The notes below the pieces were generated by a model. That model saw only the letters and a program-made list of their open reading frames with translations. It did not search any database and was not told the origin of the DNA. Shown piece after piece: positions 1 to 42,259 of a DNA stretch of 42,259 nucleotides; the first letter of the stretch is position 1, and each line of letters opens with the position of its first letter. The DNA comes from an uncultured Candidatus Saccharibacteria bacterium (lineage in GTDB: Bacteria > Patescibacteriota > Saccharimonadia > Saccharimonadales > Saccharimonadaceae). The DNA is taken from the NCBI GenBank assembly GCA_947367565.1, contig CANBEI010000005.1, positions 1-42,259 of the forward strand. The letters are read 5' to 3'. Made by a program: the position numbers and the translations under genes.

Positions 1-75
1 ACGCGAATAAATATCATACGCCCGCTCTCCACGATTTGTCTCTTCAACTACTGTTGGTACTAAATAATTTTTCAT
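1..75 (-). CDS. clpP: ClpP protease subunit, N-terminal fragment
   Basis: The first 25 codons of a minus-strand gene that runs off the left edge. The translation starts [20 protein letters not shown] and continues DIYSR, the typical N-terminus of ClpP (family pattern: Pro-Thr-Val, then [14 protein letters not shown]). ClpP is the serine protease barrel that degrades substrates unfolded by ClpC. The ATG is at 75-73, preceded by an AAAGGA ribosome binding site. It starts 16 nt after the stop of the membrane zincin gene and is therefore the third gene of a clpC - zincin - clpP operon. The catalytic triad lies outside the window. Confidence 0.85.
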
Positions 76-91
76 ATTATCCTTTCTCATA

Positions 92-1111
92 TTACATCCT
101 TATTTCGTTTTCCACTCTTTCCACATTTGAATCCATGAGATCATATAATCCTCCTAGCTTCTCCTGCTTCTCCACATACTCATCAATCCGCGCATTGTTC
201 TCATCAATCTTCCGGTTCAATGCTTCTCTTCTATCTTCCAGCGCTTCACTTTCCGCTACCAACCCACTCCGTTGCGCATTAAACTCTGCCGCCGTGAAGC
301 AGTTCACGGTATTCGCACAAGCGTTAAACCGGTCAATCTTCGCATCCAGTATATCCACCTCACGCGAATACGCTTCCCTTTCTGCTTCAATCTCTACTCT
401 TATCTGTTCAATCTCGTCGTACAGCGCATTTATCTCACTCCTAAGTTTCTCAAACGGGGCTTCATAAGTTTCATACATCTCAACGATTCGTCCACGATTC
501 TTAAAGTACTTCGCATAATGCGCCTCCAGACCTTCGGGCAACTCTGATAATTTCGTTCCCGCCCGTGTATAGACTTCCTCAATCTCATCTTCTTCGCCAT
601 AGGTCTCCAGTTCCTCCTCAAACCATTCCGCATTCTGCGCTTGCACCTCGGCTAACCACCCCATAACCTCAGCCTGCTCACCAGCCCCCATTCGCTCCCA
701 GACCGCATGCAACAGCTCATGTGCCGCCGTCACCTTGTTCGCAAGCACCAGCTGCTCATCTGTAATTCGATACACATATATCCGACCATCTGTATAGCAG
801 CCCAAGACACTCACATCATTACTGTGCTCGCCGCAATGCCCATTAAATTCTTCCACCCCCTCCACTACCGGCTGCGTCGCGGCGAAAACCCGTCGGCCCG
901 CCCCCGTCAATTCCAGCGCTTCTTCGATCTCTTGCACCGTTTCATCCGGCCGATATCCCCAACCCCTGACATAATCCCAGACAAATTGTTGGTCCAATAC
1001 CCAGCTTAGCCCCAATACGATAACAATCAGCAGCCACCAATTCCGCTGCCAAAAACCCCGCTTCGGCTTCACCGATTGCGTCTCCACTGCTGCCATGCCG
1101 TCATTACTCAT
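92..1111 (-). CDS. membrane-anchored HELLH zinc metallopeptidase-like protein with coiled-coil tail
   Basis: 339 residues. A basic N-terminal stretch and one membrane segment (about residues 25-42, [16 protein letters not shown]) suggest a protein anchored in the membrane with an outward domain. An [11 protein letters not shown] motif (about residue 131) is a zincin HExxH signature. Residues 200-339 are highly charged and heptad-like, probably a long coiled coil. Two pairs of cysteines (HCGEH / [12 protein letters not shown]) could form disulfides. The gene overlaps the end of clpC by 8 nt and is followed 16 nt later by clpP, so the three are presumably co-transcribed. I do not recognise a characterised family. 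The peptidase role is inferred from HExxH only; the third zinc ligand is not certain. Confidence 0.7.
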
Positions 1112-3581
1112 GCACCACCTTCACTTCTAACTCGTCTTTACTTCCCCGCTTCATCTTCACTTCCATGATATCCCCCGGCTCAACCTTCCCCGCCACAATT
1201 TCCTCTGCCACTAGCGACTCCACTTTATCCTCAATCATCCTTCGCAGCGGCCGCGCCCCGTTCTTCGGATCATACCCCTCCTCAATCAGATAATCTTTCA
1301 CTTTCTCGTCCAACTTCAGCCCTAGCTTTTTCGTCGCCAATCTCTTCTTCAGCTCTTCTACTAGATTATCAAAAATCTTCTCCACATTATCGCGCGTCAG
1401 TGCATGGAACACCATAACCCCATCCAATCGGTTAATCAGCTCCGGCTTCATCGTCTTTTTCAGTGCCCGCATTGCCGCCATCTTGCTTGCCTCATATTCC
1501 GCCCCCAGCTCACGCTTCTCCTTCGCCCCCTTCGCGACAAACCCCAGCTCGCTCTCACGATACATCTCGCTCGCTCCGAGGTTCGACGTCAAAATCACAA
1601 TCGTGTTATTAAACTTCACTTTCGTTCCCTGACCATCGGTCAGTTCTCCGTCTTCAAGAATCTGCAGCAACATATTAAACACATCTGGATGCGCTTTTTC
1701 AATCTCATCAAACAGCACCACCGCGTACGGTTTTCGTCGCACGCTCTCCGTCAACTTCCCGCCATCTTCATAGCCAACATACCCTGCTGGCGCTCCGACG
1801 AGCCGTGAGACATTGTGCTTCTCGCCAAACTCACTCATGTCGATTTTAATCAGCGCATTCTCACCCCCAAATACTTCTCGCGCTACCACTCGTGCCAGCT
1901 CCGTCTTCCCTACACCCGTCGGCCCCATAAAGAGGAATGAGCCAATCGGTCGCTTCGGATCAGCAATCCCGCTCCGCCCCCGCCGAATCGCTTTCGCCAC
2001 CGTCTTAATCGCTTCATTCTGCCCGACGACACTCTTCCGAAGATGTCCTTCTAGCCCGCCAAGTAGTTCCAGTTCACTCCCATGCACTTTCGACACTGGA
2101 ATTCCCGTCTTCAGACTCACTGCCAACGCCAAATCATCTTCCGTCAACTTCGGCTTCACTTCCGCCCCCGCCTTCTTCAGCTCTTTCAGCTTCTTCTTCG
2201 CTTTCTCCGCCTCTGTCTTACACAGCGCCGCCGCTTCAAAATCTTCCTTATCCGCCATCTCCGCCATTTTCTCTTCGGCTTCTTTGAGTTGCACTTTCAA
2301 CTTCTTATACTCGCCCCCGTCCTTCTTATCCGCCGCAACCTTACTAATCGCCGCCGCTTCATCAATTACATCGATCACCTTATCCGGCATAAATCGGTCA
2401 TTAATATACCGCCCCGACATATTAATTGCTACCTCCAGCATCTCATCCGGAATCTCTACCCCATGGTGCTTCTCGTAATGCTTCTTCACGCCTTTCAGAA
2501 TCTTCAACGTCACCTCCGCACTCGGCTCCTCGACCATTACCGTCTGAAACCTTCGACTCAGCGCCTTATCTTTCTCAATATGCTTTCGGTACTCATCCAT
2601 CGTCGTCGCACCAATCAACTGAATCTGCCCCCGCGCCAGCGCTGGCTTCAAAATATTCGCCGCATCCATCGACCCTTCTCCAGCTCCCGCCCCCATCAGA
2701 AGATGCAACTCATCAATAAACAAAATCACATCCTCATTTTCAATCGCTTCATCTATCACCCCCTTAATCCGCTCTTCAAACTCCCCGCGGAACTTCGTCC
2801 CCGCCACCATCGTACTGAGGTCTACCTGGATAATCCGCTTCCCGATCAACACCCCCGGCACGTCATTATTCACCATCCGTTCCGCCAAACCTTCAACAAT
2901 CGCTGTCTTTCCAACCCCCGCCTCGCCAATCAACACCGGGTTCGACTTCGTCCGTCGACTGAGTACCGTTACCACCCGCTCAATCTCTCGCTCTCGCCCA
3001 ATCACTGCGTCGAGCTTGTCATCCTTCGCGAGATCCGTCAGGTCTGTTCCGAACCGCTTCAGCCATTTCAACGGCTTCCGTTTATAATCTTTCTTCAACT
3101 TCTGATTCTGCTCACGCTCTACTTGCTGCGCCATCTCCGCGTCCAGCACATCCATTACATCGTCCAACTCCACCCCCATTTTTATCAACAACATCGCACC
3201 ACGCGAATTCGTTTGACAAATCAACGCATAGAGTAAATACTCCGTGCCGATTACCTTCACGCCTTTTTCCATCGCGTAGTGACTCGCCATCCGAATCGTG
3301 AGCACCGCTGCCTCCGAAAGCGACATCATCGCCATCGCCGAATTCCCATTTACTTCTGCTGCTTCCTGATCCAGCGCCTTCTCCGCCTTATCCAGTGTCA
3401 CGCCATTACTCGCCAAAATACGCGCCCCCGTCGATGCATCCTGCGACAAAATCCCAAGCAAAATATGCTCAGTCCCCATATAACCATTGTTATATTTCTT
3501 ACTAAACAAATCGGCCTTTTGCAGCGCAAACCGCGCATTCTCCGACAATTGATTCATCATTTCACTAAAATCACTATCCAT
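1104..3581 (-). CDS. clpC: ATP-dependent Clp protease ATP-binding subunit ClpC
   Basis: 825 residues, full length for ClpC. It carries an N-terminal Clp_N repeat domain (about 1-150), AAA domain 1 with Walker [10 protein letters not shown] (about 220) and Walker B ILFIDELH, a UVR-type linker (about 425-465), AAA domain 2 with GPTGVGKTE (about 555) and [14 protein letters not shown], and a C-terminal D2-small domain. The UVR linker and lack of a long ClpB middle domain favour ClpC over ClpB. It unfolds proteins and feeds them to ClpP, whose gene lies two genes downstream. The ATG at 3581 follows a GAGGGAA ribosome binding site. A sigma70-like promoter overlapping a CIRCE operator precedes it, so HrcA heat-shock control is expected. 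Confidence 0.95.
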
Positions 3582-3642
3582 ATTTCCCTCACTCAGATTC
3601 TTCTATTATACTATATCCATTTTAATCCAAGTCTTATTTTCT

Positions 3643-3671
3643 ATTCTACCGTATTAGCACTCGCATGTCAA
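3643..3671 (-). promoter_or_regulatory. clpC operon promoter
   Basis: On the minus strand, TTGACA (3671-3666), a 17-nt spacer, then TAGAAT (3648-3643): a near-consensus sigma70-type promoter about 60 nt upstream of clpC. The -35 box lies inside the CIRCE spacer, so a bound repressor would block RNA polymerase. Confidence 0.75.
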
Positions 3672-3680
3672 CAGTGCTAA
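3654..3680. promoter_or_regulatory. CIRCE operator (HrcA binding site)
   Basis: TTAGCACTC, nine bases, CAGTGCTAA. This matches the CIRCE consensus TTAGCACTC-N9-GAGTGCTAA with one mismatch in the right arm. CIRCE is bound by the heat-shock repressor HrcA. It sits over the -35 box of the clpC promoter and upstream of the opposite gene at 3776. hrcA itself is not in the window. Confidence 0.9.
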
Positions 3681-3724
3681 TTATCCAAATATTGACATCT
3701 ACCTCTCACCTATTCCGCTTATGC

Positions 3725-3730
3725 TATAAT
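3725..3730 (+). promoter_or_regulatory. extended -10 promoter of the 3776 gene
   Basis: TGCTATAAT: an extended -10 (TGn plus TATAAT) 45 nt upstream of the start codon. A TTGACA at 3692-3697 is too far away (27 nt) to be its -35 box, so the extended -10 may suffice. Confidence 0.55.
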
Positions 3731-3775
3731 CAAACTGTAACTTGTACCTTAATGTTTCTAAAAGAGGTGATTTTT

Positions 3776-4819
3776 ATGTTAAGACGTCTGTTAAAGACTC
3801 TCAGGTGCTTACTTATTATCGTTACCGGGTGTGCGCTCGGGTTTATAGCCTTCGTCAGTGGAATCGCCGTTTACGCCGAGTTCATCATCCCCACGCCAGT
3901 AAAAAGCACCGTCGTAGCCGAAAAACTTGCAGAATGTTTCCATACGGAAACATTCCAACTAGATTGTCTAGTTGGACCCAAAATTCTGACACCCGGAGAA
4001 ATCGACATTCTCCAGACCGACTCTTCAGTTTCGCGTCAAGTCATCTGGCGTATTGTCTTGCCAGCCTACGGCATCTACCCTTACCCGGCGGAGATCTACT
4101 CCGATCTACCCTTTTCCACTACTGCCGACGACCCTGCAGAGCAGCCTTACGTCGACGCCCGTGCCGCCGCTGTCATTTGTGGCCTCGCGAGCAGCACTCA
4201 AGACCCCGCAGCAGCGATGTCCGAGCAAGAATTTGACGTCCTCATTCAAAAACTTGATTCGGGTACCATATCTTTACCCGAATACAATATAGATTGCCCT
4301 TACCTACAGGGGCATACCTGGACCGCCGAAACTTACCGCGGGCGCAACGCGCTCCTCTCTGCTTGGGAAGACATCCCTGTCGCCTGGCGCACCGATTTCA
4401 TCGCCGAAGGCTGGCAAATCGACTTCACTCTACCTAGCGAAATCGAAACCGAACAAGGCCTCGTCTCGCGCGACCGTGCTGCCGGTTCAATCCATTATGC
4501 TGGGCACATCATCCATCTTGACACTTCCAACCCCAAAACCACACTCCACGAGTTGGGGCACTACGTTACCTATCGGGTCGGCTGGCTCTACGACCTAGAA
4601 CTAGAAGCTGAATTTCAAACCGAAGGTCCTGTACTCGCCGAACTTCTTGGCAAACATTCGCAAGAAAGCCCTCGCGAATATATCGCTGAGTTTATCGCGC
4701 ACTGGCTCGCCTACCCTGACGAACAAGTCCAACTCGCCGAGCTCGCCCCGAATACGACCACTCGCGTCAAACATCTTATCTCCGACTATGATTCACTTCT
4801 GCCAACCGAGGCGCCTTAA
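3776..4819 (+). CDS. putative secreted or membrane-anchored zincin metalloprotein
   Basis: The start is set at ATG 3776 because an AGAGGTGA ribosome binding site lies 6 nt upstream; the frame stays open further 5' without a site. 347 residues. Residues 1-32 form a basic-then-hydrophobic segment (LLIIVTGCALGFIAFVSGIA), a signal anchor. The C-terminal third holds TTLHELGHYVTYRVGW (HExxH at about 257), then EYIAEFIAHW (about 300), whose Glu could be the third zinc ligand, a gluzincin-like layout. The family is not recognised. It is monocistronic on the plus strand between minus-strand operons, with its own promoter and terminator. Three small perfect hairpins lie in its early coding sequence (3932-4013). 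Confidence 0.6.
   Translation: MLRRLLKTLRCLLIIVTGCALGFIAFVSGIAVYAEFIIPTPVKSTVVAEKLAECFHTETFQLDCLVGPKILTPGEIDILQTDSSVSRQVIWRIVLPAYGIYPYPAEIYSDLPFSTTADDPAEQPYVDARAAAVICGLASSTQDPAAAMSEQEFDVLIQKLDSGTISLPEYNIDCPYLQGHTWTAETYRGRNALLSAWEDIPVAWRTDFIAEGWQIDFTLPSEIETEQGLVSRDRAAGSIHYAGHIIHLDTSNPKTTLHELGHYVTYRVGWLYDLELEAEFQTEGPVLAELLGKHSQESPREYIAEFIAHWLAYPDEQVQLAELAPNTTTRVKHLISDYDSLLPTEAP
3932..4013 (+). other. three consecutive hairpins within the 5' coding region
   Basis: GAATGTTTCC-ATAC-GGAAACATTC (3932-3955), CCAACTAG-ATTGT-CTAGTTGG (3955-3975) and GGAGAA-N7-TTCTCC (3995-4013). These are perfect inverted repeats back to back inside codons of the zincin gene. A role in mRNA folding is only a guess. 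Confidence 0.6.
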
Positions 4820-4831
4820 CGGCGCCTCTTT
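4808..4831 (+). terminator. intrinsic terminator of the 3776 gene
   Basis: GAGGCGCC-TTAAC-GGCGCCTC followed by TTT. The loop contains the stop codon TAA of the zincin gene. It may also work for rnj, which converges from the other side. Confidence 0.7.
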
Positions 4832-4842
4832 CCCCGTGCAGA

Positions 4843-7092
4843 TTACACCCGATTTATCACCGGAATCACAATCGGCGTATGCCCCGTCGCATCGAACAAG
4901 ATATGCGTGACGTCCTCTTTCACTTCTTCCTTGAACGCTTTCATATCATCACCTTGCAGCTTCTCCGTCCGCACCCTGAGGTAATGCCGAATCTTCGCCA
5001 CCAACTCCTCCGAATTGTCCAAGTAGATAAACGCCCGCGAGACAATATCCGGCGTCTTCACCAGCCGATTCGTCTTCTTGCTCAGCGTCAGCACAATGAT
5101 GAATATTCCCTCGCGCGAAATATGAATCCGATCTTTTACCACCGCCTCATGTACCGGCTTGTCCGCATCATCAAACAGCTTATTTCCAACGTGAATTCGC
5201 CCATTCTTCCGCACCGTCTTGTCCGGCATCAGCTCAACTACATCACCGTCATCCGCCACCAAAATCCGATCCGATTTCATCCCAATCACATTTTCCGCCA
5301 TCTCCGCGTTATGTTCCAGCATATAGAACTCCCCATGATACGGCATATAATTCAACGGTTTCATCCGCTCAACAAAATCCACATGGTCTTCAAAATACGC
5401 GTGCCCCGAAAGGTGTAACGGCCCAAGTCCCGTGAGATGCGTCTTACCATTCTGCATCACCTGCGCCCCTTCGCGTAGCAGCCCATCGACCACTCCGACC
5501 ACATGCGGCTCATTCCCCGGAATCGGGTTACTCGAAAAGACAATCACATCGCTCGCCTTAATCTTGATATACTTGTGCGCACCCGTCACCATCCGATTCA
5601 ACACCGCATTCACTTCCCCCTGCGACCCCGTACAAACCACCGTCACCTTATCATCCGGCAACTTCACGATGTCTTCCATCTTCATGATCACGTCTTTCGG
5701 CACCTTGATTACCCCCGCCCGCAGCGCCACCTCGACGTTATTAATCATCGAAAACCCAGCAAACGCTACTTTCCGCCCGCGTTTCGCCGCTTCGTTCAAA
5801 ATCAGCTCAATCCGTTTAATCTGGCTCGAGAAACAACTCACAATCACCCGCCCATTCGCATAGTGGTCCATCACTCGCCCAATATTCTCACCAACATCGT
5901 ACTCCGAATGTGGATGCCGCCCCGGACTATCAATATTCGTCGACTCATTCAGCATGAGCGTGATACCCTCTTTTTTCACGATCTCATCCAAACGTTCGTA
6001 ATCTGCCTGCGTCCCCAGCGGCTTCTCTTCATGCCGCCAGTCACCACTCAGATACACCACCCCATTCGGTGTCCGCACCACAATCCCGACATTCCCCGGA
6101 ATCGAGTGCAACATATGAATCAACTCTATCGAGAAATACTCCCCGACCTTAATAATCTCATGCTTCAGTGGGTCAATCGCCTGATAATTCATATCCGGCA
6201 CTTCCGCGAGCTCCGACATCTGTTTCTCGATCATCCCAATCGTAAACTTCGTCGCATAAATCGGCGTCGTCGGTTTAAACTTCGGTAGCAGATGCCGGCA
6301 CGCCCCAATGTGATCCAAATGCGCGTGCGTGAAGCAAATCGCTTTCACTTTGTCGATATTATCTTCTAAATACTGAATATCCGGCACCATATAATTCACA
6401 CCCGGATAATCCCCGCCCGCAAACAATGTCCCCATATCAACCACAATCATCTCGTTCTTGTACTCAATAATGGTCATATTTTTACCAATTCCAAACTCAC
6501 CGACACCCCCAAGCGGAATTACCCTCACCGCATCCGGATTCGGCCGCGCCGCCTTCAGCTGCGCATTCGTCACCTGTGCCCCATCATAGCCATTATAGCG
6601 ACTCCGGTTCACCGGCACCCCAATAATATGCTGTGTCGCCTGCGTATTCACATCTTGCGACAGCATTCGCTGATGATGCACCATCTCCCCCTTGCGCACC
6701 GAAACACCGAGCCCAGCCCGCTTATTCGCTGCTGCCGTTTGCCCCTGAGAGCCTTTTGTAGCCCCTCTAGCGCCACTTTTAGCCTGAGTAGCCTTGTTAC
6801 CTTGCTTTTTTGCTCCACCCCCTCTAACGGCCTTCTCCGTAGCTTTAGCAGCATTTTGACCATTTTTCGCACCCCGAGCGCTACTTTTCACGCTCCCATT
6901 TGCCCCCTGAGCGCTTCTCGCGCCCCTATTAGAGCCTTTTTTCACCAAAGCCGCATCCTTGCCGCCCTCCTCGAAATTCGAGTTAAAATTGCGCTTCTGC
7001 GCCTCTTCAAATTGTTTTTTGATATCCGGCAAACGTTCATCGCGCATTTTCATCAAGCGCGCACGTCGCTCATCTTCTTGCTTATTAACCAT
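4843..7092 (-). CDS. rnj: ribonuclease J
   Basis: 749 residues. Metallo-beta-lactamase/beta-CASP ribonuclease: HAHLDH (HxHxDH zinc motif, about residue 257), VYLSGDWRH, the beta-CASP region, and a C-terminal RNase J domain ending IVIPVINRV. It processes and degrades mRNA and matures rRNA, acting as 5'-3' exonuclease and endonuclease. The catalytic core begins only around residue 185. Before it lies a low-complexity extension rich in Lys, Arg, Ala, Gly, Ser and Asn (about 50-130), probably disordered and RNA-binding. The ATG at 7092 has an AGAGGAAT site just upstream. A promoter with TATAAT at 7152-7147 and TTGTGA at 7174-7169 gives a leader of about 50 nt. Confidence 0.93.
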   Translation of the reverse strand: MVNKQEDERRARLMKMRDERLPDIKKQFEEAQKRNFNSNFEEGGKDAALVKKGSNRGARSAQGANGSVKSSARGAKNGQNAAKATEKAVRGGGAKKQGNKATQAKSGARGATKGSQGQTAAANKRAGLGVSVRKGEMVHHQRMLSQDVNTQATQHIIGVPVNRSRYNGYDGAQVTNAQLKAARPNPDAVRVIPLGGVGEFGIGKNMTIIEYKNEMIVVDMGTLFAGGDYPGVNYMVPDIQYLEDNIDKVKAICFTHAHLDHIGACRHLLPKFKPTTPIYATKFTIGMIEKQMSELAEVPDMNYQAIDPLKHEIIKVGEYFSIELIHMLHSIPGNVGIVVRTPNGVVYLSGDWRHEEKPLGTQADYERLDEIVKKEGITLMLNESTNIDSPGRHPHSEYDVGENIGRVMDHYANGRVIVSCFSSQIKRIELILNEAAKRGRKVAFAGFSMINNVEVALRAGVIKVPKDVIMKMEDIVKLPDDKVTVVCTGSQGEVNAVLNRMVTGAHKYIKIKASDVIVFSSNPIPGNEPHVVGVVDGLLREGAQVMQNGKTHLTGLGPLHLSGHAYFEDHVDFVERMKPLNYMPYHGEFYMLEHNAEMAENVIGMKSDRILVADDGDVVELMPDKTVRKNGRIHVGNKLFDDADKPVHEAVVKDRIHISREGIFIIVLTLSKKTNRLVKTPDIVSRAFIYLDNSEELVAKIRHYLRVRTEKLQGDDMKAFKEEVKEDVTHILFDATGHTPIVIPVINRV

Positions 7093-7146
7093 ATTCCTCT
7101 TATATTCTCCCCCGTTATTCCCCCTGAAGTACTTTCAGATACTTCT

Positions 7147-7174
7147 ATTATAGCAAACTCACGCCAAATCACAA
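7147..7174 (-). promoter_or_regulatory. rnj promoter
   Basis: Minus strand: TTGTGA (7174-7169), 16-nt spacer, TATAAT (7152-7147). The predicted leader holds an inverted repeat around CTGAAGTACTTTCAG (about 7121-7135), which might fold in the 5' UTR. Confidence 0.6.
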
Positions 7175-7225
7175 GGTTTTTCTGGCATTTTCCTTTCCAT
7201 ACCTCTGTAAAAATCCGGCTATCTA

Positions 7226-7254
7226 TTGACATTCTGCTGAATTAATGATAAAAT
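7226..7254 (+). promoter_or_regulatory. promoter of the 7314 gene
   Basis: TTGACA (7226-7231), 17-nt spacer, TAAAAT (7249-7254): close to the sigma70 consensus and well placed for the plus-strand gene that follows. Confidence 0.6.
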
Positions 7255-7313
7255 ACCGCCGTAGCTAACATCTCGTAACTTAAAACCCCGTTCTCCCGAA
7301 AGGAGTGTTTTTA

Positions 7314-7982
7314 ATGACAAAGATTCATTACAAAATGCAAGTCATCACGATTATACTTATCGTGTTTTTATCCCTGATTCTGGGATTCGTTATCGCAGCT
7401 TTGCTCACCATCAGCGCCATCTGTACACTCTACCCACACCTCAATTTTACCGAAGACGCCATCCTTATTAGCACGGGCGCTATCACACTTGTTGCGTTTC
7501 TGATCTGCCACTTCAGCATCGCTGTCGCCATGACAAGTATTTTCGAGAAAATCATCAGTCTTCTGATCCGTGGCGACCTCATGAGCGAAGCCTCCGTTAA
7601 GGACGGATATCACCCCAAAGGCTTTTGTACCCTACGTGGTAATCCGAAAAACGGTCATGCACGCGCCTTACAACTCGTACAGAGACATATAGTGTATCAT
7701 CCGAGATACTGTGTCGCCTGTCTTCGACTCTCCTACGCCGAACTCCAAAATTATATTTATGTCATGGAGAATACGCACAAGACGGTCTACGACCTCAGCG
7801 AATGCGATTGCAACGAACTGCGGCATCAGCCAGCGCTTTCACTGCGCATCGCTCGACGCATTTATCGCTCCATGCACGTCGACGATACGATCTTTCTCGT
7901 CTATCGCCAGCGCAAATTTTATAAATCCGACCCGTCCGTCATCTTTCTGGACACCGACGGCGTCTCCGAAACTCGATGTTAA
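7314..7982 (+). CDS. unrecognised two-pass membrane protein
   Basis: 222 residues from ATG 7314, chosen because AAAGGAG lies 8 nt upstream; GTG 7305 overlaps that site. Two strong membrane helices (about residues 8-35 and 46-70) are followed by a soluble, basic domain of about 140 residues with clustered cysteines (YCVACL, CDCNE). No family is recognised. It is monocistronic, with its own promoter and terminator, between two minus-strand operons. Like the genes at 3776, 15343 and 26519 it appears to be lineage-specific cargo. A coding role is supported by the promoter, ribosome binding site and terminator rather than by homology. Confidence 0.6.
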   Translation: MTKIHYKMQVITIILIVFLSLILGFVIAALLTISAICTLYPHLNFTEDAILISTGAITLVAFLICHFSIAVAMTSIFEKIISLLIRGDLMSEASVKDGYHPKGFCTLRGNPKNGHARALQLVQRHIVYHPRYCVACLRLSYAELQNYIYVMENTHKTVYDLSECDCNELRHQPALSLRIARRIYRSMHVDDTIFLVYRQRKFYKSDPSVIFLDTDGVSETRC

Positions 7983-7987
7983 CTACC

Positions 7988-8013
7988 ACCCCAGCTTGTC
8001 TGGGGTATTTTCT
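7988..8013 (+). terminator. intrinsic terminator of the 7314 gene
   Basis: ACCCCAG-CTTGT-CTGGGGT followed by ATTTTCTT, six bases after the stop codon. Further small inverted repeats lie at 8050-8096 (TAGCCGG..CCGGCTA and TTATCCCT..AGGGATAA) and may end the converging transcript from 8406. Confidence 0.75.
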
Positions 8014-8103
8014 TGCGCCATCACCATAATACAGTAAAACGAGAAAATAGCCGGACACGAGCGCCGGCTATTACCTTATCCCTCAGGGATAAACTTAAAT
8101 GTT

Positions 8104-8406
8104 CTACTTACCTTTCTTCTTGTGCTGTTTATGCGTGCCCCTGACCATCTCATATGCCACTTTTACTAATGCTATTACGACTAAAATCGCCGCTACCACT
8201 AACAAAAATGTCAACAACGCCACAAAACAGAAAGCCAAAACTGCTATAAGTACTATAGCCGCAACGACCGCGCCTGCACTAAGCAGTGCCATGCCAAGTT
8301 TATCTTTCAACCTGGCCCACAAAGTCGTCTTATCAGCGTCAACCAGTATCAATTCGCCATCCCGGCCGACAACCTCAGTTTTGTGCTTTTTCTTTGACTT
8401 TTTCAA
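8104..8406 (-). CDS. small basic two-helix membrane protein
   Basis: 100 residues with a TTG start at 8406, chosen because AAAGGGGGA lies 8 nt upstream; the ATG at 8412 is in another frame. Lys-rich ends (KKSKKKHK and HKQHKKKGK) flank one long or two adjacent hydrophobic helices (about 38-88). The topology resembles small membrane proteins of unknown function. A TATAAT-like box (about 8474) lies upstream. It sits directly downstream of VR1 on the same strand, but a DGR role is not indicated. Confidence 0.55.
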   Translation of the reverse strand: MKKSKKKHKTEVVGRDGELILVDADKTTLWARLKDKLGMALLSAGAVVAAIVLIAVLAFCFVALLTFLLVVAAILVVIALVKVAYEMVRGTHKQHKKKGK

Positions 8407-8550
8407 GCATATTCCCCCTTTCTACAGTAAGTATCAAAGCAAAGCCGTCTCCAGCTCCCCTCTTACCTAAATTATAGCACACTTTACAAAATAAATCAAG
8501 CGCTTCTAGTTTCGCTTACATTTGTAAACAAAAATCTTAAATCAGTACCT

Positions 8551-8613
8551 AGCCTAGTCTCTTTCCTTTTCCTCCATTAGGCACTACCTGGGTAGAGGCA
8601 GCGGAGGGGGAAA
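8551..8613 (-). repeat. 3' flank shared by VR1 and VR3
   Basis: The last VR1 bases and the following stretch (CTCTACCCAGGTAGTGCCTA, then a purine-rich GGAGGAAAAGGAAAGAGACT run) recur at 42195-42259 with only a few substitutions and one indel. The shared block covers the last codons (..CLYPGSA, stop) and about 25 bases beyond. It contains the small palindrome CTACC-CA-GGTAG. It may be the recognition region downstream of the VR (IMH-like) or a sign that whole cassettes were duplicated. Confidence 0.75.
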
Positions 8614-8810
8614 GCATGCCAACGATTGCCGTAGCTTGACGGATCGACGTACGTAGGGTACGTGAGTAGGTGATAAGCACCCGTAGATGAGCTATCTGTA
8701 CGCGACCAGTTGTAGCCGAAGCCGATGAACCGCATAGCACCCTCATAGTCAGTACCAACATTAACCCACCCGCTACGGACAAAAGCCAATGGTAAATTCC
8801 AACTTGTATA
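8577..8810 (-). pseudogene. C-terminal remnant of a DGR target (carries VR1)
   Basis: The open frame runs from just after a TGA (8813-8811) to TAA at 8577. It reads YTSWNLPLAFVRSG, the variable loop, then WSRT..SS, VDPS and AFPLRCLYPGSA. This is the C-terminal part of a C-type-lectin-like FISUMP domain. Only seven codons precede the repeat, there is no ATG, and no ribosome binding site is evident before the TTG at 8789. A normal target carries 100 or more residues upstream, so this is a fragment, or it is expressed in a way I cannot see. Confidence 0.55.
8599..8789 (-). repeat. DGR variable repeat VR1
   Basis: 191 nt aligned with the template repeat at 41035-41219. Identical edges: TTGGCTTTTGTCCGTAGCGG at the 5' side, TTTCCCCCTCCGCTG at the 3' side. 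It is two codons longer than the TR. Asn codons of the TR become Ser, Tyr, Gly, Asp and others here (for example TR AAC AAC AAC AAT against AGC TAC GGC AAT). Several third-position and non-adenine changes also exist, so VR1 is not a fresh copy of this TR. Confidence 0.85.
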
Positions 8811-8880
8811 TCACGTACAAGTTCAGTCTCATTCTAACGGGGGTAACTTAATGTTTTATAATCCTTAATCAAGCAGACTA

Positions 8881-9061
8881 TATATTACTTTAGCTATACT
8901 TTCTGGAATATAAAGGCGTTGAACCGGATTTTAGGCTTCAGTTTTAGCAAAAAGTCAGCGCAAACTTGTTCTGCGGAACTTTTTGCAATCCGTAGGAAAA
9001 ACTGAAGCCTAAAATCAGACGTGAAGCGCCCCATTCCAGAAAGTATAGCTAGAGTAATGTA
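8881..9061. repeat. large nested palindrome between parB and VR1
   Basis: About 29-bp outer arms (8881-8909 with 9033-9061; core AGCTATACTTTCTGGAAT) enclose a second pair (8927-8946 with 8997-9018; core GATTTTAGGCTTCAG) and an inner pair GCAAAAAGT / ACTTTTTGC. It fills most of the 300-base gap between parB and VR1. It may act as the parB 3' end. It shares only GGAAT and GAAGCGC with the other palindromic elements of the window. Confidence 0.75.
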
Positions 9062-9096
9062 GCCGGGTTAACTGGAAGATTATGAAACACCAAGCC

Positions 9097-9942
9097 CTAC
9101 AACTTCTTCAACAATTCCCTCAGCTCCTCATCCGTCTTCACCCCAAACGTCACGCTCCTCCCCCGCACCCGCACCTCTGCGCCATACTTCTCACACAGCT
9201 TCGCCTCCTCTTTGACGAAGCTATTCATCTTCACCGCCTTCACCGAGCTCTTCTTCTTGTGATCCGCAATATACCGCTCAACTTTCCGTGCCGACCAACC
9301 CTCTTCGATCATCTTCGGCAAAATCTCATGCACCATCTCCGGATCCGCCGAAATCAGTGGTCGCATCGGCCCTTCCATTAAGCCATGCTCCTGCATCGCT
9401 TTCTTCGCCTCTTCCGGCAATTTCAGCAACCGCATCGTATTAATTACGCTCCCCGCACTCTTCCCTACGCGCTGACCAATTTCTTCATTCGTCAGATTAA
9501 ACTGTGTCTTCAATTTCGCATACGCCGTCGCAAGCTCAATCGGATTCAAATCTTCCCGCTGCGCATTCTCGACAATCGCCATCTCTAACCGACTCTGATC
9601 ATCCAAAGTCCGCACAATCACCGGCACTGTCGCAAGCTCCGCTAACTGCGCTGCCCGCCACCTACGCTCCCCCGCTACAATCTGGTACTTCTCGCCTTGT
9701 TTTACGACGACGATCGGCTGCAAAATCCCATGTTCCTTAATTGACTCGGACAGCTCTATTAGCCCCTCTTTACTAAATGTCTTCCGTGGCTGACTCTCGT
9801 CCCGCACCACCTCATCTACGCTAACCTCAATCAGCCGGCTGACCTTCTCGTCCTCTTTCCGCGTCGGGTCAAATTCTTCCTCTACCAAATTCGTCGGAAT
9901 TAACGTCTCAAAACCTCTCCCTAGACCACTTTTTTTCATCAC
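9097..9942 (-). CDS. parB: chromosome partitioning protein ParB
   Basis: 281 residues. N-terminal KKSGLGRGFETLIP, the ParB/Spo0J nuclease-like domain with QPRKTF, GILQPIVV and GERRWRAAQ (CTP/DNA-clamp motifs), ENAQREDLNPIE, and a helix-turn-helix (LTNEEIGQRVGKSAGSVINT). The C-terminal dimerisation region is short. ParB binds parS sites and works with ParA in chromosome segregation. The ATG overlaps the TGA stop of parA (coupled translation). No parS-like 16-mer was noticed in the window, though this was read by eye only. Confidence 0.95.
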   Translation of the reverse strand: MMKKSGLGRGFETLIPTNLVEEEFDPTRKEDEKVSRLIEVSVDEVVRDESQPRKTFSKEGLIELSESIKEHGILQPIVVVKQGEKYQIVAGERRWRAAQLAELATVPVIVRTLDDQSRLEMAIVENAQREDLNPIELATAYAKLKTQFNLTNEEIGQRVGKSAGSVINTMRLLKLPEEAKKAMQEHGLMEGPMRPLISADPEMVHEILPKMIEEGWSARKVERYIADHKKKSSVKAVKMNSFVKEEAKLCEKYGAEVRVRGRSVTFGVKTDEELRELLKKL

Positions 9943-10706
9943 CCTCTCGTCCTTTCCTCTACTTCACGCGCAAATTCCTTGTACGCTTTTGCCCCCTTAC
10001 TAAACTTATCATACGCCCCCACTGGCACTCCATGACTCGGCGCCTCCGCTACCCGTACATTCCGCGGAATCGTCGCCTCAAACACCTTTTCCTTAAAATA
10101 CTTCCTTACCTCTGCCAATACTTCCGCCGACAGACTCGTCCGCTTATCATACATCGTCGCCAGCACCCCGAGTAATTTCAACTGCGGATTCATCGCCTTT
10201 TTCACCATCGCCATACTCTCAAGTAACTGCGCCACTCCTTCCAGAGCATAAAACTCCGTCTGCACCGGCAATACCAAATAATCCGCCGCAATCATCCCAT
10301 TCACTGTCAGCAGTGACAAGCTCGGTGGCGAATCAATAATCACATAATCATAATCTTCTTCGACGCTCTCAATCGCCCGCTTCAACACCCCAAATTTCTG
10401 CCTCATCCCCGCCATTTCCACTTCTGCATTCGCTAGCTGCGGTGTCGTCGGCGCCAGATCAAAATTCTTAAACGCTGTCTGCTGTACTACATCGCTCATC
10501 TTCGCTACGTCCAGCATCACCTCCGTCATACTCGCATCTAGCTCGGTCTTGTCCAAGCCCAACCCACTACTCGCATTGCCCTGTGGGTCAACATCGACAA
10601 GCAGCACTCGATTCTTATCTTTCGCCAAAAAATACGCCAAATTCACTGAAGTCGTCGTTTTGCCTACACCACCCTTTTGATTCGTAATACAAATCACCTT
10701 CGCCAT
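9939..10706 (-). CDS. parA: chromosome partitioning ATPase ParA/Soj
   Basis: 255 residues. Deviant Walker A KGGVGKTTTSVNLA at the N-terminus, VDVDPQGNASSGLG, and YVIIDSPPSLSLLTVN (Walker B region): the MinD/ParA ATPase family. It forms ATP-dependent dimers on the nucleoid and is displaced by ParB. It is first in a parA-parB pair with a 4-nt overlap. A TATAAT (10722-10717) lies 10 nt before the ATG, so the transcript leader would be only 3-4 nt and has no ribosome binding site. Confidence 0.95.
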   Translation of the reverse strand: MAKVICITNQKGGVGKTTTSVNLAYFLAKDKNRVLLVDVDPQGNASSGLGLDKTELDASMTEVMLDVAKMSDVVQQTAFKNFDLAPTTPQLANAEVEMAGMRQKFGVLKRAIESVEEDYDYVIIDSPPSLSLLTVNGMIAADYLVLPVQTEFYALEGVAQLLESMAMVKKAMNPQLKLLGVLATMYDKRTSLSAEVLAEVRKYFKEKVFEATIPRNVRVAEAPSHGVPVGAYDKFSKGAKAYKEFAREVEERTRG

Positions 10707-10737
10707 AATTACTCTAATTATACCACACCGCTCATGT

Positions 10738-12333
10738 TTATTTCAAATAATACACACCACTCATTACCAAGCGCTGAGCATACTCCACCTCATCCAAGCC
10801 CGTCGCCGACTTCACTGCCTCCAATACATCCTCATTATCCTGACCATCATTAATAAATACAATCAGCCCCTCACCTAAATCCTTCCCTGCCAAGATTTCC
10901 TTCAACGCTTCCTCATCCACCCCTACATCTTTCGCAATATAAGACTCCTTAATCTCTCGCACCAGCAAAATATCATTCAAAAATCCCCAATCATCTCCCG
11001 TTTTCATCAAATACACCGCTGGAACTTCACTTAGCTCCTCAACCTTCTCCATCCATTCCGCCCGCTCTCGGTACACCACGTCCGGCGCCAAACCTGCCGC
11101 CACCGGCATTACAATGCTAAATACCGCAATCACTACCACCATTCCTAAGTTCCCCCATTTCTTACCCCAAACTCCTTCAGACAACCCCCACAAACTCCAT
11201 AACACTAAGACCAAGAGCAGCCCGCACACCGGCGCCACATACCTCAGTGCCGCAAACGGCGAAGCCGCCGCCACTACTACAAGATAAAACAACGTCGGCA
11301 CCAAAATCATCATTACTTTTTCTCCCTGTCCCTTCGCCACCGTCAATTTCTTCTGCGTCATAATCACGTACCCACCAATCAACATCAATCCCAGCACGAT
11401 CACCAGCAACAACTTGTGAAAAACATATTCATCTAATACGCCTACATACGTCCACAAATTCGCAAGCAATACTAACGGCTGCCCCAGTGTCGCCATCACA
11501 CCTTCACCTCGATAGCCAAAGAACATATGTTGCACCGCCCACGGCCATATCACAAGCGACACCAACCCCGCTACAATCACCGTCGCCACATATTTTCGCA
11601 GATCTTTCCACCTCTTCTCTCGTACATACCGCACCGCAAACACCACAAACATCGCCGCCAAATAAAACCAGTAATAATACTGTGTCAACGCCCCCGCAAG
11701 CTCTACCACCCCTATCGCTACATACAATCCCGTCTTCGCCTCTCCGCTCTTCGCCTCCAGCAGTTTCAAATGCAACCATGTCGTCATCAGCACCCAAAGC
11801 GTCAGCAACTCATACATTCGTATATACACCACCGTACTCACGGCCGCCATCCCGAGCGCCACCACTGCCGTCAACACCAAGGCCTTAACTTTCTGACCAC
11901 CAGTCAGTTTCTTCACAATCAACCACAATACTACCGTACTCACCCCCGCAATCAAGATATTCAAGACGATCCCCGTCCACTTAGAGAACTGACCAGAAGT
12001 CATTTCCATCCCTAGTCGGAGCAAGAAATAAAACAATGGCGGATGTACATCATTTTTCTGATTCTCATACACTGGCCGGAAATCCCCGCGCTCATCTTCT
12101 CCCACCGTCAAATATTCATCATAATAATCCCCAGTATGCCACTCATCATAAAACCCTTCCGTCTCATAAATCTGCACTTTGCTATGATTCGCTAACCCAT
12201 ATGAATAAATTTCATCCATATGGAAATATGCTTTACTCGCTCCCGCCAAGACATAAACTACTGTCTGCGCAACAATAATCAACGCCAGCCATACCGCCGC
12301 CGATTCCCATAATCTTTTCCCAAACCTCTTCAT
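10738..12333 (-). CDS. GT-C type membrane glycosyltransferase (family 39-like)
   Basis: 531 residues from ATG 12333. An upstream in-frame start would overlap the ATPase gene, and a TATACT box lies 7 nt before this ATG. Polytopic protein of about 10-12 helices. Near the first helix, an acidic motif HMDEIYSYG (about residue 38) and later VHPPLFYFLL (about 97) are hallmarks of dolichyl-phosphate-mannose/undecaprenyl-linked sugar transferases (PMT_2, ArnT-like). It probably transfers a sugar from a polyprenyl carrier to cell-surface acceptors. The exact substrate cannot be told. Confidence 0.75.
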   Translation of the reverse strand: MKRFGKRLWESAAVWLALIIVAQTVVYVLAGASKAYFHMDEIYSYGLANHSKVQIYETEGFYDEWHTGDYYDEYLTVGEDERGDFRPVYENQKNDVHPPLFYFLLRLGMEMTSGQFSKWTGIVLNILIAGVSTVVLWLIVKKLTGGQKVKALVLTAVVALGMAAVSTVVYIRMYELLTLWVLMTTWLHLKLLEAKSGEAKTGLYVAIGVVELAGALTQYYYWFYLAAMFVVFAVRYVREKRWKDLRKYVATVIVAGLVSLVIWPWAVQHMFFGYRGEGVMATLGQPLVLLANLWTYVGVLDEYVFHKLLLVIVLGLMLIGGYVIMTQKKLTVAKGQGEKVMMILVPTLFYLVVVAAASPFAALRYVAPVCGLLLVLVLWSLWGLSEGVWGKKWGNLGMVVVIAVFSIVMPVAAGLAPDVVYRERAEWMEKVEELSEVPAVYLMKTGDDWGFLNDILLVREIKESYIAKDVGVDEEALKEILAGKDLGEGLIVFINDGQDNEDVLEAVKSATGLDEVEYAQRLVMSGVYYLK

Positions 12334-12340
12334 TACTCTC

Positions 12341-12346
12341 AGTATA
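12341..12346 (-). promoter_or_regulatory. -10 box giving a leaderless glycosyltransferase mRNA
   Basis: TATACT on the minus strand, 7 nt before the ATG at 12333, with no Shine-Dalgarno between them. Confidence 0.5.
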
Positions 12347-12371
12347 TCACAAAATCCAAACCCAGAGTTTT

Positions 12372-14681
12372 CTATGACGTCATTTTCTTCACTATCTTTA
12401 AAGTCGGCCACGCCAACCCCAAGAACACCGCCAAAAGTATTAACACCGGCCACCCCATCGTCGCCGTAATTCCAAATAGCGATTTCAAAAATAGAAAGCT
12501 AAACACCAATCCCGCCGCCGAAATCCCCCAAATCGCCTTCTTGTCCCATGTCATCGGCCTACTCACGTCCCGTAGCACCATCATCCCAATCGTCGCAAGC
12601 AAAACCGTCGCCGCTGTCGTCATCTCCGGTGCACTTATTCCCAATACTCGCCCGAGCAATGCCATCAACATCACCAGCACCATATCCGTCACGCCACCCG
12701 GCAACGCTTTCAAAATAATATTCTTCATAAAATCCCCTCGGATCAATGCCGTATTCGGCACTTGCGACAACAAAAACGCTGGCACCCCAATCGTAAACAT
12801 ACTTATGAGCGAAACTTGCGTTGGCGTAAGCGGATACCGCATCGCAAAAATAATCGTCAGTAGCGCCGTCAGAAACGAAAATATATTTTTCACGAGGAAT
12901 AAGCTTCCCGACCGCTCCAGATTATTCACTACCCTTCGCCCCTCTCTCACCACATCCGGCATCTTCGCAAAATCCGAATCTAGGAGTACTAGCTGCGCCG
13001 CCTGCACCGCCGCCTCGCTTCCTGAAGCCATCGCAATCGAACAATCCGCATCTTTCAATGCCAAAACATCATTCACTCCATCTCCCGTCATCGCCACGGT
13101 CCGACCTTGCGCTTTCAATGCCTGCACTAACTTCCGTTTCTGCTCCGGAGTCACTCGCCCAAACACCACATATTTCTCTACCGCCTCATCTATCTGCTTC
13201 TTTGTCTTTAATTTCATGCAGTCAATATATTTCTCCGCACCTCGAATCCCCGCCTGCTCCGCCACTCGCGCTACCGTCACCGGATTATCCCCCGAAATCA
13301 CTTTTATCTCAACATCCTGCTCATAAAAATACCGAAATGTCTCTGCTGCATTCTCCCGTATCGCATTCGCGAGTAGCACCAATCCATACGGTTTCACCTT
13401 TCCCGTCAATTTCTTCCCCGTCAACTCTCCCATATACAAACCAAACACCAACACACGGTACCCCTTTTCACTATACTCTTCTACTTTTTCAGCATATTTC
13501 GCATACTCATCCCCCAAGACAAACTCCGGCGCCCCTAATACTATCGTCTCGTTTTCAAACTCTACACCGCTATACTTATACCTCGAAGAAAACCCCACAA
13601 CTTTCTTCGCTTTCCATTCCTTCCCTTCTCCGTCCAGCCCCTCTTTCAGCGCCATCATCGTCGCATTATCCGCCTCCTGCGCTCTCGCAAACGCCCCCAG
13701 CAACTCCCGATTCTCAGCTTGCGTCCTCCCCGCAAAAACCACCACCTCTACCAGTTTCATTTTCTCTTCCGTAATCGTCCCCGTCTTATCGACGCACAAC
13801 GTATCTACTCTCGCCAGCGTCTCAATCGATTTCATATCGTGCAGCATTACTTGCCGTCGCGCCAACTTCATCGCGCTAATTACCAATGTCACACTCGCCA
13901 GCAAAAACAGTCCTTCCGGTATCATCCCAATCACCGCCGCTACCATCGCCCGTACACTCGCCTGTAAATCCTGCCCACCCCAGAAATACTGCTGGCAAAA
14001 CATTACAATTCCGATCGGAATAATCGCCACTCCCGCCATCTTCACAATCTTATTCAACGACCGAATAATCTCTGACTGCTCGCCACGCTTCATCGCCTTC
14101 GCTTCCAAAGTCAACTTTGAGGCATACGACTCCACCCCAACCCGCGCGAGTCGCGCCAAACACTCTCCCGACACCACAAACGTCCCCGACAATAGTTCCT
14201 CGCCAGCCTTCTTCTGAATCTCTTCTGCCTCCCCCGTCAGCAATGCTTCATTCACCATCACCCTCCCCTCAACCACTACCGCATCCGCCGGTATCTGATT
14301 CCCCGCCCCGAGACGCACAAGATCATCTTTTACTAACTCATAAATCCCAATTTCTCGTTCCTCCCCATCGCGCAACGTCCGCACTCGCGGCATATTCATC
14401 ACTTTCAGATTGTCCAAAACTTGCTTCGCTCGTACCTCTTGAATAATCCCAATCAATGTATTTGCAATAATAATCGGCAAGAATGTCAAATCCCGATATG
14501 ATCCCACCAAAATTAGCAAAATCGCAATGATTAAGAACACTAAATTAAAATACGTCAACACATTCGACGCAACAATCTGCCGCACCGACTTCGACGGCGC
14601 TTCTACCTCACGATTATCTAGCCCCCGCTGCCGTCGTTCTTCGACCTCCGCTTCCGTCAACCCGCTTAAATCCTGTACCAT
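12372..14681 (-). CDS. cation-transporting P-type ATPase
   Basis: 769 residues from ATG 14681, which follows a TATACT box by 6 nt; the longer frame would begin inside the promoter. Motifs: N-terminal cation ATPase segment (LSGLTEAEVEERR), LTGEAEE (TGES-like actuator loop), IPEGLFLL in helix 4, phosphorylation site DKTGT (Asp about 297), TGDGVNDVLALKDADCS (about 530), and a C-terminal membrane domain. The PEGL helix is typical of P2/P3-like pumps for Ca, Mg or H+; substrate cannot be decided. The gene stands alone between rplU and the glycosyltransferase. Confidence 0.88.
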   Translation of the reverse strand: MVQDLSGLTEAEVEERRQRGLDNREVEAPSKSVRQIVASNVLTYFNLVFLIIAILLILVGSYRDLTFLPIIIANTLIGIIQEVRAKQVLDNLKVMNMPRVRTLRDGEEREIGIYELVKDDLVRLGAGNQIPADAVVVEGRVMVNEALLTGEAEEIQKKAGEELLSGTFVVSGECLARLARVGVESYASKLTLEAKAMKRGEQSEIIRSLNKIVKMAGVAIIPIGIVMFCQQYFWGGQDLQASVRAMVAAVIGMIPEGLFLLASVTLVISAMKLARRQVMLHDMKSIETLARVDTLCVDKTGTITEEKMKLVEVVVFAGRTQAENRELLGAFARAQEADNATMMALKEGLDGEGKEWKAKKVVGFSSRYKYSGVEFENETIVLGAPEFVLGDEYAKYAEKVEEYSEKGYRVLVFGLYMGELTGKKLTGKVKPYGLVLLANAIRENAAETFRYFYEQDVEIKVISGDNPVTVARVAEQAGIRGAEKYIDCMKLKTKKQIDEAVEKYVVFGRVTPEQKRKLVQALKAQGRTVAMTGDGVNDVLALKDADCSIAMASGSEAAVQAAQLVLLDSDFAKMPDVVREGRRVVNNLERSGSLFLVKNIFSFLTALLTIIFAMRYPLTPTQVSLISMFTIGVPAFLLSQVPNTALIRGDFMKNIILKALPGGVTDMVLVMLMALLGRVLGISAPEMTTAATVLLATIGMMVLRDVSRPMTWDKKAIWGISAAGLVFSFLFLKSLFGITATMGWPVLILLAVFLGLAWPTLKIVKKMTS

Positions 14682-14687
14682 GCCCTC

Positions 14688-14693
14688 AGTATA
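14688..14693 (-). promoter_or_regulatory. -10 box giving a leaderless P-type ATPase mRNA
   Basis: TATACT (minus strand) 6 nt upstream of the ATG at 14681. Transcription would start at or just before the start codon. Confidence 0.5.
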
Positions 14694-14761
14694 GCACAAT
14701 AAATCCGTCGTCAAACCCCACACTTCTCAAAAAGTCACCCCGCCGTCACCTATCACAAAAA

Positions 14762-14867
14762 TAATGCGTAACTAAAATGAGAGCAGTTCGGAATTTGAGG
14801 AGATGAAGCGCGTCTTACGACGAGCAAATCTCCGAAAAACCGAAATGCTCCATTTTAGCAAGCATTA
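14762..14867. repeat. palindromic element B (downstream of rplU)
   Basis: 106 bp. Imperfect arms (TAATGC..CTAAAATG..TTCGG against the complement at 14840-14867) surround a core GGAGATGAAGCGCG...ACGACGAGC that is nearly the same as in element D at 27191. The right arm overlaps the rplU stop codon at 14865. Probably a mobile-repeat relic now serving as an mRNA 3' end. Confidence 0.8.
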
Positions 14868-15173
14868 CCCGATTTTTTCGATCTCAATCATCGAGTACTT
14901 CTGTCGATGACCAATCTCCTTGTGAACGCGTTTCTTCGACTTGTAGCGAATCACCCGCAATTTTTCACCTTTTACGAGCTCTTCGACAACCTTCGCCTTC
15001 ACTTTCACTCCCGCAACCTCTGGCGTACCAACCGTAGTCTTGTCGCCATCAATCACGAGCAAAGCACCAGTTTCGAGCTCTTTTGTTCCTGCCGGGAGGA
15101 GGTCCACCCGTAGGGTCTCTTTCTCTTCGACCAGATACTGCTTCCCGCCGATGAGTACAACTGCTTTCTTCAT
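14865..15173 (-). CDS. rplU: 50S ribosomal protein L21
   Basis: 102 residues, full length for bL21: MKKAVVLIGGKQYLVEE at the start, IRYKSKKRVHKEIGHRQKY near the end (family signature YKSKKRxxKxxGHRQ). A component of the large ribosomal subunit that binds 23S rRNA. An AAGGGAAAATT ribosome binding site precedes the ATG. bL21 is often followed by rpmA (bL27); here the next thing is palindromic element B, so rpmA must be elsewhere. Confidence 0.95.
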   Translation of the reverse strand: MKKAVVLIGGKQYLVEEKETLRVDLLPAGTKELETGALLVIDGDKTTVGTPEVAGVKVKAKVVEELVKGEKLRVIRYKSKKRVHKEIGHRQKYSMIEIEKIG

Positions 15174-15250
15174 AATTTTCCCTTAAAATTATTATCTCCC
15201 GTCATTTTAGCATACTTCTCTCAGAAAATCAACCTCCGTACGTACTTCCC

Positions 15251-15278
15251 TTGCGCAAAACTTGAACTCCGCTATAAT
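15251..15278 (+). promoter_or_regulatory. promoter of the 15343 gene
   Basis: TTGCGC (15251-15256), 16-nt spacer, TATAAT (15273-15278), leaving a leader of about 60 nt before the TTG start. Confidence 0.5.
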
Positions 15279-15342
15279 ACAAATCAAGTAGTGGGTGCAA
15301 CTTAACAGCCAAACAGGAGGTTCCAAAAAAGGAGGTGATCCT

Positions 15343-16305
15343 TTGGATCAAAAACAAAGCATTAAAATTGTCACCAGTACTGGTGACATAGAAGTAAACT
15401 TCTATGTCACGGTTGATTCAACCGTGACCACCCAGCACATCGTAATTACGCAAAATGGTACACCGATTGCGCACCAGTCTTACGATCTCAACTACCCGAC
15501 TGGCATCCATCCAGCTTCTTTAGATATTTGGCGACGTTATGAACGTGTACGCCTCGGTAACCTTGTGATACGTAGCGGTTTTGGCCTCTGTGGTTGTTAT
15601 GAATATTACGACCCCTATGCACTGCCTAACCCTCGCCATCAAGAATCTGACACCGAACACGCCAGTGGATGCGTTGAACTAATCCGGAGTTTAGAAACCT
15701 ATTATCCCAACTTATTAACGCCAAAGCTTTATCGACGTGCCGAGCACCTGCTCAAAGACCATGATTTGGGAGAAAATGAATATGGCGATCGGCCCGACGA
15801 CGGAAGTCAAAATCGTTCCGAAAAAAACCAAGCCGAGCTCACTGGATTTGCGCTTGCTTCTGCGCGTCTACCAGCTAATCTCCGGGCGACCGCAATTTCT
15901 GATTTTATTTGCTTCCAGGACCCAACTTTTACAGGTTTCCCAGAGGAAATTGCCCACCTTGTACAATTAGCCAAGGTTGTCGACAAAAGCGAAGCCGTTC
16001 TTTCTGCTATCGCCTACGAAAAATCTGGTGCACCCGGAGATTTATTCTACAAAGAACATCATTACGATACGCTTACTGACCAAGATCGCCATTTTATCCG
16101 CGAGACCGACGGCGATTCTTCAATTGCCGCTGATTGGTTAGCACATGTCGTTCGCGACTATCATAGCTATTATGGTTTTCCATATGTTCTGGATATCGTC
16201 CGAGCTGCCATTATCGACGTCCGCGGGTCATGGTTCCCTTGGTTTAATAATTTTTGCGAACGCAATCATATTCCAAAAAAGCACACTACCCACCCCCTCC
16301 TGTAA
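15343..16305 (+). CDS. HD-domain phosphohydrolase-like protein
   Basis: The TTG start at 15343 is chosen because a full anti-16S match, AAGGAGGTGATCC, ends 2-3 nt upstream; the frame is open to GTG 15295. 320 residues. An N-terminal beta-rich part (1-60) is followed by a helical domain with the spaced H...HD...D pattern: TEHASGCVELI (about 105), KDHDLGENEYGDRPDDG (about 138), LAKVVDKSEAVLSAI. HDxxE plus GDRP resembles the HD_3/YfbR nucleotidase group, so a metal-dependent phosphohydrolase of nucleotides is plausible. Monocistronic plus-strand cargo gene with its own promoter and terminator; three overlapping hairpins lie near the 5' end (15370-15428). Confidence 0.55.
   Translation: MDQKQSIKIVTSTGDIEVNFYVTVDSTVTTQHIVITQNGTPIAHQSYDLNYPTGIHPASLDIWRRYERVRLGNLVIRSGFGLCGCYEYYDPYALPNPRHQESDTEHASGCVELIRSLETYYPNLLTPKLYRRAEHLLKDHDLGENEYGDRPDDGSQNRSEKNQAELTGFALASARLPANLRATAISDFICFQDPTFTGFPEEIAHLVQLAKVVDKSEAVLSAIAYEKSGAPGDLFYKEHHYDTLTDQDRHFIRETDGDSSIAADWLAHVVRDYHSYYGFPYVLDIVRAAIIDVRGSWFPWFNNFCERNHIPKKHTTHPLL
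15370..15428 (+). other. three overlapping, mutually exclusive hairpins
   Basis: GTCACCAGTACTGGTGAC (15370-15387, a perfect palindrome); TGACATAGAA-N6-TTCTATGTCA (15384-15409); GTCACGGTT-N5-AACCGTGAC (15406-15428). Neighbouring arms share bases, so all three cannot form together in one RNA. They start 27 nt after the start codon. Confidence 0.7.
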
Positions 16306-16311
16306 AACGGC

Positions 16312-16345
16312 ATCCCCAGGTTATTACTAACCTGGGGATTCTCAT
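16312..16345. terminator. terminator between converging genes (15343 gene and surface operon)
   Basis: ATCCCCAGGTTA-TTAC-TAACCTGGGGAT: a perfect 12-bp stem after the plus-strand HD gene. It also lies 25 bases past the end of the LPXTG-like gene on the other strand, so it can end both transcripts. The T-tract is weak on either side. Confidence 0.65.
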
Positions 16346-16369
16346 GCGTTTCCTTTTACTTCTTCGCCG

Positions 16370-17284
16370 CTATTTCCGTCCGCGCGCCTTCGTCGTCGCT
16401 TTTTTCACTGCTTTATGCGTACGATACCAGTAAAATCCACCCGCCGCCAGCGCTAACACGACCACGACCGCGAGCGCCACTTCCGCTGGACCCGTCGTTG
16501 GTAATTCCTCTGGCGTAATCGGCTCTGCCGGCTTTGTTGGATTCGTTGGCCCCGGATCTGGGGCTTCCGGATCGGGGTCAGGTGTTGGTTCTGGATCTGG
16601 GTCTGGGTCACCACCTTCCTCAACCGCTTTCGTCTGAATCGTATAAACAATCTGCCCCGAATACCTATCACAGCCTAAAATCACACCATTTAATTCATTC
16701 AATCCCAGTGGCACGCCCTCTGCCGAAAACAGCGCCGTCGCCAACGTCGAACCATTTACCCCCCACTGATTATAAATCTTCGCCGACCCGGTCACATAAT
16801 GCAATGTTACCGCTTCTTTCGCCGTCACATACGCTTCATCCCAGACCGCCGCCGGCTGTGCATTACTCGAAGTAATCTTCCCTGTCACCGCCGCACGTTC
16901 ATTCGCCGCCAAAGACTCCGGAAAGCTGCTTGACAAGCGCACATCACGCGCCACACCCACATAGCCATGCGCTTCATCGTTGTAAGTTTCTGAAGCATCA
17001 TTGTGATAATAAATATAAACCTCGTACTGCTTACCAGCTTCTAAGATAATCTCACTACTATACGGACGCCCCGAATTCTTCTCTTCAATCCGCACAAAAT
17101 CCCGCTCATCTCCTACCGCCGCATTATTCGTAATTGAATTAAATGTTGCATGGTCAGCTGGTTTCTGATTCGTATAAGTCGGGCGCTCTGGCCCCCAAGC
17201 CATTACTGGCGCCCCCGAAACCAGCGGCGACAATGCCAGCGCCGCTAATCCCGCACTCACAATTTTATATTTTTGTTTTACCAT
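16370..17284 (-). CDS. sortase-anchored surface protein (LPTTG)
   Basis: 304 residues. Signal peptide (KYKIVSAGLAALALSPLVSG then APVMAWG), a beta-rich extracellular domain (about 40-215), a wall-spanning Pro/Asp/Glu/Thr-rich linker (DPDPDPEPTPDPDPE, about 220-255), LPTTG (about 263), a membrane helix and a basic tail ending KARGRK. This is the complete layout of a Gram-positive-type cell-wall-sorted protein. It is last in the surface operon, 25 nt after the 841-residue protein. A sortase gene is not in the window. The ectodomain family is not recognised. Confidence 0.8.
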   Translation of the reverse strand: MVKQKYKIVSAGLAALALSPLVSGAPVMAWGPERPTYTNQKPADHATFNSITNNAAVGDERDFVRIEEKNSGRPYSSEIILEAGKQYEVYIYYHNDASETYNDEAHGYVGVARDVRLSSSFPESLAANERAAVTGKITSSNAQPAAVWDEAYVTAKEAVTLHYVTGSAKIYNQWGVNGSTLATALFSAEGVPLGLNELNGVILGCDRYSGQIVYTIQTKAVEEGGDPDPDPEPTPDPDPEAPDPGPTNPTKPAEPITPEELPTTGPAEVALAVVVVLALAAGGFYWYRTHKAVKKATTKARGRK

Positions 17285-17309
17285 TTTTACTCCTCTTTGT
17301 CTTTAATTG

Positions 17310-19835
17310 CTACAATAAGCTATTTACATATTCATTAAACTCATCGTCTGTCATATCGGTCAAATCCGTACTTTCGTACGCCTCATCAGCCGCCTCTTGA
17401 TTATTTTGGTCAACTTCCTGCTGCTCGCTGCTCACCGTCTCGTCTGCCACTTGATTATCGACCACAGCTTGTTCAGCCCCACCATCCGACGTTGCCGTAC
17501 TTTCCTCAGTCTGATCATACGTCCCTGTTGTATTCCCAGTAATCTCGTCCTGCGAGACCTGATTCTCTGGCGTTTGATTCGACGGAGTCTCTATCTCGCC
17601 CGGAGTTTTATTGTCAATATTCTCAGTCTGATCTACTGGATTAGTCTGACCGCCATCTTCGACCACCTTTTTCTCATTATCCTCATCCTTCGGTTTAGGA
17701 GTTTCCGGTGGAGTTTCGTCATCCGGAGGAGTATCATCCGGTGGAGTTTCGTCATCCGGAGGAGTATCATCCGGTGGAGTTTCGTCATCCGGAGGAGTAT
17801 CCGGCTCATCATCCGGCACTTCTTCAATCACCGTCACCGTGACAATCGGCTCTCGCTTCGTCGGCGTATCAACTTTCAAATTCGGCTGGAACCCACAGTT
17901 TAAGTTAAAATCACCCGATTCCTGTGTTCCATCAGCAAACGTCATGACAATTTGTACTTGTTTTGCATTATTTCGCTTCTTCGTATCCAACCTAAGCTTG
18001 ACATTCTCAATCGCATCACCCAACGCCGCATCTTCTTTTGCCATATAGAACGTCCGCTCGGTATCATTTTCAAGATAAAACTCAAAATTCGTATTCTCAT
18101 TGTATAGCGCCAACCCACTCGCCGCGAGCAACTTCTTCTGCAAATCACCACCGTTTTCACCCAACAGTGCATCCATCACTCCCTGCGCACGCTGCTCGAC
18201 ATTCTGATTCTCAATCACGCTCGCATCAATTCCCGCCGCTTCCATAATCTGCGGATAATTCGCCACAAACGCTGCCATCGTCTGCGGTTGATCGCGGACG
18301 ATGCTCAGGAGCTCCTGAGCCGTAGTAGCATTACGCACTTCACCGAGGTCAAATACGAAATCTTTACTCTCACCGAAGTGATTCGTGCCTTTACCGGCAT
18401 TCGCCGTTTCGTACTCCGTCAGATTTCCCATCAACCCATTCGGCAATACTTGCGTCCCTTCACGCTCCGCCATCCCAGCATACATCTGTTCACCTACGTT
18501 AAGTAAGTCCACCCCCTCGTAGTCAATATCCCCACTATTCTTCAAATCTTCCGGCCCGATTCCCAACTCTTGCATTACTGCCTCAGCCTCAGCCTGCGCC
18601 GCCTGAATCTCCGCTTGCATCTCAGCCTGACCCGTTACTTCGTCACCACCGGCATTCTCTTCCGCCGCATACACCACATTTGCCGCCGGCCCATTACTTC
18701 CACCCGCACTTCGCGACGCAAAACCAGCCAACATCAAAGTCGACATCAATACAATCCCGACCTGCGCCACCGTTCGCGCCACGACTCGCTTAAACCCTTT
18801 TCGCGCTTTCAGCCTCTCATGCAATTTCTGCACCAGCCCCTCGCGCTTCTCAGCGGTCTGTTCTTGCTCAGCCAATTCCGCTTTTTCTTCCTCCGACATC
18901 CAGCGCCCCGGGTTCGCCTCAGCTTCCGCTGCCATCGCCGCCATATTATCCCAATATTCCTGACTGCGCTGTGCTTCCGCCTCTTCTTGTACTGCTGCTT
19001 CCGTTTCATCGGCTAGATTTTGCACACCCTGGTCGACCTGCTCAAACAATTCCTGATCGCGACTTTCCAACTCCGCTTTCTTCTTCTCCAACATTTCACG
19101 TAACGCAGCGTCCTGCGCACCCAAGCTCGCTATCACCGCATCATACGCCGCGCTCGTCATCTTCTCCGCCGTATTCACATCCGCTTCGCCAGTAAGCTCC
19201 TCAGCTTCCCCACTCACTGGCGACGTCTCATCCTGCTCATACAACACCGCCTCTTGCTGCGCTTCCGACATTTCCTCAAAAACCCGCTCCCTACGCATAC
19301 TCATTGACCCATATTGCGCCATTGCCTGCTCTAGCTGTTTCTTCTGGTATTCATGCATCTCCGGGTCAAGATACCGCTCCGTCTTCATCTCTTCAATCTC
19401 ACCCGCCAGCTTCTTCATGTCCTGCGTCATCTCACGTGCCGCCACCTCTGGTGACCGCCCCGCCAAGATATTTTTCATTTCCGCCTTGCGCTTCTTTTCA
19501 AACGCTTCACGCGCCAACTTTCGCTGCTCTTTTTCGTAAGCGTTAATATCAAAATCTTCTTCCCCATTTTTCTTTGCCTCGAGCGCCCTTTGGATTGTCT
19601 CTTCCGAGTACTTCTGTTGATTGCGCCCATCTGTCGTCTCGCGCAGCATTTTCTCTAACTGCGCCAGCTCCTCATCGCTAGCCCGTTCTGCCTTCTTTCC
19701 TTGACGCTCATAATACTTATCAACCGCATTTACGGTCTCTTTGCCAATCTCCTGCTCAACCTTCTTACGCTCCGCGCTCTTCTCACGCTCACCGCCCCCG
19801 CTCGGTGCCCTTTCACCCTTATTCCGTCTCGCCAT
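17310..19835 (-). CDS. large coiled-coil membrane protein with Pro/Asp-rich exported tail
   Basis: 841 residues. Residues 1-340 are almost all charged helix (coiled coil). A basic patch and one membrane segment (about 350-375, TVAQVGIVLMSTLMLAGFA) follow. Then comes an exported domain (about 390-650), a linker of 11-residue repeats (DDETPPDDTPP), and an acidic Gln/Asn-rich end. The segment before the helix (RLKARKGFKRVVARTVAQ) resembles one in the 526-residue neighbour, so they may be related. The ATG is 2 nt after the stop of the DUF5663-like gene, showing coupling. Family not recognised; a link between cytoplasm and cell surface is inferred from topology only. Confidence 0.75.
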   Translation of the reverse strand: MARRNKGERAPSGGGEREKSAERKKVEQEIGKETVNAVDKYYERQGKKAERASDEELAQLEKMLRETTDGRNQQKYSEETIQRALEAKKNGEEDFDINAYEKEQRKLAREAFEKKRKAEMKNILAGRSPEVAAREMTQDMKKLAGEIEEMKTERYLDPEMHEYQKKQLEQAMAQYGSMSMRRERVFEEMSEAQQEAVLYEQDETSPVSGEAEELTGEADVNTAEKMTSAAYDAVIASLGAQDAALREMLEKKKAELESRDQELFEQVDQGVQNLADETEAAVQEEAEAQRSQEYWDNMAAMAAEAEANPGRWMSEEEKAELAEQEQTAEKREGLVQKLHERLKARKGFKRVVARTVAQVGIVLMSTLMLAGFASRSAGGSNGPAANVVYAAEENAGGDEVTGQAEMQAEIQAAQAEAEAVMQELGIGPEDLKNSGDIDYEGVDLLNVGEQMYAGMAEREGTQVLPNGLMGNLTEYETANAGKGTNHFGESKDFVFDLGEVRNATTAQELLSIVRDQPQTMAAFVANYPQIMEAAGIDASVIENQNVEQRAQGVMDALLGENGGDLQKKLLAASGLALYNENTNFEFYLENDTERTFYMAKEDAALGDAIENVKLRLDTKKRNNAKQVQIVMTFADGTQESGDFNLNCGFQPNLKVDTPTKREPIVTVTVIEEVPDDEPDTPPDDETPPDDTPPDDETPPDDTPPDDETPPETPKPKDEDNEKKVVEDGGQTNPVDQTENIDNKTPGEIETPSNQTPENQVSQDEITGNTTGTYDQTEESTATSDGGAEQAVVDNQVADETVSSEQQEVDQNNQEAADEAYESTDLTDMTDDEFNEYVNSLL
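17707..17802. repeat. 33-bp tandem repeat, about 3 copies
   Basis: Three nearly perfect 33-bp units (17707-17739, 17740-17772, 17773 to about 17802) encode the DDETPPDDTPP linker of the 841-residue protein. Such repeats change copy number easily, so the linker length may vary between strains. Confidence 0.85.
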
Positions 19836-19837
19836 CT

Positions 19838-20164
19838 CTACGCCTCCGCCCCACTACCTAAAAACGCCGACCGAAATGCCGCCATTGTCTGCTGCGCTAC
19901 CTGCTCAAAATTCACCCCACTTCCATCGAAGAACTGCTCAATCTCCTCGTCGCTCGCCTCACGGTCCAACATGCCTTCTAACTCTACCAATTTCTCATCT
20001 GGCAACATCCGAATCATCGCCTGCTCAATCTGCTCCTCAAGCTTCGATTCGAGCTGCTCTTTCAGCGCCGCATCTTCTACGCCCTTATCCGCCATCATTT
20101 TACTGACGAACGTATTGATTACTTTCCCCTTTGTGATTTGTTCCATTGGTTTATTTTCTGGCAT
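19838..20164 (-). CDS. DUF5663-like small helical protein
   Basis: 108 residues, acidic, predicted all-helical: VINTFVSKMMADKG, LEEQIEQAMIRMLPDEKLVELE, then DEEIEQFF and a C-terminal helix. The layout matches the protein at 38288-38584 (MTEVGL, LEVRVGQKIS, LSDEQIDEFSRI), so I regard both as DUF5663 members, a family common in CPR bacteria with unknown function. It lies between the two large coiled-coil proteins in the surface operon, with a 2-nt gap to the downstream gene, and may be their partner. Confidence 0.65.
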   Translation of the reverse strand: MPENKPMEQITKGKVINTFVSKMMADKGVEDAALKEQLESKLEEQIEQAMIRMLPDEKLVELEGMLDREASDEEIEQFFDGSGVNFEQVAQQTMAAFRSAFLGSGAEA

Positions 20165-20233
20165 TTTGATACCTTTCTACATGACTTTTAAGTTAATTTA
20201 CCATAAGCAAAATCAGATGTCAACTTCCACACC

Positions 20234-21814
20234 TTACGCTACCAAAGCTTCCGGAGCAGTCTCACTCTCGGCCTCTACCTCAGCAATCTTCGCGTTCAAC
20301 TTCACAATCAAGTCCGTCAATCTCAATATTGCCGCATTATCGCCCTGACTCTGTGCCATCCGTCTCACGGCTTCCACCCTTGCGCCATTTAGCTTCCTTA
20401 GCAACTCTTCTCGGTTCACCTCTCTCGCCTCAGCCTTCCCCTGCACCGCTTCCGCATCCTGCGTCTGCCCTGCGCTTGCCGTTTCATTCTCACCGTCTTC
20501 TGCCAACACCCCTTCAGCCCAAGCCGTCGCACTCATGACCGCCCCCGCAACTTTCGTCATCACCTTATCAACCACTTTCCGGAACCCAAGCTTCTCGCGT
20601 ACTCGCTCAAACAGCCTCTTGATCCGTCCTTCGCGCTCCACCGGCTGCTCAGTTTCCTGCGCCATCTCCGCCTTCGCGCCATCTTCACTCGCTTCATCCC
20701 ACTTCAAATACGTAAACTCCGGCAAATCATCTTTCTGCCCATTCTTCAATACCTGCGCCGCATACTCCATTGCCTCATCTGGATGTTCCGCATTATATTC
20801 CTGATCGCGCTTCAACTGTTCTTGATGCTCCAGCGTATCCTCCGCATAATTCCGAAGCCGCGCCTCATACGCATCGCTCGCCTCCTCTGGCCTCCGCGTA
20901 TGCTGCTGCATTACCAGCAAAACATTCATCTTCGCCTTCCGCGGGTCCATCTTCAAATGCCAAGCAATCTCCTCATCCGGTGACAACTCCTCGTCCTGCG
21001 CATCTTCCCGCAACTCAAGATTTCCCCGATACATTTCCTCCAGCATCCGCTGCGCCCCGAGAAACACATTCTGCATTACTTCATCCGTCAATCCCCCACC
21101 GCGTTCTTTCAGCTTCGCAATATCATTCAAGATCGCTTTCTTCGCCATCTCTTCGCGCACTTCTCGCGCCTTGCCAGTCACCCCAACCAGACCATTCTCA
21201 AAGAAATTCTGAATCGCCTTATCAACCTTCGTGAGATCCGGCATCGTGCCAAGCTCAACACCTTTCTCGCGCTTCTCCTCTGTCAATCGCTGCCAGTACT
21301 CTTCCGGCGTACCCTTCACCGACTCCAGCCAAGCATCCAATTTCTCGCGCCCCGCTGCCTTCGCCTCCACCTGCTCAGCCTTCTGCTCCGTAACCTGTTC
21401 TACAGCTTTCTCCGCATCCGCAGCCTCGCTCGCCCCCGCGCTCACACTATGCTCGCCAGCCAAATCCGCCCACGCATCCGTCACCGTCTCAGTTTCCACC
21501 TTCGGCATCGCCGCCTCAGCGCTTTCCACTGCCGCCCGATACGTATCCGCATTAAACGCCGCAGCCTGTTCCGCAGCTCCCGTCGCACCCGCAACCGCAC
21601 CCATATCCTCTACCTCATACGGCCTCATCTCCGCCTTTGTTGCTGTCAACACGCGACCATTCGCGTCAACCACCTCAGCGCTCAACGTCTCGACATTCTC
21701 CTGTTGCTCTTGTTTTACATCATTCGCCATCTGCTCCCAAGCATTAAAAGCCTCATTCGCAGCGTTATTTGTTTCTGTTCCTTGATTTTGATTATTCAAC
21801 CCTTCACCCGGCAT
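20234..21814 (-). CDS. coiled-coil protein, first gene of the surface operon
   Basis: 526 residues, Ala/Glu-rich, mostly helical. A disordered Asn/Gln-rich start, a long charged middle, and near 405-440 the segment RIKRLFERVREKLGFRKVV then KVAGAVMSATAWAEGV, which resembles the membrane-proximal segment of the 841-residue protein. The hydrophobic stretch is weak here and may be a signal-like or amphipathic helix. Ribosome binding site AAAGAGGT lies before ATG 21814. It is followed after 70 nt by the DUF5663-like gene. Family not recognised. Confidence 0.7.
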   Translation of the reverse strand: MPGEGLNNQNQGTETNNAANEAFNAWEQMANDVKQEQQENVETLSAEVVDANGRVLTATKAEMRPYEVEDMGAVAGATGAAEQAAAFNADTYRAAVESAEAAMPKVETETVTDAWADLAGEHSVSAGASEAADAEKAVEQVTEQKAEQVEAKAAGREKLDAWLESVKGTPEEYWQRLTEEKREKGVELGTMPDLTKVDKAIQNFFENGLVGVTGKAREVREEMAKKAILNDIAKLKERGGGLTDEVMQNVFLGAQRMLEEMYRGNLELREDAQDEELSPDEEIAWHLKMDPRKAKMNVLLVMQQHTRRPEEASDAYEARLRNYAEDTLEHQEQLKRDQEYNAEHPDEAMEYAAQVLKNGQKDDLPEFTYLKWDEASEDGAKAEMAQETEQPVEREGRIKRLFERVREKLGFRKVVDKVMTKVAGAVMSATAWAEGVLAEDGENETASAGQTQDAEAVQGKAEAREVNREELLRKLNGARVEAVRRMAQSQGDNAAILRLTDLIVKLNAKIAEVEAESETAPEALVA

Positions 21815-21892
21815 AATAGTACTACCTCTTTAAACTACTTATAGTTTAGCACAAAGCAAGATAAAGCACAACCCCAATCCCTATCGCAAAAG

Positions 21893-21992
21893 TAAAACCC
21901 GACCAAATGTAGGAGTACGAGCGAAAACCTAAAAAGTTTTAGGTTTTCCGAGTCGACGCCCATTTGAAAACCCGAACATAAGTTCGGGTTTT
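21893..21992. terminator. hairpin cluster with bidirectional terminator
   Basis: AAAACCCGAAC-ATAA-GTTCGGGTTTT (21967-21992) is a symmetric terminator that would end the transcript of the 87-residue gene upstream on the minus strand. Next to it is GAAAACCTAAAA-AG-TTTTAGGTTTTC (21923-21948), enclosed by AAATG/CATTT arms. The whole may be another palindromic element, but it lacks the core of elements B and D. Confidence 0.6.
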
Positions 21993-22090
21993 ACTATTTA
22001 ACTTTCTTAATCTAACTTATACGCTTTTCCTCTTAAATAATGTTACTTATGAAATCAATCCTTAAATCTATCTTATAGCTAATCTCTCCG

Positions 22091-22354
22091 TTAAGCCGCA
22101 TTCCGCATCGCACTTAAGATGCTCAGACCAATTTTCCTCTTCTTAATCCTCTCTAATGCAGCCTCCATTTTCACCGGATCGGTCTCTACTGGCGCGACAT
22201 ATTCTCCTTCCTCTCTGTTATTCGCGCCCATTAATTCAAAATCGTTCCAATCCGCTTTTTTACTTCGCTCGACTCCAGCTTTCTGAATATTGAAGTCGTC
22301 ATCTGGTATTACATAGGTGTCTCCTTTGGTGTTAAAGTTGATTTTTTCGCTCAT
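22091..22354 (-). CDS. small hypothetical protein
   Basis: 87 residues, hydrophilic, with DTYVIPDDDFNIQKAG and a basic helix near the end (LERIKKRKIGLSILSAMRNAA). An AAGGAAA site lies 8 nt before the ATG. No family recognised and no membrane segment. It is monocistronic, ended by the hairpin cluster at 21893-21992. Coding is supported by the ribosome binding site and the frame length. Confidence 0.5.
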   Translation of the reverse strand: MSEKINFNTKGDTYVIPDDDFNIQKAGVERSKKADWNDFELMGANNREEGEYVAPVETDPVKMEAALERIKKRKIGLSILSAMRNAA

Positions 22355-22705
22355 GGCTGTTTCCTTTTTTGTTTTATCTTGCTATGGCCTACACTCACAG
22401 CCTTCGCGGTTTTATATTTTAATATTTGTTAGATATTTTTTTGTTTAATTTGTTTATTTATTATCTAACTAATTCCTATGTTAGCACACATCTTCCAAAA
22501 AGTCAATACCTTTTATGCTTTATTTTCCAAAAATGTCAATTTTACAGAGGTAATAATTCCCCGCCAACCGTACATTACGCCTCCGCTCTCCCGTTTTTCA
22601 TAATTGCATTTATCGCAAATAAATTATCAAATTCATAATAGAGCAATAGGATTTTACGCTTGCCATAACTGTTTTAGTAGAGTACAATTAAATTACGAAG
22701 GTAAG
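22355..22705. other. AT-rich intergenic stretch
   Basis: About 350 bases with long T and A runs. It must contain the promoter of the 87-residue gene. I see no convincing ORF, RNA gene or repeat. Confidence 0.4.
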
Positions 22706-22837
22706 TTACCGTTCGTTATCGACAATAATCGTGACGACGGTAATTTTTTGCTCAACATCAACCTTGACGTTCGTCTTGGTCTTTAACTGTGAACAGTTAC
22801 GCAGTTTGCTAAGCAAATCTAAAATCAGTGTTAACAT
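22706..22837 (-). CDS. possible 43-residue small protein
   Basis: ATG at 22837 with AAAGGAAC 8 nt upstream. Sequence MLTLILDLLSKLRNCSQLKT then a beta-like VDVEQKITVVTIIVDNER. A hydrophobic N-terminal helix followed by a hydrophilic strand-rich half. No homologue recognised; it could be chance, but the ribosome binding site is good and the frame is compact. It lies just upstream of VR2 on the opposite strand. Confidence 0.35.
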   Translation of the reverse strand: MLTLILDLLSKLRNCSQLKTKTNVKVDVEQKITVVTIIVDNER

Positions 22838-22955
22838 GTTTTTATGTTCCTTTCTGTTTTTCTTAGTGTTTATCATTATCAACAAACACCTCCCATAACA
22901 AAAAGACCTAATTTCTCCACACTCCATTTTCTAATCACCACCCTACCCCATTTAA

Positions 22956-23279
22956 TGTTTTCTGCATTTTATTCGCAACACAAACGCTTACCCCGCCACC
23001 ACCATAGTACAGTTACCATTGGCTTTTGTCCGTAGCGGAAACTTAAACTTGTACGATGGTGAGATGTTCGCCGGCGAGGGGGGCTACCCTTGGTCGCGTA
23101 CGGCGCTCTCCTCGTCCCGAGCCTACGGCTTATGGATGACGTTTACGGACGTCAATCCGTCAGACTACTATTTCCGTTGGTATAGTTTCCCCCTCCGCTG
23201 CCGTACCAAAAAATATTCCCGGACACAGACCCAGGAATATCATCAAAACGCAGAAATCCTTACACCTTCTCTAAACTAA
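22956..23279 (+). pseudogene. C-terminal remnant of a DGR target (carries VR2)
   Basis: Open from 22956 (after TAA at 22953) without ATG; the repeat starts at codon TTG 23019. It reads TTIVQLPLAFVRSG, a variable loop, WSRTALSSS, VNPSDYY and SFPLRC, then non-homologous residues to TAA at 23279, overlapping the 3' end of ileS. Only about 20 codons precede the repeat, so the body of a lectin-like target is missing. Regarded as a target fragment or a stored VR. Confidence 0.5.
23019..23200 (+). repeat. DGR variable repeat VR2
   Basis: 182 nt, one codon shorter than the TR, with the same 20-nt 5' edge and 15-nt 3' edge. TR Asn codons read Tyr, Asp, Leu, Gly, Trp, Phe and others here (for example AAC AAC AAC AAT against GAC TAC TAT TTC). 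Some non-adenine changes occur (CTG to TTA, GGC to CCT). It is followed by a small hairpin (TATTCC..GGAATA, about 23213-23238). VR1 and VR2 share six extra bases upstream (TTACCA) that the TR lacks. Confidence 0.85.
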
Positions 23280-26200
23280 TCGTCACATTCTCCCCATTTA
23301 CCTTGACAATTTCATCATACGCATAATTCTTCCCCCTATCTAGACTCTCAGCCAGCACCTCACTCATCAGCATCTCCCTCCATTCTTCCGGCACATCTGT
23401 CTCCACGTCCAGCCTAATCCTGTCATCTACGTTCAACCCCGCTTTCTTTCGCGCACTCTGTACCGCCCGCACCAATTCCCTTGTCCACCCCTCTTGCGCC
23501 AGCTCATTAGTAATCGTCTTATCGACCCGCATCTTCTCCCCCTGGGTCACGCGCTTCACGTTCACCTCATCTCGCACAATTTCCTCACCCCACTCCGGCA
23601 ATTTTTCCCCATCATAAACCAACTCCGCGAGCGGCTGTCGCACTTTTACCTGCTCTTCATGCTCATCTTTATACATCCTGAGCCTCAGGCCTTCTGCGAT
23701 CACATCCCTTACGCGCTGCATCTCCGCGAGTATCGTCTCGTCAATCTCCCCCGTCGCAGTCCAATCCGTCAAATGCACACTCGCAGAAGGATCATCCCCG
23801 CCAACCATCTTCTGCCACAATTCCTCCGCGAGAAACGGTGTAAACGGCGCCAATACCTGTGCAAGTTTCGTAAGCACTTTCCATAGCGTCCAATACGCTT
23901 CCGCCTTATCACCATCATCCTCACTCTTCCAAAATCGCCTTCGACTCCTCCGTACAAACCAATTGCTCAGATCATCCACAAACGGCAATACGCCAGAGAG
24001 TGCCTTCGGAATATTATACTCTTCCATCCCCATCGTCACATCTCGCTTCAACTCATGTAGCCGCGCAATAATCCATCGATCCAGCGGATTCTTCAGCTCT
24101 CCTTGCCAATGCCCATCGCCATCTGGACTTTCCCAGCCATCTACTTCTGCATAGGTCGTGAAGAAATCATACACATTCCAAATCATCGCGAGCTTCCGTG
24201 CTACATCACTCACATCCTTATCCGTCAGCGCAAAATCCTCACCGGAAAGCACCGGGCTACTCAGCAACAAAAACCTCAGCGCATCCGCCGAAAACTTATC
24301 CATCAACTCATTTGGGTCAGTATAATTCCCCAAGGACTTCGACATCTTCCGCCCATCATTCCCCGCCAGTGTCCCTGTCGTAATCACATTCTTAAATGCA
24401 TTCTTTTCTGCGCGTTCCTGCGCCGCCTTCCCAAATCCCCCCACTTCCGCTAGCGCCGTATTCACACAATGCACATAATAAAACCACGCTCGCACCTGCC
24501 CCACATATTCCACGATGAAATCCGCCGGATAATTCCGCTCAAACTTCTCCTTATTCTCAAACGGATAATGCAACTGCGCAAACGGCATCGACCCACTCTC
24601 GAACCAACAATCCAAAACCTTCTCAATTCGCTTAAAATGCTCCTTCTTCGCACCTTCCGTCTCTTCCGGCACTACTTCACCATCTTTCACCCACGCATCA
24701 AACTCAATCTCATCTACCCACGGCCTATGATAGTCGTCTAGTCTGACTCCACTCAACTTCTCCAACTCATCGTACCCCCCAACAACCTTCACGCTACCCT
24801 CTCCACTCTTCCACACCGGCATCGCTGTCGCCCAGAACCGGTCCCGGCTCAAGTTCCAATCCGGCGCCTGTTCAATATTCTTCTTAAACCGCCCCTTTTT
24901 CAGATACCCCGGAAACCAATTCACATTCTCATTCTGCGCAATCATCAACGGTTTAGAACCTTGCACATCGAAAAACCAACTCGGAAACGCCCGGTACATT
25001 ATCCGCTGCTTACTTCTCGGATTAAACGGATACTCGTGCTTAATATATTCAATCTTCTCAATCGGCCCATTCGCTTCCAGACACTTCGCGATAAACTTAT
25101 TCGCTTCCCAAATCTGAATCTGCCCCTCTTCATTCGGCCGCACCCCCGCCGCTCTCAAGCCGTCATCCGCCCCCGGCAAATAATCCCCATATTCATCCAA
25201 AACATCCACGCACGGCACACCACATTTCCGCCCCAACTCATAGTCATCCTCACCGTACGCCGGTGCAATGTGCACAATCCCCGTGCCGTCACTATCCGAC
25301 ACAAACTCCGCCCCCCACACTCGATGCGCGTTCTCTGCCCTACTTTCATAATACCCCTTGTCAAACTTCTGCCAGTCCACCAGCTTCACCCCACCTTCAA
25401 CTTCTAGCGCCTCGTACTCTAGTCCAACCAGTTCCTCCCCCTTAAACTTCGCCAGTTCCTCCCATTTCTCTTGCTCTTTCGCAAATCCCGTCCCCGCGAC
25501 CACGAATTCACCTTTTTCATTCCAATACAGCCCATATTCCAGCTCTGGGTTCACCGCTAGCGCCATATTTCCCACCAAAGTCCACGGCGTCGTCGTCCAC
25601 GCCAACAGAGAGATTTCCGACGCCCCCTCGTGAATACGCGCCGCATTCTCACTAACTAGCTTGAATTTCACATACGCCGACGGATCCGTCACCTCTTGAT
25701 ACGCATCATTATCCATCGTCACTTCCGACTTCGACACCGGCGTCGCAAACTTCGTATCGTACATCAAGACTTTCGCCCCCTCATAAATCTTCCCTGCCTC
25801 ATACAACGTCTTAAACGCCCACCACACTGACTCCATAAAGTCTTTATTCATCGTCCGATAAGCATTCTCAAACTCCACCCAGCGCCCAATCCGGTCAATC
25901 GTCCCCTGCCAAGTCTCCGAGTTCGCCACCATACTCTCCCTCGCCTTCAGAATATAATCCTCCAGTGACCACTTCGTGCCAATCTCTCGCCGATCCGTAA
26001 TCCCTAGCTGCTTCTCGACAAAATTCTCCGCCGGCAAACCGTGACAATCCCAGCCCCAGCGTCGCTCAACTCGTTTCCCCCGCATCGTCCAAAACCGCGG
26101 CACTGCGTCTTTCACGATACTAGAAAGCAAGGTCCCATGGTGTGGCATCCCCGTAATAAATGGAGGTCCGTCATAAAACACGTAACTATCATCCACCGGT

Positions 26201-26304
26201 CGCTGCTCAACCGATTTCTCAAATATCTTATTCTTCTTCCACCACTCAACGAGCGCTCGCTCATACTCCGCAGCGCGTCGTCGGCTCCCTGCCTTATATT
26301 TCAT
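23260..26304 (-). CDS. ileS: isoleucyl-tRNA synthetase
   Basis: 1014 residues, class I synthetase of the longer type (IleRS2-like). Rossmann core with WGWDCHGLPAENFVEKQLG, editing (CP1) domain (LLAWTTTPWTLVGN, GTGIVHIAPAYGEDD), KMSKS loop GRKMSKSLGNY (about 653) and the anticodon-binding C-terminal half. It charges tRNA-Ile. The HIGH motif reads HHGT (about residue 55), without the last His. The ATG at 26304 is 7 nt after a TATAAT (26317-26312), so the mRNA is probably leaderless. The 3' end overlaps the frame that extends from VR2. Confidence 0.95.
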   Translation of the reverse strand: MKYKAGSRRRAAEYERALVEWWKKNKIFEKSVEQRPVDDSYVFYDGPPFITGMPHHGTLLSSIVKDAVPRFWTMRGKRVERRWGWDCHGLPAENFVEKQLGITDRREIGTKWSLEDYILKARESMVANSETWQGTIDRIGRWVEFENAYRTMNKDFMESVWWAFKTLYEAGKIYEGAKVLMYDTKFATPVSKSEVTMDNDAYQEVTDPSAYVKFKLVSENAARIHEGASEISLLAWTTTPWTLVGNMALAVNPELEYGLYWNEKGEFVVAGTGFAKEQEKWEELAKFKGEELVGLEYEALEVEGGVKLVDWQKFDKGYYESRAENAHRVWGAEFVSDSDGTGIVHIAPAYGEDDYELGRKCGVPCVDVLDEYGDYLPGADDGLRAAGVRPNEEGQIQIWEANKFIAKCLEANGPIEKIEYIKHEYPFNPRSKQRIMYRAFPSWFFDVQGSKPLMIAQNENVNWFPGYLKKGRFKKNIEQAPDWNLSRDRFWATAMPVWKSGEGSVKVVGGYDELEKLSGVRLDDYHRPWVDEIEFDAWVKDGEVVPEETEGAKKEHFKRIEKVLDCWFESGSMPFAQLHYPFENKEKFERNYPADFIVEYVGQVRAWFYYVHCVNTALAEVGGFGKAAQERAEKNAFKNVITTGTLAGNDGRKMSKSLGNYTDPNELMDKFSADALRFLLLSSPVLSGEDFALTDKDVSDVARKLAMIWNVYDFFTTYAEVDGWESPDGDGHWQGELKNPLDRWIIARLHELKRDVTMGMEEYNIPKALSGVLPFVDDLSNWFVRRSRRRFWKSEDDGDKAEAYWTLWKVLTKLAQVLAPFTPFLAEELWQKMVGGDDPSASVHLTDWTATGEIDETILAEMQRVRDVIAEGLRLRMYKDEHEEQVKVRQPLAELVYDGEKLPEWGEEIVRDEVNVKRVTQGEKMRVDKTITNELAQEGWTRELVRAVQSARKKAGLNVDDRIRLDVETDVPEEWREMLMSEVLAESLDRGKNYAYDEIVKVNGENVTISLEKV

Positions 26305-26311
26305 ATTCTAT

Positions 26312-26317
26312 ATTATA
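26312..26317 (-). promoter_or_regulatory. -10 box giving a leaderless ileS mRNA
   Basis: TGCTATAAT (extended -10) on the minus strand, 7 nt before the ileS ATG; no Shine-Dalgarno, no T-box-like leader. Confidence 0.55.
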
Positions 26318-26388
26318 GCACAAACCGCCCCTACCCCGCAATAACCCCTATCAGCCGCAAACCAACATCTTTCCGTCCCAGATGAATA

Positions 26389-26417
26389 TTGACTTTTTTG
26401 GCAATCTATGATACAAT
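26389..26417 (+). promoter_or_regulatory. promoter of the 26519 gene
   Basis: TTGACT (26389-26394), 17-nt spacer, TACAAT (26412-26417). Leaves a leader of about 95 nt. Confidence 0.55.
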
Positions 26418-26518
26418 AGAAATATGGGTACTCCGTACCTTCTTTTAGGATGTCTTATTTTAGCATAAGCATCAACCTGATTACCGACCAACCCCAGCAC
26501 TTTTGAAAGGAAAATAAT

Positions 26519-27124
26519 GTGGATAATTATTTACTCAGCGCCAGCCGCAAGCGACGCGCCCGTAGAAACCCGAAAACCGACAGTCCCTGGCGATACCTCA
26601 AAGACCAACGCCATCAAGTTGCTTTAAGCGATCATCGCAGACGTTGGATTGAATCTATGAACCCCGAAGAGCTTAACCTCTTCCTTGGCGTCCACGGCCC
26701 CAACAAAATCCCCAAGATCAAGGATTGCATTCATCTCAAAGTCCAACCCTATCTGGAAGTCAAGAGTCGCGTCGATCCGAATCTACCACCCAAGATCTAT
26801 GAATTAGGCGATCAATCCACCCTCAATATTATCGGATTAGTTGACTTCAAGAAGTCGGCTGACAAACGACGCAATCTCTACAAAATAGTCGTCTATGTCA
26901 TCCAGAACGAAGCGACCTATCTCGGGGTTACCGCCCCTGAGGGCTACGAGCACAAATTACCTTTCTACAAACGTCGCCTTTTCTGTCCTCTCGCCAAAGC
27001 AAAATTTCATCTCTATTATATGACCCCCAGCCCGCAAGGCAGCTATCAGGGAGTTATCGGCAAAATCTACCAAGAAAACGGTGATCTCGTCGAGCAATAC
27101 CTTCCCGACAATTTCCGCCCGTAA
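26519..27124 (+). CDS. unrecognised basic protein
   Basis: 201 residues with GTG start 26519; AAAGGA lies 7 nt upstream, and the ATG two bases earlier is in another, short frame. A very basic N-terminus (SRKRRARRNPK), a middle with alternating charged strands (LYKIVVYVIQNEATYLGV) and an aromatic-rich C-terminus (AKFHLYYMTPSPQGSYQG). No membrane segment or known motif. Another isolated plus-strand gene with promoter and terminator, flanked by ileS and palindromic element D. Confidence 0.55.
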   Translation: MDNYLLSASRKRRARRNPKTDSPWRYLKDQRHQVALSDHRRRWIESMNPEELNLFLGVHGPNKIPKIKDCIHLKVQPYLEVKSRVDPNLPPKIYELGDQSTLNIIGLVDFKKSADKRRNLYKIVVYVIQNEATYLGVTAPEGYEHKLPFYKRRLFCPLAKAKFHLYYMTPSPQGSYQGVIGKIYQENGDLVEQYLPDNFRP

Positions 27125-27160
27125 AACCTCTATTTCTATCCATTAATCTTCTGTACAGAA

Positions 27161-27184
27161 GAGGCGCATCTGCGCCTCTTTCTT
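27161..27184 (+). terminator. intrinsic terminator of the 26519 gene
   Basis: GAGGCGCA-TC-TGCGCCTC followed by TTTCTTC, about 40 bases past the stop codon. Confidence 0.75.
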
Positions 27185-27190
27185 CATATT

Positions 27191-27304
27191 ACTAGAAGGC
27201 TTGTTAGAATGGAGTTAGTTCGGAATTCGAGGAGACGAAGCGCGTCTCCTCGACGAGCGAGACTCCGAGAAACCGAAATAACCCATTATAACAAGCCTTC
27301 TACT
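27191..27304. repeat. palindromic element D (downstream of the thioredoxin-like gene)
   Basis: 114 bp. Arms TAGAAGGCTTGTTA..AATGG..TTCGG match the complement of 27274-27304. Core GGAGACGAAGCGCGTC...CGACGAGCG closely matches element B. The right arm overlaps the stop codon (27300-27302) of the minus-strand gene, as element B does with rplU. Confidence 0.85.
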
Positions 27305-27563
27305 GCATCGCCCAATAATTCACTTCATCAAACGTCGGCAGCATCTTCCCTCTCCACATCTCCAAGACTCCGCCCTTGTTATCCAATGCCATCATCGTCG
27401 GATACTCCACCACATCATATGCCTGACAAAACCCCTCACCCTCATGCGTTTGCGGATCCAGACTCTCAATTTCTCTCCCCGTCCGCCGTTCAAATTCCCG
27501 CATCCATTCTCTCACGATACGTGAATAATCCTCACCTTCGCGCCAAACACAAACTACTCTCAT
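27300..27563 (-). CDS. thioredoxin-fold protein lacking a CxxC site
   Basis: 87 residues. The arrangement of a beta strand (MRVVCVWREG), a helix, FCQAYDVVEYPTMMALDNKG (with the cis-Pro of YPT) and GKMLPTFDEV is that of thioredoxin-like domains. The usual CxxC is absent; only isolated Cys remain. It overlaps the nrdR stop by 1 nt, so it ends the ftsA-ftsZ-nrdR unit. Its role is unknown; a link with ribonucleotide reduction would be speculation. Confidence 0.6.
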   Translation of the reverse strand: MRVVCVWREGEDYSRIVREWMREFERRTGREIESLDPQTHEGEGFCQAYDVVEYPTMMALDNKGGVLEMWRGKMLPTFDEVNYWAMQ

Positions 27564-28009
27564 TATTTCGCCCTCCTTTCACGTAAAATCCTCTCAAAAT
27601 CCCCCAATGTCTTGAAGTCTGAAAACACACTCGCATATCTCACATACGCAACTTCATTTTTCTCAGCCAAAACATCCAACACCGTATTTCCCACCTCTTC
27701 ATATCCAACAATCTCCTTACCATCCTGTCGCAATCTCTCTTCGACCGCGTTCACGACTTCTTCAATCGCCAGTTCTGAACCTAAAAATTTTCCTACACTC
27801 CGCCTCACTGACGTCGCCAACTTATCCCGATCAAAAACCTCTCTATTACCACTTCGCTTGCGCACCATCAACTGCGGCAATTCAATCCGCTCATACGTCG
27901 TAAATCGCCGCCCATCTGGGCTCACTCGCCGCCGACGAATCGTAGTTCCATCGTCCGTCTCACGGCTCTCGAGAACTTTACTATCACCGATTCTCGGAGT
28001 CGTCGCCAT
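27563..28009 (-). CDS. nrdR: NrdR-like ATP-cone repressor without zinc-ribbon cysteines
   Basis: 148 residues, the usual NrdR length. SKVLESRETDDGTTIRRRR and RRFTTYERIELPQ, then the ATP-cone (MVRKRSGNREVFDRDKL to the C-terminus) match NrdR, which represses ribonucleotide reductase genes through NrdR boxes. The N-terminal zinc ribbon normally has two CxxC pairs. Here the first is missing (MATTPRIGDSK) and the second reads SPDG, so no zinc can be bound there. It lies 6 nt after ftsZ in the same direction. Confidence 0.85.
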   Translation of the reverse strand: MATTPRIGDSKVLESRETDDGTTIRRRRVSPDGRRFTTYERIELPQLMVRKRSGNREVFDRDKLATSVRRSVGKFLGSELAIEEVVNAVEERLRQDGKEIVGYEEVGNTVLDVLAEKNEVAYVRYASVFSDFKTLGDFERILRERRAK

Positions 28010-28015
28010 CTCGGC

Positions 28016-29341
28016 TTACTGCTCCTTCTTCCCGCGTAGCCGCTCACGCAAACTTGGCGGAACATCTAGATCGTCTTCATTTTCGGTCCGAATTGAATCC
28101 CACATATTCGTCCGATTTTCAGCCGTAAAATCTGCGCTCGCTGGCTCCACACTCGGCTGCTGTGGCACAGCTGGCTGACTTGGCACTGCCTGTTCTCTCT
28201 GCGCATACGTATCATGACTCGCGCTCGCGCCAACGCTCTCATTACTACTACCATAACCACCCCCATATCCCCCGCTATACCCACTCGTACTACCATACCC
28301 ACCGGTATTGCTCATATCAACCACATCTGCCACCGTCTGACCAGAATAACTACTCTGCTCCTCGGCTGCCCGTTCTGCATCCAACTTTCGATAATATTCT
28401 GAGTCAAACCCTGTCGCCACCACCGTCACGACGATTTCATCCTCCAACTCCGGCCGAATACTCGCACCAAAGATAATGTTCGCATCCGGCGCTACCGAGC
28501 CCGTAATCACCTCCGCCGCATCCTGAATCTCACTCATCGCCATATCATATCCGCCAGCCACGCTGAACAACACGCCCCTCGCACCGTCAATCTTCACCTC
28601 AATCAACGGAGACTCAATCGCTTGTTGCGCTGCCAACACCGCTCGATTATCACCGCTCGCGCGCCCAATCCCCATCAGGGCCGAGCCGGCATTCTTCATC
28701 ACGGCTTTCACATCTGCAAAGTCCAAGTTAATCAGCGCATGTTCCGTAATCAGCTCCGAAATCCCCTGCACACCCTGCCGCAGTACATCATCAGCAATCT
28801 TAAACGTCTCAAGTAGTGGCGTCCTCGGGTCAATCGTCTGCAACAACCGGTCATTCGGAATCGTAATCAACGCATCCACATTCCGTGACAAGTTCGCAAT
28901 CGCCTCATCAGCATTTTCACGTCGTTTCGGACCCTCAAAAGTAAATGGCTTCGTCGCTACACCAACCGTCAAAATATCACGATTTTTCGCTTCTTCCGCT
29001 ACTACTGGACCAGCGCCCGAACCGGTACCGCCGCCCGCACCCAGCGTAATGAATACCATGTCTGCGCCTTCCAGCGACTTTCCAATCGCCTCGCGCGCAC
29101 TATCAGCCGCTTCGCGACCCTTGTCCGGATCACCGCCAGCACCCAAGCCCTTTCCGATGTGCACCTTCGTCTCAGCGCTCGAATGATGTAAAGCCTGTGC
29201 ATCAGTATTTACCGCAACAAATTCCACCCCAGACAAACCGACTTCTTTCATCCGGTTAATCGCCGAATTACCTGCACCGCCGACACCGACAACTTTAATG
29301 CTTGCTGAACTTTCTACCTCTGTTGGCTTAATCTCGGGCAT
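28016..29341 (-). CDS. ftsZ: cell division GTPase FtsZ
   Basis: 441 residues. Tubulin-like GTPase: GVGGAGNSAINRM, the signature GAGGGTGSGAGP (about 102-113), the T7 catalytic loop NLDFADVKAVM, a Gly/Ser/Tyr-rich linker (about 340-400) and the C-terminal peptide LDVPPSLRERL for FtsA binding. Forms the Z-ring. It lies 68 nt after ftsA, with a TATAAT-like box and GAGGTAAT ribosome binding site in the gap, so it can be transcribed separately. Confidence 0.97.
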   Translation of the reverse strand: MPEIKPTEVESSASIKVVGVGGAGNSAINRMKEVGLSGVEFVAVNTDAQALHHSSAETKVHIGKGLGAGGDPDKGREAADSAREAIGKSLEGADMVFITLGAGGGTGSGAGPVVAEEAKNRDILTVGVATKPFTFEGPKRRENADEAIANLSRNVDALITIPNDRLLQTIDPRTPLLETFKIADDVLRQGVQGISELITEHALINLDFADVKAVMKNAGSALMGIGRASGDNRAVLAAQQAIESPLIEVKIDGARGVLFSVAGGYDMAMSEIQDAAEVITGSVAPDANIIFGASIRPELEDEIVVTVVATGFDSEYYRKLDAERAAEEQSSYSGQTVADVVDMSNTGGYGSTSGYSGGYGGGYGSSNESVGASASHDTYAQREQAVPSQPAVPQQPSVEPASADFTAENRTNMWDSIRTENEDDLDVPPSLRERLRGKKEQ

Positions 29342-29409
29342 TACCTAATTACCTCACTTATCACTCTTACTTCTCTCCATTATAGCACACAAAACTCATA
29401 CGACAACCG

Positions 29410-30636
29410 TTAAAACTTTCCCAAAAACTTCTTCAAAAATCCCGGCTTCTTCTCTTTCTTTGTGCCACCCTTTGGCGCCTTTCTCGCCCCCTTTACTTCG
29501 CCCCCCTCCGCTGCTAGCAGCATCAGCCCCACCGCCGTCGCATACTCCGGCTTCAATACCGCTTCTGCCACACCATTCAACCCTGTCGGCACACCAACCT
29601 TCACTGAAGTCTGCAGTGTCTCTCGCACAAACTTATCCAGCTCCCGCATCTTCGCCCCGCCACCGGTCAAAACAATCCCCTCTGGCAGCCTCTGTTCATA
29701 ATGCGCTTTCCGTAATTCTTTCCTCACCAGAGTCAAAATCTCATCTAGCCGCGCCTGCACGACCTCATCAATCTGACTTCGTTCAAACCGCACTTCTTTT
29801 CCACGCCAACGTATCACCACCGGGCTATCTACTGCCCCAAAATTCCCAGTTGCAAACCGCCGCTTAATCTCTTCCGCCACCTCTGTATCAATCGCCAACA
29901 TCACCGCGAGGTCATTTGTAATATTATTCGACCCCACCGGTACTACACCGATATACTGCAAATCATTTTCCTCAAACACCGCCACGCTCGTCGTCGCCGC
30001 GCCAATATCGACCACTGCCACCCCGTTTTCCTTCTGTCGTTCGCTCAGCACCGCTCGCGCCGCTGCTACTACACTCGGTACAATCCGCTGCGGCGTCACA
30101 TTCGCCCCCTCTGTCGCCCGTCGGAGATTCTCATAATTCGGCGCCAACGTCGATACAACATTCGCCTTCATCTCCAATCTCAACCCCATCATCCCTAGCG
30201 GATCCTTAATTCCGCCCTGCTCATCCAGCATATACTGCAGTGGCACGACATCCAAAACTTCTTGGTTCGCCGGAATCCGCCCCTGAAGCGCCACATCCTC
30301 CACTCGCGCCAAATCATTCTCATTAATCTCATGTTCCATCGCCCCCGTCGTAATCATCCCCTCTGTCCGTGTCGACACAATCGCCGCTCCGTTAATCGAA
30401 ACTGTCGCCGCATTCACCTCGTAGCCACTCATCCGCTCGACTTCACCCAGCATCCGATCAATCGCCTGCGCCGGCCCCGACAAATTCGCAACTACACCTC
30501 GTCGCATCCCTGAATTCGGCGCCTCCGCATATCCAATCACATTCAAGTTCCCCCCACCCGAAATACTCGCCACTACCGCTCGCACGTGAGCCGTACCCAC
30601 GTCCAAACCAACAGCATAGCGCAAAATTTCATCCAT
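29410..30636 (-). CDS. ftsA: cell division protein FtsA
   Basis: 408 residues. Actin-like ATPase: AVGLDVGTAHVRAVV (phosphate 1), the 1C domain with SINGAAIVST, VAVVDIGAATTSVAVFEE (phosphate 2), GIVLTGGGAKMRELD (adenosine motif) and a basic amphipathic C-terminal tail (KKEKKPGFLKKFLGKF) for membrane binding. Tethers FtsZ to the membrane. A TATAAT (30648-30643) lies in the 18-bp gap after map, 6 nt before the ATG, so ftsA can start a leaderless transcript. Confidence 0.95.
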   Translation of the reverse strand: MDEILRYAVGLDVGTAHVRAVVASISGGGNLNVIGYAEAPNSGMRRGVVANLSGPAQAIDRMLGEVERMSGYEVNAATVSINGAAIVSTRTEGMITTGAMEHEINENDLARVEDVALQGRIPANQEVLDVVPLQYMLDEQGGIKDPLGMMGLRLEMKANVVSTLAPNYENLRRATEGANVTPQRIVPSVVAAARAVLSERQKENGVAVVDIGAATTSVAVFEENDLQYIGVVPVGSNNITNDLAVMLAIDTEVAEEIKRRFATGNFGAVDSPVVIRWRGKEVRFERSQIDEVVQARLDEILTLVRKELRKAHYEQRLPEGIVLTGGGAKMRELDKFVRETLQTSVKVGVPTGLNGVAEAVLKPEYATAVGLMLLAAEGGEVKGARKAPKGGTKKEKKPGFLKKFLGKF

Positions 30637-30642
30637 AAGCGT

Positions 30643-30648
30643 ATTATA
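30643..30648 (-). promoter_or_regulatory. -10 box giving a leaderless ftsA mRNA
   Basis: TATAAT on the minus strand within the map-ftsA gap, 6 nt before the ftsA ATG. Confidence 0.55.
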
Positions 30649-30654
30649 CCACCA

Positions 30655-31434
30655 CTAATCCGCCAGCGTCAACACCTCGCATCCATCTTCCGTCACCAAT
30701 ATCGTATGCTCACAGTGACATCCAATCGATCCATCCTTCATCTTCACCGTCCAATTACTCTCCCGATCAACATAGTTCGCCGGCTTCCCGAGACACGACA
30801 TCGGTTCAATACAAATCGTATCCCCGACCTTCAACATATAACCATGGCCCCTAGAACCATAATTCGGAATATCTGGCCGCATATGCATTTCCTTACCAAT
30901 CCCATGCCCAACATAATTCTCAATCACTCCCAATTTCCCCGCCCGCAGCACTTTTTCTACTGCATAGCCAATATCACCAATCCTCGTCCCTGCTTTTACC
31001 ACATCAATCCCCGCCCACATCGCACGTTCTGTCGTCTTAATCATCTGCTTCACTGCTGGTGAACCCTTATCTCCTACGATCATCGTAAACGCCGAGTCCG
31101 TATAATACCCCTCGTACAGCACATCGAGATCAAAACTCACCTTATCCCCCTCTTCAAACACATAATCCGTCGGCGCTCCATGCACCAACTCGTCATTCAC
31201 CGAAATACAAATCGCTCCCGGGAACGACTCCTCTAAATAATCATACGCCACCTTCGCCCCCCGCTCCTCAATCGTTTTTCGCACCCAAGCGTCAACCTCT
31301 TTCCCCGTCATCCCCGGCTTCACATACTCCCGCAAATCCCTGAGTACGCCCCCTAAAATCTTCCCCCCAGCTCGCATCGCCTTAATTTTCTCTTCTAGAT
31401 TCTCCGATTCTCTCTGTACAAATAATTTATTCAT
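30655..31434 (-). CDS. map: methionine aminopeptidase
   Basis: 259 residues, type I MetAP. Metal ligands in order: FDLDVLYEGYYTDSAFT (two Asp), YVGHGIGKEMHMRP (His), CIEPMS (Glu) and CEHTILVTEDG (Glu); substrate His in NDELVHGAP. Removes the initiator Met after deformylation by Def, which is also encoded in this window. Downstream of adk (gap about 56 nt), upstream of ftsA. Confidence 0.95.
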   Translation of the reverse strand: MNKLFVQRESENLEEKIKAMRAGGKILGGVLRDLREYVKPGMTGKEVDAWVRKTIEERGAKVAYDYLEESFPGAICISVNDELVHGAPTDYVFEEGDKVSFDLDVLYEGYYTDSAFTMIVGDKGSPAVKQMIKTTERAMWAGIDVVKAGTRIGDIGYAVEKVLRAGKLGVIENYVGHGIGKEMHMRPDIPNYGSRGHGYMLKVGDTICIEPMSCLGKPANYVDRESNWTVKMKDGSIGCHCEHTILVTEDGCEVLTLAD

Positions 31435-31490
31435 TTTCTACCTCTGTTATTCTCCATATTCTAAAAGTTTTCCACAGACTTTTCCACAAC

Positions 31491-32033
31491 TTACGTCTCC
31501 GCGGCCACCACTAATGCATCATTAATTCGCCATGCCACTTCTTCCATCGTTCCCATACCATCAACATCCAAAATCTTTATTTTCTTCTCTGTTAACGTCT
31601 CACAAACTGTATAAATATTTTGCTCAACTATCCGAAATCGCTCCTCAATCGCTCCTCGGCTCGCGTCATCCGCTCTTCCGCGCGCCGCTAACCTCCGAAA
31701 CAGTTCATCTTTCGGCACGATTATCCGCACTACCGCCTCAACTTGCTCCGCCACATGGTCACGAATCCACTCCGCCTGCGGTACTGTCCGCGGATATCCA
31801 TCTAATACAATCTCTTTCCCTTCTGCTAATGCTTGATTTATCGCTTCCGCCATCAACGGTATCGTCAACCTATCATCCACGAGTTCCCCCCGTTTTTGCA
31901 CTTCATGCACCTCTTCATTCGGTGTATCGCGCAACACCTGACCTGCCGATAGCCACACCCCACCTCGCGCCTTCGCTAAAATTTGCCCTTGCGTACTTTT
32001 TCCGCTCCCCGCCAAGCCCATTAGTATAATCAT
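31491..32033 (-). CDS. adk: adenylate kinase-like nucleoside monophosphate kinase
   Basis: 180 residues, short form without the zinc/LID insertion. P-loop MGLAGSGKSTQG, SAGQVLRD (NMP site), LDGYPRTVPQAEW (family signature DGYPR), and a LID with RLAARGRADDASRGAIEERF. Converts AMP plus ATP to two ADP. An AAGGAG site lies before the ATG. With map it recalls the adk-map pair of the ribosomal spc operon, here moved next to ftsAZ. Confidence 0.9.
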   Translation of the reverse strand: MIILMGLAGSGKSTQGQILAKARGGVWLSAGQVLRDTPNEEVHEVQKRGELVDDRLTIPLMAEAINQALAEGKEIVLDGYPRTVPQAEWIRDHVAEQVEAVVRIIVPKDELFRRLAARGRADDASRGAIEERFRIVEQNIYTVCETLTEKKIKILDVDGMGTMEEVAWRINDALVVAAET

Positions 32034-32070
32034 TTTGCTCCTTCATCCCAATTATACTACAAAATAGGGG

Positions 32071-32099
32071 TTGTGAATTCATAAAAAATTTGTTATAAT
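32071..32099 (+). promoter_or_regulatory. rpsU promoter (leaderless)
   Basis: TTGTGA (32071-32076), 17-nt spacer, TATAAT (32094-32099). The ATG starts at 32109, so transcription begins within about 0-3 nt of it; no ribosome binding site fits. Confidence 0.65.
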
Positions 32100-32108
32100 G
32101 ACACCAAT

Positions 32109-32327
32109 ATGGCAATCAAAGTAACTAGAAAAGATCAGAACGAGGCTAACGAGAACCTCATTCGTCGTTTCAATCGCAAGGTACTCCAGAGTGGTATCAT
32201 GCCTTTGAAGAAGTCGCAAATGCGCTTCTCGAAACCAATTTCGAAACGCGAACGCCGCAGCAAGGCTATCATCCGCGAAATCCGTCGCGCCGAGAAAGCC
32301 GAACGTATGCGCCTCGGACTTAAATAA
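32109..32327 (+). CDS. rpsU: 30S ribosomal protein S21
   Basis: 72 residues. MAIKVTRKDQNEANENLIRRF then KVLQSG, KKSQMRFSKPISKRERR and an Arg/Lys-rich C-terminal helix: bS21, which contacts the mRNA/anti-Shine-Dalgarno region of the 30S platform. It has its own promoter and terminator, and its mRNA appears to be leaderless, so it is made without help of the anti-SD interaction that bS21 touches. Confidence 0.93.
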   Translation: MAIKVTRKDQNEANENLIRRFNRKVLQSGIMPLKKSQMRFSKPISKRERRSKAIIREIRRAEKAERMRLGLK

Positions 32328-32359
32328 AATATCCTCCGCAAATGCGGAGGATATTTTTT
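32328..32359 (+). terminator. rpsU terminator
   Basis: AATATCCTCCGCA-AA-TGCGGAGGATATT followed by TTTTC: a perfect 13-bp stem starting right after the stop codon. Confidence 0.9.
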
Positions 32360-32393
32360 CTCGTCGACTTAATCCTTTGCGAAAACCACACCT

Positions 32394-34058
32394 CTAGCAC
32401 ACCGCCAGCTTCAAAATCCGCCCCTCTGCACTCCTAATCCCCCGAAACTCATTCTCTACTAGTTGTATCCAAACATTCACTGTCTCCCCACCCTGTAGCC
32501 GCAAATACTCCTCCGGCGCCCGAAACTGCACCAACTTCATACTCTTTCCCTGCTGGTCCCACACCATCAACCTCAGATGCTCCCCCTCCGCCCCCATCTT
32601 CGATGCTTCCGCTACTCGCACCTCTTTCAGCAAAAACACCGGCTCCGCATTTCCATTTCCAAACGGCTCTAGCTTCCGCATCTCCTCTAATAGTTCTAAC
32701 GACAAATCCTCAAACTCCCGCACCTCAAGATCCTCTCGTACCCCCAAAAACCTCTCTTGGTTCTCTAATTTCAAACTCCGATAGTACTCATTCACCGTCC
32801 GCCGAAAATCCTCCATTTTCCCAGCCTCAACTTTCAGGCCACACGCCTCTGCATGCCCTCCACCCCCAATAATATATTCACCGCACACGTTCAACGCTTC
32901 CGCCAAGTTAAACTCGCCAAAACTCCGCCCCGATCCCTTTAGAGCGCCATCCACCTCCGCGAGTACAAACGCCGGCCGTCGATATTCCTCTACCAACCTC
33001 CCCGCAATAATCCCCAGCACCCCTTCATGCCATTTCCCGTCCACAACAATCACCGGCTCATCCCCCACCCCTCGCTCTTCAATCTCCATCACCGCTTCAT
33101 TTTGCTGATTTCGCCTCTGTTCATTCAATCGGTTCAATACCAACGCCAAACTCGCCGCCTCCATCCGTGAACTCGCCATTAGCAATTTCAATGCATGCTC
33201 CGCCGTTTCCATACGCCCCGCCGCATTCAATCTTGGCCCCAGCTGAAATCCAATCGCCTCACCCCCGATCCGCTTTGTTCCCGCCACGCGCATCAGCTCT
33301 TTCAACCCCGGTCGCCGCGTCTTCGCCAAAACTTTCATCCCATAATAGCACAACCGCCGGTTTTCCCCTGTCATTCGCATGCTATCACACACCGTTCCAA
33401 TCAAGACCAAATCTAGCAACCACTTCTCCTGCCCTTCGGGTATCATCCCCGCCAACACTAAAGCCTGCGCCACCTTGAACGCTACCCCCGCCCCCGCTAA
33501 TTCTCGTAGCTCTCCTACAGCTCTCTCAGTCTTCGGCCTCTCCTGCGCATTCCTAGCTCCCTCTAACGCCATTTCTAGCGCATCTCGTCTCTTCGGATTG
33601 ACAACCGCCACCGCCTCCGGCAAACTCTCCCCGCACTCATGGTGATCCGTCACAATCGTATCTATTCCATTCTCGCGAAGCTCCCCAATAATCTCATGAT
33701 TCCGACTGCCACAATCCACCGTCACCACTAGCCCCGCCCCAGTTTCTTTCGCTTTTTGAACAACTTTCTTGCTCATCCCATATCCATCCAAAAACCGATT
33801 CGGCAGCATCACCTCTACCTCTGATATCCCAGCCAGCCTCAGCGTATCATACATAATCGTACTCGCCGTCACCCCATCAACATCGTAGTCCCCATAAATT
33901 AGCACCTTCTCGCCTCGGCTAGCCGCTTCCCGAATCCGCTCTACTGCCCGTGCCATACCCGGCAGCAACCTCGGGTCCACACACTCCTCATACGCCGGAC
34001 TCAAAAACCCTGCATCAAACTCCCGCACCCGCAGCAGCTCATCAAATAACTTACTCAC
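32394..34058 (-). CDS. recJ: single-stranded-DNA exonuclease RecJ
   Basis: 554 residues. DHH phosphoesterase motifs: YGDYDVDGVTAS (about 58), VVTVDCGSRN, TDHHECGESLP (about 136), the DHHA1 domain with GSGRSFGEFNLAEAL and GGGGHAEACGLKV, and a C-terminal OB domain. 5'-3' ssDNA exonuclease of recombination and mismatch repair. Its ATG overlaps the stop of the winged-helix gene by 4 nt. The C-terminus is a bit shorter than in E. coli, as is common in small genomes. Confidence 0.93.
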   Translation of the reverse strand: MSKLFDELLRVREFDAGFLSPAYEECVDPRLLPGMARAVERIREAASRGEKVLIYGDYDVDGVTASTIMYDTLRLAGISEVEVMLPNRFLDGYGMSKKVVQKAKETGAGLVVTVDCGSRNHEIIGELRENGIDTIVTDHHECGESLPEAVAVVNPKRRDALEMALEGARNAQERPKTERAVGELRELAGAGVAFKVAQALVLAGMIPEGQEKWLLDLVLIGTVCDSMRMTGENRRLCYYGMKVLAKTRRPGLKELMRVAGTKRIGGEAIGFQLGPRLNAAGRMETAEHALKLLMASSRMEAASLALVLNRLNEQRRNQQNEAVMEIEERGVGDEPVIVVDGKWHEGVLGIIAGRLVEEYRRPAFVLAEVDGALKGSGRSFGEFNLAEALNVCGEYIIGGGGHAEACGLKVEAGKMEDFRRTVNEYYRSLKLENQERFLGVREDLEVREFEDLSLELLEEMRKLEPFGNGNAEPVFLLKEVRVAEASKMGAEGEHLRLMVWDQQGKSMKLVQFRAPEEYLRLQGGETVNVWIQLVENEFRGIRSAEGRILKLAVC

Positions 34059-34360
34059 CCGATCGTCTTATCCGTCCGATTGCTCTTTGATTTCGACATT
34101 TGTTGCGACTTAATCACCATACTTTGCAACTCCTTTAGCAACGGGAACTGTTTATTCATCTGATAAATCTTCGTATTCCCCTTTTGCGTCACCAAAAGAA
34201 ATCCACCTCGCTCCAATCTTTGTAATTCTCGCTGGATATTCCCTGGATCTTCCTTAATCAACTTCGACAGCGCTCTAACATGCGTCTTAAAATCCGGATA
34301 TTTCGCAAAAACCACAACAATCTTCCGCCGTACACGCGATGTGATGAAAATATCTAGCAT
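34055..34360 (-). CDS. winged-helix DNA-binding protein
   Basis: 101 residues. TSRVRRKIVVVFAKYPD, HVRALSKLIKEDPGNIQREL (recognition helix), LERGGFLLVTQKGNTKIYQM (wing), LLKELQSMV: an ArsR/MarR-like winged helix that tests for AT-rich or specific operators. It precedes recJ with a 4-nt overlap and may regulate it, or be a small nucleoid-type regulator. No metal-binding Cys cluster is seen. Confidence 0.75.
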   Translation of the reverse strand: MLDIFITSRVRRKIVVVFAKYPDFKTHVRALSKLIKEDPGNIQRELQRLERGGFLLVTQKGNTKIYQMNKQFPLLKELQSMVIKSQQMSKSKSNRTDKTIG

Positions 34361-34446
34361 TTGTATTACCTCTCCTCTACCTCTAGTATACGCCTATGTT
34401 GTGTTTTTTACAAGCCCAACCCCACCCCTTATGCTTATCTGAATGC

Positions 34447-34452
34447 TATAAT
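34447..34452 (+). promoter_or_regulatory. -10 box giving a leaderless priA mRNA
   Basis: TGCTATAAT (extended -10), 6 nt before the ATG at 34459. Confidence 0.55.
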
Positions 34453-34458
34453 ACTATT

Positions 34459-36597
34459 ATGTTTTACGAGGTCATGCCCACAGAAGTCTATCGCGCCGAC
34501 GGCGGTGCCCTCACCTACTCTTACGACCCAAAATCACAAAACGGCCAAAATCTCCTCCCCGGGCACATTGTCCTCATCCCCGTTGGCCGCCGCCAAATCC
34601 CCGGCATCATCATGAAACGCGTCCCCAGCGTTAATTTCCCTACCAAACCCATTTCTCGCCTTATCCACCCCACCCCAATCCCTCAGCACCTCTTAAAATC
34701 TATCACTTGGCTCTCCAAATACTACCTCGCTCCCGCCCCCACTGTCGCCAATCTCCTCCTCCCCGCCAGCCTTATCTCCAAAAAACTCCTCAAACAAACG
34801 ATTCCTGATGGCGAATTGCCATTGAATAATAACGTGACAAGTGGCATCAGCGCTACAACTCCTTCTCAAGACCATCTGCAAAGCAAAAACTTGAGAGCTA
34901 ATAGTGAAAATGAGGCATATTGTTCGTTCTCGGGAATCTCCAGCGACAACGGGAGCTGGACGAAGCGCAGGCTCGCCTATAACGACAGGCCGAGCCAAGC
35001 GTGTCCCGAAACGAATAATAGCCTTATTTCACTTAATAGCGCTCAAAAACATGCCCTCAGAGCCCTCCAGGAGGCCCCAGGAACCACTCGTCTCCTCCGA
35101 GGCATTACTGGTAGCGGTAAAACCAATATCTACCTTAAAATGGCCTCTGATGCGCTCCTAGAGCAAAAGTCCACTATTTTACTCGTTCCAGAAATCGCCT
35201 TAACCAGCCAAATCGTCAAAATCTTCACCCAAACCTTCGGAAACCGCGTTGTCCTCATTCACTCGAACCAAACCCTAGCCGAACGCCGGAAGACCTGGCT
35301 ACGCATCCTAGAAGCCTCTGAGCCCCTCATTATCATCGGCCCCCGCTCCGCCCTCCTTTCCCCAGTTCATAACCTTGGCCTTATTATCATTGACGAAGCT
35401 CACGAAGGCGCCTACTATCAGGAAAACACCCCTCGCTATTCCGCCCTCCGGCTCGCTAGTTTTATGGCGAGTTCCCTCAAAATACCTTGTATCCAAGGCA
35501 CCGCCACCCCCAACATCGTCGATTTTCACCTCTCTAAGACCCACAATTCCCTGATTGAGCTTACCGAAAAAGCCAAATCCACCGCCATCACCCCCCAATC
35601 TACCATCGTTGACCTCAAGGATCGCGCCAATTTTCTCAAAAATCGCTATTTTTCCAACCAACTCTTGACCGCCATCGAGAAAAATATCCAGGCTAAACAT
35701 CAAACTCTTATTTTTCATAATCGACGCGGCTCTTCACCCCTGACAATCTGTGAAGAATGTGGCTGGCAAGCTCTCTGTCCAACTTGCTATCTTCCCATGA
35801 CGCTCCATACTGACGGTTTCCTCCTTGCCTGTCACATCTGCGGCCATGAAGAAAAAGTCCCTACTAGCTGCCCCAGTTGCGGCCACCCCGGCATTATTCA
35901 CAAAGGTTTCGGCACCAAACTCCTCGAATCCGAACTCACCCGCCTCTTCCCCAAAGCCAAAATCGCTCGTTTTGATGGCGACAATAACAAAAAATCCAGC
36001 CTCGCCGAACTCTATAATGACGTTAAAACCGGCAAAATCGACATCCTTATTGGTACTCAAACCCTCGCCCGCGGGCTCGATCTCCCCCTCCTTGCTACCG
36101 TCGGCGTCGTCCAAGCCGACGCTGGCCTTTCTCTCCCCGATTTCGCCGCCGAGGAGCGAACTTTTGAGCTTCTTACCCAAGTCATCGGCCGCGTCGGTCG
36201 GGGACATCTCGACCGTGCCGAAGTCGTTATCCAAACTTATCAACCAGACCACCCTGTCATCCAGACCGCCATACAAGCTGATTTCTCCAATTTCGCAAAA
36301 TATCTCCTCGAAAAACGCCGCACCGGCAAACTTCCCCCCTATACTTACCTCGCCCGCCTCTCTATTACTTACAAAACCGAAAAAACCACCTTGAAATACA
36401 TCAACCAGGCCTTCCAGACTCTCAGCCAAAACCCCAAACTCGCCGTTTCTCCTCCTACTCCCGCCTTCCACGAACGCACCGCCAGTGGCTTTACCTGGCA
36501 ATTGATCATCAAATCCACCTCCCGCGAAACTTTACGCCAAGCCCTCGCCCCTTTCAGTAAATACCGCATCGAACTCGACCCTCCGTCTCTCCTTTGA
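34459..36597 (+). CDS. priA: primosomal protein N' (replication restart helicase PriA)
   Basis: 712 residues from ATG 34459; the upstream in-frame extension overlaps the promoter. N-terminal 3'-DNA-binding domain (YEVMPTEVYRADGG, IVLIPVGRRQIPGII), Walker A GITGSGKTNIY (about 214), IIDEAHEGAYY (about 311), zinc cysteines CEECGWQALCPTC and CHICG..CPSCG (about 430-480), helicase motif VIGRVGRGHLDRAEV. Restarts stalled forks. Residues about 144-195 come from palindromic element E, an in-frame insertion in the linker between the DNA-binding and helicase domains. Confidence 0.93.
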   Translation: MFYEVMPTEVYRADGGALTYSYDPKSQNGQNLLPGHIVLIPVGRRQIPGIIMKRVPSVNFPTKPISRLIHPTPIPQHLLKSITWLSKYYLAPAPTVANLLLPASLISKKLLKQTIPDGELPLNNNVTSGISATTPSQDHLQSKNLRANSENEAYCSFSGISSDNGSWTKRRLAYNDRPSQACPETNNSLISLNSAQKHALRALQEAPGTTRLLRGITGSGKTNIYLKMASDALLEQKSTILLVPEIALTSQIVKIFTQTFGNRVVLIHSNQTLAERRKTWLRILEASEPLIIIGPRSALLSPVHNLGLIIIDEAHEGAYYQENTPRYSALRLASFMASSLKIPCIQGTATPNIVDFHLSKTHNSLIELTEKAKSTAITPQSTIVDLKDRANFLKNRYFSNQLLTAIEKNIQAKHQTLIFHNRRGSSPLTICEECGWQALCPTCYLPMTLHTDGFLLACHICGHEEKVPTSCPSCGHPGIIHKGFGTKLLESELTRLFPKAKIARFDGDNNKKSSLAELYNDVKTGKIDILIGTQTLARGLDLPLLATVGVVQADAGLSLPDFAAEERTFELLTQVIGRVGRGHLDRAEVVIQTYQPDHPVIQTAIQADFSNFAKYLLEKRRTGKLPPYTYLARLSITYKTEKTTLKYINQAFQTLSQNPKLAVSPPTPAFHERTASGFTWQLIIKSTSRETLRQALAPFSKYRIELDPPSLL
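34891..35045. repeat. palindromic element E, in frame inside priA
   Basis: 155 bp. Long imperfect arms (TTGAG.GCTA.TAGTGAAA.., TTCGTT.TCGGGA) pair with 35004-35045. Core GGACGAAGCGC...AACGACAGG. Translated in the priA frame it reads FSGISSDNGSWTKRRLAY then NDRPSQACP, the same pattern and frame as element F in fmt. The surrounding PriA domains are intact. Confidence 0.88.
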
Positions 36598-36622
36598 GCA
36601 TTATCTTTTCTAATTTTTATGC

Positions 36623-36628
36623 TATAAT
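36623..36628 (+). promoter_or_regulatory. -10 box giving a leaderless def mRNA
   Basis: TGCTATAAT (extended -10), 8 nt before the def ATG at 36637; no ribosome binding site. Confidence 0.55.
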
Positions 36629-36636
36629 ATATAAAT

Positions 36637-37257
36637 ATGACAACAAAAGACACCTCTAGCGCCAACCCGACTCCAATGAATCGCGAAATTATTACTACCC
36701 CTGATCCGCGTTTACGTCAAAAATCGACTAAGGTTCACCAAATCACCGACGAAACTCACGAAATCATCGGCGATATGGTTCACCTCTCTCTTGACTGGGA
36801 AAAAGCTCACCCCTATGAGCTTTCCGCCGCCATGGCTGCCCCCCAAATGGGCGTCAACCAACGCATTATCATCATTCGCGACGATCTCGACGACAAAGAA
36901 AATAATTCTTTTACGGCGCTAATCAATCCTGAAGTCATCAAAACCGAAGGTAAAGTCATCAAAGAACAAGAAGGCTGTCTCTCTGTTCCTGAGATTTACG
37001 GTATGGTCGGCCGACCCAAAAAAGTCAAAATTAAAGCCCTGCTTGAAGACGGCCACGAAGTTCGCATCAAAGCCGAAGGTTACCTTGCCCGCACTCTCAT
37101 GCACGAAATCGACCACTTGAACGGTATCCTCTTCATTGACCATATCAAAGACGACGAGACCGCCTTTTACCGTCTCGACGAAAACGGCGACCTAAGGCCC
37201 GTCGACTACAACGCCGAAATCAAAAATAATACCAACTTATTCCCCGAAGAGGATTAG
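36637..37257 (+). CDS. def: peptide deformylase
   Basis: 206 residues. The three PDF motifs are present: SAAMAAPQMGV (GxGxAAxQ variant), EGCLSVP, and LMHEIDHLNGILF (HExDH). A metal enzyme that removes the formyl group from new proteins. It is followed one base later by fmt, which adds the formyl group: a functional pair. Ends ..NNTNLFPEED. Confidence 0.95.
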   Translation: MTTKDTSSANPTPMNREIITTPDPRLRQKSTKVHQITDETHEIIGDMVHLSLDWEKAHPYELSAAMAAPQMGVNQRIIIIRDDLDDKENNSFTALINPEVIKTEGKVIKEQEGCLSVPEIYGMVGRPKKVKIKALLEDGHEVRIKAEGYLARTLMHEIDHLNGILFIDHIKDDETAFYRLDENGDLRPVDYNAEIKNNTNLFPEED

Positions 37258-37258
37258 C

Positions 37259-38215
37259 GTGAGTAATGCGAACGCCGACTGTCAACCATTTTCAGGAATC
37301 TCCGCGACCAACGGGGAGCGGACGAAGCGACCAGAGCCCCGTAACGACGGGCGCGAAGGAGCGTGTCCTAAAAAGGCTGACAGTCGGCGTTCAACATTAC
37401 CCAAGATACTTTTCTTCGGTAACGGCCCATTAGCCGACTACACCCTAAAAGTTCTCGAAAAGCATTGTGACATCCTTTTCCATGCCCGCACTCGCGAAGA
37501 CCTCACAACTGCCGCCGAGTTCAAGCGCCAAAACCCCGACGCCCACGGCGTCCTCGCCTCTTTTGGCGTTCTTATCAAATCCGACTTTCTCGAGCTTTTT
37601 GAGCCCGAAGGCATCCTCAATCTTCACCCCTCGAAACTCCCAGAATACCGCGGCGCCTCCCCAATCGAATCCGCCATTTTGCATGGCGACAAAGACTTCA
37701 GCTACTCTATCATGAAGCTAGTGAAAGCCATGGACGCTGGCCCAGTATACCATCAGGACACACTTAAAAATCTCCCAATCGACAAAAACGCAATCTATGA
37801 AGCCCTTGCTACCGCTGGAGCTGAGTGGCTCGTCGCCAATCTCGACAGCCTACCGCAGCCTATTGAACAAGATGACACGAAAGCGACTTTTACCACCAAA
37901 TTTGACAAATCCATGTCTTTTCTTCATCCCGCCGACGCTCCCGCCGAGACTATTCTTCGTCAAATCGTCGCCTATCAAGGTTTTCCGAAACCCAAATATG
38001 ACTTTTATGGCAAAACTTGTATCATCCTGAAAGCCCATGTTCTCCGCGTCACCGACATTCTTTGTGAAGCCGCCGGCATGACCCCCAAAGATTCCCCGCT
38101 CATGCTCAAATGCCAAGACCGCAACTTCGTCGTCGTCGATGAGCTTCAGCCCGAAGGCAAAAAACCCATGAACGCCCGCTCTTTCGTCAACGGCTACAGC
38201 AAAAACCCAAAATAG
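37259..38215 (+). CDS. fmt: methionyl-tRNA formyltransferase with a repeat-derived N-terminus
   Basis: 318 residues from GTG 37259 (AGAGGA upstream). The catalytic domain begins at about residue 48 (LPKILFFGNGPLADYTL). It includes ASFGVLIKSDFLE, LNLHPSKLPEYRGASPIESA (Asn and His of the active site) and MDAGPVYHQ (Asp), then a short C-terminal domain. Transfers formyl from 10-formyl-THF to Met-tRNAi. Residues about 2-47 are encoded by palindromic element F and are not part of the family. The element thus lies between the start codon and the true domain start. Confidence 0.88.
   Translation: MSNANADCQPFSGISATNGERTKRPEPRNDGREGACPKKADSRRSTLPKILFFGNGPLADYTLKVLEKHCDILFHARTREDLTTAAEFKRQNPDAHGVLASFGVLIKSDFLELFEPEGILNLHPSKLPEYRGASPIESAILHGDKDFSYSIMKLVKAMDAGPVYHQDTLKNLPIDKNAIYEALATAGAEWLVANLDSLPQPIEQDDTKATFTTKFDKSMSFLHPADAPAETILRQIVAYQGFPKPKYDFYGKTCIILKAHVLRVTDILCEAAGMTPKDSPLMLKCQDRNFVVVDELQPEGKKPMNARSFVNGYSKNPK
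37263..37400. repeat. palindromic element F, in frame at the start of fmt
   Basis: 138 bp (46 codons). Arms GTAATG..GAACGCCGACTGTCA pair with 37365-37400. Core GGACGAAGCGAC...GTAACGACGGGC. In the fmt frame it encodes FSGISATNGERTKRPEPR then NDGREGACP, matching element E in priA position for position. Confidence 0.88.
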
Positions 38216-38264
38216 CCCTACCTCCAGATTGGCACAAAAATCCCCCAAATCTTTCCGCTTATGT

Positions 38265-38270
38265 TATAAT
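38265..38270 (+). promoter_or_regulatory. extended -10 promoter of the 38288 gene
   Basis: TGTTATAAT 18 nt before the ATG, with AAAGGAG between: a short-leader mRNA with a normal ribosome binding site. It may also drive the DGR genes downstream. Confidence 0.5.
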
Positions 38271-38287
38271 CAATCAAAGGAGTAAAA

Positions 38288-38584
38288 ATGATACGCGTAG
38301 ACGAAGATTTTATGACCGAGGTTGGTCTGACCGAGATGCCAGCCGCCGAAAAACAAGCATTTATGGATCATGCTGAGGAAGAGCTAGAGGTGCGTGTTGG
38401 TCAAAAAATCAGCGCTGGTCTATCCGACGAACAAATCGACGAATTTAGCCGCATCCACGACGACGGCGACGCTACTTTATCTTGGCTCGAACGCAATGTA
38501 CCAGATTTTCGTGAAATCGTCATGCAAGTTTTTCAAACCTTTAAACAAGAATTAACCGCCGAACGCCAAAGTATCCTTGGTTAA
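38288..38584 (+). CDS. DUF5663-like small helical protein
   Basis: 98 acidic residues, predicted helical: MTEVGLTEMPAAEKQAFMDH, LEVRVGQKISAGLSDEQIDEF, WLERNVPDFREIVMQVFQTF. Same layout as the 108-residue protein at 19838-20164. AAAGGAG lies 5 nt before the ATG. Function unknown. It is 50 nt upstream of the DGR accessory gene on the same strand; a functional link with the DGR cannot be shown from sequence. Confidence 0.7.
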   Translation: MIRVDEDFMTEVGLTEMPAAEKQAFMDHAEEELEVRVGQKISAGLSDEQIDEFSRIHDDGDATLSWLERNVPDFREIVMQVFQTFKQELTAERQSILG

Positions 38585-38631
38585 AATCACATCCAAACAA
38601 AAACTAGAACAGTTATTCTTAAGGGGAAAGC

Positions 38632-39609
38632 ATGACTAAGCCATCATCAATTAAGACTGCTGAGCTCGAAAATTACGATCACCTCGACATCCACCAGCTA
38701 GAGGCTATCCTGAGTGATATTCAAAAATCTACACCATCCGCCGAATCAAAACACACCGCGCGCATTATCCGCCAGGCCTTACGCCAACGTCAACGCTTGA
38801 TCAAAGCCCAGGCGATGGAGTTTGAGCAGACCAACGACCACCATCTCCTCATTTTCGATTCTACCGAAAACTTCTCTAAACTCGCTGGCCATTCCGTCCT
38901 CTTTTATACGATGACTATTGCCGACCGCATTCACCGGCGTTTTAGCGTCAAAAATGACACCGACAATTATTCCCCGTCAAGCGATGGGGTCGTTTCTGTT
39001 CGTTCCCTCGGTCAGCTCGAAACCCAACTCGCCGAAATTAATGTTTTTCCTGACCGTGAGCGCAGTACCGCCGAACTCCACTTTTACAAACTACCCAAGA
39101 TTTACACCGAAGAACAGATCGAAAAGCTGCGCGACCGCTCTCATCGCGATATCGAGCGTATTACCTCGACCATCATCCCCAAATCCCCTCTCCCCGAACT
39201 CTATAATCTCATCCTCGAGCTTAATCGCCAACTCTATTACAACTGTAAACGCATTTCTGACAGTCTCGCCCGCGACACGCTCGTCAAACCCCTCATCGTC
39301 GAAGCCAATGAACTACTTGTCGGCTACCTCAATTTCGCCAACGCCAAAGCCACCAGCGGCATCATCCACCCACCCCTCCAACGTCTCCTTGCCGCCACCA
39401 ACGCCGAATCGCCACATACTATCCAAGCTCAAAACCTCCTCGGCATCATGATTGGCGCCCGCAATCTCCGCAACAATCTTGCTAATATGGAGAATTTGCG
39501 CCTCATCCATCATCGTGACCTCTGTGACATTCTCGAAAGCCTCGTGCGCATTGAACGTATTACTGCTCGTGAATACAACAAACAACAACGCCCTAAGTCC
39601 GAACTATGA
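38632..39609 (+). CDS. DGR accessory protein (Avd-like C-terminal helical bundle)
   Basis: 325 residues; ATG 38632 with AAGGGG upstream. The stop overlaps the RT start (ATGA), so translation is coupled. Residues about 185-325 (LPELYNLILELNRQLYYNC, LVKPLIVEANELLVGYLNFA, LLGIMIGARNLRNNLANM, ILESLVRIERITAREYN) look like a four-helix bundle, the fold of Avd, the essential partner of DGR RTs. The call rests mainly on gene position and helix pattern. The N-terminal 180 residues (basic helices, then a beta-containing part) are not part of classical Avd (about 125 residues) and are unrecognised. Confidence 0.6.
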   Translation: MTKPSSIKTAELENYDHLDIHQLEAILSDIQKSTPSAESKHTARIIRQALRQRQRLIKAQAMEFEQTNDHHLLIFDSTENFSKLAGHSVLFYTMTIADRIHRRFSVKNDTDNYSPSSDGVVSVRSLGQLETQLAEINVFPDRERSTAELHFYKLPKIYTEEQIEKLRDRSHRDIERITSTIIPKSPLPELYNLILELNRQLYYNCKRISDSLARDTLVKPLIVEANELLVGYLNFANAKATSGIIHPPLQRLLAATNAESPHTIQAQNLLGIMIGARNLRNNLANMENLRLIHHRDLCDILESLVRIERITAREYNKQQRPKSEL

Positions 39610-40823
39610 CCGATGACCGTTTTGAAAAATTTCTCCTCCGTGAACTCTGGATCGCCTATGATGTTGCCCGCAAGGGTAAACGCTCGACCGTTGATGAACA
39701 CCAATTTGAGCTCAACGCTATGGAAGATATTATCAATCTCCGCGACAGCCTCATCCGTCATTACTACAAGCCCAGCCGCGGCGTCGCCTTCATCGTTCAC
39801 GACCCTGTCATCCGCGAAATTGTCGCCGCTCCCTTTCGCGACCGCGTAATTCATCATTTCCTCTTCAATATCTGCGCAAAGTGGTGGGACCGCCGTTTTA
39901 GTGCTGATTCTTATTCCTGCCGCGTCGGCAAGGGTACACTTTACGGCCAAAAACGCCTCGCTCACCACATTCGCCAAGTCACCGAAAACTATACTCGCCA
40001 AGCTTTCTCTGTCAAACTCGACATCCAAGGCTATTTCATGAGCCTAAATCATGATCTACTCTATGAGCGCGTCCTCTGGGGCCTCGAACGCCAATTCTTC
40101 CACAGTAAACTCCCCGATCCCGAAAACGACATCCGCTGCCACCCCGCCGACAAACATAAACTTTATAACCTTCTTAAATACATTTGGCATGAGATCATCT
40201 ACGACGAGCCTATGGAAGGCATTCGTATTCACGGTCACCGCCGCGACTGGGATAAACTCCCGAAAAATAAAAGTCTTTTCAATCAACCCAAAGAACGCGG
40301 CATCGTCATCGGCAACCTCACCAGCCAACTCCTCTCCAACATTTTCCTCGACCAACTCGACCGCTTCGTTCAATTCGACCTCGGATATAAGCACTATGGT
40401 CGCTATGTCGACGACTTTTTCATCATTGTCCCCATGGAACAGCGTGAACAACTTCTCCGCGACGTCAGCGTTATCGAGAAGTATCTCCGCCTTGAACTCA
40501 AACTCACTCTCCATCCTCATAAACAATATAAACAGCCAGTCGACAAAGGCGTGCCATTCATTGGCGCCGTCGTCTACCCCGGATTTATTATCCCCGGACG
40601 CCGCATGCGCCGCAATAGCTATAAGGCTGCCTACAAACTTGCTACGAACGGCGAAGGCAGTATCGAGGGGTTTGTCTCGCGTATGGGCTCAGTTAAACAA
40701 ATCAACAGCCGCAAATTTTACAAAAAACTGTTCGACAGTTTCGGCTGGGATTATGATTGGACTCCTGAAAAACCCAGCAATCCCCAAAAATCCAAGAAAT
40801 CCACGAAACCTAACAAGCTTTAG
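39606..40823 (+). CDS. DGR reverse transcriptase
   Basis: 405 residues. RT palm motifs: VKLDIQGYFMSLNHDLL (motif A-like, Asp), RGIVIGNLTSQLLSNIFL (IGxxxSQ, typical of DGR and group II RTs), RYVDDFFII (YVDD catalytic pair, about residue 267), LTLHPHKQYKQPVDKGVPFIG. No maturase or endonuclease domain, as expected for DGR enzymes. It copies TR RNA into cDNA with errors at adenines, which replaces VR sequence. Upstream is the Avd-like gene (overlap 4 nt), downstream a 56-codon ORF and the TR. The frame is intact. Confidence 0.93.
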   Translation: MTDDRFEKFLLRELWIAYDVARKGKRSTVDEHQFELNAMEDIINLRDSLIRHYYKPSRGVAFIVHDPVIREIVAAPFRDRVIHHFLFNICAKWWDRRFSADSYSCRVGKGTLYGQKRLAHHIRQVTENYTRQAFSVKLDIQGYFMSLNHDLLYERVLWGLERQFFHSKLPDPENDIRCHPADKHKLYNLLKYIWHEIIYDEPMEGIRIHGHRRDWDKLPKNKSLFNQPKERGIVIGNLTSQLLSNIFLDQLDRFVQFDLGYKHYGRYVDDFFIIVPMEQREQLLRDVSVIEKYLRLELKLTLHPHKQYKQPVDKGVPFIGAVVYPGFIIPGRRMRRNSYKAAYKLATNGEGSIEGFVSRMGSVKQINSRKFYKKLFDSFGWDYDWTPEKPSNPQKSKKSTKPNKL

Positions 40824-40824
40824 C

Positions 40825-40995
40825 ATGTTACAATTATCTCGTGGGCCTCGCCCATGGGCGCTGAAAGTAGCAAATGAGGTCAAGCTCCAACTACCGCCAG
40901 CCCTCTTTCTAAAAGATCGTGAAGTTACTCTTTGCAAATCCCTCGGGCGGATTCAAAAAGAATTGTCAATTAGTCTTGGCTATGGCCATACCTAA
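40825..40995 (+). CDS. possible 56-residue basic protein downstream of the RT
   Basis: ATG one base after the RT stop (TAGCATG). MLQLSRGPRPWALKVANEVK and KDREVTLCKSLGRIQKELS: basic, with one or two short helices. It ends 40 nt before the TR. The coupling and position suggest a small RNA-binding DGR accessory, but it is not recognised and could be chance. It may also be part of the structured RNA leading into the TR. Confidence 0.4.
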   Translation: MLQLSRGPRPWALKVANEVKLQLPPALFLKDREVTLCKSLGRIQKELSISLGYGHT

Positions 40996-41034
40996 ATTAG
41001 TTAACTTCTTTACCTGCGCTCCGCGGATAGCGCT

Positions 41035-41219
41035 TTGGCTTTTGTCCGTAGCGGCTATATTAATCTGAACAACGGTCAGGCTAGGAACGCCGGCGAGAAC
41101 GGCTACGGCTGGTCGCGTACGGCGAACTCCTCGACCAACGCCTACAACCTGAACATGAATACTACTAACGTCAATCCGTCAAACAACAACAATCGTTACA
41201 ACGGTTTCCCCCTCCGCTG
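41035..41219 (+). repeat. DGR template repeat (TR)
   Basis: 185 nt, 40 nt after the small ORF. Read in frame it gives LAFVRSGYINLNNGQARNAG then WSRTANSSTNAY, NPSNNNNRYNG and FPLR, with 17 Asn codons, the adenine-rich codons that adenine mutagenesis can turn into many residues. Its edges are identical to VR1 and VR2. The last codon is TGG where VR1 and VR2 have TGC. Its position beside the RT and its Asn richness identify it as template rather than target. Confidence 0.92.
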
Positions 41220-41345
41220 GAGGCGTGGCCGGTTGCGGTGCCGATCTTTCCTCACCCCGTTACCACGGTAGCAGGGGTAAATCCCACAAAAAAGAAGTCC
41301 CCGGCTCAGCGAATACTCGCCCACGTGGACCTCAATACTTCCATT

Positions 41346-41765
41346 CTATCGCATAAGCTGGTTTATGTCAACTACCTCACGTTTGCGGTTTACAAAGAGT
41401 ACTCTCTGAACGCCATGCCTACGCTTTAAGCACTCGACTAGATAGCTCTGGACACTGCGATCATGAATTTTCTTAATACGAAAAGAATCTATTACCACAT
41501 TTGGCGACTGACGATTAACAGCTTTGCGTAAGTTACGCTCAATACACTTAATACTTGTTCCCTCTGGAGCTTTCAACTCGAAAATAGTGTTATTAATATA
41601 GCAGTCAGCAACACTCATATTTACACTATCGGGAATAAAACGAACATCATAACCAGCGTCCGCCAAAGCTTCAGCTGTAAAATACTCGTGCGGTTTTGGC
41701 CTCGCGCCAGGCTCACGTGTAACTATACCTCTACAAACCGTAAGAGGCTCAGGATTCTTTTTCAT
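41346..41765 (-). CDS. CdiA-C/tRNase toxin-like nuclease domain protein
   Basis: 139 residues. PHEYFTAEALADAGYDVRFI, ADCYINNTIFELKAPEGTSI (the D..xElK core), IERNLRKAVNRQSPNVVID: this resembles the CdiA C-terminal tRNA nuclease group (BECR-like, PF18451-type), usually found at the ends of contact-dependent inhibition proteins or in mobile elements. Here it is free-standing, with no immunity gene, secretion domain or pretoxin motif nearby. A TATAGT box (41778-41773) lies 7 nt before the ATG. Base use is slightly more AT-rich than neighbours. Confidence 0.55.
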   Translation of the reverse strand: MKKNPEPLTVCRGIVTREPGARPKPHEYFTAEALADAGYDVRFIPDSVNMSVADCYINNTIFELKAPEGTSIKCIERNLRKAVNRQSPNVVIDSFRIKKIHDRSVQSYLVECLKRRHGVQRVLFVNRKREVVDINQLMR

Positions 41766-41794
41766 GCCCCCGACTATATCACAACATCAAAATT

Positions 41795-42190
41795 TTTGCC
41801 ACCCGCCGCCGCGCCCTTAAAGGCGCGGCAACCTGTCGCGCGCCCCAAAAGGGGCGCGCTAAAGAGTAGCCGTATTTCATTCGACCAACCCGACACCATT
41901 TCATACTTCCAACCTCGCGAAACGCAAACTTCTCGGGTGGCTACGCCACGTCCGATCGTTTGCGTATTCCTCCGGTTTTCGCTCCAGCCTTCTCTTTTTC
42001 AGGAAGGCTCTTCTCTCCGCCTCGCGCTCTGTTCCAATGACTTCCCATCTCCCCTCACAAAGCCTACATCCGGACAACTCATTTCATTCTATCGGCACCT
42101 TCACCGGGCGATTTTTGATTTACCCAGGTACCGGGTTTGATTACTTATTCTTCTTGGTAGCAAAGATGAGCGCCTTACGCGCTCATCTTT
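41795..42190 (-). ncRNA. candidate structured RNA
   Basis: No convincing ORF on either strand, but many paired segments on the minus strand, which is purine-rich: GCGCGCCCC-AAAA-GGGGCGCGC (41840-41861), CCGCGCC..GGCGCGG, GTGGC-GTA-GCCAC inside CGCAAAC..GTTTGCG, AGCCTTC..GAAGGCT, and AAAGATGAGCGC..GCGCTCATCTTT (42163-42191). It might be RNase P RNA: GTTGTCCGGAT near 42075 could pair, with one bulged T, with ATACGGCTAC near 41870 (P4-like), and ACAGAG and GCCACCCGAGAA stretches lie in between. The GGAAAGTCC core of that RNA is absent, so the identity is weak. Confidence 0.35.
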
Positions 42191-42194
42191 GTCT

Positions 42195-42259
42195 TAGCCT
42201 AGTCTCCTTCCTCTTTCCTCCATTAGGCACTACCTGGGTAGAGGCAGCGGAGGGGGAAA
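42195..42259 (-). repeat. DGR variable repeat VR3 (3' end, cut by the window edge)
   Basis: The minus strand enters at 42259 with TTTCCCCCTCCGCTGC and continues with the CTCTACCCAGGTAGTGCCTA block found after VR1. Only the last 15 bases of the repeat (42245-42259) are inside the window. The C-terminus of the encoded protein would be the same as VR1 (..CLYPGSA). A 12-bp hairpin (42163-42191) follows within about 55 nt. Confidence 0.8.

Follow-up and report, generated by a model that had tools for sequence, protein, structure and literature searches.

An in-frame palindrome in the priA gene of a Candidatus Saccharibacteria bacterium belongs to a dispersed family with a conserved core and copy-specific arms

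The window analyzed here, i.e. the whole stretch of 42,259 nucleotides at positions 1 to 42,259 of contig CANBEI010000005.1 (assembly GCA_947367565.1) from an uncultured Candidatus Saccharibacteria bacterium, encodes on its forward strand the replication restart helicase PriA, assigned by both Pfam and NCBIfam profile matches, and the methionyl-tRNA formyltransferase Fmt, and each of these genes harbors a palindromic element in frame. The relevant features of the window are as follows, with R1 denoting a covariance model of the element core, for which the copies in priA and fmt were combined with three from the relative G005:

34396..36597, forward strand: priA, host of the element, a 733-aa ORF (TIGR00595 priA, 474.7 bits; PriA_3primeBD, DEAD and PriA_C)
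34891..35045, forward strand: entire palindrome in priA, core plus extended arms (RNA fold z -10; arms of 39 and 38 nt, 32 matched)
34891..34929, forward strand: 5' arm of the priA element, in the variable linker; inverted complement of the 3' arm, not found in relatives
34930..35008, forward strand: core of the priA element, R1 match of 60.2 bits (this copy was itself used to build R1)
35009..35046, forward strand: 3' arm of the priA element, whose outer part is the LISLNSAQ codons, with which the helicase domain natively begins and which relatives conserve
37259..38215, forward strand: fmt (Formyl_trans_N and _C; TIGR00460 fmt)
37270..37392, forward strand: second element, at the N-terminal end of fmt and in frame with it (core 37292-37370), homologous to the priA copy
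14773..14858, forward strand: type B variant palindrome, intergenic (fold z -7.4)
27193..27302, forward strand: type B variant palindrome, intergenic (fold z -9.4)

In PriA the 3' DNA-binding domain spans residues 40-123 and the helicase region starts at residue 210, with the element lying between them, open in frame. The RNA fold of the palindrome has an energy of -77.5 kcal/mol (z = -10), equalled by none of 200 shuffles. Together with the intact reading frame and the domain positions, this bears out the original prediction of a palindrome inserted in frame in the PriA linker. The accompanying estimate of about 50 added residues is too high, because the outer part of the right arm is the native LISLNSAQ segment, which is aligned in solved PriA structures (the alignment to these begins at residue 210), and net insertions elsewhere in the family, taken against empty orthologues, measure ~90-120 nt (30-40 aa). 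Alignment of PriA from related Saccharibacteria, which had been proposed as a check, revealed linkers of varying length that lack the segment; a search of these linkers for the contrary case, in which all relatives carry the same protein segment devoid of a palindrome, did not bear it out. An AlphaFold2 model of PriA has a pLDDT of ~25 for most of residues 129-209, and thus places the insert within a segment modelled as disordered, which is as much as the model conveys.

The priA and fmt copies are read in the identical peptide phase, giving the pattern FSGISxxNGxxTKRxxxxNDRxxxACP in both. The fmt copy is probably what had earlier been called element F, an identification that is likely rather than certain. 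The fmt start codon falls inside the extended 5' arm, and as the element covers the start-codon region (within 37244-37300), a hairpin in the mRNA might affect fmt translation. At the matching position of fmt in the relative G040 (L015 1-560) there is an element with other arms and another core. The two type B palindromes have a GAAGCG motif in common with the priA and fmt elements, and further type B matches were recovered in this genome as well as in G050 and G188; the four palindromes of the window taken together have fold z values from -6.8 to -10.

The expectation that further copies would lie in genes of this genome was upheld by a search with R1, which gave 15 matches at E <= 0.1, with fmt among the host genes. 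Across the genus R1 matches at E <= 0.1 were recovered in 143 of 174 genomes, and the closest-studied pair, G125 and G140, have 28 and 19 matches respectively at E <= 1, the weakest of which may be due to chance. An order-wide R1 search at E <= 0.001 yielded matches outside the genus in two genomes of one sister genus only, and all the matches listed for a 22-base core pattern against 84,980 species are from Candidatus Saccharibacteria, mostly ruminant gut MAGs. By these sequence searches the family is nearly absent outside the genus. A plasmid search with the priA copy returned no match, and the literature covered, from which subscription journals mostly fall out, contained no report of such elements in Saccharibacteria.

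The core of the family spans 69-80 nt and comprises a hairpin around GCCCCGT-AACG-ACGGGC, placed between GAAGCGAnGA and GCGAGGAGCG, while the arms on either side of it pair over ~18-60 nt. Most copies display two characteristic irregularities, namely one extra base in the 3' arm ~8 nt from the core and one extra base in the 5' arm ~15 nt out. Identity between non-orthologous copies amounts to 87% in the core, 30% in the outer arms and 25% in the far flanks, whereas complementarity within a copy reaches 82% in the outer arms versus 49% in the far flanks. In five copies from three genomes the core is identical and the arms differ between their loci. Thus, the arms match within each copy but not between copies, which suggests that copying errors keep rewriting the adjoining host gene. 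The earlier description of the arms as imperfect under drift misses this main feature, i.e. that they are specific to each copy and co-evolve.

Placement was studied in a sample of 77 copies scoring at least 31 bits, with a host frame defined as stop-free over at least 120 codons. By this definition 69 copies lie stop-free inside long ORFs, 40 in the sense and 29 in the antisense orientation relative to the element and in several phases; at least four of the other eight are clearly intergenic (L079, L084, L105:18429 and L116), and where these eight could be judged there is no frame-broken host gene among them. Besides priA and fmt the hosts include leuS, murG, miaA, a CPBP protease, an obg-type GTPase and a pseudouridine synthase; several of the assignments were made from sequence motifs read by eye. 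The net insertion relative to empty orthologues is mostly the core plus 18-32 nt, and the core has a GC content of 69% as against 46% in the flanks. The preservation of frame suggests that the insert is translated as 30-40 extra residues, which have no evident function for the host. The leuS loop between the EIxFK and ITVFTTRPDT motifs contains differing palindromic inserts in different species and none in others; over the loci L049, L064, L070, L071, L093, L113 and L126 the inserts include the present family in both orientations and at least two other types.

The clearest comparison of a filled with an empty site comes from the second leuS site, where G125 has an element with an insert of 96 nt and G140, which is ~89% identical nearby, has none. 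The empty site reads TTACAAGAGGCCTCT/ACAGCCTCTAATGCT and the filled site CTCTTGGAAGCTGTA/AAAGCCTCTTCTG-core69-AAGAAGATGGCTTT/ACAGCTTCCAATGCT. Here the 5' flank CAAGAGGCCTCT has become TTGGAAGCTGTA, differing at 8 of 12 positions and now exactly complementary to the 3' flank TACAGCTTCCAA; the latter bears just 2 changes, both synonymous. An inverted copy of the opposite flank has thus taken the place of 12 nt beside the insert. Such a clean overwrite is seen in this one filled/empty pair only. In the other pairs (obg, L154, L156, L157 and L161) the insertions are 114-120 nt and it is harder to tell where the two arms came from, and in L154 and L161 both arms seem to have arrived together with the insert. 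The exact empty sites, at 75-89% identity, display no target duplication of constant length. Two rules were considered and rejected. Insertion only into pre-existing palindromes would demand a near-perfect 24-bp palindrome as the target at the first leuS site, which is far too rare by chance, and the real empty sites are without it. A directional rule under which the 3' flank is native and the 5' flank copied, as first drawn from priA, fmt and the two leuS sites, dissolved over 39 loci into 18 versus 21. Separately, a 1.2-kb segment (L155 1475-2828 versus L177 1735-2962) has opposite orientations in G125 and G140, one of the breakpoints coinciding with the site of the element, and in another comparison (L143 versus L165) a different short palindrome occurs in G140 near the position of a G125 element.

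Change at a given site was followed in orthologous copies, i.e. those at matching positions of host proteins with at least 58% identity, whose cores are 91% and flanks 73% identical. In 32 orthologous pairs of copies 126 arm pairs have changed on both sides and are still paired, against ~18 expected, a count that is descriptive because pairs sharing a locus are not independent; a further 88 arm changes are on one side only. At the first leuS site, for example, GAATTC/GAATTC of one species corresponds to GAGTTT/AAACTC of another, representing double changes that are synonymous on both sides. Among 82 orthologous pairs, 39 differ in the orientation of the core relative to the gene, and in the cases read (as at the second leuS site) the arms are shared. 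Some opposite orientations at one site could reflect independent insertions. Moreover, the cores at one orthologous site (L147/L152) are mosaic: the inner hairpins of the two species differ, both being of kinds that also occur elsewhere, a pattern suggestive of exchange among copies.

These observations point to what is probably a selfish, translated and non-autonomous palindromic element of ~90-120 bp, the arms of which would be extended and corrected by template switching during replication. Under this proposal the element would have spread through the genomes of one Saccharibacteria genus with copies landing in genes in either orientation, and those found would be the ones that preserve the frame and are located in loops, linkers or termini. 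Since each copy is a near-perfect inverted repeat, the polymerase could switch template within it, and such a switch might repair an arm with its partner as template, overwrite one flank with the sequence of the opposite one and thereby extend the palindrome into host codons, or invert the core in place; probably, it might also allow cores to be exchanged between copies. According to published work, a switch of template from one inverted repeat to the other homogenizes arms, inverts spacers and, in coding DNA, produces multi-base changes (PMC8604942); it also creates hairpin stems and repairs or maintains them (PMC8794818). This single process accounts for the copy-specific arms, the joint change of the arms, the reversal of cores and the overwritten flank. 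By itself it explains neither the recurrent bulges nor the arrival of the core at a new site. A bolder version, in which the arms are made from host sequence at each site and template switching also spreads the core, rewriting essential genes with no transposase, is a tentative possibility that we would rate well below the general proposal.

Most copies share the two bulges, one on each arm, which pure arm correction would tend to erase, so that the structure may also be recognized by something. The main competing view is that of a MITE or REP-like element mobilized by a transposase, for which the bulged hairpin would be the recognition structure and the evolution of the arms a side effect. 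The discreteness of the element, its conserved core with the recurrent double bulge and its presence or absence between species are all in keeping with such an origin. Against it, the termini differ in every copy, unlike those of MITEs, no constant target duplication is apparent at the exact empty sites, and the Y1 transposase (PF01797, the sole transposase family searched) occurs in 8 of 170 genomes and in neither G000 nor G005. Mobilization of the RAYT/Y1 kind was rejected, as neither this genome nor 162 of the 170 searched encode the enzyme, and mobilization by a transposase in general seems unlikely, slightly more so than the bolder version of template switching. Compensatory change alone does not separate template switching from selection for pairing, and the strong covariation would also fit a functional structured RNA or regulatory element whose pairing is maintained by selection at each site; the position of the fmt copy and of some copies at gene ends would allow a hairpin to influence translation or termination. 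Nevertheless, the copies occupy either strand of unrelated housekeeping genes, in frame and in mid-gene, with the core reversed between species, their presence is sporadic even between close species, and antisense copies covary too. With no credible Rfam match, a known RNA family was also discarded, and such a function at each site appears improbable. The remaining possibility, that the flexible linker simply acquired a usual kind of protein insertion which is palindromic by chance, would fit the variable length of the priA linker among relatives; it is contradicted by the fold z of -10, by relatives whose priA lacks the element and above all by homologous nucleotide cores in unrelated genes on both strands, which refute it as an account of the linker and leave it with a negligible likelihood.

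The element, for which template switching remains the favored account of the arms, is reminiscent of several known systems. The closest are the Rickettsia palindromic elements (RPE; Ogata et al. 2000, 2002, reviewed in PMC2229807 and PMC10969869), multi-copy stem-loop sequences of ~105-150 bp, also given as 105-146 bp, found both intergenically and in frame in conserved genes, the insert being translated in one tested case, Gmk (PMC2229807, PMC10969869). Similarly, the Saccharibacteria element is a repeat of 100-150 bp with a long stem-loop and many in-frame copies in unrelated conserved genes (priA, fmt, leuS, murG and miaA). It differs in that ~90% of the studied copies are intragenic, on both strands, and in its copy-specific arms co-evolving around a conserved core, the arm behavior being known here for the Saccharibacteria element only. 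TIGR01045 (RPE1) has no match in this genome at E <= 10, and five inserts have none in NCBIfam, which covers other RPE families as far as it includes them; membership in RPE by sequence was therefore rejected. The earlier portrayal as an RPE-like coding palindromic element in a CPR bacterium accordingly holds for dispersal and in-frame residence in other genes and fails for membership by sequence, the best reading being that it is RPE-like in kind though not by sequence. Wolbachia palindromic elements (WPE) were reportedly described by Ogata and coworkers in 2005. WPE-like inserts occur in addA, addB and priA of Wolbachia (PMC4224334), and resemble the present element as in-frame palindromes without stops, priA included, a likeness drawn from their description to elements from another phylum.

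The inverted repeats altered by template switching (PMC8604942, PMC8794818) likewise feature homogenized arms, an inverted spacer and multi-base compensatory changes, in coding DNA too, and both arm homogenization and spacer inversion are present at orthologous sites of the Saccharibacteria element. Those cases are short resident inverted repeats, whereas the latter is a dispersed family. The coding palindromes of nematomorph mitochondria (PMC6649704) and the PARCELs (PMC2996958) are also inverted repeats inside translated genes, but the former constitute no dispersed homologous family and the latter are tandem 25-residue repeats. REP/RAYT elements and MITEs share the small, dispersed, hairpin-forming and non-autonomous character; unlike REP/RAYT the present element is mainly intragenic in a genome without the Y1 transposase, and unlike a MITE it has no constant terminal inverted repeats, as is apparent from the low identity of the outer arms between copies.

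Earlier examples of protein-coding palindromes come from Rickettsia, Wolbachia and a small number of other sources. The family described here is large, with up to dozens of copies per reduced genome in ~140 species-level genomes of one genus. Since it offers sites with and without the element, copies at orthologous positions and cores turned round in place, comparing sequences can test whether the arms evolve by template switching, and likewise how extra loops in essential proteins originate. For annotation it serves as a warning that inserts of 30-40 residues in conserved proteins of these genomes represent dispersed repeat DNA rather than domains.

The window additionally contains repeats of other kinds. 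Another long intergenic palindrome with a different core is at 8880-9061 (arms of 29 nt at 93%, with an inner perfect 19 nt), and the region 8868-9075 around it folds at -96.6 kcal/mol. Dispersed repeats of ~130 nt, 72% identical, are found at 8599-8718 (reverse strand), 23069-23200 and 41088-41219, and repeats of 53 nt, 94% identical, at 8561-8613 and 42207-42259; both are probably a paralogous gene family or another repeat, and sequence resembling them flanks elements in L099 and L100. Finally, 33-nt tandem repeats are situated at 17683-17801 within an 841-codon reading frame on the minus strand.
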